From: an uncultured Bartonella sp.
Lineage (GTDB): Bacteria > Pseudomonadota > Alphaproteobacteria > Rhizobiales > Rhizobiaceae
Assembly: GCA_946480935.1 (NCBI GenBank)
Contig: CAMLLT010000003.1
Location: 1 to 42,458, forward strand
Reading direction: 5' to 3'
Length of the DNA: 42,458 nucleotides
Notes under the pieces: generated by a model
Seen by the model: only the letters and a program-made list of their open reading frames with translations
Databases searched by the model: none
What the model was told of the DNA's origin: nothing
Shown: positions 1 through 42,458 of the stretch, in pieces
How positions within the stretch are numbered: position 1 is the first letter of the stretch
How the letters are laid out: each line of letters begins with the position of its first letter
Position numbers and translations under genes: made by a program

Positions 1-493
1 GCCGCCTTACGCCGGGGCGGATAACCTTGACGGCTACTTTACGCAGACTCCCGTCAGGATTGCGCACAGTGGCCGGGTGAACTTGTGCCATTGAGGCGGC
101 TGCAATTGCCGGACCGAACTCGACAAAAAGATCGTCAATTTTGCGGCCGAGCGACCCTTCGATTTGGGCAACAGCCTGTTCATGAGGAAAAGTATCGACA
201 TGATCTTGTAGTCGCGATAGATCTTTTGCTACTTCCGAGCCGACAATATCAGGGCGTGTTGCAAGAAACTGGCCGAGCTTGATATAGGACGGGCCAAGCT
301 TGTTGATTGCCCGTGACATATTTTCGGACCGGTTGGTATTTTTGCTTCTTTTTCTGGCAAACCAGCCAGCGAAACGATGGAAAAACGCCATTGAAGCGGG
401 CAAGCCATCGCTTGGAAGTGCGCTCAGCACACCCTCTCGTGCCAGAATGAAGCCGACACGTAAAAGACGGAAGGATGCGGCAAGTTTCGACAT
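1..493 (-). CDS. ubiB: UbiB family kinase-like protein (ubiquinone biosynthesis), N-terminal part; runs off window edge
   Basis: Reverse-strand translation from ATG at 493 gives MSKLAASFRLLRVGFILAREGV...LGPSYIKLGQFLATRPDIVG...FGPAIAAASMAQVHPA...VAVKVIRPGVRR, typical UbiB/ABC1 motifs; immediately downstream of ubiE. Confidence 0.93.
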   Translation of the reverse strand, partial: MSKLAASFRLLRVGFILAREGVLSALPSDGLPASMAFFHRFAGWFARKRSKNTNRSENMSRAINKLGPSYIKLGQFLATRPDIVGSEVAKDLSRLQDHVDTFPHEQAVAQIEGSLGRKIDDLFVEFGPAIAAASMAQVHPATVRNPDGSLRKVAVKVIRPGVRR

Positions 494-1276
494 TCAGATC
501 TTCCAGCCAGAGTGCATTGCGGCAATGCCACCGGTCAGATTACGGTAACTTACATGAGAAAAACCGGCTTCCCGTATCATTGCGGCAAAATCTTCCTGCT
601 TGGGAAATTTGCGGATTGATTCAATAAGATAACGGTAAGACTCTTTGTCACCGGCAATCATTTGCCCAACGCGCGGTATGCCCTGAAATGACCAGATGTC
701 ATAGAGTTTATCAAGAATCGGCATCTGAACTTCCGAAAATTCAAGGCACATAAACCGCCCACCCGGCTTCAAAACCCGATAGGCTTCCGACAAGGCTTTG
801 GCAATGTGGGGAACATTGCGAATGCCAAATGCAATTGTATAAGCATCGAATGTATTGTCTTCAAAGGGAAGTTTCTCCGCATTCGCCTCGACAAAATCGA
901 GATAAGGAAGGAGCCCGTTTTTCTTTGCTCTTTCGCGGCCTACTTCCAGCATGGAACTGTTGATGTCAAGAACGGTTGCATGGGCGTGGCGACCGGAAGT
1001 TTCGACAATACGGAAAGCAATGTCACCTGTACCACCGGCCACATCAAGTACTTTATAACCATTAAGATGCGAAGGATGGAGCCATGCAACAAACGCATCT
1101 TTCCACAAACGGTGCATTCCTACCGACATGACATCATTCATAATGTCGTATTTTTTGGCCACAGAATGGAAAACTCCGTTGACCATCGACTGTTTTTCCG
1201 ATTCGTCGACTTTCTTAAAACCGAATGTTTCTTCCATCCCGCCTTTTGCGCCGACGCGCTCTGTCTCAGCAGTCAT
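494..1276 (-). CDS. ubiE: Demethylmenaquinone/2-methoxy-6-polyprenyl-1,4-benzoquinol methylase UbiE
   Basis: 260 aa; [53 protein letters not shown], typical UbiE SAM-methyltransferase motifs. Confidence 0.97.
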
Positions 1277-1438
1277 ATTTGTGACCTTTCAAATTTATCC
1301 CGTCTTTTTTCTAGCCTAACTTATCCGTTTAGGGAATGGGCTCTGATGAAAAAGTAGAGCCGCGGGCGCTTCGCCCTTTTCATTCCACTCTAATGGTTTT
1401 ATACGACATATAGAATGCTGAAATGAGGAGAAAAGCCC

Positions 1439-2065
1439 ATGGGTTTAACAATTGTTTCCCACCCTCTTGTCCAACACAAATTGACAATGATGCGCCGCAA
1501 AGAAACATCGACTGCCGAATTTCGCCAGCTTGTGCGGGAAACAGCATTCTTGCTCGGCTATGAAGTCACACGTGATCTGGAGCTTGAAACCGTTCACATC
1601 GAAACACCGATGGAAGAAATGGAAGCGCCAATGCTCAAGGGCAAGAAACTCGTTCTTGCCTCGATTTTGAGAGCGGGCGAGGGGCTGCTTTTCGGCATGC
1701 TTGATCTTTTGCCGTCTGCACGCGTTTGTCATATCGGCCTTTACCGTGACCATAACACACTTGAAGCGGTTGAATATTATTTCAAAGCCCCCGAAGATAT
1801 TTCGGAGCGTCTGGTTATCGTGGTCGATCCGATGCTCGCAACAGGGAATTCCGCTGTCAAAGCCATTGAACAATTGAAAAAACACGGTGCCAAACAGATA
1901 CGGTTTGTGTGCATATTAAGTGTTGAACAGGGAATCAAACAGTTGCAAAAGGCCCATCCCGATGTCGATATTTTTACGGCCTCGGTTGATCGTGCACTTG
2001 ATCCTGCTTCCTATATTCTTCCTGGCCTGGGCGATGCAGGCGACCGTATGTTCGGGACAAAATAA
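1439..2065 (+). CDS. upp: Uracil phosphoribosyltransferase
   Basis: 208 aa; [49 protein letters not shown]-like GAGGAG upstream. Confidence 0.97.
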
Positions 2066-2414
2066 TATTGCTTAAAGCAATAGCGAGTGTAACAAACTCT
2101 GTTTGCGGAATATGAAAAAAAACAACAAATGCTTTTATTATGTTCTGCACATTGCGGAGTTTAATAGACTAACTTCGGTTCTTTCGGGTTTTATCTTGCA
2201 ATCTGTGAAGCAGAGCTTTCAATGCAAAGGCTTTGATTGATTAAAAATTTTTTTCAGTTTTTAGCCAGTGAGCCGGACTATTGGAAATGGGCTTGGGGTG
2301 AAGCTTTACCCTTGCATCGCATGGAATAAAAACCATATGCAATAAACGGGTACCCGAAGATTATGCAATTTCTGGTGGTACAACGGGTGAACAATACGAA
2401 TGGAGGATTAAGAT

Positions 2415-2687
2415 ATGACAATAAACAAAATTCGCATGATTGCACTTGCTGCTGCCACTGCGATTATTGGTCTTGCCGGTTTTTCAAGCTCGTCTTTTGC
2501 AGCAGAAAAAGCGCGTATCAGCTGGTCGGCTTTAACCACAAAACTGGAGCAAAGCGGTTTTAAAATTCGCGAGCTTGATGAAAAGCACGAAGGCTGGAAA
2601 GCCGAAGTTACCGACAAAAACAACCAACGTCTCAAGCTTTACATTGATCGTCAGGGGAATATAACCCGCCAAAAAGTCGATGATTGA
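2415..2687 (+). CDS. Small secreted PepSY-domain protein
   Basis: 90 aa; N-terminal signal peptide (…GFSSSSFAAEKA) followed by PepSY-like WSALTTKLEQSGFKIRELDEKHEGWKAEVTDKNNQRLKLYIDRQGNI; GGAGG RBS. Confidence 0.75.
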   Translation: MTINKIRMIALAAATAIIGLAGFSSSSFAAEKARISWSALTTKLEQSGFKIRELDEKHEGWKAEVTDKNNQRLKLYIDRQGNITRQKVDD

Positions 2688-3194
2688 TTATCGGGCGTGA
2701 ACGGCGTCCGAGCTGGTAACCGGTTTTCCTGAAACATTCGGGATGCCGGTTTTTTTGACAAGATGAATAGCAACATCAATATGGCTTATTTCGAAGCCTT
2801 CAGGTGGAAGCGGGAGCTTCTGCACAAGCGGCTCATGTCCGTAAAGCGCAGTCACCTCACCGTTCTGATAGTAGAAAAAACTGCTGTTACGACAATTGAC
2901 GATAAAGAACGATTTTTGTCCCGAAGACGCAACGGGTCTAACCAGCCCTGCTTTTGTGAAATGGTGCAGGGTATTATATATTGTTGCAAGTGAGATATCT
3001 GCACCCGAGAAAGCGATATCCTCATGGAGTTTGCTTGCATCTATCAACCGGTTATTTTTCCCGAAGATATGTGTTGCAACAATTAATCTTTGATGTGTTA
3101 CACGAAGCCCACATTTTTCCAGTAAAGCCGACAATTGTTTTCCATTTTTCATTTGTCCGGCGTCGAATCGAATGTGTTGTACCTCAACCGTCAT
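2688..3194 (-). CDS. Fur-superfamily transcriptional regulator, Irr-like
   Basis: Start at ATG 3194 preceded by GGGGAG; LLEKCGLRVTHQRL...ISLATIYNTLHHFTKAGLVRPV...LPLPPEGFEISHIDVAIHL resembles Irr (SLATVYNTLHQFTEAGLLREV, LPEPPEGMEI); divergent from sitABCD. Confidence 0.8.
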   Translation of the reverse strand: MTVEVQHIRFDAGQMKNGKQLSALLEKCGLRVTHQRLIVATHIFGKNNRLIDASKLHEDIAFSGADISLATIYNTLHHFTKAGLVRPVASSGQKSFFIVNCRNSSFFYYQNGEVTALYGHEPLVQKLPLPPEGFEISHIDVAIHLVKKTGIPNVSGKPVTSSDAVHAR

Positions 3195-3306
3195 AAATTC
3201 TCCCCTACAAGTGCAACTATTGGGCAAATGTCCGCCAAATCATTTTATATAAATGCTAATGATTTGCAGTTGCAATTACAACAATGGTCTGATACGCAAT
3301 AAAGAA

Positions 3307-3325
3307 ATTGCAAATGATTTGCAAT
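3307..3325. promoter_or_regulatory. Fur/Mur-superfamily-like operator palindrome upstream of sitA
   Basis: ATTGCAAATgATTTGCAAT, perfect 9+1+9 palindrome; related sites TGCTAATGATTTGCA (3254-3268) and CAAATCATTT (3236-3245) in the same intergenic region. Confidence 0.65.
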
Positions 3326-3354
3326 AAGAAAAATCAATGAGAGGATTTTTGAAA

Positions 3355-4275
3355 ATGAAACCTGCTTTTTTGCAACAGGTTGGTCTCAAAACAATCATGT
3401 TTGCGCTCATAGCAATATCTATCAGCGCTTTTTCGACAGCGAGTGGTTATGCAGCCCAGAAATTCAAAGCTGTGACAACATTTACCGTTATCGCCGATAT
3501 GGCACAAAATGTTGCAGGAGATGCAGCCGAGGTTCAGTCCATAACCAAACCGGGTGCGGAAATTCATGAATATCAACCGACACCACAGGACTTGATGCGG
3601 GCACAAGGTGCCAATCTTATTTTGTGGAACGGATTGAATCTGGAATTATGGTTCGAGAAATTTTTTGACAATATTCATGATGTACCAGGTGTTGTCGTTT
3701 CAACCGGTGTTGAGCCTATGAGTATCAATGAGGGGCCATATAATGGTAAACCCAATCCTCATGCATGGATGTCGCCTACGTCCGCTTTGATCTATGTTGA
3801 CAATATCCGCGATGCATTTGTCAAATATGATCCGGAGAATGCGGAAACCTACAAGCAAAATGCAGAAATTTACAAAGCCAAGATCAGGGCAACAATTGAT
3901 CCGATCAAGCAAGAACTGTCAAGCTTGCCAGAAGAGCGGCGCTGGTTGGTTACAAGTGAAGGAGCCTTCAGCTATCTCGCCCGCGATTTCAATTTGAAAG
4001 AACTTTATCTATGGCCGATCAATGCCGATCAGCAAGGCACGCCCCAACAGGTCAAGCATGTCATTGATGCCGTGAACAAATATAACATTCCGGTTGTTTT
4101 CTCGGAAAGTACAATTTCGGATGCACCGGCAAAACAGGTAGCCCGCGAAACCGGCGCCAGATATGGCGGTGTGCTCTATGTCGACTCGTTGTCCGAGGCT
4201 GACGGCGTTGTTCCCACTTATATCGATCTACTGAAAGTAACGAGTTCCACCATTGCCAAGGGACTAGCCAAATGA
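3355..4275 (+). CDS. sitA: Metal ABC transporter substrate-binding protein (SitA-type Mn/Fe, cluster A-I)
   Basis: Likely start ATG 3355 with GAGAGGA RBS (ORF track starts at 3337); signal peptide, PGAEIHEYQPTPQDLMRAQGANLILWNGLNLE, NPHAWMSP, FSESTISDAPAKQVARETGARYGGVLYVDSLS. Confidence 0.93.
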   Translation: MKPAFLQQVGLKTIMFALIAISISAFSTASGYAAQKFKAVTTFTVIADMAQNVAGDAAEVQSITKPGAEIHEYQPTPQDLMRAQGANLILWNGLNLELWFEKFFDNIHDVPGVVVSTGVEPMSINEGPYNGKPNPHAWMSPTSALIYVDNIRDAFVKYDPENAETYKQNAEIYKAKIRATIDPIKQELSSLPEERRWLVTSEGAFSYLARDFNLKELYLWPINADQQGTPQQVKHVIDAVNKYNIPVVFSESTISDAPAKQVARETGARYGGVLYVDSLSEADGVVPTYIDLLKVTSSTIAKGLAK

Positions 4276-5108
4276 ACGCCCAGTTGAACACAGTAGGAAT
4301 TTCGGCATCACATATTACAGTGACCTATCGTAATGGCCATACGGCGCTTCGCGATTCAAGTTTTGAAACGCCAACGGGTTCTATTACAGCATTGGTCGGT
4401 ATCAACGGTTCCGGCAAGTCTACGCTATTCAAAGCCATCATGGGATTTGTCCGTTTATCGCGCGGCAATATTACTATTTTCGATATGCCGGTGCGTCATG
4501 CGCTGAAGAAAAATCTTGTTGCCTATGTTCCTCAAGCGGAAGATGTCGATTGGAATTTTCCTGTGCTGGTTGAAGATGTCGTTATGATGGGCCGTTACGG
4601 TCACATGAATTTTTTGCGCCAGCCAAAAGATGTCGATTATGCCGCTGTGACAGACGCTTTGCAGCGGGTAAATATGCTCCCCTTCCGCAAACGCCAGATC
4701 GGTGAATTATCCGGCGGGCAAAAGAAACGTGTCTTTCTTGCCCGCGCTATAGCGCAGGAAGCAAAGGTCATTTTACTTGACGAACCTTTTACCGGCGTTG
4801 ATGTCAAAACCGAAGATCAAATCATCTCGTTGCTCAGAGAAATGCGCAAAAGCGGTGCTGTTATGCTGGTTTCCACGCATAATCTCGGCTCGGTGCCCGA
4901 ATTTTGTGACCGCACGGTTTTGATAAAGGGTACGGTTCTGGGTTATGGCCCGACGTCGGAAATTTTCACCGAAGAAAATCTCACAAAAACCTTTGGCGGC
5001 GCATTACGACATCAGGTGGTCACCCCTCAACAAACATCTGCCGGAGTTGATATTGTCAGCGATGACGAAGATCCTCTTGTGCTTTCTCCTTATCAGCAAA
5101 AAATGTAA
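4272..5108 (+). CDS. sitB: Metal ABC transporter ATP-binding protein (SitB-type)
   Basis: Walker A GINGSGKST, signature LSGGQKKR, Walker B VILLDEPFTGVD; overlaps sitA stop (ATGA). Confidence 0.93.
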   Translation: MNAQLNTVGISASHITVTYRNGHTALRDSSFETPTGSITALVGINGSGKSTLFKAIMGFVRLSRGNITIFDMPVRHALKKNLVAYVPQAEDVDWNFPVLVEDVVMMGRYGHMNFLRQPKDVDYAAVTDALQRVNMLPFRKRQIGELSGGQKKRVFLARAIAQEAKVILLDEPFTGVDVKTEDQIISLLREMRKSGAVMLVSTHNLGSVPEFCDRTVLIKGTVLGYGPTSEIFTEENLTKTFGGALRHQVVTPQQTSAGVDIVSDDEDPLVLSPYQQKM

Positions 5109-5113
5109 CCACA

Positions 5114-5965
5114 ATGATAGACCAGTTTTTGGAACCTTTTTCATATGATTTCATGATAAATGCCATGTGGGTTTCCGCATTGGTGGGCTGCGTTTGTGCT
5201 TTTCTTTCAGCTTTTTTGATGCTCAAAGGCTGGTCGCTGATCGGTGATGCGCTCTCCCATTCGATCGTTCCCGGTGTTGCCGGAGCCTATATGTTGGGGT
5301 TGCCATTTTCGCTGGGTGCTTTTTTTTCAGGTGGGCTTGCTGCCGCTGCCATGCTGTTCTTCAACGAGCGAACGAAATTGAAAGAAGACACGATCATAGG
5401 TCTTATTTTTTCGTCCTTTTTTGCACTCGGGCTGTTCATGAAATCGTTAAAGCCGATGGCTGTGAGCATTGATACAATCGTACTCGGCAATATTCTGGCT
5501 GTAAGCCCGACAGATATTTTTCAGCTGGCAATGATCGGCGTCATTTCACTCATTATTCTCTCCATCAAATGGAAAGATATGATGGTGACTTTCTTTGATG
5601 AAAATCATGCCCGTTCAATCGGTATAAATACCAAGGGGCTGAAAATTTTGTTTTTTGCATTGCTTGCAGCTTCAACAGTTGCCGCCATGCAAACGGTCGG
5701 AGCCTTTCTGGTCATTAGTCTTGTGGTCACCCCCGGGGCAACTGCTTATCTGATAACCGACCGTTTCGAGCGCTTGATTGTTCTTTCGGTTATCATCGGT
5801 ATTCTCACAAGTATCATCGGCGTATATGCAAGTTATCTTATCCATGCGCAAACCGGTGGCGTCATCGTATTGTTGCAGGCAACGCTCTTCACGCTCGCTT
5901 TCATTTTCGCACCCAAACACGGTTTTATCGCTGCACGCTTGCGCGCAAGGAAAGTTCAACAATGA
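5114..5965 (+). CDS. sitC: Metal ABC transporter permease (SitC-type, ABC-3 family)
   Basis: 283 aa; FLMLKGWSLIGDALSHSIVPGVAGAYMLG; hydrophobic helices; operon position. Confidence 0.92.
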   Translation: MIDQFLEPFSYDFMINAMWVSALVGCVCAFLSAFLMLKGWSLIGDALSHSIVPGVAGAYMLGLPFSLGAFFSGGLAAAAMLFFNERTKLKEDTIIGLIFSSFFALGLFMKSLKPMAVSIDTIVLGNILAVSPTDIFQLAMIGVISLIILSIKWKDMMVTFFDENHARSIGINTKGLKILFFALLAASTVAAMQTVGAFLVISLVVTPGATAYLITDRFERLIVLSVIIGILTSIIGVYASYLIHAQTGGVIVLLQATLFTLAFIFAPKHGFIAARLRARKVQQ

Positions 5966-6870
5966 TTGACGCACTTTTATTTCCCTTTCAATTTCCTTTT
6001 ATGATCAGGGGAATGCTGATCACTATGATTGTTGCCATCCCCATGGCAATGCTTTCCAGTTTCTTGATTCTGAAAGGCTGGTCGCTATTGGGCGACGCCA
6101 TTTCACATGCCGTTTTTCCCGGCGTTGTTGTCGGTTATATGATGACACCTGCCGCGATGTTTGTTCTGGGACTTTTACCCTTTGTCGCAGCCGAGGCTCT
6201 CGACCGGTCCGATGTTACTATGGCAATGATGGCCTTCGGCGCCTTTCTTGCGGGCATGGTTTGTGCGGTTCTCACCGGTTTTTTGGGAGCCAACAGCCGT
6301 ATCAAACAAGACACAGTGATGGGTGTGGTGTTTTCCTCAATGTTCGGTTTGGGGCTGGTCTTGGCAACCAGTATAGAAAGCGAACTTCATTTGAACCATA
6401 TCCTGTTCGGCCATTTGTTGGGTGTCAATTGGTTAGACATTTTGCAAACATTGATAATCTCCTTTTTGGTTGCAGCAGTGCTTGGAGCCAAATGGCGCGA
6501 TTTTTTGCTGTTTTGTTTCGATCCGGTTCAATCAAAAGCTGTTGGCCTTAATGTTGGCTTTCTTCATTATGCATTGCTCACAATGATTTCCCTCACGATC
6601 GTTGCAGCGCTCAAAGCTGTCGGAATTATTCTGGCAATCTCGCTGTTGATTGCTCCGGGTGCAATTGCTTATCTTCTAACCAAACGGTTTTCATACATGT
6701 TGTTGATCGCGATACTAATTGCCGTGACAAGCAGTTTTCTGGGCGTTTATTCAAGTGCTTTTATTGGATCGGATGCAGCATCAACAATTGTATTGATTAT
6801 GACATTACTATTTATGGTTGTATTTTTTGTAATATCGTTTACCATACGTGATAAGACACCTATAGCTTGA
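5962..6870 (+). CDS. sitD: Metal ABC transporter permease (SitD-type, ABC-3 family)
   Basis: 302 aa; FLILKGWSLLGDAISHAVFPGVVVGYM; overlaps sitC stop. Confidence 0.92.
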   Translation: MIDALLFPFQFPFMIRGMLITMIVAIPMAMLSSFLILKGWSLLGDAISHAVFPGVVVGYMMTPAAMFVLGLLPFVAAEALDRSDVTMAMMAFGAFLAGMVCAVLTGFLGANSRIKQDTVMGVVFSSMFGLGLVLATSIESELHLNHILFGHLLGVNWLDILQTLIISFLVAAVLGAKWRDFLLFCFDPVQSKAVGLNVGFLHYALLTMISLTIVAALKAVGIILAISLLIAPGAIAYLLTKRFSYMLLIAILIAVTSSFLGVYSSAFIGSDAASTIVLIMTLLFMVVFFVISFTIRDKTPIA

Positions 6871-6930
6871 GTATCGCTGATATTTGATGATAGAAGCGAG
6901 GTGAATCTTATCACTGGAGCTCTAAACTCT

Positions 6931-7707
6931 ATGAAACGATATGTGATTAATCTTGACCGTTCCGAGGAGCGCTTAACACATATAAAAAGCGTCTTTACCA
7001 AAGAAGGTCTCGATTTTACGCGCGTTAAGGCTGTTGATGGGCGCAATTTGTCACAAGAAGACTATGACCGGTTAACACGAACGTCTATCTGGCCTAAACA
7101 ATTGACCAAAGCAGAGGTGGCCTGTTTTCTCAGTCATCGTGAATGCTGGCGGTTAATTGCGGAAGGTGATGACCCTTATGGAGCAGTGTTCGAGGATGAT
7201 GTAAAGCTGTCTCCACATGCATATCTGTTTTTGACGAAATTTGATTGGATACCGAAAGGTTGCGATATCATTAAACTCGATACAGCTGAAATCACATGCG
7301 TATTGGGAAAATTTAATAAAGAATTGCGTGAAGGATATAAGTTGGCGCCGCTACTCACCAAACATTATTGTTCTGGAGGATATATCATTTCCAAAAGTTG
7401 CGCCCAACGACTTTATGACGAAAATAAACAGATCAAAGCGCCCGTCGATGAAGTCATGTATAATCCGGACTGTGGTATATTTCGCACCCTTAAAATTGAA
7501 CAAATGTTTCCGGCTATTGTTGTTCAAATCGGCATTTCCAGTACCATTTTGTCTGAAAGAAAGACGATAAAAGGCCCTAAACATTTGCGAAGAACAATAC
7601 CGGAAAAAATGAAGCGCGAATTAAAACGGTTTAAAAAACGCTATCTCATCCCATGGGCTTTGAAGACGTTCCGCGGCTGTTTCTGGGGCGTTGTTCCATT
7701 TCATTAA
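6931..7707 (+). CDS. Glycosyltransferase family 25 (LPS/LOS biosynthesis)
   Basis: MKRYVINLDRSEERLTHIKSVF...VKAVDGRNL...LTKAEVACFLSHRECWRLIAE...AVFEDDVKLS, typical GT25; possible upstream GTG start at 6901. Confidence 0.88.
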   Translation: MKRYVINLDRSEERLTHIKSVFTKEGLDFTRVKAVDGRNLSQEDYDRLTRTSIWPKQLTKAEVACFLSHRECWRLIAEGDDPYGAVFEDDVKLSPHAYLFLTKFDWIPKGCDIIKLDTAEITCVLGKFNKELREGYKLAPLLTKHYCSGGYIISKSCAQRLYDENKQIKAPVDEVMYNPDCGIFRTLKIEQMFPAIVVQIGISSTILSERKTIKGPKHLRRTIPEKMKRELKRFKKRYLIPWALKTFRGCFWGVVPFH

Positions 7708-7799
7708 TGATAACTAATTGAAAATAATGGTTTTTCTATATGCATAACAGCTATGCAATATTGTCTATTGTTGTTCGGGTGGCATTGAAATAATTTACC

Positions 7800-7916
7800 T
7801 CTCGCTGGATTACTCCTCCTCCCAAATCCAGCAAGTTGAATGCAGCACCTCCTCCTCCCATAGCTGCATTCGGAATCAAAGGCTGCGCATCTCCTCCCGC
7901 GCGGCCTTTTTCTTTT
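7800..7916 (+). ncRNA. Cuckoo/alpha-r14-like small RNA with three anti-Shine-Dalgarno hairpins
   Basis: Three successive hairpins: 7804-7832 (8-bp stem, loop ACTCCTCCTCCCA), 7838-7871 (9-bp stem, loop ACCTCCTCCTCCCATA), 7878-7909 (11-bp stem with one G-U, loop ATCTCCTCCC) followed by TTTTTCTTTT; no ORF here. 5' end is an estimate. Confidence 0.82.
7878..7916 (+). terminator. Intrinsic terminator forming the 3' hairpin of the sRNA
   Basis: AAAGGCTGCGC-ATCTCCTCCC-GCGCGGCCTTT then T-rich tail. Confidence 0.85.
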
Positions 7917-8538
7917 CCGATATAATTCTGTTCATTCCCGCTTTCCAGGCATCAATCAGATCTTCCCTTTATTACTTCACGTTCAAAAAGATTTCGCGCG
8001 ATTGCCGTTTTCCAATTAACAGCTCCGGCAATCCATAAGGCTCCTACTCTCACAATTGATACGGTTAATACGCGATCGCTAATAAATGTTACGGAGAAAG
8101 AGTGTTCTGATCCAGTAAAATTGTTATTTCGAATTCACAATCAAGCGACTGGTATTGAATAAGATTTTATTCATATCATTCAAAACATATTTTTATTGAT
8201 ATTGAATTTGAAATAACAACAATATATCAATATAAAAATGGAATTATAATTATTTATTTAAAATAATAACTAATTGTTTTTATATAATTTATTTGAATAA
8301 ATTTTATAAACATATTTTTAAAATAACAATATTTGATTGATAGAGATATAAGGCAAGAATTTTTTGTTAAGGCAATTGAAACAAAAAAGTGGGCAAAAAA
8401 TTCTGTGTCAAAAAGTTTTGTCTATCAAAATAGCGCAAACTGTATATGGTTCACATTCTGTTAATAATCGAAGATTTAATTGAGTGACACGAATCTGATT
8501 CGTGCCTGCTGCTTGAACCTGTTGAGTTGAGAGGGAAT

Positions 8539-9159
8539 ATGCGCGTGAAATCTATTTTGCTTGCCGCCAGTCTGCTAGCAAGTGCAACACTTGCCGGTTG
8601 TACAACTACGGGGGGATCGACATCGCCCCTTTCGGCCTATTCACAAGTAAATGATGGCGGGTTTGTTATACCCGCGCTCAAGGCAAACGAGATCAAGCCG
8701 GAATTTCGTCGCCAGATCGTCTCTTATCCGACGGATGAGAAGCCTGGTACAATTATCATCGATACGGGGGCCAAGTTTCTTTATTACATAATGCCGGATG
8801 GGAAAGCGATGCGTTATGGCATCGGGGTCGGACGTGATGGATTCCGCTGGTCAGGAAATGCTACAATCGGTCGTAAGGCCAAATGGCCAGCTTGGGTACC
8901 GCCCCAGCGTATGTTGGTGCGTCAACCGGAATTGAAGGAATTTGCAGGCGGTATGGGGCCGGGTTTGAAAAATCCGCTCGGGGCACGCGCACTTTATCTC
9001 TATAAGGATGGTAAAGACAGCATGTTCAGACTACATGGTACGCCTGAATGGTGGACTATAGGCACAAATGTTTCATCGGGATGTATTCGCCTCATCAATC
9101 AGGATATAATCGATCTCTATAATCGTGCCGAAATAGGTGCCAAGGTTATTGTTAAATAA
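8539..9159 (+). CDS. L,D-transpeptidase (YkuD domain), predicted lipoprotein
   Basis: Lipobox LAGC in MRVKSILLAASLLASATLAGCTTTG; catalytic motif FRLHGTPEWWTIGTNVSSGCIRL. Confidence 0.93.
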   Translation: MRVKSILLAASLLASATLAGCTTTGGSTSPLSAYSQVNDGGFVIPALKANEIKPEFRRQIVSYPTDEKPGTIIIDTGAKFLYYIMPDGKAMRYGIGVGRDGFRWSGNATIGRKAKWPAWVPPQRMLVRQPELKEFAGGMGPGLKNPLGARALYLYKDGKDSMFRLHGTPEWWTIGTNVSSGCIRLINQDIIDLYNRAEIGAKVIVK

Positions 9160-9186
9160 CCTTTGACCAATTTTTTCCTTCTATAG

Positions 9187-9217
9187 AAGCGCGGATTTTT
9201 CCGCGCTTTTTATTTTT
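9187..9217 (+). terminator. Intrinsic terminator after L,D-transpeptidase
   Basis: AAGCGCGGA-TTTT-TCCGCGCTT followed by T-rich tail. Confidence 0.88.
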
Positions 9218-9390
9218 ACGATGACTTTGGCAAAGGTCATTGAAAAACCGGATATGTGAAAGTTTTTGAATCATTCGGAGAATGCCGTCATAGAAGTCCG
9301 GATGACAAAATCCGCCAGAAGCAGCCTCCTATAGTCGGTATAAAGTTATCCCGAGTGAGAAGGTGCAAGTCATCAGCTGTAATGACCGAT

Positions 9391-9774
9391 TTATCTCGAT
9401 GGACGAGTTAAGATATAAATTGAAATCAACACCAATACGATAATAGTCGCCAGAGCCAGCCAGAGAACCGGTTGGGCAATGATCATAAACGAACAAAAGC
9501 CGACAGCCATTCCGCCAATTGCGAGGAATTTGATAAAAGGTGATATGACCCCCTGTTCTTCCCATTGCTTGATCGGGGGGCCAAAAACTTTATGGTTGTG
9601 AAGCCAATTATGAAAACGCGGGGATGAGCGGGCAAAACACCAGGACGCGACGAGTAAAAATGGCACTGTCGGCATGATGGGGAGAACAGCTCCGATAAGG
9701 CCCAAAACAATCATCAGGCAGCCGATTACCAGATAGACAATCCGTAACGGACCCGGTGTGTTAAATTCTTTCAT
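9391..9774 (-). CDS. DUF454 (YbaN-like) inner membrane protein
   Basis: 127 aa; LGLIGAVLPIMPTVPFLLVASWCFARSSPRFHNWLHNHKVFGPPIKQWEEQGVI, typical DUF454. Confidence 0.9.
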   Translation of the reverse strand: MKEFNTPGPLRIVYLVIGCLMIVLGLIGAVLPIMPTVPFLLVASWCFARSSPRFHNWLHNHKVFGPPIKQWEEQGVISPFIKFLAIGGMAVGFCSFMIIAQPVLWLALATIIVLVLISIYILTRPSR

Positions 9775-9946
9775 CTTTTATCTACGCTTGTTAAAAACTC
9801 ATAGTTGTATAACAAATTGCCCCAAATTAGGTCAACTAATTGATAATAATGGCAAAAAAGCCTTTTCACGGCCATGTGAACAACACAACCGCCGGTTATA
9901 TCGGTTTCTCGTTTAATGACCCGAAACTCTAACCAGTTAGCAGGAT

Positions 9947-10339
9947 ATGTGTTTTTTAACCGATAAAAAAAGACTTCTTCCGTTCCTGACAGCAATTTTT
10001 GTTGTCTGTTTTTTCAATCAAGGACATGCGAGCTTGAATCATGGCCGTATCGGTCATGGTGGTCAATGTGGTGGTGCATCTTGGTATGCACTCCATTCGA
10101 AAACGGCTTCAGGTGAAAAGATGAATCCGTTCGGAATGACAGCAGCGCACAAAACATTGCCGCTCGGAAGCAAAATTCGTGTCACTAATAAGTTCAATGG
10201 AAAATCCATTATCGTCCGTATTAATGACCGCGGCCCGTTCATTGCCGGACGTATTCTGGATTTGTCCAAAGGTGCAGCCGCCGAGCTTGGTTTTGTACAA
10301 CATGGACTAGCAAATGTCTGTTATGAACGGTTAAGCTGA
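9947..10339 (+). CDS. RlpA-like septal ring/lytic transglycosylase (double-psi beta-barrel)
   Basis: 130 aa; signal peptide; GGASWYALHSKTASGEKMNPFGMTAAHKTLPLGSKIRVTNKFNGKSIIVRINDRGPFIAGRILDLSKGAAAELG. Confidence 0.93.
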   Translation: MCFLTDKKRLLPFLTAIFVVCFFNQGHASLNHGRIGHGGQCGGASWYALHSKTASGEKMNPFGMTAAHKTLPLGSKIRVTNKFNGKSIIVRINDRGPFIAGRILDLSKGAAAELGFVQHGLANVCYERLS

Positions 10340-10349
10340 GATAAACGTA

Positions 10350-10380
10350 AAAAAGGGGAAGAGTACTCTTCCCCTTTTTT
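10350..10380. terminator. Bidirectional intrinsic terminator between convergent rlpA-like and hdeD-like genes
   Basis: AAAAAGGGGAAGAGTACTCTTCCCCTTTTTT, perfect inverted repeat with A/T flanks. Confidence 0.9.
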
Positions 10381-10389
10381 ATTCAAACT

Positions 10390-10962
10390 TTATAGACCCG
10401 AATTTTTGAGGGAACGTAAACCGATTGCAAAACCGATCCAGCCCCATCCTTGGAAGATGAGATCGATCGACAGGAACAATCCCAAAACCCATAGCGTATT
10501 GGCCGGCCAGCCGGTTGTGATGATAAGACCGGCAATAGCTGTAATGATACCGGCAGCAATAATCCATCCGTGCCCCTTCAATTCCCGGCTCTGAAAGCCG
10601 ATAATCACACGGATGACACCGGCAACAACAAGCAAAAAGCCAAGTAGAAAAGTAAACACAGCAGCAGCCAAAATCGGTTGCACAAGGCAGACAATGCCGC
10701 CAAATGTATAAAGCAGTCCAGCCAGTAGCCAGTAGAAAAAACGCCCCCAGCTTTTGACGCTAAAAGCGTGGATAACTTGCACAATACCGCCTACAAGCAT
10801 CATAATGCCGATATAGATCGCAACAGCTTCTGTGGCAAAAGGTAATGTAAATGCTGCTACAATACCGACCAGCAGAAGAATGATTCCAAGAAGCAAAAAC
10901 CAACCCCATTTCGCCGATAGCTCTCGTGCGCCTTCCAGCGGATTCCAATTATTTGAACTCAC
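10390..10962 (-). CDS. HdeD family membrane protein
   Basis: 190 aa, six hydrophobic segments; GIILLLVGIVAAFTLPFATEAVAIYIGIMMLVGGIVQVIHAF, DUF308/HdeD pattern. Confidence 0.85.
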   Translation of the reverse strand: MSSNNWNPLEGARELSAKWGWFLLLGIILLLVGIVAAFTLPFATEAVAIYIGIMMLVGGIVQVIHAFSVKSWGRFFYWLLAGLLYTFGGIVCLVQPILAAAVFTFLLGFLLVVAGVIRVIIGFQSRELKGHGWIIAAGIITAIAGLIITTGWPANTLWVLGLFLSIDLIFQGWGWIGFAIGLRSLKNSGL

Positions 10963-11154
10963 GACGGTATTTCCTTTTCAAAAATGACTGTTTCAGAAGA
11001 ATGTTTTTTATGGCATTGCTCTTTAATTCCGGCAATACCATTTTCACGTCACCTTTAGCATAGAATATAAAAAAGAAATAACATAGAAATAAAGACGGTT
11101 AATCATCTTTGCGGTTATCAACCTGTATAAAGACCGATGAAAGTAACGTAACAT

Positions 11155-12615
11155 ATGCATGTGTTTATTGAAAATTATTGGCCGCATATCCTCGCCATAT
11201 TATCTTTTTTTCTGGGGCTTGGTGCCGCAATTCATGCAACTATGACCAAACAGGAAGTCCGCACAGCGATCGGATGGGTCGGTGTTATCATGCTTTCGCC
11301 CGTTTTGGGCGCTGTCATTTACGGTATTTTCGGTATCAACCGGATGCATAATAACGTCGTTTATAAACGGCATCGTCACGCTTGGGGAAAAGGCCGCCTG
11401 CGTTCCGGTAATTATGATTGTTCGGATAGTTATATCCTGAACCGGTTCGGACGCCTTGCCATGCCGATGAAAAGGCTGGGCGATCATGTAACTCCCGGGC
11501 GAATGACTTATGGAAATCACCTGACAGTTCTTGATAATGGCGATGAAGCTTATAGTGCAATGCTTGAGGCTATCGGTGCAGCGAAGCATTCCCTAATCCT
11601 CGAATGTTATATTTTTGATCGGGATAGTATGGGAGAGCTTTTCGTTAAAGCCTTGTCGGCAGCGGTGCGGCGTGGCGTTGAAGTGCGCGTTCTTATTGAT
11701 GCCGTTGGCGCCCGTTATTCAATTCCATCGATTGTTCGTGATTTGCGGCGTGAAAAAGTTCCGGTCGCCGTCTTCAACGGAAATATCATTATCGGTCTAA
11801 GACTGCCTTACGCCAATTTGCGCACCCATAGAAAAATTCTTGTTGTCGACGGGAGCGTTGCTTTTACCGGCGGAATGAATATACGCGCCGGTTTTTCCCA
11901 GACATTCAGTGGCGAAAAGACAGCAGATGATACCCATTTTCGTGTAGAAGGGCCTGCTGTTGCCGATATTTTTTCAGTTGCAGCCAATGACTGGGCTTTT
12001 GCAACAAAAGAGAATCTGGATACAAAAATCTGGGCTATCCAGCCTGTTCAAAAGGTGTCCGATGAAGATGTCTGTATTCGCGTGGTCCCGACGGGTCCTG
12101 ATCGCTTGATCGAAACCAACCAGCATATGTTGATCGGAGCATTTTCACTTGCTGAAAAGCATATCCATATCATGACACCCTATCTTTTACCGGATCGGGA
12201 ATTGATCAGCGCATTGGTAACGGCTGCCCGTCGTGGCGTGGAAGTGGATATTGTTGTTCCCGGAAACAATAATTTGAAACTCGTTGATCGGGCAATGCGT
12301 GCGCAGTTCGATCAGCTTTTGCGTGACGGGTGTCGTATTTGGCGTGCAAACGGCCCTTTTAATCATTCCAAACTCATGGCTATCGACAATCAGTGGAGTT
12401 ATGTCGGCTCGTCAAATCTGGATTCTCGTTCTTTAAGGCTCAATTTCGAAATTGATATGGAAATATTCGACGAAACGCTTGCCGGTTATTTGTCACAAAA
12501 AATCATTCGCGAAAGAGAAGATGCCCGCGAGGTAAAATTAGAATATCTCGTCAATCGTCCTTTTTTGTTGCGTCTGATTGACAAGATTATCTGGTTGGGC
12601 TCACCCTATCTTTAG
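11155..12615 (+). CDS. cls: Cardiolipin synthase (phospholipase D superfamily)
   Basis: 486 aa; two HKD motifs (THRKILVVDGSVAFTGGMN; NHSKLMAIDNQWSYVGSSNLDSRSLRLNFE); N-terminal PLDc_N membrane segment. Confidence 0.95.
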   Translation: MHVFIENYWPHILAILSFFLGLGAAIHATMTKQEVRTAIGWVGVIMLSPVLGAVIYGIFGINRMHNNVVYKRHRHAWGKGRLRSGNYDCSDSYILNRFGRLAMPMKRLGDHVTPGRMTYGNHLTVLDNGDEAYSAMLEAIGAAKHSLILECYIFDRDSMGELFVKALSAAVRRGVEVRVLIDAVGARYSIPSIVRDLRREKVPVAVFNGNIIIGLRLPYANLRTHRKILVVDGSVAFTGGMNIRAGFSQTFSGEKTADDTHFRVEGPAVADIFSVAANDWAFATKENLDTKIWAIQPVQKVSDEDVCIRVVPTGPDRLIETNQHMLIGAFSLAEKHIHIMTPYLLPDRELISALVTAARRGVEVDIVVPGNNNLKLVDRAMRAQFDQLLRDGCRIWRANGPFNHSKLMAIDNQWSYVGSSNLDSRSLRLNFEIDMEIFDETLAGYLSQKIIREREDAREVKLEYLVNRPFLLRLIDKIIWLGSPYL

Positions 12616-12803
12616 CATAAGAGCACCTTCATATTTTTTAAATATGTAAAACAAAGAGCCTTATCATCGGCGATCAATTTGTGGGGTCTCTCTCACAACG
12701 TGCAGGGGTTAAAAATCGGCTAAAAGTCAAAAACCGGAGCGCGATAAAAACAGCGGAAAAATTTGATTGCCGTTAAAATCAGCCCTTGGTTTCTTGGGAA
12801 AAT

Positions 12804-13682
12804 CTATCTCGTTGTCTGTTTTGACCGCTCTTTGAGCAATTTTGTTGCCCCTTCAAGGTCAATTTCCGCCTTGATAGGCAAATGGTCGGAAGCAAGCCTT
12901 GCCAATGGCGAATTATGGATTTCTATATTGGAAACAAGCTCGTGTGGATAGGCAAAAACACGGTCGAGTGCCAAAATCGGAAAACGGGAGGGAAAGCTTG
13001 GCAATGTGCCGAGCCTTAAATCAAAGAACGGAGCAAGGCTTTTAAGAGAGGATGTCCTGCCTAATCGCCATTCATTCAAATCACCAATCATAATTGTCGG
13101 CATGGTTTCGCGTTTTTCAAGAATGGACAAAATGAGTTTTGCCTGTTGAATCCGCGAATGATGTAACAGCCCGAAATGCGCAGCCACAATACGGATAAGC
13201 CCGACCGGCATATCGAGTTCGACAATCAGTGCACCACGCGGTTCGACACCGGGCAGATTGAGCTGGACGATATCTTTTACTTTACCATTGCGCATGAAAA
13301 GCGCGTTGCCATGCCAGCCAAGTCCACGCGGAGACATTGTATTGATCGGCACACGTTCCAATCCGGTTTCCGACTTTAAAAGTTCCGGATCAAGCAAACC
13401 TATCCTTTCACCGAAACGTTTATCAGCCTCTTGAAAAGCCATAATATCGGCATTGAGCTCGGCAACGACATGGACAATGCGTTCCGGATTAAACACATTG
13501 TCAACGCCGACACATTTATGAATATTGTAGGATCCTACAACCATATCATAAGTGTCACGATCGGCATCTTTCGGACGATGTCCATGGCGGTTGCGGACAG
13601 CCTGTAACAATCTGGTCTGGAGCGCTTTTTGATTTAATTGGCTTGGCCAATGGAATTTTTTATTTTTAAGGATATCCATCAT
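12804..13682 (-). CDS. Endonuclease/exonuclease/phosphatase family protein
   Basis: GSYNIHKCVGVD, DIMAFQEAD, IMIGDLNEW, LASDHLPIKAEIDL, EEP-fold motifs. Confidence 0.9.
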   Translation of the reverse strand: MMDILKNKKFHWPSQLNQKALQTRLLQAVRNRHGHRPKDADRDTYDMVVGSYNIHKCVGVDNVFNPERIVHVVAELNADIMAFQEADKRFGERIGLLDPELLKSETGLERVPINTMSPRGLGWHGNALFMRNGKVKDIVQLNLPGVEPRGALIVELDMPVGLIRIVAAHFGLLHHSRIQQAKLILSILEKRETMPTIMIGDLNEWRLGRTSSLKSLAPFFDLRLGTLPSFPSRFPILALDRVFAYPHELVSNIEIHNSPLARLASDHLPIKAEIDLEGATKLLKERSKQTTR

Positions 13683-13878
13683 TTTTTTCTGAAAGCAGAG
13701 TTGCCCCGCTCGAAAGCTTTTACCATAATATGAAGTGACAGCTTTGAAACTACAAGTTGGGTCGCTTGAAGTTGAAGACTATTACCATCTATTTTTTCAT
13801 TAAACTATGATAAAAGATTTAATTGTTGCGAGAAAAATTGCGTAACCATTTAACATGGGACAATATCTTCCGTAAACG

Positions 13879-14262
13879 GTGAAAGACAAAACTATGGCTG
13901 ATATGAGCGACGATGAAGCAATAATAATCGAAGCTTTTTCACAGAGTACTCCCAGAAAACATTCAGGACCTGTTGCTTTCAACCGAATTGAACTGAATGC
14001 GATATTGCGCGTTTATGGCCAGATGGTTGCTGCCGGTGAATGGCGAGATTATGCGATTGACCATCTTGATGATAGAGCGGTTTTTTCCATATTTCGTCGT
14101 ACTGCCGAGGTACCGCTTTATCGTGTCGAGAAAAACCCGAAATTGGCGAACCGCCAAGGCGCTTACAGCGTCATTGCGGCAAGCGGTTTGATTTTGAAAC
14201 GCGGCAAAGAACTTCGCAATGTTCTGAAAGTGTTTGACAAAAAACTTTTCAAAATTGTCTGA
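13879..14262 (+). CDS. DUF2794 domain-containing protein
   Basis: 127 aa; FNRIELNAILRVYGQMVAAGEWRDYAIDHLDDRAVFSIFRRTAEVPLYRVEKNPKLANRQGAYSVI. Confidence 0.85.
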   Translation: MKDKTMADMSDDEAIIIEAFSQSTPRKHSGPVAFNRIELNAILRVYGQMVAAGEWRDYAIDHLDDRAVFSIFRRTAEVPLYRVEKNPKLANRQGAYSVIAASGLILKRGKELRNVLKVFDKKLFKIV

Positions 14263-14390
14263 GCTTTCTATTGGATTTATCTCTTTTGAAGAGCCTCGGA
14301 AAACTGGTGCTCTCACCGTTTTCTATTCTATCGGAAAATCATACTCTTTGTCGGATTGGCAAATAGCAAAGACTTTGAATTTTGCCAAAA

Positions 14391-14420
14391 GAAAACCCCG
14401 TCTCGAAAGGCGGGGTTTCA
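14391..14420 (-). terminator. Intrinsic terminator downstream of BI-1 gene
   Basis: On minus strand: AAACCCCG...CGGGGTTTTCTTTT. Confidence 0.85.
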
Positions 14421-14442
14421 AAATCATTTTATAGTCGAATTA

Positions 14443-15213
14443 TTAGGAGTTGCGATTCTGACCAAGGAATTGCAACAAGAAAACGAACATATTGATGAAG
14501 TCGAGATAGAGTGTCAAAGCACCCATAACAACCTTGCGGCCGCGTGTTTCTTCGGCATCGCCTTCATAATACATAACCTTGATTGTCTGTGTGTCGTAAG
14601 CGGTAAGACCAGCAAAAATAAGAACACCGATAATCGAGATTGCAAATTGCAATGCATTCGAGCCAAGGAACAAATTGACGACCATGGCAAGTAAAAGGCC
14701 AATTAACCCCATAAACAGGAAAGACCCCATGCCTGTCAGATCGCGCTTTGTTGTGTAACCATAGAGCGAAAGGGCGCCGAAAGAAGCCGCAGTGATAAAG
14801 AATGTCTGCGTAATGCTTGCAGGTGTATAACGCAAAATGATTGACGAAAGCGACAAACCGACGAGTGCTGCATAGACAAAAAACAATGCGCGTGCCGAAC
14901 TTGTGCTCAACGACCCGATTTTGAAGCTTAGAAAGAAAACTGCAATAAGCGGAGCAAACATCACAACATAAGCAAACGGTGAGGTATAGAAAGTAACACC
15001 GAATGATGTGAGATGAACGCCATTAGGTAATACATAAGGTGTCGGATCGCTTGTTGTTGCAAGTGAAGCAATCACAAACGCTGCAATACCTGTTATAACG
15101 AGCCCGATTGCCATCGCGTTGTAGACGCCGAGCATATAACTGCGCAGTCCCTGGTCAATGGAAGCATCGGCCTCGGTAACTGATGTCGGGCGAAAGTTTC
15201 TAAAATCAGCCAT
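14443..15213 (-). CDS. Bax inhibitor-1/YccA family membrane protein
   Basis: 256 aa; DQGLRSYMLGVYNAMAIGLVITGIAAF...AYDTQTIKVMYYEGD...GALTLYLDFINMFVFLLQFLG. Confidence 0.95.
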   Translation of the reverse strand: MADFRNFRPTSVTEADASIDQGLRSYMLGVYNAMAIGLVITGIAAFVIASLATTSDPTPYVLPNGVHLTSFGVTFYTSPFAYVVMFAPLIAVFFLSFKIGSLSTSSARALFFVYAALVGLSLSSIILRYTPASITQTFFITAASFGALSLYGYTTKRDLTGMGSFLFMGLIGLLLAMVVNLFLGSNALQFAISIIGVLIFAGLTAYDTQTIKVMYYEGDAEETRGRKVVMGALTLYLDFINMFVFLLQFLGQNRNS

Positions 15214-15378
15214 ATAAATAATCCTTTAGCTTGTGTTCCGGACGGTGTCGGAAAATGGCTGGAAAAACTCTCTTCCCCCATTTCAATCCCGGGCGCCGCT
15301 GGCGGAACCCCAGCATGCCTAACCGATATTATGGGCATTAATTCGATAAATTACAAGTCTTTCATTATTTCCAACACA

Positions 15379-17955
15379 TTACAATTCTTTAAGAAAACGG
15401 GATGGCTTTTCACTCAAAATGTGCCATGTTCCAATGAGACCAAACCCGATTGTGAGAATAAGCGCGGCAAGGACGACCATGACACCCGAGCTAAAGAAAA
15501 ATTGGGTATTAGTTATCTCCATTTTATAGCGGCCAATCATTGTGCCGGCTATTGTTCCGGCAACAAATGCAAAAATTGCCGTTGCAAGTCCAAGAATTGT
15601 ATATTCGGCAAGGTAGGCCTTGAGGAGCATTTTGCGGGTTGCACCCAAGGTTTTCAAGACCACTGCATCATGAATACGTGATCTGTTGGTCGACGAAAGT
15701 GTGCCGACAAGGACAAGAATTGCGGCAAGAATTGCTATCGCGGATGACGCACGGATTGCAATACCGATTTCATCAACGAGTTTTCTTGCGTCATTAAGAA
15801 CCTGATGAACCGGTACAACCGTGATCGAAGGGAAACGATTTGCAATGTCGCGCATCAATCCCGCTTCATCGATGCTATGGTTTTTCCCCGCTTTGAAAGT
15901 TGCAAGGTAAACATGTGGTGCAGCTTGCAAAGCTTGTGGCGAAAAAATCATCACGAAATTCATATTGAACGAATCCCAATCTACATCACGGAAACTGGTG
16001 ATGCGGGCCGTTATTTCCCGCCCCGATACATTGACAGTGATGGTATCATCAAGTTTCAAAAACAGTCCGTTTGCTTCCCTTTTGGAAACAGAAACCTCGA
16101 TTGCATCACTTGTGTCATTTTTCCACCATTTGCCTTCCGAAAGCACGGTGTTTTCCGGCATGGCTGCCGAATAGGTAATATTCCGGTCACCGCGCAACAC
16201 CCATTCACTTTCTTCTTTAACATGTCTGTTCTTCACCGGTTCACCGTTTATTTTTGTGATGCGGGCGCGCAATGTCGGCATGATCTTGAAACTTCCCGAC
16301 GGATCCTGATGATGCAAAAAGCTTGAAAAATCGTCTGCATCACTTTTCAGAATATCCATAAAAAAGAAATCGGGAGCCTTTTCGGGAACCGAACCGGATA
16401 ATTCCGATCTCAAATTGCTGTCGATCGTGGAAAGCGTGACAAGCAGTGTCAATCCGAGCCCGAGTGCCAGAACAACCGAAGGCGTAATGGATTGCGGCCG
16501 ATAAATATTGGCTATTGCAACGCGCAAAATGGTTGAATGGACATGGGCGCATTTGCGCGCAACAAAATTAATGGTCGAGGAAACCGCTCTTAAAATCAGG
16601 AAGACAATAATGACTGCGATGATAAATATGAAAGCAAGTCTTTTGTCCGAGGCGGTCGAAATAGCAAGAATTGCGGTTAAGAGAAGCAATATCGCTGAAA
16701 TGAGCTGCGCAGATTTATCCGACTTTTTGATTGTCGATACGTCGAAGGGACGAAGAAGCGTGGTTACCGAAATAAAGCGGGCCCGCGATAAAGGCAGTAT
16801 TGCAAAGGCAGCAACTGTCAATAATGCAAAAATGACTGCAAGGACAAGACTGCTCGGTGAAAAATGCGCATGCCCGAAAAATGGTAAATAGTGGCTGATG
16901 ACAAAACTTGCCACAAAAGGAATGATCGCTGCGAAAACAAGCCCTATCACAATTCCAATGAGTGCGATGAGCATGATTTGTGAAAAATAAATTTCTTCAA
17001 TGAAACGCGAACGCGCACCAAGTGCCTTGAATATGGCTATTACCTTGCGTTTTTTATCCATATAGGCACTGACAGAATTGGCAATTCCAACCCCTCCGAC
17101 AACGAGCGCTGTCAGCCCGATCAGAGTAAGAAAACTGGTAAAACGCTCAATGTTTTTTTGTAAAACAGGAGCAGCATCGACACGGCTGCGGATAGCCCAA
17201 CCATTTTCCGAATAGTCTTTTTCATGGTTGTTTCGAAGGTTTTCTAAGCTGCTGTCCGACGGATTGTCGAGTTTCAGTCGATAGACAAAATTGTGCAAAC
17301 TTCCGGGAATGATAAGACCCGTTTCGCGTAAAGCATCAATCGACATAAAAACCCGCGGCCCAAGCTGAAAGCCTTCCGACAAGAGGTCAGGTTCATCCTC
17401 GACGACTGCACGAATCGTAAAGTCTTGATCACCAATTCTAATTTTGTCACCAATGTGAAGCTGAAGCCGGTCAAGCAAAAGTTTCTGGATAGCGACACCA
17501 AAATCACCAGAGCCATGAGAGCCACCAGAGCCTTTGTCATCTTTTCCGAACAGCTCGTCGTTCGTGGCTTGAGGCGCGGTTTTCAATTTTCCATAAAGCG
17601 GATAGAAGCGGTCGACAGCCTTTATTTCGACCAATGTGCCATCATTGGTATCGATACGTCGAGCCATTGAACGCATAAGAATATTTTCGGAAACTTTTCC
17701 TTGGGCTTTGAAAAATGCCAATTCTTTTTCATTTGCTTCGCGCTGTGTATGGCTGAAACGTAAGTCTCCAGCAAGAATAACCTGCCCCTGATTTTTAATT
17801 TCATTGCTGATATTTTTTGAAACGCCATCCACCCCGCCAATGGCTGCAACCCCCAATGCAATAAGGCAGAGGAAAATATAAAATCCTTTAAGGCCGCTAC
17901 GCATTTCTCTCAAACAGAAACGCCATGCCAGACAAAGTTCTTGAAATCTTTTCAT
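15379..17955 (-). CDS. ABC transporter permease, FtsX/MacB-like (YbbP-type)
   Basis: 858 aa; two FtsX blocks (LTALVVGGVGIANSVSAYMDKKRKVIAIFKALGARSRFI; LVLVGTLSSTNRSRIHDAVVLKTLGATRKMLL). Confidence 0.92.
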   Translation of the reverse strand: MKRFQELCLAWRFCLREMRSGLKGFYIFLCLIALGVAAIGGVDGVSKNISNEIKNQGQVILAGDLRFSHTQREANEKELAFFKAQGKVSENILMRSMARRIDTNDGTLVEIKAVDRFYPLYGKLKTAPQATNDELFGKDDKGSGGSHGSGDFGVAIQKLLLDRLQLHIGDKIRIGDQDFTIRAVVEDEPDLLSEGFQLGPRVFMSIDALRETGLIIPGSLHNFVYRLKLDNPSDSSLENLRNNHEKDYSENGWAIRSRVDAAPVLQKNIERFTSFLTLIGLTALVVGGVGIANSVSAYMDKKRKVIAIFKALGARSRFIEEIYFSQIMLIALIGIVIGLVFAAIIPFVASFVISHYLPFFGHAHFSPSSLVLAVIFALLTVAAFAILPLSRARFISVTTLLRPFDVSTIKKSDKSAQLISAILLLLTAILAISTASDKRLAFIFIIAVIIVFLILRAVSSTINFVARKCAHVHSTILRVAIANIYRPQSITPSVVLALGLGLTLLVTLSTIDSNLRSELSGSVPEKAPDFFFMDILKSDADDFSSFLHHQDPSGSFKIMPTLRARITKINGEPVKNRHVKEESEWVLRGDRNITYSAAMPENTVLSEGKWWKNDTSDAIEVSVSKREANGLFLKLDDTITVNVSGREITARITSFRDVDWDSFNMNFVMIFSPQALQAAPHVYLATFKAGKNHSIDEAGLMRDIANRFPSITVVPVHQVLNDARKLVDEIGIAIRASSAIAILAAILVLVGTLSSTNRSRIHDAVVLKTLGATRKMLLKAYLAEYTILGLATAIFAFVAGTIAGTMIGRYKMEITNTQFFFSSGVMVVLAALILTIGFGLIGTWHILSEKPSRFLKEL

Positions 17956-18641
17956 GCCGGCATCACGCTTTCATTTTCGATACGACCGTTTTTTACATGG
18001 ATTTGGCGTTGACAACGTGCTGCAAGGCCAAGATCGTGGGTAACAAGCACAGTCGTCAGTCCATGTTCTTTTGCACGTTTGAATATGATGTCTGCAATTG
18101 TTTTACCGGTGTCGGCATCAAGATTACCTGTCGGTTCGTCGGCAACCAATATACGGGGATTGGGGGCGAGTGCGCGGGCAATGGCAACGCGCTGTTGTTC
18201 GCCACCTGATAATGTTGCCGGATAATGATGAAGCCGCCCGCCAAGCCCGACGCTCTCGAGTTCTTTTTTTGCAATATCGAAAGCTTCCTTGTTTCCCGCA
18301 AGTTCGAGCGGAACAGCCGCGTTTTCCCAAGCTGTCATATTGGGAATAAGTTGGAAGGATTGGAAAACAATGCCGATATTCTGCCCGCGAAAAATCGCTG
18401 CTTCATCCTCGTTCATTTTGTCGATGCGCGTATCCGCAATGGTTATTTCACCGCTATCGATTTTTTCAAGTCCGGCAAGTACCATAAGCAATGTCGATTT
18501 GCCGGAGCCGGAGGGGCCGACTATGCCCACGGTTTCGCCTTGATTTATCGTAAGTGACAATTCCTTTAAAACGTGAACGCGCGAGCTTCCTTCACCCAGA
18601 GTAAGATCGATATTTTTCAGTTTAACGAGTGAACTTGCCAC
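17952..18641 (-). CDS. ABC transporter ATP-binding protein (YbbA/LolD-like)
   Basis: Walker A GPSGSGKST, signature LSGGEQQR, Walker B ILVADEPTGNLD; overlaps permease start. Confidence 0.94.
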   Translation of the reverse strand: MASSLVKLKNIDLTLGEGSSRVHVLKELSLTINQGETVGIVGPSGSGKSTLLMVLAGLEKIDSGEITIADTRIDKMNEDEAAIFRGQNIGIVFQSFQLIPNMTAWENAAVPLELAGNKEAFDIAKKELESVGLGGRLHHYPATLSGGEQQRVAIARALAPNPRILVADEPTGNLDADTGKTIADIIFKRAKEHGLTTVLVTHDLGLAARCQRQIHVKNGRIENESVMPA

Positions 18642-18714
18642 AAATAACTCCTGTTCTTATGCCATAAGCTGATTTAAAATATAACTATACTTCTCGTAAA
18701 GGAATTGAGAAATA

Positions 18715-19434
18715 ATGTTGCGATCATTCATTTGCGCATTTATCGGCCTTTCTTTTGGCTGCATTGCGAGTTTACCTCTATTTGCGGAAGAATCCGGACA
18801 AATACAGGAACCGGCACGGGAAGACAGTGAAACAACAGTTCTTGATGATGATTTGACGCCGCCACGTCCATTCCAGATTGTCGGATTTGGCGATAGTCTC
18901 ATGGCCGGCTATAGGCTCCCCGTCGACAAATCTTTTACCGCCGCCCTTGAAGCTGCCTTGCAGGCAAAAAATTATAATGTTTCAGTTATCAATGCGGGGG
19001 TTTCCGGCGATACAACGACAGGCGGGCGTGAACGTCTTGACTGGTCGGTACCCGAACAAACGGGGCTTGTCATTCTGGAACTCGGCGCCAACGACATGTT
19101 GCGCGGTATAGACCCGAAAGTTACGGAAGATAATCTCGATTTCATGTTGTCACGATTGAAAGAGCGTAAAATACCGGTCATATTTGTCGGTATGAAAAGT
19201 GCTCCCAACTATGGCAAAGAAAAAGCCCAGCAATTCGAGTCGATCTATCAACGTCTTGCCGACAAATATCATGTCACCTTTTATCCTTTCTTTTTGGACG
19301 GCGTAGCAGGGCATCCGGATCTTCAGTTGGACGATGGCAAACATCCCAATGAAAAAGGCGTTGCTGTCATTGTCGAAAAAATGTTGCCGATGATTGAAAA
19401 GACATTGAATGAATTGGGCGTTCATCACCAATGA
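18715..19434 (+). CDS. Arylesterase, SGNH/GDSL hydrolase (TesA-like)
   Basis: 239 aa; GFGDSLMAGYRLP, NAGVSGDTT, LELGANDMLRGI, DGKHPNEKG; signal peptide. Confidence 0.93.
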   Translation: MLRSFICAFIGLSFGCIASLPLFAEESGQIQEPAREDSETTVLDDDLTPPRPFQIVGFGDSLMAGYRLPVDKSFTAALEAALQAKNYNVSVINAGVSGDTTTGGRERLDWSVPEQTGLVILELGANDMLRGIDPKVTEDNLDFMLSRLKERKIPVIFVGMKSAPNYGKEKAQQFESIYQRLADKYHVTFYPFFLDGVAGHPDLQLDDGKHPNEKGVAVIVEKMLPMIEKTLNELGVHHQ

Positions 19435-19612
19435 TTTGGCATGAGTAAACTGGCATTGGTAAATCGGGTCTCTAACCTCGGGACAAACAAAAGAATTACT
19501 CGTAAATGTGTTTGCATATTGTGTTATTCAGGGCTCGTATCGATCTACAGATAAGAGCAAAACAGAAACTGGCGGGCAGGAATTCAAAAAGGAACAAGTA
19601 AACTTTCTCGTT

Positions 19613-20116
19613 ATGCCGATTATCAATCTTCATAAAGAACATCCATTGGACGACGGGCGCCAATCAGAAAAAGCCCTGATGGTCCGCCACGGCGTTCAAA
19701 GACTTTTTTTGCGACTTGGTATTCCCGTTTTAAGCGAGTTGCCACTTGCCGACGGAAGGCGGGCCGACCTTGTCGGAATCACACGTAAAGGAGAGGTGAT
19801 TATTGTCGAGATCAAATCCTCGATAGGCGATTTGAAAGCCGATCATAAATGGCCGGATTACCGGATACATTGCGACCGCCTCTATTTTGCCAGTCACAAC
19901 GAAGTCCCGATGGAACTTTTTCCTGAAGATTGCGGGTTTATTCTGGCAGATGGTTTTGACGGCTATATTATGCGGGAGGCGCCGGAACATCGTATGTCGG
20001 CGCCAACACGCAAAGCTGTTATGTTGCGCTTTTCAAGGGTTGCAGCGCGAAGACTTACCCGCGCCGAACTCGAAGGGTTTGATCTTGAGGGCGATGATGA
20101 CGAAAAAGCCGGATGA
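19613..20116 (+). CDS. mmcB: MmcB family DNA repair protein (restriction-endonuclease-like fold)
   Basis: MPIINLHKEHPLDDGRQSEKALMVRHGVQRLFLRLG...LADGRRADLVGITRKGEVIIVEIKSSIGDLKADHKWPDYRIHCDRLYFA; start set at 19613 because the 19508 extension is not family-like. Confidence 0.88.
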   Translation: MPIINLHKEHPLDDGRQSEKALMVRHGVQRLFLRLGIPVLSELPLADGRRADLVGITRKGEVIIVEIKSSIGDLKADHKWPDYRIHCDRLYFASHNEVPMELFPEDCGFILADGFDGYIMREAPEHRMSAPTRKAVMLRFSRVAARRLTRAELEGFDLEGDDDEKAG

Positions 20117-20242
20117 ATTCACGGAAAATCGGAAAGCCGGCCGTTCACACCTCATAGTAATTTTTTACATTCTTGGGCAATTCCCGACATTCTTGGTGAC
20201 AAGTTTTCGGCAAAAGATTGCGCGTCGGAATAACCTGCATTT

Positions 20243-20276
20243 ATCAGAGCAGCACCGGCATCAGAGCAGCACCGGC
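20243..20276. repeat. 17-bp exact tandem duplication
   Basis: ATCAGAGCAGCACCGGC x2, between convergent mmcB and actR. Confidence 0.95.
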
Positions 20277-20319
20277 GCAAAAGTGCCAAGCGGCGTTCCG
20301 GTTTTCTTCAATTTTAATT

Positions 20320-20880
20320 TCAGCGCGGTGCACGCTTTGCCAGAATGCGTTGCAAGGTGCGCCGATGCATGTTGAGCCTGCGTGCCGTTTCAGAAACATT
20401 GCGGTCACACATTTCGTAGACGCGTTGGATGTGTTCCCAGCGTACCCGGTCTGCCGACATCGGATTTTCGGGAACAGGAGCTTTTTCACCGGCATGACGG
20501 GTAAGGGCTCCGAATATGTCATCGGCATCGGCAGGCTTCGAGAGATAGTCGATTGCTCCGAGTTTCACAGCATTGACAGCCGAAGCAATATTACCGTAAC
20601 CGGTCAATACAATCATATGGGTGTCGGGGCGGATTTTGCGAATTTCTTCAATGACATCAAGACCATTGCCATCGCCCAATTTCAGATCGACGACAGCATA
20701 TGCCGGTGGACTATGGCGTACATTGGCAATCCCGTCCTGCACTGATTCGGCCGTTGTCACGGTGAAGCCACGTGCTTCCATAGCGCGCGCCAAACGATGA
20801 AGAAACGGCTTGTCGTCGTCAACCAGAAGCAATGAAGCGTCAGCTCCGATTGCGTCCTGATCATGTGCAGTATCAGTCAT
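20320..20880 (-). CDS. actR: ActR/PrrA/RegA family redox response regulator
   Basis: Receiver domain LLVDDDKPFLHRLARAMEARGF...VVDLKLGDGNGLDVI plus Fis-type HTH RVYEMCDRNVSETARRLNMHRRTLQRILAKRAPR. Confidence 0.93.
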   Translation of the reverse strand: MTDTAHDQDAIGADASLLLVDDDKPFLHRLARAMEARGFTVTTAESVQDGIANVRHSPPAYAVVDLKLGDGNGLDVIEEIRKIRPDTHMIVLTGYGNIASAVNAVKLGAIDYLSKPADADDIFGALTRHAGEKAPVPENPMSADRVRWEHIQRVYEMCDRNVSETARRLNMHRRTLQRILAKRAPR

Positions 20881-20963
20881 GCAATGTCCTTTATTCGGTC
20901 GTTTTGAAAATGTACCTTCGGGTTGTCAACATTAGCCTTGACTGCGACAAAATGTCAAATCAT

Positions 20964-22259
20964 CTAGGACTTGGTTAAGCCCTTTCGGCTCCACGCCAGA
21001 TAAACCTCTGCACCGAACTCTTTTTTCGGACTATTTCTGAAACGCAAGACTGCTCCGGATCTTTCGAGAAGTGTTTTGGCAATAAACAATCCGAGCCCCA
21101 ATCCTCCGCCCTGACTATCTGTATGACGGCTTGTGGTATAGGGTTCGCCAATACGATCGAGAATAGACGGGTCATAACCATGGCCATCGTCGATAATGGT
21201 GAGGGCTACATATTTTTCATTCCATTTATATTGGATGATGACTTTGCTGCGTGCAAAATCAACGGCATTTTCCAATAAATTGCCAAGGCCATAAAGTATG
21301 CCGGGGTTTCTTGGAAAAACCGGTTCTTCGCCAATTGTTTCACCCTTGTCGATAACAATATCGATGCCGAATTCGCGAAGCGGTTCCGAAACTTCTTCTA
21401 GAAGTTCGAGAAGAGTGAGATGTGAAAGATGTTCTTCACCTTCGCTGGAAAGTGTCGTCAAACGTTTCAATATATTCCGGCATCTCTCTGTCTGGCTTAA
21501 CAGAAGACGCAAATCATCGCCAATTTCCGGATCATCCTTTAATCCGTTATACATTTCCTTGACGACAAGCTGGATTGTTGCAAGCGGAGTGCCGAGTTCG
21601 TGGGCTGCCGCTGCAGCAAGGCCATCCAGTTCGGATAGATGTTTTTCATGCTGCATAATAAGTTCGGTTGCGCTCAATGCATCGGCGAGACTTCGGGTTT
21701 CCTCTGCAACCCTATAGCCATAAGATGTAGTGAAAAGGAGCGAGGAAACAATCGCTGTCCATATACCGTCAACGAGAAGCCTTGGCGTTTCAATCGTTCG
21801 TCCCGAATACCAGGGTAAAGGTTCCGAATAAGTCGAGAGGAAACTTGCCAGAATGATAACCAGCAAATTGAGGAAAATAATGTGTTTTCCGGGTAGAGAC
21901 GTTGCAGATATAACCGCCGGAGCAATCAATAAAACCGAGAAGGGGTTTTGCAGACCGCCTGTCAAATAAAGCAGAGCGGCATATTGCAAAATATCGACAC
22001 CCAGAATGGCAGTAGCAACATTGGAAGATAGCCGGTCATTGATCGAATAAAAGAATGTCAGAAAAATATTGAGCCAGATGGATGCGGCGATCAATATTGC
22101 GCAGGGGACAATCGGAAACTTGAATCCGAGATAGACGGAAACAAAAGCAATTGTTATCGTCTGGCTGAAAATTGCAAGCCAGCGGATGCGAATAAGCGTT
22201 GTCGAACGCAAGCGGCGCGAATAGGTGGATGTGCGTCGAAAAAATTCCTTTTCCATCAA
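20964..22259 (-). CDS. actS: ActS/PrrB/RegB family redox-sensitive histidine kinase
   Basis: GGLQNPFSVLL (GGXXNPF), H-box AAAHELGTPLATIQLV, TERCRNILKRL (conserved Cys), GGGLGLGLFIAKTLLERSGA. Confidence 0.93.
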   Translation of the reverse strand: MMEKEFFRRTSTYSRRLRSTTLIRIRWLAIFSQTITIAFVSVYLGFKFPIVPCAILIAASIWLNIFLTFFYSINDRLSSNVATAILGVDILQYAALLYLTGGLQNPFSVLLIAPAVISATSLPGKHIIFLNLLVIILASFLSTYSEPLPWYSGRTIETPRLLVDGIWTAIVSSLLFTTSYGYRVAEETRSLADALSATELIMQHEKHLSELDGLAAAAAHELGTPLATIQLVVKEMYNGLKDDPEIGDDLRLLLSQTERCRNILKRLTTLSSEGEEHLSHLTLLELLEEVSEPLREFGIDIVIDKGETIGEEPVFPRNPGILYGLGNLLENAVDFARSKVIIQYKWNEKYVALTIIDDGHGYDPSILDRIGEPYTTSRHTDSQGGGLGLGLFIAKTLLERSGAVLRFRNSPKKEFGAEVYLAWSRKGLTKS

Positions 22260-22357
22260 TTTTGCCTTTGCGAAGTGAGCTTAACTGTTTATTCGGAAAA
22301 CCGGTTAAACGAAACAATGTCGTTTGATAACGTTTAAAGCCGATATTCGGCTTCATT

Positions 22358-24868
22358 TCAACTGCCGCGCGGTTTTGCACGCCGTGTCGGAAGTGCGGAA
22401 AGCGGGTCTTCCGGCCACGGGTGTTTGGGGTAGCGCCCGCGCATTTCAGCTCTTACATCAGCCCATGAACCGCGCCAGAAGCCCGGCAGATCACGCGTGA
22501 TCTGTATTGGCCGGTGGGAAGGGGAAAGAAGTTCGAGAACAAGCGGTATATGCCCATCGGCAATGGAAGGATGTTGACTTAGCCCGAATAATTCCTGAAC
22601 GCGAACAGAGATGAGAGGTGCTTCCCCTTCATAATTGATCGGAATATGAGACCCTGTCGGTACGGTAAAATGGGTGGGGGCTTTTTTGTCTATTTCGTTT
22701 TGAAGCTGATAAGGCACAAGCGATATAAGCCCATTATAAATAACTTTCCCGCTTATTGTATCAATCCGTGCTTCTCCGTGAAGAAAAGGCAACAGCCAGT
22801 CGTCGAGCTTTTTTAACAGTTCTTCATCCGACATATCAGGCCATGGTTCGCCCAAACCACGGTGTAACCATTGAAGACGGTGTCTTAGTGCAAGGGTTTC
22901 TTTTGTCCATGGAAGGAGATCAAGTCCGTGATAGCGTATAGCCTTGATAATAGCATGATCGGCTTCTTCACCCGAGGGGAGGGGAAGCGGTTTTTCGCTT
23001 AAATTGATTGCTCCAAGTTTTTGAATTTCTCGTGCTCGGAAAGAACGCGATTGCACATCGAAAGAAAGATCTTTGTGGCGTTCTATTTTATCAGCCAGAA
23101 CATTGCGGATTGTTTCTTCGTCGATTTTTGCAGCGGCAAGAACACGCGCTTCTTCGGCTTTTCCCATCATATCGGCAACCACCAGATAATCCGCTTTGAA
23201 AAAAGGCGAAACTTCATCAACGGCAACGCCTCTTCCATTGGCAAGCAAAAAACGCCCCTTGTTGCCCCTTGCTTTTGCAACACGGTCAGGCCAAGCCAAA
23301 AGTAGGAGCCGCCCTGCTTGATCGACAGAAAGCGCGGCCGAATTTTCAAACCCGACTTTGCTTGCGGGCTCGCTCTCAGGCGATTGTCCTTTGGCAAATT
23401 GTCCGTTAACAAGGCGTTGAACGAGCAAGCGCGATTTTTTTGACCGGTCGGATTGATCGGTGCGGAATTTTTCAATTCTGCGCCCGATATCGTCGTCGTT
23501 TCCACCAAGTCCCCGTTCTGTCAAAATTATGGCAATCTCGCTCGCCAAGCGTGTCTCTTCTATGGTTTTTGTTTTGATAAGCATGGCAGAGAGTCGCACC
23601 GGCAAAGCCGTTTCACGCATTTTCTTGCCAATGGGTGTGATGCGGCCGGTTTCATCAATTGCATCAAGTTTTCTTAACAATTCGCGTGCTTCAACGATTT
23701 GCGGTTTTGGCGGCGGGTCAAGAAAGACAAGTTTTGATAAATCGGTAATTCCGAATGCAGCACTATCAAGCACAAGGTTGGAAAGATCGGCTGAAAATAT
23801 TTCAGGTGTTTGAAAATCCTGAAGCGATGAGGTTTGTCCTTCGTGCCAAAGGCGCACCGCAATGCCACGCGCCGTTCTTCCTGCGCGACCGGCGCGCTGG
23901 TCGACAGAAGCGCGCGAAGCTCTCACTGTTTCAAGTCTTGTAACGCCTGTCGAAGGTTCAAAAACCGGCACACGGGAAAGTCCGCTATCAATAACAACGC
24001 CGATACCGTCAATGGTGAGAGACGTTTCGGCAATGGAGGTTGCAAGAACAACTTTACGACGCCCCTGATCAGCGGGTTTAATTGCTATATCCTGTTTTTT
24101 GATGTCCATGGCTCCGTAAAGAGGCGCAATAATGGTATTTTTATCAACCGTGTTGGCAAGCAATTGTGCCGTTTTTTTTATTTCTCTTTGTCCGGGAAGA
24201 AAGGCGAGAATACTTTCACGCTGAGACGACAACCAATGACGGATGGCTTTTGCCATAGCTTCTTCGATAGTGTCAGTGGCCTTTCGTGGTTGATAGACAA
24301 TATCGACGGGAAAGCTGCGCCCTTTTGATTCAATCAAAGGTGCTCCTTGAAGGACTTTGGCAATTCTTGCTCCATCAAGCGTTGCCGACATGACAAGAAT
24401 TTTTAAATCGGGGCGCAACCCCTCCATTATATCAAGCGTCAATGCCAAACCGAAATCGGCATCAAGGCTACGCTCATGAAATTCGTCAAACAAAACTGCT
24501 GCCACCGACGATAATTCGGGGTCGTCGAGAACCATGCGTGAATATACGCCCTCGGTCACCACAATAATGCGCGTGCTTTTGGAGATTTTTTTATCAAAGC
24601 GCATGAGATAGCCGACAGTTTCACCGACTTTCTCACCAAGGCGGGATGCCATTTGTCGTGCCGCAGCGCGTGCTGCCAAGCGCCTTGGCTCAAGCAGAAT
24701 GATTTTTTTGTTTTTGCACCAATCCTGTTTTAACAGATGAAGTGGCACGAGCGTGGTTTTGCCAGCACCCGGCGGAGCAACAAGAACAGCTTTTCCATTC
24801 GAACCGAGAGCTTTGTCGAGCTCGGGAAGTGCTTCGGTAACTGGAAGGCTTGTGTTGTCTGGGGTCAT
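22358..24868 (-). CDS. hrpB: ATP-dependent helicase HrpB (DEAH box)
   Basis: 836 aa; VAPPGAGKTTLVPL, LFDEFHERSLDADFGL, VMSATLDG, DQRAGRAGRTARG, C-terminal WRGSWADVRAEMRGRYPKHPWPEDP. Confidence 0.96.
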   Translation of the reverse strand: MTPDNTSLPVTEALPELDKALGSNGKAVLVAPPGAGKTTLVPLHLLKQDWCKNKKIILLEPRRLAARAAARQMASRLGEKVGETVGYLMRFDKKISKSTRIIVVTEGVYSRMVLDDPELSSVAAVLFDEFHERSLDADFGLALTLDIMEGLRPDLKILVMSATLDGARIAKVLQGAPLIESKGRSFPVDIVYQPRKATDTIEEAMAKAIRHWLSSQRESILAFLPGQREIKKTAQLLANTVDKNTIIAPLYGAMDIKKQDIAIKPADQGRRKVVLATSIAETSLTIDGIGVVIDSGLSRVPVFEPSTGVTRLETVRASRASVDQRAGRAGRTARGIAVRLWHEGQTSSLQDFQTPEIFSADLSNLVLDSAAFGITDLSKLVFLDPPPKPQIVEARELLRKLDAIDETGRITPIGKKMRETALPVRLSAMLIKTKTIEETRLASEIAIILTERGLGGNDDDIGRRIEKFRTDQSDRSKKSRLLVQRLVNGQFAKGQSPESEPASKVGFENSAALSVDQAGRLLLLAWPDRVAKARGNKGRFLLANGRGVAVDEVSPFFKADYLVVADMMGKAEEARVLAAAKIDEETIRNVLADKIERHKDLSFDVQSRSFRAREIQKLGAINLSEKPLPLPSGEEADHAIIKAIRYHGLDLLPWTKETLALRHRLQWLHRGLGEPWPDMSDEELLKKLDDWLLPFLHGEARIDTISGKVIYNGLISLVPYQLQNEIDKKAPTHFTVPTGSHIPINYEGEAPLISVRVQELFGLSQHPSIADGHIPLVLELLSPSHRPIQITRDLPGFWRGSWADVRAEMRGRYPKHPWPEDPLSALPTRRAKPRGS

Positions 24869-25015
24869 AAGGTGTTTGTGGATAATTGTTGGCTGATCTT
24901 GAATGTGAACAAAAGAAATAGACTTTCATATACGAAATGCCAATAAATAAAACAGTGCCGATAGTTAAAACGTTGGAGGCGCTTAAAAAACGATCGGGGA
25001 GTTTTAAAAAATATT

Positions 25016-26011
25016 ATGGATAGGGTGAACGCCAACAGAAACGAAACAGCAGACGCTTTGCCGTTCAAAGAGCTGATTGATGCACTGGACAAAGGTTTTG
25101 CTATGGGGTGTGCCAAGCCCGAGCGCCAACATCTGAAATTGGGAAAAAAACAAAACAACCCGCCGATTATGTTGTTGATGCCGGCTTGGACAAACTCGGA
25201 AGTTGGACAACAATTTTTGGGCGTGAAAATTGTCAATGTTTTTCCTGACAACCGTTTGAAAAATCTGCCCGGTCTTACCTCTACTTATATCCTTTATGAT
25301 GGCGATACAGGCGAAGAGCTGGCAATATTTGACGGCAATACATTGACTGCCAGACGAACGGCAGCAACATCAGCTTTGGCAGCGCGTTATCTATCCTCGC
25401 CACAATCGGAGAAATTGGCTATTATCGGTGCCGGTGAAGTTGCGCAATTATTGGCTGATGCATTTTCTGCCGTCAGGCCTATCAAGAAAATAAGCATTTG
25501 GAACCGGACAAAAAAATCCGCTGAAAAATTGGGAAAACAGCTTGAAGATGCAGGCTTTTCTGTAACCATAGCAGATACAGCCGAAGAGGCAGTCAAGGGG
25601 GCGGATATTATCTCGGCAGCCACACTTTCAAATGAACCGATTATTCAAAAAAATTGGGTAAAGAAGGGCGCCCACGTTGATCTTATCGGTGCTTTCACGC
25701 CACAGATGCGTGAAGCTGATGATGATCTGATACGCCACGCCAAACTTTATATCGATACAGCCGAAGCCCTTGAAGAGGCAGGCGATTTATGTATTCCAAT
25801 CGGCAATGGCACAATAAAAAGGAGCGATATTCTAGCGACATTGAGCGATCTTGCTTTGTCAAAAGAACCGCCGGAACGAGGCAATGACGATATCACTTTG
25901 TTCAAGGCAGTAGGGTCCGCTCTTACAGATCTTTATGCTGCAAAACTTGCTTTTGAAACATTGTCTGAACGCCGTCGGGGTGAGAAGAATATTCGAGAGG
26001 AGAAAATATGA
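25016..26011 (+). CDS. Ornithine cyclodeaminase/mu-crystallin family protein (ketimine/pyrroline-carboxylate reductase-like)
   Basis: 331 aa; LVTSTYILYDGDTGEELAIFDGNTLTARRTAATSALAARYL-type region (GLTSTYILYDGDTGE...), Rossmann LAIIGAGEVAQLL, DLIGAFTPQMREADDDLI. Confidence 0.88.
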   Translation: MDRVNANRNETADALPFKELIDALDKGFAMGCAKPERQHLKLGKKQNNPPIMLLMPAWTNSEVGQQFLGVKIVNVFPDNRLKNLPGLTSTYILYDGDTGEELAIFDGNTLTARRTAATSALAARYLSSPQSEKLAIIGAGEVAQLLADAFSAVRPIKKISIWNRTKKSAEKLGKQLEDAGFSVTIADTAEEAVKGADIISAATLSNEPIIQKNWVKKGAHVDLIGAFTPQMREADDDLIRHAKLYIDTAEALEEAGDLCIPIGNGTIKRSDILATLSDLALSKEPPERGNDDITLFKAVGSALTDLYAAKLAFETLSERRRGEKNIREEKI

Positions 26012-26361
26012 CTATAAAACGGATTGATGCGAATAAGAGGATGAGCGAAGCCGTGATCTATAACGGTATGGTTTTTCTTTCAGGGCAGGTCGGGAGCCCC
26101 GGAAAAACCACCAGAGAACAAACAATCGAGGCGCTCTCGTCAATCGATCAATTGTTAGCAAAGGCCGGAACCGATAAATCCCGTTTATTATCCGCAACAA
26201 TCTGGCTTGCCGATATGGTGGATTTCGACATTATGAACGAGGTTTGGGAAGCGTGGCTGGAAAAAGGCGCGGCTCCGACAAGAGCAACCTGTGAAGCGCA
26301 ACTTGCTTCTCCTCTCTATCGGGTAGAAATAATCGTCACGGCCGCTTTGGAAAAAAATTAA
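26008..26361 (+). CDS. RidA/YjgF family protein
   Basis: 117 aa; SEAVIYNGMVFLSGQVG...EQTIEALSSIDQLLAKAGTDKSRLLSATIWLADMVDFDIMNEVWEAWL; ATGA overlap with preceding ORF. Confidence 0.92.
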   Translation: MTIKRIDANKRMSEAVIYNGMVFLSGQVGSPGKTTREQTIEALSSIDQLLAKAGTDKSRLLSATIWLADMVDFDIMNEVWEAWLEKGAAPTRATCEAQLASPLYRVEIIVTAALEKN

Positions 26362-26864
26362 CCGAATGATTTCGTTTTAAAGTTTGGATTTTTTAAAGCC
26401 CCGAAGATAAATATTCAGGGCAGAAAAACGTAAACGCTTTTTTTGATGTTGGCGGAAAGAGTTATGATTTCTTAATGTTGTTTTTCCCGGCAATAAGAGA
26501 CTTCTTTCCGGAAGCTCCGGAGAGGGACGCTGGCGCTTTTGCGGAACTTGAAAGAACGCCATTGGAAAAACGAACTTTTTCAAACTTTGGGTAAACAGAT
26601 AAAATCAGACGGCATGCGTCATCACGTTGATTTTATATGTTTTAAAACAAAGCAATCAGAGGCAAAATTTTTAAGCGTGAAACGATCATTTTGCATCGGG
26701 ATAAAAAGCAATTTGACACGCGCCGATATGAAAGAAATTATATTTATTCGAGTAATTCTTGCAGAGACGATTTTTATAAGTTTTTGTGCTTTTCTGAAAT
26801 AAAGCCGAATAGACTATAAAGCTCTTCCTGTAGAGGCCGGTTGAACCCTCTATCCACGAGAAAA

Positions 26865-26939
26865 ATGCTGAAAAAACTTGGTAAATCAAGGCTCATGGCG
26901 TATAAATAAAGGGCTTATCCGCCTTGATTCGTAAGGCGG
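26865..26939 (+). promoter_or_regulatory. Candidate gyrB leader: short ORF plus mutually exclusive hairpins
   Basis: 14-codon ORF MLKKLGKSRLMAYK* (26865-26909); AATCAAGGC (26884-26892) complementary to GCCTTGATT (26921-26929), which overlaps the 5' arm of CCGCCTT/AAGGCGG hairpin (26919-26939). Confidence 0.35.
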
Positions 26940-26974
26940 TTTAACATCTTGTTTTTAAAGCAGAAATGGACTGA

Positions 26975-29407
<2,433 letters not shown>

Positions 29408-29485
29408 TTGGTGTGAAACAGGCCGGAAAGCTTGGGACGCCGGAAATGAACGACTGTTGATGAAAGTTTTTGGCACAAAAACTGC

Positions 29486-29523
29486 AATAGTCAAATTCGG
29501 GTAAAATAGTCAAATTCGGGTAA
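29486..29523. repeat. 19-bp exact tandem duplication downstream of gyrB
   Basis: AATAGTCAAATTCGGGTAA x2. Confidence 0.95.
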
Positions 29524-29552
29524 AATCGCGGTTGTTTTATAAAATTTTTTGC

Positions 29553-29581
29553 AAGCCGGCCTTTTCAGGGGCCGGTTTTTT
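29553..29581 (+). terminator. Intrinsic terminator downstream of gyrB
   Basis: GCCGGCC-TTTTCAGG-GGCCGGTTTTTTA. Confidence 0.85.
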
Positions 29582-30521
29582 ATTGCCTTCAAGGACATGA
29601 AAAATTCATGCCCCCGAAATGGGAAAGCTTTTTAAAAGAAAAAGCGCTTTGAGTTATGAGACCTAAAAATCCTGTGGCAGTCAATCATTGGACTTTGAAT
29701 AACAATTGTCAAAACGCCATGAAGTGTCATTTAGGAAACTGCAATAGACGGTATGGTTTAAAAAATAACGTTATTTCAAATGATGGTCGCATTCTCCTAG
29801 TGACACCGCCATCATGTCTCTCACGCCGGATCCGAACAATAGAAGAAACTTGTTTTCAATCTGAACGCGTTTTCTTCATTCTATCGTTCCGGACCAAAGG
29901 AATAACCGGTTCTATCGAGCGGTCGAGGTGAATGAAGTTCGCCGGTCTTTTTGATGACTTCGTTCAGTCTCCTTTCAGCTTTTCTGGAGTTTTTAATCTA
30001 TTCAAGGTGCAAAATTGAAAGAACTAGGTTCGATAATTGATACCTGTTGGGCTTAGTTTTCCACCAACGCGATTTTTCAGCCGATATCCGATAACCCAAT
30101 AGAAGACAAAACGGGTGACAGGTGCAATCGGCAGATAACCAAGCCCGAGGAGGGACGGTGGGCAAAAGAGGTAGAGGTAATAGGTAGGGGCTAAAAAATT
30201 TTTTGTGACGTAGATCATTGCCATTGGTAAATCATTCTTGGCAAGCGAGCAGAAAGCCGCGAACCTCTATAAAAATAGGCAAATGGTGTTTGGAATTTAT
30301 ATAAGCCTGAAAGCTGAAACAAAAAGGTTCATAAAAATTAGTCAACTATTGGCGAAATATGATAGCCACGGAAAAACAGTTTTTCGCCAAAGGTTTCTAC
30401 AAGCTGTTAACTCGCCCGCCTTGAAAGCACAATTTAGATTAGAAAATAGGCGTTCCATTTTGTGAAGCAAAAAACGGGAACGACATTGCCCCCCCCGCTG
30501 TTGTCGGCTCCAAATGTGCAC

Positions 30522-30556
30522 AAAAAACCTCCCGCCGCTTGAAAGTGACGGGAGGG
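30522..30556 (-). terminator. Intrinsic terminator downstream of pncB
   Basis: On minus strand: CCTCCCGTCACTTTCAAGCGGCGGGAGGTTTTTTG. Confidence 0.88.
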
Positions 30557-30593
30557 ATAAAAACAGCATGAAAAATGAACGGAAAAGAGTTTT

Positions 30594-31895
30594 TTAAACC
30601 CTGACCGGTTTCGACACACGTTCCTCATTGCCAAAGAATTGCAGGTAACGGCGAATTTCACTTGGCTCGCCAATGGCTTTTTCAGGATTATCCGAAAGTT
30701 TGACAGCCGGTCTGCCATTCGCATGGGTAACCTTGCAAACAAGAGAAATTGCATCGAGTTCCTTGATGTCATCGGGAGCACAACCGGCAAAATCATTGGT
30801 CAGATTGGTTCCCCAGCCGAAGCTCATGCGAACGCGCCCCTGAAAATGCTTGTAAGTTTCTTCAATAGTATCGACATCCAATGCATCGGAAAAAACAATA
30901 AGTTTTTCGCGCGGGTCTTTGCCTTGGTCTTTCCACCACTTGATGATGCGTTCACCTCCCTCGATTGGCGGCGCACTATCCGGACGAAAACCGGTCCAGT
31001 CTGCCACCCATTGAGGTGCATTGCGCAAGAACGCCGCTGTACCGAAAGCATCGGGCAGTGCAACCAGAAGATTGCCGCCATAATAACGGTTCCAATCCTG
31101 CATAATCCGATAAGGAGCTGTGCGCAATTCCTCATCATTATTGGCAAGGGCTGCAACAACCATCGGCAGTTCATGGGCGTTGGTGCCGATTGCTTCCAAA
31201 TCATTGTTCATTGCCAGAAGCACGTTGGAAGTACCGGTAAATGAACGCCCGATTCCTTCTTTCAATGCTTCAACGCACCAGCGTTGCCATAAAAATGAAT
31301 GGCGGCGACGCGTACCGAAATCGGAAATACGAATGTCAGGATATTTTTTTAGCCGCTCGACCTTGCTCCACATTTTGGCTTTTGCACGAGCGTAGAGAAT
31401 GTCGAGTTCAAATCGTCCGAGATTGCGCATGGCTGCACGCGAACGCAATTCATTGATGATCGAGAGCGCAGGTATTTCCCACATTGTGGTGTGGGTCCAT
31501 GGTCCCTCGAAATTCAAAATATATTGCCCGTCTTTACGTGTCAGCTCGTAATCAGGCAATTGGAAGCCTTGAAGCCAATGGAGAAAATCGGGTGTGAAAA
31601 TCTGTTTGCGACCGTAAAATGTATTACCGGCAAGCCAGATCATTTCCTTTTTGGTAAATTTCAAAGTGCGGGCATGGTCAAGCTGCGCCCGCAATTCCGA
31701 TTCATCAATTTCATCGGCAAGCCGAACCGTTTTTGTCCGGTTAATCAATGAAAAAGTAACATCAACATCCGAATAAAGTCCCCAAATCATTTGCAACATC
31801 AGGAACTTATAGAAATCGGTATCAAGCAGTGATCTTATTATCGGATCAAGCTTCCAGGTGTGATTATATACACGTTCTGCGATATCAATTTGCGC
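30594..31895 (-). CDS. pncB: Nicotinate phosphoribosyltransferase
   Basis: [70 protein letters not shown]...[12 protein letters not shown]; start [19 protein letters not shown] preferred (ORF extends to 31931). Confidence 0.96.
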
Positions 31896-31986
31896 CATAG
31901 CACTTTCAATCTGTTTGTTGCCTCTACCCAATGGGAAGAACGTTACCTTGATAAACGAACAAAGGAAAGTAAAGCCTTCGCGAGGA

Positions 31987-32016
31987 ACTTCAAGGAGTCT
32001 TTAGACTCCTTGAAGT
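31987..32016. repeat. 14-bp perfect inverted repeat with 2-nt centre, between cyclic glucan synthetase and pncB
   Basis: ACTTCAAGGAGTCT-TT-AGACTCCTTGAAGT; abuts the stop codon of the glucan synthetase gene. Confidence 0.9.
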
Positions 32017-35000
32017 CAGTTGTTTATGGTCAGATTGATTTCATGATGTCCTGTCTTTTTCAGTCCGATGCCATTTTCAGGCTTTTCAACCTTCTTGTCG
32101 TCAACTGTCAAAACAGGATTTTTACCGCGATTAACCTTGATAACATAGGTTGCATTATCAAATTTGATGGTCGCTTCGTAACCCGGCCAATCTTTCGGCA
32201 GACATGGTTCGAGATAAAGTTTGGAACCATTGCGGTTAATGCCCAGAATAGATTCTGTAGCAGCACGGTAGAACCAACCGGCCGAACCCGTATACCATGT
32301 CCAGCCGCCCTGACCACGTCGTGGCTCGACCGAATATATATCGGCAGAAATCACATAAGGTTCGACACGATAGACATGAGGATTTTTCCCGTGGGAAATC
32401 GGGTTGATCATAGAAAAGACCTGATAGGCTTTGTCTTTGTCTCCGAGTTTGGCAAGTGCCAGAATGCTCCAGATTGCACCATGGGTATATTGACCACCAT
32501 TTTCGCGAATGCCGGCCGGATAACCCTTGATATACCCCGGTTCAAGTTCGGTCTTGTCAAAGGGAGGCCAGAACAGACGGATGAGTTGCCCTTTCTCGTC
32601 CAGCAAGTGCTCGAGCATGGATTGCATAGCCTGTTTTTGATGTTCTTCCGTTCCCATGCCGGAAATAACACTCCACGATTGGGCAATCGTATCAATCTGG
32701 CATTCGTCATTGGTGTGTGACCCCAAAGGCTCTCCATTATCGAAATAACCACGACGGTACCATTTTCCGTCCCATCCGCTGGTCTCAAGCGCTTTGGTCA
32801 GTGTTTCGAGATGCTGCGTCCATTTTTTGACGCGTTTTTCATCCTTACGTTCTTCGGCAATCGGAATGAAAGCTTGCAAGGCTGTTCCAAGGAACCAGCC
32901 AAGCCAGACACTTTCGCCTTTCCCTTCAATGCCCACAAGATTCATTCCGTCATTCCAGTCGCCGCCAAGCATTAACGGTAAACCATGTTCGCCGGTGCGT
33001 TTGACTGCAAGGTCAAGGGCAAGTGCGCAATGCTCGTAAAGAGTTGCGGTTTTTGGCGAAATGGCTGGCTGGAAATAGCTGTCATGCTGACCTTCCTTGA
33101 GTTTGTCGCCATCAATAAAGGCAATATCTGTATCAAGAAACGCATGATCGCCCGTGCTATTGACATAAAGCGCAGTACCATAACCGAGCCATGCCACGTC
33201 ATCGGAAATCAATGTTCTGACACCGGCGCCATTATCGGGCAGCCACCAATGTTGCACGTCGCCTTCCGGAAACTGGCGTGATGCGGCATTGATGATCTGT
33301 TCACGGGCGAGTTCGGGCTTAAGCAGCAAGAGTGACAATGTATCCTGCAACTGGTCGCGGAAACCGAACGCCCCACTTGCCTGATAAAATGCGGCTCTTG
33401 CCATGATGCGGCATGCATAGGTTTGATAAGGGAGCCAGTTATTGACCATAAGGTCGAATGAACGGTCATTTGTTTTGACTTGTAGGCCGGAAACAAAATC
33501 GGTCCATTGTTTTTTCTCTTTTTCAAGAACAGAGGTGAAAGTCTCTTTGCGTATGCTATCAAGGAGCTTTTCGGCTTCCAAACGATTTTTGGCATTACCG
33601 AGATAGAAGATAATCTCTTTCTTTTCACCGGCTTTCAATTCGATATCAAAAGCAAGTGCGGAGCATGGATCACGTCCTGCTTCAACCGTGTTAGAGAGCG
33701 GCTCGCCTTGACGGATCGCTTGCGGATGTTTGACAGTTCCGATCGAGCCGATGAACTCCGTTCTGTCGGCCGTATAACTTGAAGGTGCAAAGCTTGCCGC
33801 AATGAAGCTTACTTCTTCGGACTTCTCCGTATGATAAGGATTGCGAACAAAAAGCGCACCGCGTTTTTCGTCATAATCGGGAATGATGAAGGGAGCAGCT
33901 TTTGCCCTGACTGTGCCCAATACCCATTCGACATAATCGTAAAGCCTCAGGCTCCTCGGGCTCTTGTCTTCGTTTTTGATGACAAGGCGCGATAGCCTTA
34001 TCGGGCGTTTATTATCGACGGTATGGGTCAATTCCAGACTTATCGTTCCGTGTTTCGACGTGAATGTCGAATAGCCAAGGCCGTGGCGTGCTTCATAGAG
34101 CGCGCCATCATCACATTCGACAACCGAAACCGGCGAGAAACGTTTTAACGAGCGACGGTCAACAATATAAAGAGCCTCACCCGGACGGTTGACAACAGGG
34201 TCGTTCGCCCACGGTGTCAATTGGTAATCGCGGCTATTGCCCGACCACGTAAAACTCGACCCTTCAGCCGAAACGTGGAAACCGAAATGTTCGTTTGAAA
34301 TAACGTTAATCCATGGATTTGGCGTTGCATTTCTTCCCGAAAGACGAATGACATAGCTATTATCCTTGTCGAAACCGCCATAGCCATTCCAATAGGCAAG
34401 GTCTTTCCCATCAGGAAGCGGACAGGATTTATGCTGGTCGCCGATAATACCGATAGATGTAAATTGGCCTTGTTCAAGCGGCATAACAATCTCTTCGTGT
34501 TTGCCGCTTTTGCGTTGCGCAGCTTTACCATTGTTATGCGTCTTGGCAGATTGGGCAGCCTCCTCATCTTTATTGCGGTGGGAAAGGTCGGAATCGATAT
34601 TTTCCATGCGCTGCATCTGTTCGGACAAGGAGCCGTTTTGGGCTTGCAACACGATGCGGGCACTGGCAAGCAAAGTCTTGAAACTCTGCTCGTTCATCTG
34701 GTCACGGCGGACAGTGAAAATATGCTGGCGTCCATCTGCTTCGGCGGTGCGGTTGCGATAACCTTCGCACATCCATTCAATGGCGCGTTGGGTATCTTGC
34801 GCATAAGAAAAAGCCCGTTCGTTCAAAATGACAATATCGACAGTCAATCCGCGCATCCGCCAATATTCATGCGCTTTCAAAAGTCCGCGCAAGACTTCCA
34901 GATCGGCTTCATTATCAAGCCTGAGAAGGAAGATCGGAAAATCACCGGATATTGACATCGGCCATAAATCGGATTGTTTGCCAAGATTTTCAGCGAGCGC

Positions 35001-38000
35001 CTCCGAAGGTAAACGCCAAGTGCGATCGGGATAAATAAGCGATGTTGCATATTTCTGGTAAACGACAGATTCCTTTGGCTTGATACCAAGCTGGTAAAGC
35101 GACACTTGCGAACGTGTCCAGGCAAGCGAGAACTCGCGCTGGAATACATTCGGTTGACGGTAATATTCAACTTGGGACACGAGCTTTTCTTTTGAGTTTG
35201 CTGCAAATGTCCAGAAGATAAGTGTGGCTTTTTTGCGTGCCGGAACCCTAACACGACATCTTATTGCTGCGACAGGATCAAGCACACATCCCTCTGTTCC
35301 GGTCAGTGTCGCACCGCGGTCAAACGCGGCCGGACGGCGGATAGAACGACCACGACCGATAAAGACGCGCCGGTCGGTCTCGGCTTCCGCATCGCGAACG
35401 GCACCGGATGTATCGGTGACAAAATGGGCAACATGGATTTCCGGATCTTTCGGGTCGCGTTTGCGCCGTTTGGCATAAATTGTTCCGCCTTGATCGGCAA
35501 TCTCGGTTTCCACAAACATGCGTGCGAAGACCGTATGAGCCGCATCTGTCTCAGGCGTTGTCAATACCAGCTCGGCATAGGAAGTAATTTCAAGAATGCG
35601 GTCTTTCGAGGTGGTGTTGATAAGCTCGATACGTCGTCCTTCACCATCACCTTCGGATGCAACAATACATTCCACAGTCGATTTTATACCATCGACCGTT
35701 TTTGTATATTCGGCCTTTTCATCGGTGAAAACGGTTGAAGCTTCTTCATCGGCAACGCGCGTTGGTTCACCTGTTGCCGACCACCAGCGGCCGGAAGCAG
35801 GGTCACGCAAAAAGATGAAAGTGCCTTGCTGGTCTTCGGCTGCATCGGGCATGAAACGGGTAACAGCAATATTGTTCCAGCGACTATAGCCGGAACCTTT
35901 GCCTGTCAACATGACCGAATAGTTCCCATTTGACAAAAGCACAGTCGAACGTGGCTTGGTGAGTGGGGCTTTGATAACGCGAACCGGTGCGTCTTCAAAG
36001 CCGCCGGCATCACTGCGCATCGGATTTGCCGTTTTTGCATGAACCATAGGAATTTCACGCGGTGCTTTTTCCTGTAACAGAAGCTGTGCCGCTTCAATCA
36101 CCGGATCGCTATGGAAACGATCCCGCATGCGACCGTCGAAAATGACATTATCAATTGCCAGAATAGACATGCCGTGGTGGTGTGCATAATAATTTTTGAC
36201 GACAGCATATTTTTCGCCTTCACGCACACGCGCCGGTGTGAAATCGACCGAGTCATGAAAACCGTATTCGCCAAGTGCTCCAAGTTTGCGCAAGCGTGCA
36301 AGATTGGCAACTGCTTCTGTCGGCATATATTGGGACGCCAGAATGCTTGCATAAGGCGCAATAACAGCATTGCGCGAAAGCCCACGTTGAAGACCGAGAC
36401 TGGGAACACCAAAGTTGGAATATTGGTAATTCATCTGTTGGTCACGGGCATTAAAGGCTGCTTCCGAAATACCCCATGGCAATCCGCGTTCATTGGCATA
36501 TTGGATTTGTCTGCGAACAACGAGCCGGTTTGTCTGGTCAAGGAGCGATCCCAAAGGCTCGCGCATGACAAGCGGTGGCATTAAATATTCGAACATTGAA
36601 CCCGACCAGGAAAGCAAAGCGCCTTTCCAGCCGACCGGAACCAGCATACGACCAAGGCGGAACCAATGCTCGACCTTGACATCGCCTTTGGCAATGGCAA
36701 ACAGGCTCGAAAGACGGGCTTCCGAAGCAAGCAGATCATAGCAGCTTTCGTCAAGCTCGTTTTCCTGAACACGATAGCCGATTGACATCAAACGCCGTTC
36801 CTGTCGTTCAAGGAAATCGAACTTCATATCAAAGGCAAACTGACGGGCTTTTGCCGAAAGATCACTTAAAGTCTTGCGTAAAGCCTCGGTATCATGATCA
36901 GCTGTAGCGTCATGAGTGTGAGCTTCGCATGTCTCGATCAAACATTCGGCCCAAGAAACAGCATGACGTGATTCATCGCTGCCGATTTCGCCGTCAAGCT
37001 CGCTTGTGAGACGCCCTATATCATTGGCGGCCGTTGTGAGATTTGCTGTGCGGAACGTTGCCGTTTCCGGTTCATCCATAATCGAGCGGACGGCCCTGCG
37101 GAAATTGGCAATGCGTTCATCAATTCTTCTGCGAAGCGGGCGCAGGATGCGACGGTCATCGGGTATGAGGTTTAATGTTTCCTGCAAAATGTCATTAACA
37201 TCAAGGAGGCCTGCGAGATCACCTTGTAGGAATACCGATGGTGCTTCAGACCATTCTTTCAAGGCCGCAGCCAGTGTTACAAGATGGCCGGCAAGATTGC
37301 CCGAGTCGACAGTCGAGACATAGCTCGGTACAAGGGGGCGCAAAGTGTCGGTTTCATACCAGTTGAAGAAATGCCCGCGGAATCTCTCCATTTTATCCAT
37401 TGTATCGAGTGTGCGTTCGATACGCTGGATGGCATCATCAAAACTGACCCAGCCGAAATCACGTGCAGCGACTGTTGATAGCAAATAGACGCCGATATTG
37501 GTTGGCGAGGTTCTACGCGCGAGAACCGGTACCGGATCTTCCTGATAATTGTCGGGAGGAAGAAAGTGGTTATCGGCATTGGCGAATGTTTCGTAATAAT
37601 GCCAGGTACGGCGAGCAATACGCCGAAGTTCATTTTTATCGGATGGCCGGATTTCAAGCGAATCCTGAAAGGCAGCCGAACGGCTTACAATCCAGGCAAT
37701 AAGCGGTGAAAAGAACCAGGCAAGGCCAAAGGGCAGGGCTACAAAGACAGCAGAATTATGAAGTGCTGCCGGAAGCGCAATCGAAATCACACCAATCAAT
37801 GTCGCCGGCCACATGGTGGTGACATAATAGGAAAGCGTGTTGGGCGAAGAACGCGTTGCTGCCGATGTTTTCCATTCAAGCAGATGTTTGTGTGAAACAA
37901 ACATACGATAGAGCGTACGGATAATCGCATCAACCATATAAAATGCCGAATAGGCGAGGAAGGTTGTGCGCAGTGCAACATCTGCCGTGCTTGTTGCAAT

Positions 38001-40610
38001 ATTTGTCAATACCGATTGGAAGTGGCCACGCAAGGAATTATCCATGCTTGTCGGCATAATGTTGCGCAGAACACCAAGTGTGGGGGCAATAAACATGCCC
38101 AAAAGCAGAAATAATTGCCAGAAAACAGCCGTATGAAGCGGCAAAGCACACCAACCGACAAGCGAGGCAATAATCCACATGAGCGGTGTCAGAGAACGCC
38201 GCAAATTATCCTGCATTTTCCAGCGGGTAATGAGGTTGATATTGTGACGGGTGAAAAGATAGGGCAGCAATTGCCAGTCACCGCGGATCCAGCGATGATG
38301 ACGGGCAACATCGACATTATAAGCCGTCGGATAATCTTCAACCACCTCGACATCGCTCACAAAACCGACACGCGCATAACCGCCTTCAAGAAGGTCATGG
38401 CTCAACACACTATTTTCGCGCACTTTGTCGGCAAGCGCTATTTCAAACGCATCAATGTCATAAAGGCCTTTGCCGGTATAGGTTCCTTCGCCCAAAAGGT
38501 CCTGATAGGTATCGGAGACGGCAAAAACATAAGGATCTATGCCGCGATTGACCGAAAAGACACGCTGCAGGAATGAAGCATCATCACCGGTGGTAAGCGA
38601 GGGTGTCACACGCGGCTGAAGAATGCCATAACCGCTTTTAACCGTATGTGTTTTCGGGTCAATGACCGGACGATTCAATGGATGATTGAGTTTTCCGACG
38701 AGGCGGGTGACGGCCTCGGTGGTGAGCCTTGTGTCGGAATCAAGCGTCATGACAAAGCGGCAATCCATTGGCAGACGTGGGTCTGTCGGGAAGAAACTGG
38801 TATCACGGTCACCGCGCAAAAGCAGATTCAATTCATGCAGCTTGCCACGTTTACGCTCCCAGCCCATATAGCAATCTTCGCTGGGATTGTACAAACGGTG
38901 ACGATGTAAAATGAAAAATAGTGGCTGCCCGTCACCGCGATAATACCGGTTAAGATCGGCAATACCTTTTTGCGCATATTCGAGAAGATCGCGATCGTCT
39001 GCCGTTTCTTCCTTTTTCGAGTCGGCCCAGTCAGTTACCAAGGCAAAATAAATGGCCCCTTGCGGGTTAGAGAGATAGTGAACTTCGAGGTTCCTTATCT
39101 GCTCGTCAATAGAATCGCGCGAGGTTATCATTGTCGGAACGACAACAAGCGTTTTGGCTTCTTCCGGAATGCCGTCCTTATATTCATATCCTATCAACCG
39201 GCGTGGTTCGACAGTCCAGGCAACCAGAGTATTGAAGAGCGCAAAAGCGGTATCCATTGTCGGGAAAAGTGCCAGTGCTGTGAAGGTTAGCGACAATGCG
39301 TGGCTCAAGCCGGTTCCCCTCAGCAATGCATAAACTGCAAGCAGGATAAGAATCGTTATGACAGAAACCGGAATGGCAATGCTGAAAATTTTCATCCCGC
39401 GGAAGGAACGCATGAAACGGGTCGAGAACGGGCAATCATAATTGCAAGCCTGTTCAAAAGCTTCTCGTCCAGGTCCCACAAGATACCAAGCAACCGATGC
39501 ACCAGTCGCGACACCGTCTTTCTTTGTATTCTCGACCATGTCGATTGCTTTTTTTGTCACTTCCAGTTCGGTTAACGGCGAACGACGGGCAATTTTTTCG
39601 ATGATGACGCGATAGGTATTGCGCGATGGAAAGTCGATTTCTCCGAAATCGCTGTTTTCACGCAACATGAAATCGACATGGCTGACCGTTTCGAACCAGT
39701 ATGTCCAATCAACGTCATCAATCGCTTTCAGGGCGCGGATGATATTGCCCATGGTCACACCGCCGGTTGATTGGCGCGAATGTTCTTCGGCTGTTGCCGA
39801 TTCAGGGTCGCTGCCATGACGATGTAACTGCTCTTCGAGCCAGTTCAAGGCTGTTGTTGAATCAACAGAAGCGCCACGCAAACGATAGAGAAGATGGGCC
39901 GCAAAAGTCGGGTCGGCAACAAGTGCCTCATAGGTTGAAAAAATGCTCTGAAGTGCATTATCATTTTCAGCCAGAGCCATTTGGTCAGCGGCCTGATTTG
40001 CAAATCGCCGCATCCGGCGGGCTTTTTCAATGCGCATGGAAAGCCGGCGTGCATTTTCGATGAGAACCATACGGACAGCCGAAGGCAAAGCCCATAATTC
40101 GCCAATCTGGAAATCTGCAACCTGTTGGTAACCATTGACCATGGCCGTTAAAGTTTTAAGCGAAAAACTGCTGTCGGTATGCGCAACATAAAGCCAGGCT
40201 AGAGCGAAAATCCTTGGCAGTTCATTTTCACCTTTATAAGGGGGAAGCTGTTTGACAAATGCACGCGGAAAATCACGCCGCGCCTGCTGGATGGTTTTAT
40301 CGATCGTATAATGGTTATCGAGCAGCCATTGGGCAGCCGGTGTAATGGTCTCGTTATTGCGAGCGGCGGCATCGGTCGAGCGGAAGGTATGCAAAATGAG
40401 CTTGGAATTCTCGGTGAGCCGTTCTCTAAAATCGAATGGCGTATATTCCGGCAAAACAATTTTTTTGCCCTCGGCCATTTCATGGGCCAGTTGCTGCAGC
40501 TCGTCTTCCGACTTGAAGGTCGAGCGGATTGGAAAAGCTGTATCAGGAAGGTAGCGTATTTCCGTTTGCTGAGAAAGAAGCCATTTAATTGATGATGCAG
40601 TTTCCGCCAT
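32016..40610 (-). CDS. ndvB: Cyclic beta-1,2-glucan synthetase (NdvB/ChvB/Cgs; GT84 + GH94 domains)
   Basis: 2864 aa; MTLDSDTRLTTEAV, RHHRWIRGDWQLLPYLF, repeated glycosyl-hydrolase-associated domains, C-terminal phosphorylase-like region FGFRDQLQDTLSLL...GGDWNDGMNLVG...RGQGGWTWYTGSAGWFYRA. Confidence 0.97.
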   Translation of the reverse strand: MAETASSIKWLLSQQTEIRYLPDTAFPIRSTFKSEDELQQLAHEMAEGKKIVLPEYTPFDFRERLTENSKLILHTFRSTDAAARNNETITPAAQWLLDNHYTIDKTIQQARRDFPRAFVKQLPPYKGENELPRIFALAWLYVAHTDSSFSLKTLTAMVNGYQQVADFQIGELWALPSAVRMVLIENARRLSMRIEKARRMRRFANQAADQMALAENDNALQSIFSTYEALVADPTFAAHLLYRLRGASVDSTTALNWLEEQLHRHGSDPESATAEEHSRQSTGGVTMGNIIRALKAIDDVDWTYWFETVSHVDFMLRENSDFGEIDFPSRNTYRVIIEKIARRSPLTELEVTKKAIDMVENTKKDGVATGASVAWYLVGPGREAFEQACNYDCPFSTRFMRSFRGMKIFSIAIPVSVITILILLAVYALLRGTGLSHALSLTFTALALFPTMDTAFALFNTLVAWTVEPRRLIGYEYKDGIPEEAKTLVVVPTMITSRDSIDEQIRNLEVHYLSNPQGAIYFALVTDWADSKKEETADDRDLLEYAQKGIADLNRYYRGDGQPLFFILHRHRLYNPSEDCYMGWERKRGKLHELNLLLRGDRDTSFFPTDPRLPMDCRFVMTLDSDTRLTTEAVTRLVGKLNHPLNRPVIDPKTHTVKSGYGILQPRVTPSLTTGDDASFLQRVFSVNRGIDPYVFAVSDTYQDLLGEGTYTGKGLYDIDAFEIALADKVRENSVLSHDLLEGGYARVGFVSDVEVVEDYPTAYNVDVARHHRWIRGDWQLLPYLFTRHNINLITRWKMQDNLRRSLTPLMWIIASLVGWCALPLHTAVFWQLFLLLGMFIAPTLGVLRNIMPTSMDNSLRGHFQSVLTNIATSTADVALRTTFLAYSAFYMVDAIIRTLYRMFVSHKHLLEWKTSAATRSSPNTLSYYVTTMWPATLIGVISIALPAALHNSAVFVALPFGLAWFFSPLIAWIVSRSAAFQDSLEIRPSDKNELRRIARRTWHYYETFANADNHFLPPDNYQEDPVPVLARRTSPTNIGVYLLSTVAARDFGWVSFDDAIQRIERTLDTMDKMERFRGHFFNWYETDTLRPLVPSYVSTVDSGNLAGHLVTLAAALKEWSEAPSVFLQGDLAGLLDVNDILQETLNLIPDDRRILRPLRRRIDERIANFRRAVRSIMDEPETATFRTANLTTAANDIGRLTSELDGEIGSDESRHAVSWAECLIETCEAHTHDATADHDTEALRKTLSDLSAKARQFAFDMKFDFLERQERRLMSIGYRVQENELDESCYDLLASEARLSSLFAIAKGDVKVEHWFRLGRMLVPVGWKGALLSWSGSMFEYLMPPLVMREPLGSLLDQTNRLVVRRQIQYANERGLPWGISEAAFNARDQQMNYQYSNFGVPSLGLQRGLSRNAVIAPYASILASQYMPTEAVANLARLRKLGALGEYGFHDSVDFTPARVREGEKYAVVKNYYAHHHGMSILAIDNVIFDGRMRDRFHSDPVIEAAQLLLQEKAPREIPMVHAKTANPMRSDAGGFEDAPVRVIKAPLTKPRSTVLLSNGNYSVMLTGKGSGYSRWNNIAVTRFMPDAAEDQQGTFIFLRDPASGRWWSATGEPTRVADEEASTVFTDEKAEYTKTVDGIKSTVECIVASEGDGEGRRIELINTTSKDRILEITSYAELVLTTPETDAAHTVFARMFVETEIADQGGTIYAKRRKRDPKDPEIHVAHFVTDTSGAVRDAEAETDRRVFIGRGRSIRRPAAFDRGATLTGTEGCVLDPVAAIRCRVRVPARKKATLIFWTFAANSKEKLVSQVEYYRQPNVFQREFSLAWTRSQVSLYQLGIKPKESVVYQKYATSLIYPDRTWRLPSEALAENLGKQSDLWPMSISGDFPIFLLRLDNEADLEVLRGLLKAHEYWRMRGLTVDIVILNERAFSYAQDTQRAIEWMCEGYRNRTAEADGRQHIFTVRRDQMNEQSFKTLLASARIVLQAQNGSLSEQMQRMENIDSDLSHRNKDEEAAQSAKTHNNGKAAQRKSGKHEEIVMPLEQGQFTSIGIIGDQHKSCPLPDGKDLAYWNGYGGFDKDNSYVIRLSGRNATPNPWINVISNEHFGFHVSAEGSSFTWSGNSRDYQLTPWANDPVVNRPGEALYIVDRRSLKRFSPVSVVECDDGALYEARHGLGYSTFTSKHGTISLELTHTVDNKRPIRLSRLVIKNEDKSPRSLRLYDYVEWVLGTVRAKAAPFIIPDYDEKRGALFVRNPYHTEKSEEVSFIAASFAPSSYTADRTEFIGSIGTVKHPQAIRQGEPLSNTVEAGRDPCSALAFDIELKAGEKKEIIFYLGNAKNRLEAEKLLDSIRKETFTSVLEKEKKQWTDFVSGLQVKTNDRSFDLMVNNWLPYQTYACRIMARAAFYQASGAFGFRDQLQDTLSLLLLKPELAREQIINAASRQFPEGDVQHWWLPDNGAGVRTLISDDVAWLGYGTALYVNSTGDHAFLDTDIAFIDGDKLKEGQHDSYFQPAISPKTATLYEHCALALDLAVKRTGEHGLPLMLGGDWNDGMNLVGIEGKGESVWLGWFLGTALQAFIPIAEERKDEKRVKKWTQHLETLTKALETSGWDGKWYRRGYFDNGEPLGSHTNDECQIDTIAQSWSVISGMGTEEHQKQAMQSMLEHLLDEKGQLIRLFWPPFDKTELEPGYIKGYPAGIRENGGQYTHGAIWSILALAKLGDKDKAYQVFSMINPISHGKNPHVYRVEPYVISADIYSVEPRRGQGGWTWYTGSAGWFYRAATESILGINRNGSKLYLEPCLPKDWPGYEATIKFDNATYVIKVNRGKNPVLTVDDKKVEKPENGIGLKKTGHHEINLTINN

Positions 40611-40901
40611 ATTATTTGATCCTTGCCTTAAAAAAGCTCACGCGACAGAATTTAGCCTGTTTTTTTAACGATAAACTATATCTTTTTTATTAAACTCAAT
40701 TTTCGATTTTTTTGGTAAACGCCAAACACTTTATATTACATGCCGATAAAAATAGGACATAGTGTTAAAAATTGCATTAAATACCGCTGTTATGAGGGGA
40801 AAAAGATCGGCAAATCAGGGCATTCCTTTAATAAAACAGTTCCCCGACATATTCGTTAAACAGCCATAAAGTTTAAGAATTTATTTATAAAGCAATCAAC
40901 T

Positions 40902-40929
40902 AAAGCCCCGTTAGAGAAAACGGGGCTTT
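40902..40929 (-). terminator. Terminator-like hairpin downstream of maeB
   Basis: AAAGCCCCG-TTAGAGAAAA-CGGGGCTTT; T-tail weak. Confidence 0.7.
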
Positions 40930-40944
40930 AAAATCCGGATGGGT

Positions 40945-42458
40945 CTATTTTGTCGTGTTATAGGCTGCCAATGCTGCCATAGTAACTATGTCGGAATCAC
41001 GTGCTCCCAAGGGAACAATCTGGGCCGATTTTTCAAGTCCAACAAGAATGGGGCCGATCAGGGTTGCTCCGCCGAGTTCCTGCAACATTTTGCTGGCAAT
41101 TGAAGCGGAATGGTAGCCCGGCATAACCAGAACATTGGCCGGTTCACTCAAGCCCATGAATGGATATTGCTCCATCATTTTCGGATTGAGGGCAACATCG
41201 GCACTCATTTCGCCATCAACTTCGAAATTGACATTGCGCGCGCGAAGCAATTTGACCGCTTCCTGAATACGTTGTGCACCTTCACCTTTCATGTGACCGA
41301 AAGTAGAATATGCCAGAAGTGCGACGCGTGGCTTATAGCTCATATCATGGGCAAAATTTGCCGCTTGTTCGGCAATATCAGCCAATTCTTCCGGATTCGG
41401 GTGTTCCGAAATAGCGGTGTCGGCAATAAAAACAGTGCGACCGCGGCAAATTGCCATAGAAATACCGACAACCCGTTCGCCGGCTTTTATGTCAATAACG
41501 CGCAGGACATCAACAAGTCCGGTTTCATAATTACGTGTTACGCCGGTAATCATCGCATCAGCGTCGCCCAATGCCAACATGCATGCGGCAAAATGATTAC
41601 GATCATTATTGATATAACGGTGACAATCTCTCAATAGCCAACCTTTTCGTTGCATTTTGCTATAGAGATAATCGGCATAAGCATCTTTTCGATCGGACAG
41701 GCGGGCATTGGCAATTTTTATTCCGGATCTGTTAAGGTCGATACCGGCTGCCTTTGCTCTTTTTTCGATAACATCTTCATGCCCAACCAGAATGGCACTA
41801 CCGAGGTTCTGGTTGACGTAAGAAACGGCTGCCCGCATAACCTGTTCTTCTTCACCTTCGGCAAAGACAATCCGTTTGGGATTTTGCCGCACGCGATTAT
41901 AAACACCGCGCATTGTTGCGGCTATCGGGTCACGCCGCGCAGCCAAATCCCGCGCATAAGCTTCGAGATCAGCAATAGGCTTACCGGCAACGCCGCTTTC
42001 CATTGCCGCCTTGGCAACAGCAGTCGGAATGGCAGATAACAGGCGTGAATCAAACGGTACCGGAATGATATAATTCGGCCCGAATTTAAGCCGGCTGCCC
42101 CGATAGGCTTCGGCGACATCGTCAGGCACTTCTTCACGGGCAAGTTGGGCTATGGCTTTTGCTGCCGCAATTTTCATTGTTTCATTGATCGTGCTGGCGC
42201 GTACGTCAAGCGCTCCGCGGAAAATATAAGGAAAGCATAAAACATTGTTTATCTGGTTAGGGTAATCCGAGCGCCCGGTAGCCATAATGGCATCATCACG
42301 CACTTTGGCAACTTCTTCCGGCGTAATTTCAGGATCAGGATTGGCCATAGCAAAAATGATCGGTTTCGGAGCCATGGATTTGACCATTTCTGGTGTCAGA
42401 ACACCTTTGGCCGAAACGCCAAAGAAAACATCTGCCCCTTCAAGTGCTTCGGCAAGTG
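40945..42458 (-). CDS. maeB: NADP-dependent malic enzyme with C-terminal phosphotransacetylase-like domain (MaeB type), C-terminal part; runs off window edge
   Basis: Frame continues past the listed M at 42387 to the edge (LAEALEGADVFFGVSAKGVLTPEMVKSM...); FAMANPDPEITPEEV, GRSDYPNQINNVLCFPYIFRGALDV, PTA-like PGYHSASIASKMLQELGGATLIGPILVG. Confidence 0.96.
   Translation of the reverse strand, partial: LAEALEGADVFFGVSAKGVLTPEMVKSMAPKPIIFAMANPDPEITPEEVAKVRDDAIMATGRSDYPNQINNVLCFPYIFRGALDVRASTINETMKIAAAKAIAQLAREEVPDDVAEAYRGSRLKFGPNYIIPVPFDSRLLSAIPTAVAKAAMESGVAGKPIADLEAYARDLAARRDPIAATMRGVYNRVRQNPKRIVFAEGEEEQVMRAAVSYVNQNLGSAILVGHEDVIEKRAKAAGIDLNRSGIKIANARLSDRKDAYADYLYSKMQRKGWLLRDCHRYINNDRNHFAACMLALGDADAMITGVTRNYETGLVDVLRVIDIKAGERVVGISMAICRGRTVFIADTAISEHPNPEELADIAEQAANFAHDMSYKPRVALLAYSTFGHMKGEGAQRIQEAVKLLRARNVNFEVDGEMSADVALNPKMMEQYPFMGLSEPANVLVMPGYHSASIASKMLQELGGATLIGPILVGLEKSAQIVPLGARDSDIVTMAALAAYNTTK

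Follow-up and report, generated by a model that had tools for sequence, protein, structure and literature searches.

NfeR1 (Smr14C2/SmelC397) of Sinorhizobium meliloti, an αr14 RNA, silences mRNAs through three redundant anti-Shine-Dalgarno (anti-SD) loops and is activated by LsrB (PMC10746234). The box GCAT-N3-TG-N3-T is the VtlR/LsrB box of Brucella, Agrobacterium, and S. meliloti (PMC7486931, PMC8844928). In the DUF1127-CcsR (CIN1) arrangement, known from Rhodobacter ccaF1-CcsR (PMC10253847), a DUF1127 gene lies directly upstream of the RNA on the same transcript. AbcR1 and AbcR2 (αr15, RF02345) are anti-SD small RNAs (sRNAs) that silence transporter mRNAs under LsrB/VtlR control. Within Bartonella, BbsR14 of B. 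bacilliformis was detected by RNA-seq as an sRNA with two TTCCTCCTAA loops, and the main text of the paper that describes it does not mention ar14 (PMC7717549). A literature search, with most subscription papers outside its reach, found none linking Bartonella with ar14 or NfeR1.

The locus described here lies in a 42,458-nt stretch of DNA from an uncultured Bartonella sp. (hereafter the window). It is quite probably the gene of an autonomous αr14 trans-acting sRNA of ~110 nt, the counterpart of NfeR1, that would be activated by LsrB/VtlR and would block mainly the translation of transporter mRNAs. Like NfeR1, the RNA has three hairpins, CCUCCUCCC-type loops, a terminator hairpin, a length of about 115 nt, and an LsrB/VtlR-type box upstream, but ntrB is an implausible target for it. 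The DUF1127-CcsR systems, such as ccaF1-CcsR1-4 of Rhodobacter sphaeroides, share its cuckoo-type arrays of anti-SD loops; the window copy, however, stands alone, with a GT25 gene instead of a DUF1127 gene upstream. With AbcR1/AbcR2 it would share anti-SD action, silencing of transporter mRNAs, and LsrB/VtlR control, whereas it matches another covariance model, and the host's abcR, the only ar15 match in the genome, is a separate locus on contig C189. It also differs from rhizobial αr14 loci. The Bartonella box has the opposite orientation to that at the few top-scoring rhizobial loci having a box, and the window's promoter elements differ from the αr14 promoter CTTAGAC-N17-CTATAT. The L,D-transpeptidase encoded in the window shares 97-99% identity with its counterparts in Bartonella sp. 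M0177 and B. apihabitans BBC0178, and on this protein identity the host is therefore a honeybee-gut Bartonella close to B. apihabitans.

Family membership and structure

An Rfam cmscan of the window matched RF02344 (ar14) over the full model (1-123) at 83.1 bits, well over the gathering score of 58.8, which bears out the αr14/cuckoo assignment made earlier from the sequence. A standard scan thus detects this member, contrary to the expectation that it could easily be left unannotated; what the cut-off misses instead is most Bartonella orthologs, since it was passed in 8/37 Bartonella genomes. Among the Rhizobiaceae genomes sampled, 146/151 contain ar14, mostly in several copies each, compared with 0/14 control genomes. 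Because the family is catalogued and this widespread, the locus itself is ordinary: it is a genuine ar14 member and a new example of a known family.

The earlier note had described three adjacent hairpins with anti-SD loops, the last followed by a T-rich tail, and these are present at 7800-7916 (Table 1). The RNA folds with a minimum free energy (MFE) of -44.1 kcal/mol, whereas shuffled sequences average -22.0 (sd 3.0), giving z = -7.4; 0/200 shuffles folded as low. The family's nine-base motif CCUCCUCCC is unpaired in every loop, exact in loops 1 and 2 and matched at 8/9 bases in loop 3, which reads UCUCCUCCC and differs at the first base. CTCCTCC has five matches in the 42-kb window, all inside the three hairpin loops. 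Fold and covariation agree on three consecutive hairpins, the last being a Rho-independent terminator whose stem is directly followed by TTCTTTT and whose loop is itself an anti-SD motif.

Table 1. Coordinates of the window RNA and its upstream elements.
Feature	Position	Strand	Details
ar14 small RNA (RF02344 match)	7795-7912	+	83.1 bits, E = 1.1e-13; Bartonella model, 105.6 bits
Predicted ar14 transcript ends	about 7802 to 7914	+	Probable
Hairpin 1	7804-7832	+	Stem 7804-7811/7825-7832; loop ACTCCTCCTCCCA, 7812-7824; from the fold
Hairpin 2	7838-7871	+	Stem 7838-7846/7863-7871; loop ACCTCCTCCTCCCATA, 7847-7862; from the fold
Hairpin 3, intrinsic terminator with T-rich tail	7878-7916	+	Stem 7878-7888/7899-7909; loop ATCTCCTCCC, 7889-7898; from the fold
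Operator-like block ATGCATAACAGCTATGCAAT	7740-7759		Upstream alignment of Bartonella loci; predicted operator
Putative sigma-70-type promoter	7768-7796	+	TTGTTG (7768-7773), 17 nt, TAATTT (7791-7796); weak consensus match

The earlier note had also named compensatory changes in the stems of relatives as a check, and two alignments contain them. In the first, of 25 Bartonella sequences (24 distinct), standard pairs fill 95.4% of pair cells, two-sided changes occur in 7/28 pairs, and the covariation score was reached by 0/500 shuffles. With 63 copies (59 distinct sequences) on the genus model, the corresponding values are 94.2% and 9/28, in an alignment that was fitted to this model and so leans towards its pairing. 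Sliding the partners by 1-3 columns destroyed the pairing in both alignments. In the 63-copy set, helix 1 has two-sided changes in 4/8 pairs, and the pair cells are standard at 99.1% in hairpin 2 and 94.0% in hairpin 3.

Chance hairpins or a non-functional relic are an exceedingly improbable account of the locus. Nothing speaks for it beyond the shortness of the loop motif and the poor promoter consensus, and it is opposed by the Rfam E-value of 1.1e-13 and by the stem covariation. It is further opposed by detection of the RNA in 61/61 genomes of the genus with a model built from 25 Bartonella sequences, a count that is partly circular, with more than half of the genomes outside the model-building set.

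Genomic setting and upstream box

Domain matches on either side confirm the position first read for the RNA, between a GT25 gene (PF01755) and an L,D-transpeptidase gene (PF03734). On the same strand, only about 90 nt separate the end of the GT25 gene from the RNA. The hairpins could thus belong to the 3' UTR and terminator of the GT25 mRNA, with any sRNA being a processing product that has no promoter of its own; the DUF1127-CcsR RNAs, which are related, arise by processing of an mRNA 3' end (PMC10253847). We consider this origin very unlikely: the DNA that separates GT25 from the RNA holds a conserved operator and shows promoter-like spacing. Moreover, in a genus member outside the bee clade (L013), the RNA immediately follows the same ABC-3 metal permease, without an intervening GT25 gene. 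Its own conserved upstream region and the place beside the metal ABC permease, kept where GT25 is absent, argue for an independent gene.

Alignment of the upstream regions shows a block, ATGCATAnCAGCnATGCA, that is conserved across the genus. On the minus strand, the operator-like block of the window reads GCAT-AGC-TG-TTA-T and matches the published VtlR/LsrB box. The pattern GCAT-N3-TG-N3-T alone is weak, having 11 matches in the window, and its weight comes from its conserved position. It is found within 90 nt upstream in 59/63 Bartonella copies and in 0/63 in each of the two 90-nt intervals further upstream, nearly always in inverted orientation and 52-56 nt before the match start. The loose 15-base VtlR motif CAATGCAGCCATGCA was also tried and proved uninformative, with 20 window matches at 11 of 15 bases; the published form and its position were therefore used.

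In the same alignment, the TTGT and the downstream TA of the putative promoter are conserved. A simple promoter scan of the window did not report the TTGTTG/TAATTT pair at 7768-7796. The -35/-10 elements match the family promoter consensus poorly, and the LsrB/VtlR-type box is conserved. By analogy with S. meliloti, where LsrB activates NfeR1 (PMC10746234), we infer that the ar14 gene would be under LsrB/VtlR control in Bartonella. The comparison across the genus suggests that Bartonella as a whole has the circuit in which LsrB/VtlR acts on an anti-SD sRNA, as known from rhizobia, Agrobacterium, and Brucella.

Loop rewiring across Bartonella

The loops were read for 63 copies, 13 from the bee clade and B. 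tamiae and 50 from other genomes. All 13 copies of the first group have CUCCUCCC in all three loops. In the other 50, loop 1 is of the UUUCCUCCUAA type and became UUCCUCCUAA, with CCUCC retained in 49 and CUCCUCCC in 0; loop 2 retains CUCCUCCC in 14 and contains a run of at least six C in 29; and loop 3 has lost the motif in 50/50. Despite this loop change, the genus has largely retained stems 2 and 3 as well as the upstream box. The earlier claim that the loops are kept while the stems differ is accurate among the three hairpins and within the bee clade; genus-wide it fails, the loops having changed more than stems 2 and 3.

The genomes with rewritten loops belong to what we take to be mammal-blood, arthropod-borne Bartonella species. 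The result is a natural experiment that could test anti-SD target choice: stems and operator are the same, while the loops are intact in bee symbionts and rewritten elsewhere. What deserves follow-up is the rewiring of the loops and the upstream box that the loci share, whereas the locus itself mainly needs annotation. All 13/13 NtrC-positive genomes fall in the clade with three intact loops, and 48/48 NtrC-negative genomes have lost loop 3. NtrBC was nevertheless rejected as the cause of loop retention, as the pattern reflects just one split between clades and ntrB offers no site that fits.

In most species outside the bee/B. tamiae clade, a poly(C) tract of variable length has taken the place of loop 2, its longest C run being mostly 6-11. 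If this tract slips within populations, the RNA would have a phase-variable loop that shifts which start sites get silenced, an idea that we regard as a long shot. As a separate observation, the poly(C) length of loop 2 differs between close species (L024, L029, L124, L191, and others), reaching 11 C. At L168 (1501-1526), the RNA 5' end of this species, AGGAGGAG, can pair with CCUCCU of loop 1 in the MFE fold and would hide this loop.

Two genomes of 1.4 Mb each (G009 and G223; loci L194 and L195) carry two ar14 copies in tandem, and each copy has an upstream box of its own; in each genome, one of the two has exactly TTCCTCCTAA in loops 1 and 2. Because of this exact match, BbsR14 is probably an ar14 member, its identity resting on the loop motif, and a family is thereby offered for this orphan sRNA. 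Copies of the BbsR14 type differ from the window RNA in the loss of the third motif and in the tandem second copy.

Related loci in the same genome

A second ar14-like copy, on contig C7, scores 56.3 bits, under the Rfam cut-off, and lies immediately behind a 47-aa DUF1127 gene (PF06568). Its loops have drifted to CUCCCCUC, UUCCUUCCCUU, and UUCCUCCC, and its fold is still strong (z = -7.6). Together, this DUF1127 gene and the diverged ar14 RNA behind it make up a CIN1 locus (L113, 2256-2612; genome G000). The CIN1 promoter has the box and flanking bases in common with the window copy, in line with the activation of DUF1127 genes by VtlR in Brucella (PMC12595884). Directly downstream of the CIN1 unit, at 2735-2885 of L113, the DUF1127 end and hairpin array recur in tandem as a decayed copy, with an alignment score of 113 against a shuffled maximum of 38.

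The coupling of a DUF1127 protein gene to a diverged ar14 RNA in this genome fits loops that bind a protein, for example a DUF1127 RNA-binding protein, or that titrate another RNA as a sponge or decoy. CcaF1 of Rhodobacter, itself a DUF1127 protein, binds the CcsR RNAs (PMC10253847). Such a role is nonetheless unlikely for the window RNA, given that its family relative NfeR1 acts as a repressor of mRNAs and no longer does so once the three loops are mutated (PMC10746234).

The genome has one abcR (ar15), at 55.6 bits on contig C189, beside a LysR gene. Upstream of abcR is GCATGGCTGACGT, which matches the same GCAT-N3-TG-N3-T box. In this abcR-LysR locus (L167, 91-1606), the LysR gene resembles VtlR/LsrB by context. 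A third ar14 hit, at 17.7 bits on contig C9, was taken as chance, since three unrelated control genomes match at the same threshold.

Predicted targets and mode of action

As a trans-acting silencer of mRNAs, the RNA would probably be switched on by a LysR-type LsrB/VtlR regulator acting at the operator some 53 nt upstream. The three loops would expose CUCCUCCC-type anti-SD sequences to ribosome-binding sites of the unusually long GGGAGGAG type and, by pairing with them, block the translation of mRNAs that mainly encode carbon and nutrient transporters.

Target candidates come from pattern searches only, in which many GGGAGGAG-N-ATG matches are not gene starts. In the window's own genome, the starts behind GGGAGGAG are those of two MFS transporters (one shared with G020), an ABC substrate-binding protein, and a 97-aa protein. 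Such starts are also found for an L-lactate permease in G020 and for CstA in G014, and a further GGGAGGAG gene encodes a metallo-beta-lactamase-fold protein with an uncertain start. The genes behind AAGGAGA in G020 are largely housekeeping, including those for L20, S18, NusA, the RNA polymerase beta' subunit, a GroEL-type chaperonin, ribosome recycling factor, and glycyl-tRNA synthetase. Transporters make up 5/7 distinct GGGAGGAG genes against 3/22 AAGGAGA genes (Fisher p = 0.008), an enrichment that is small, post hoc, and exploratory and that sets three pooled genomes against a single one. Close species have few of the GGGAGGAG genes in common.

For the bee loops, pairing with GGGAGGAG sites reaches about -15 to -19 kcal/mol, compared with -12 to -14 for the 16S tail. 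All pairing at AAGGAGA sites is weak, and the loops do no better than the 16S tail in 2/3 examples. These energies suggest a basis for target selectivity. Judged from the candidate start sites, the likely function is the silencing of transporter mRNAs.

The start regions of ntrB, the known rhizobial target of NfeR1, have no GGAGGA-type site, and their pairing is about -5 to -10 kcal/mol (-5.4 to -9.8) against a background mean of -9.1. NfeR1-type pairing of the loops with the ntrB start is therefore not seen, though ntrB is present in the bee clade, and with no fit in this start region the rhizobial NtrBC loop cannot be carried over unchanged.

Other features of the window

The only other Rfam match in the window is a ybhL leader (15231-15321, minus strand; 56.1 bits). 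It lies upstream of a gene for a Bax1-I family membrane protein (14443-15213, minus strand), which is the expected pairing. The minus strand at 32016-40610 encodes a protein of 2,863 aa that combines GH94 domains with a glucoamylase domain and resembles a cyclic beta-1,2-glucan synthase in size and make-up.
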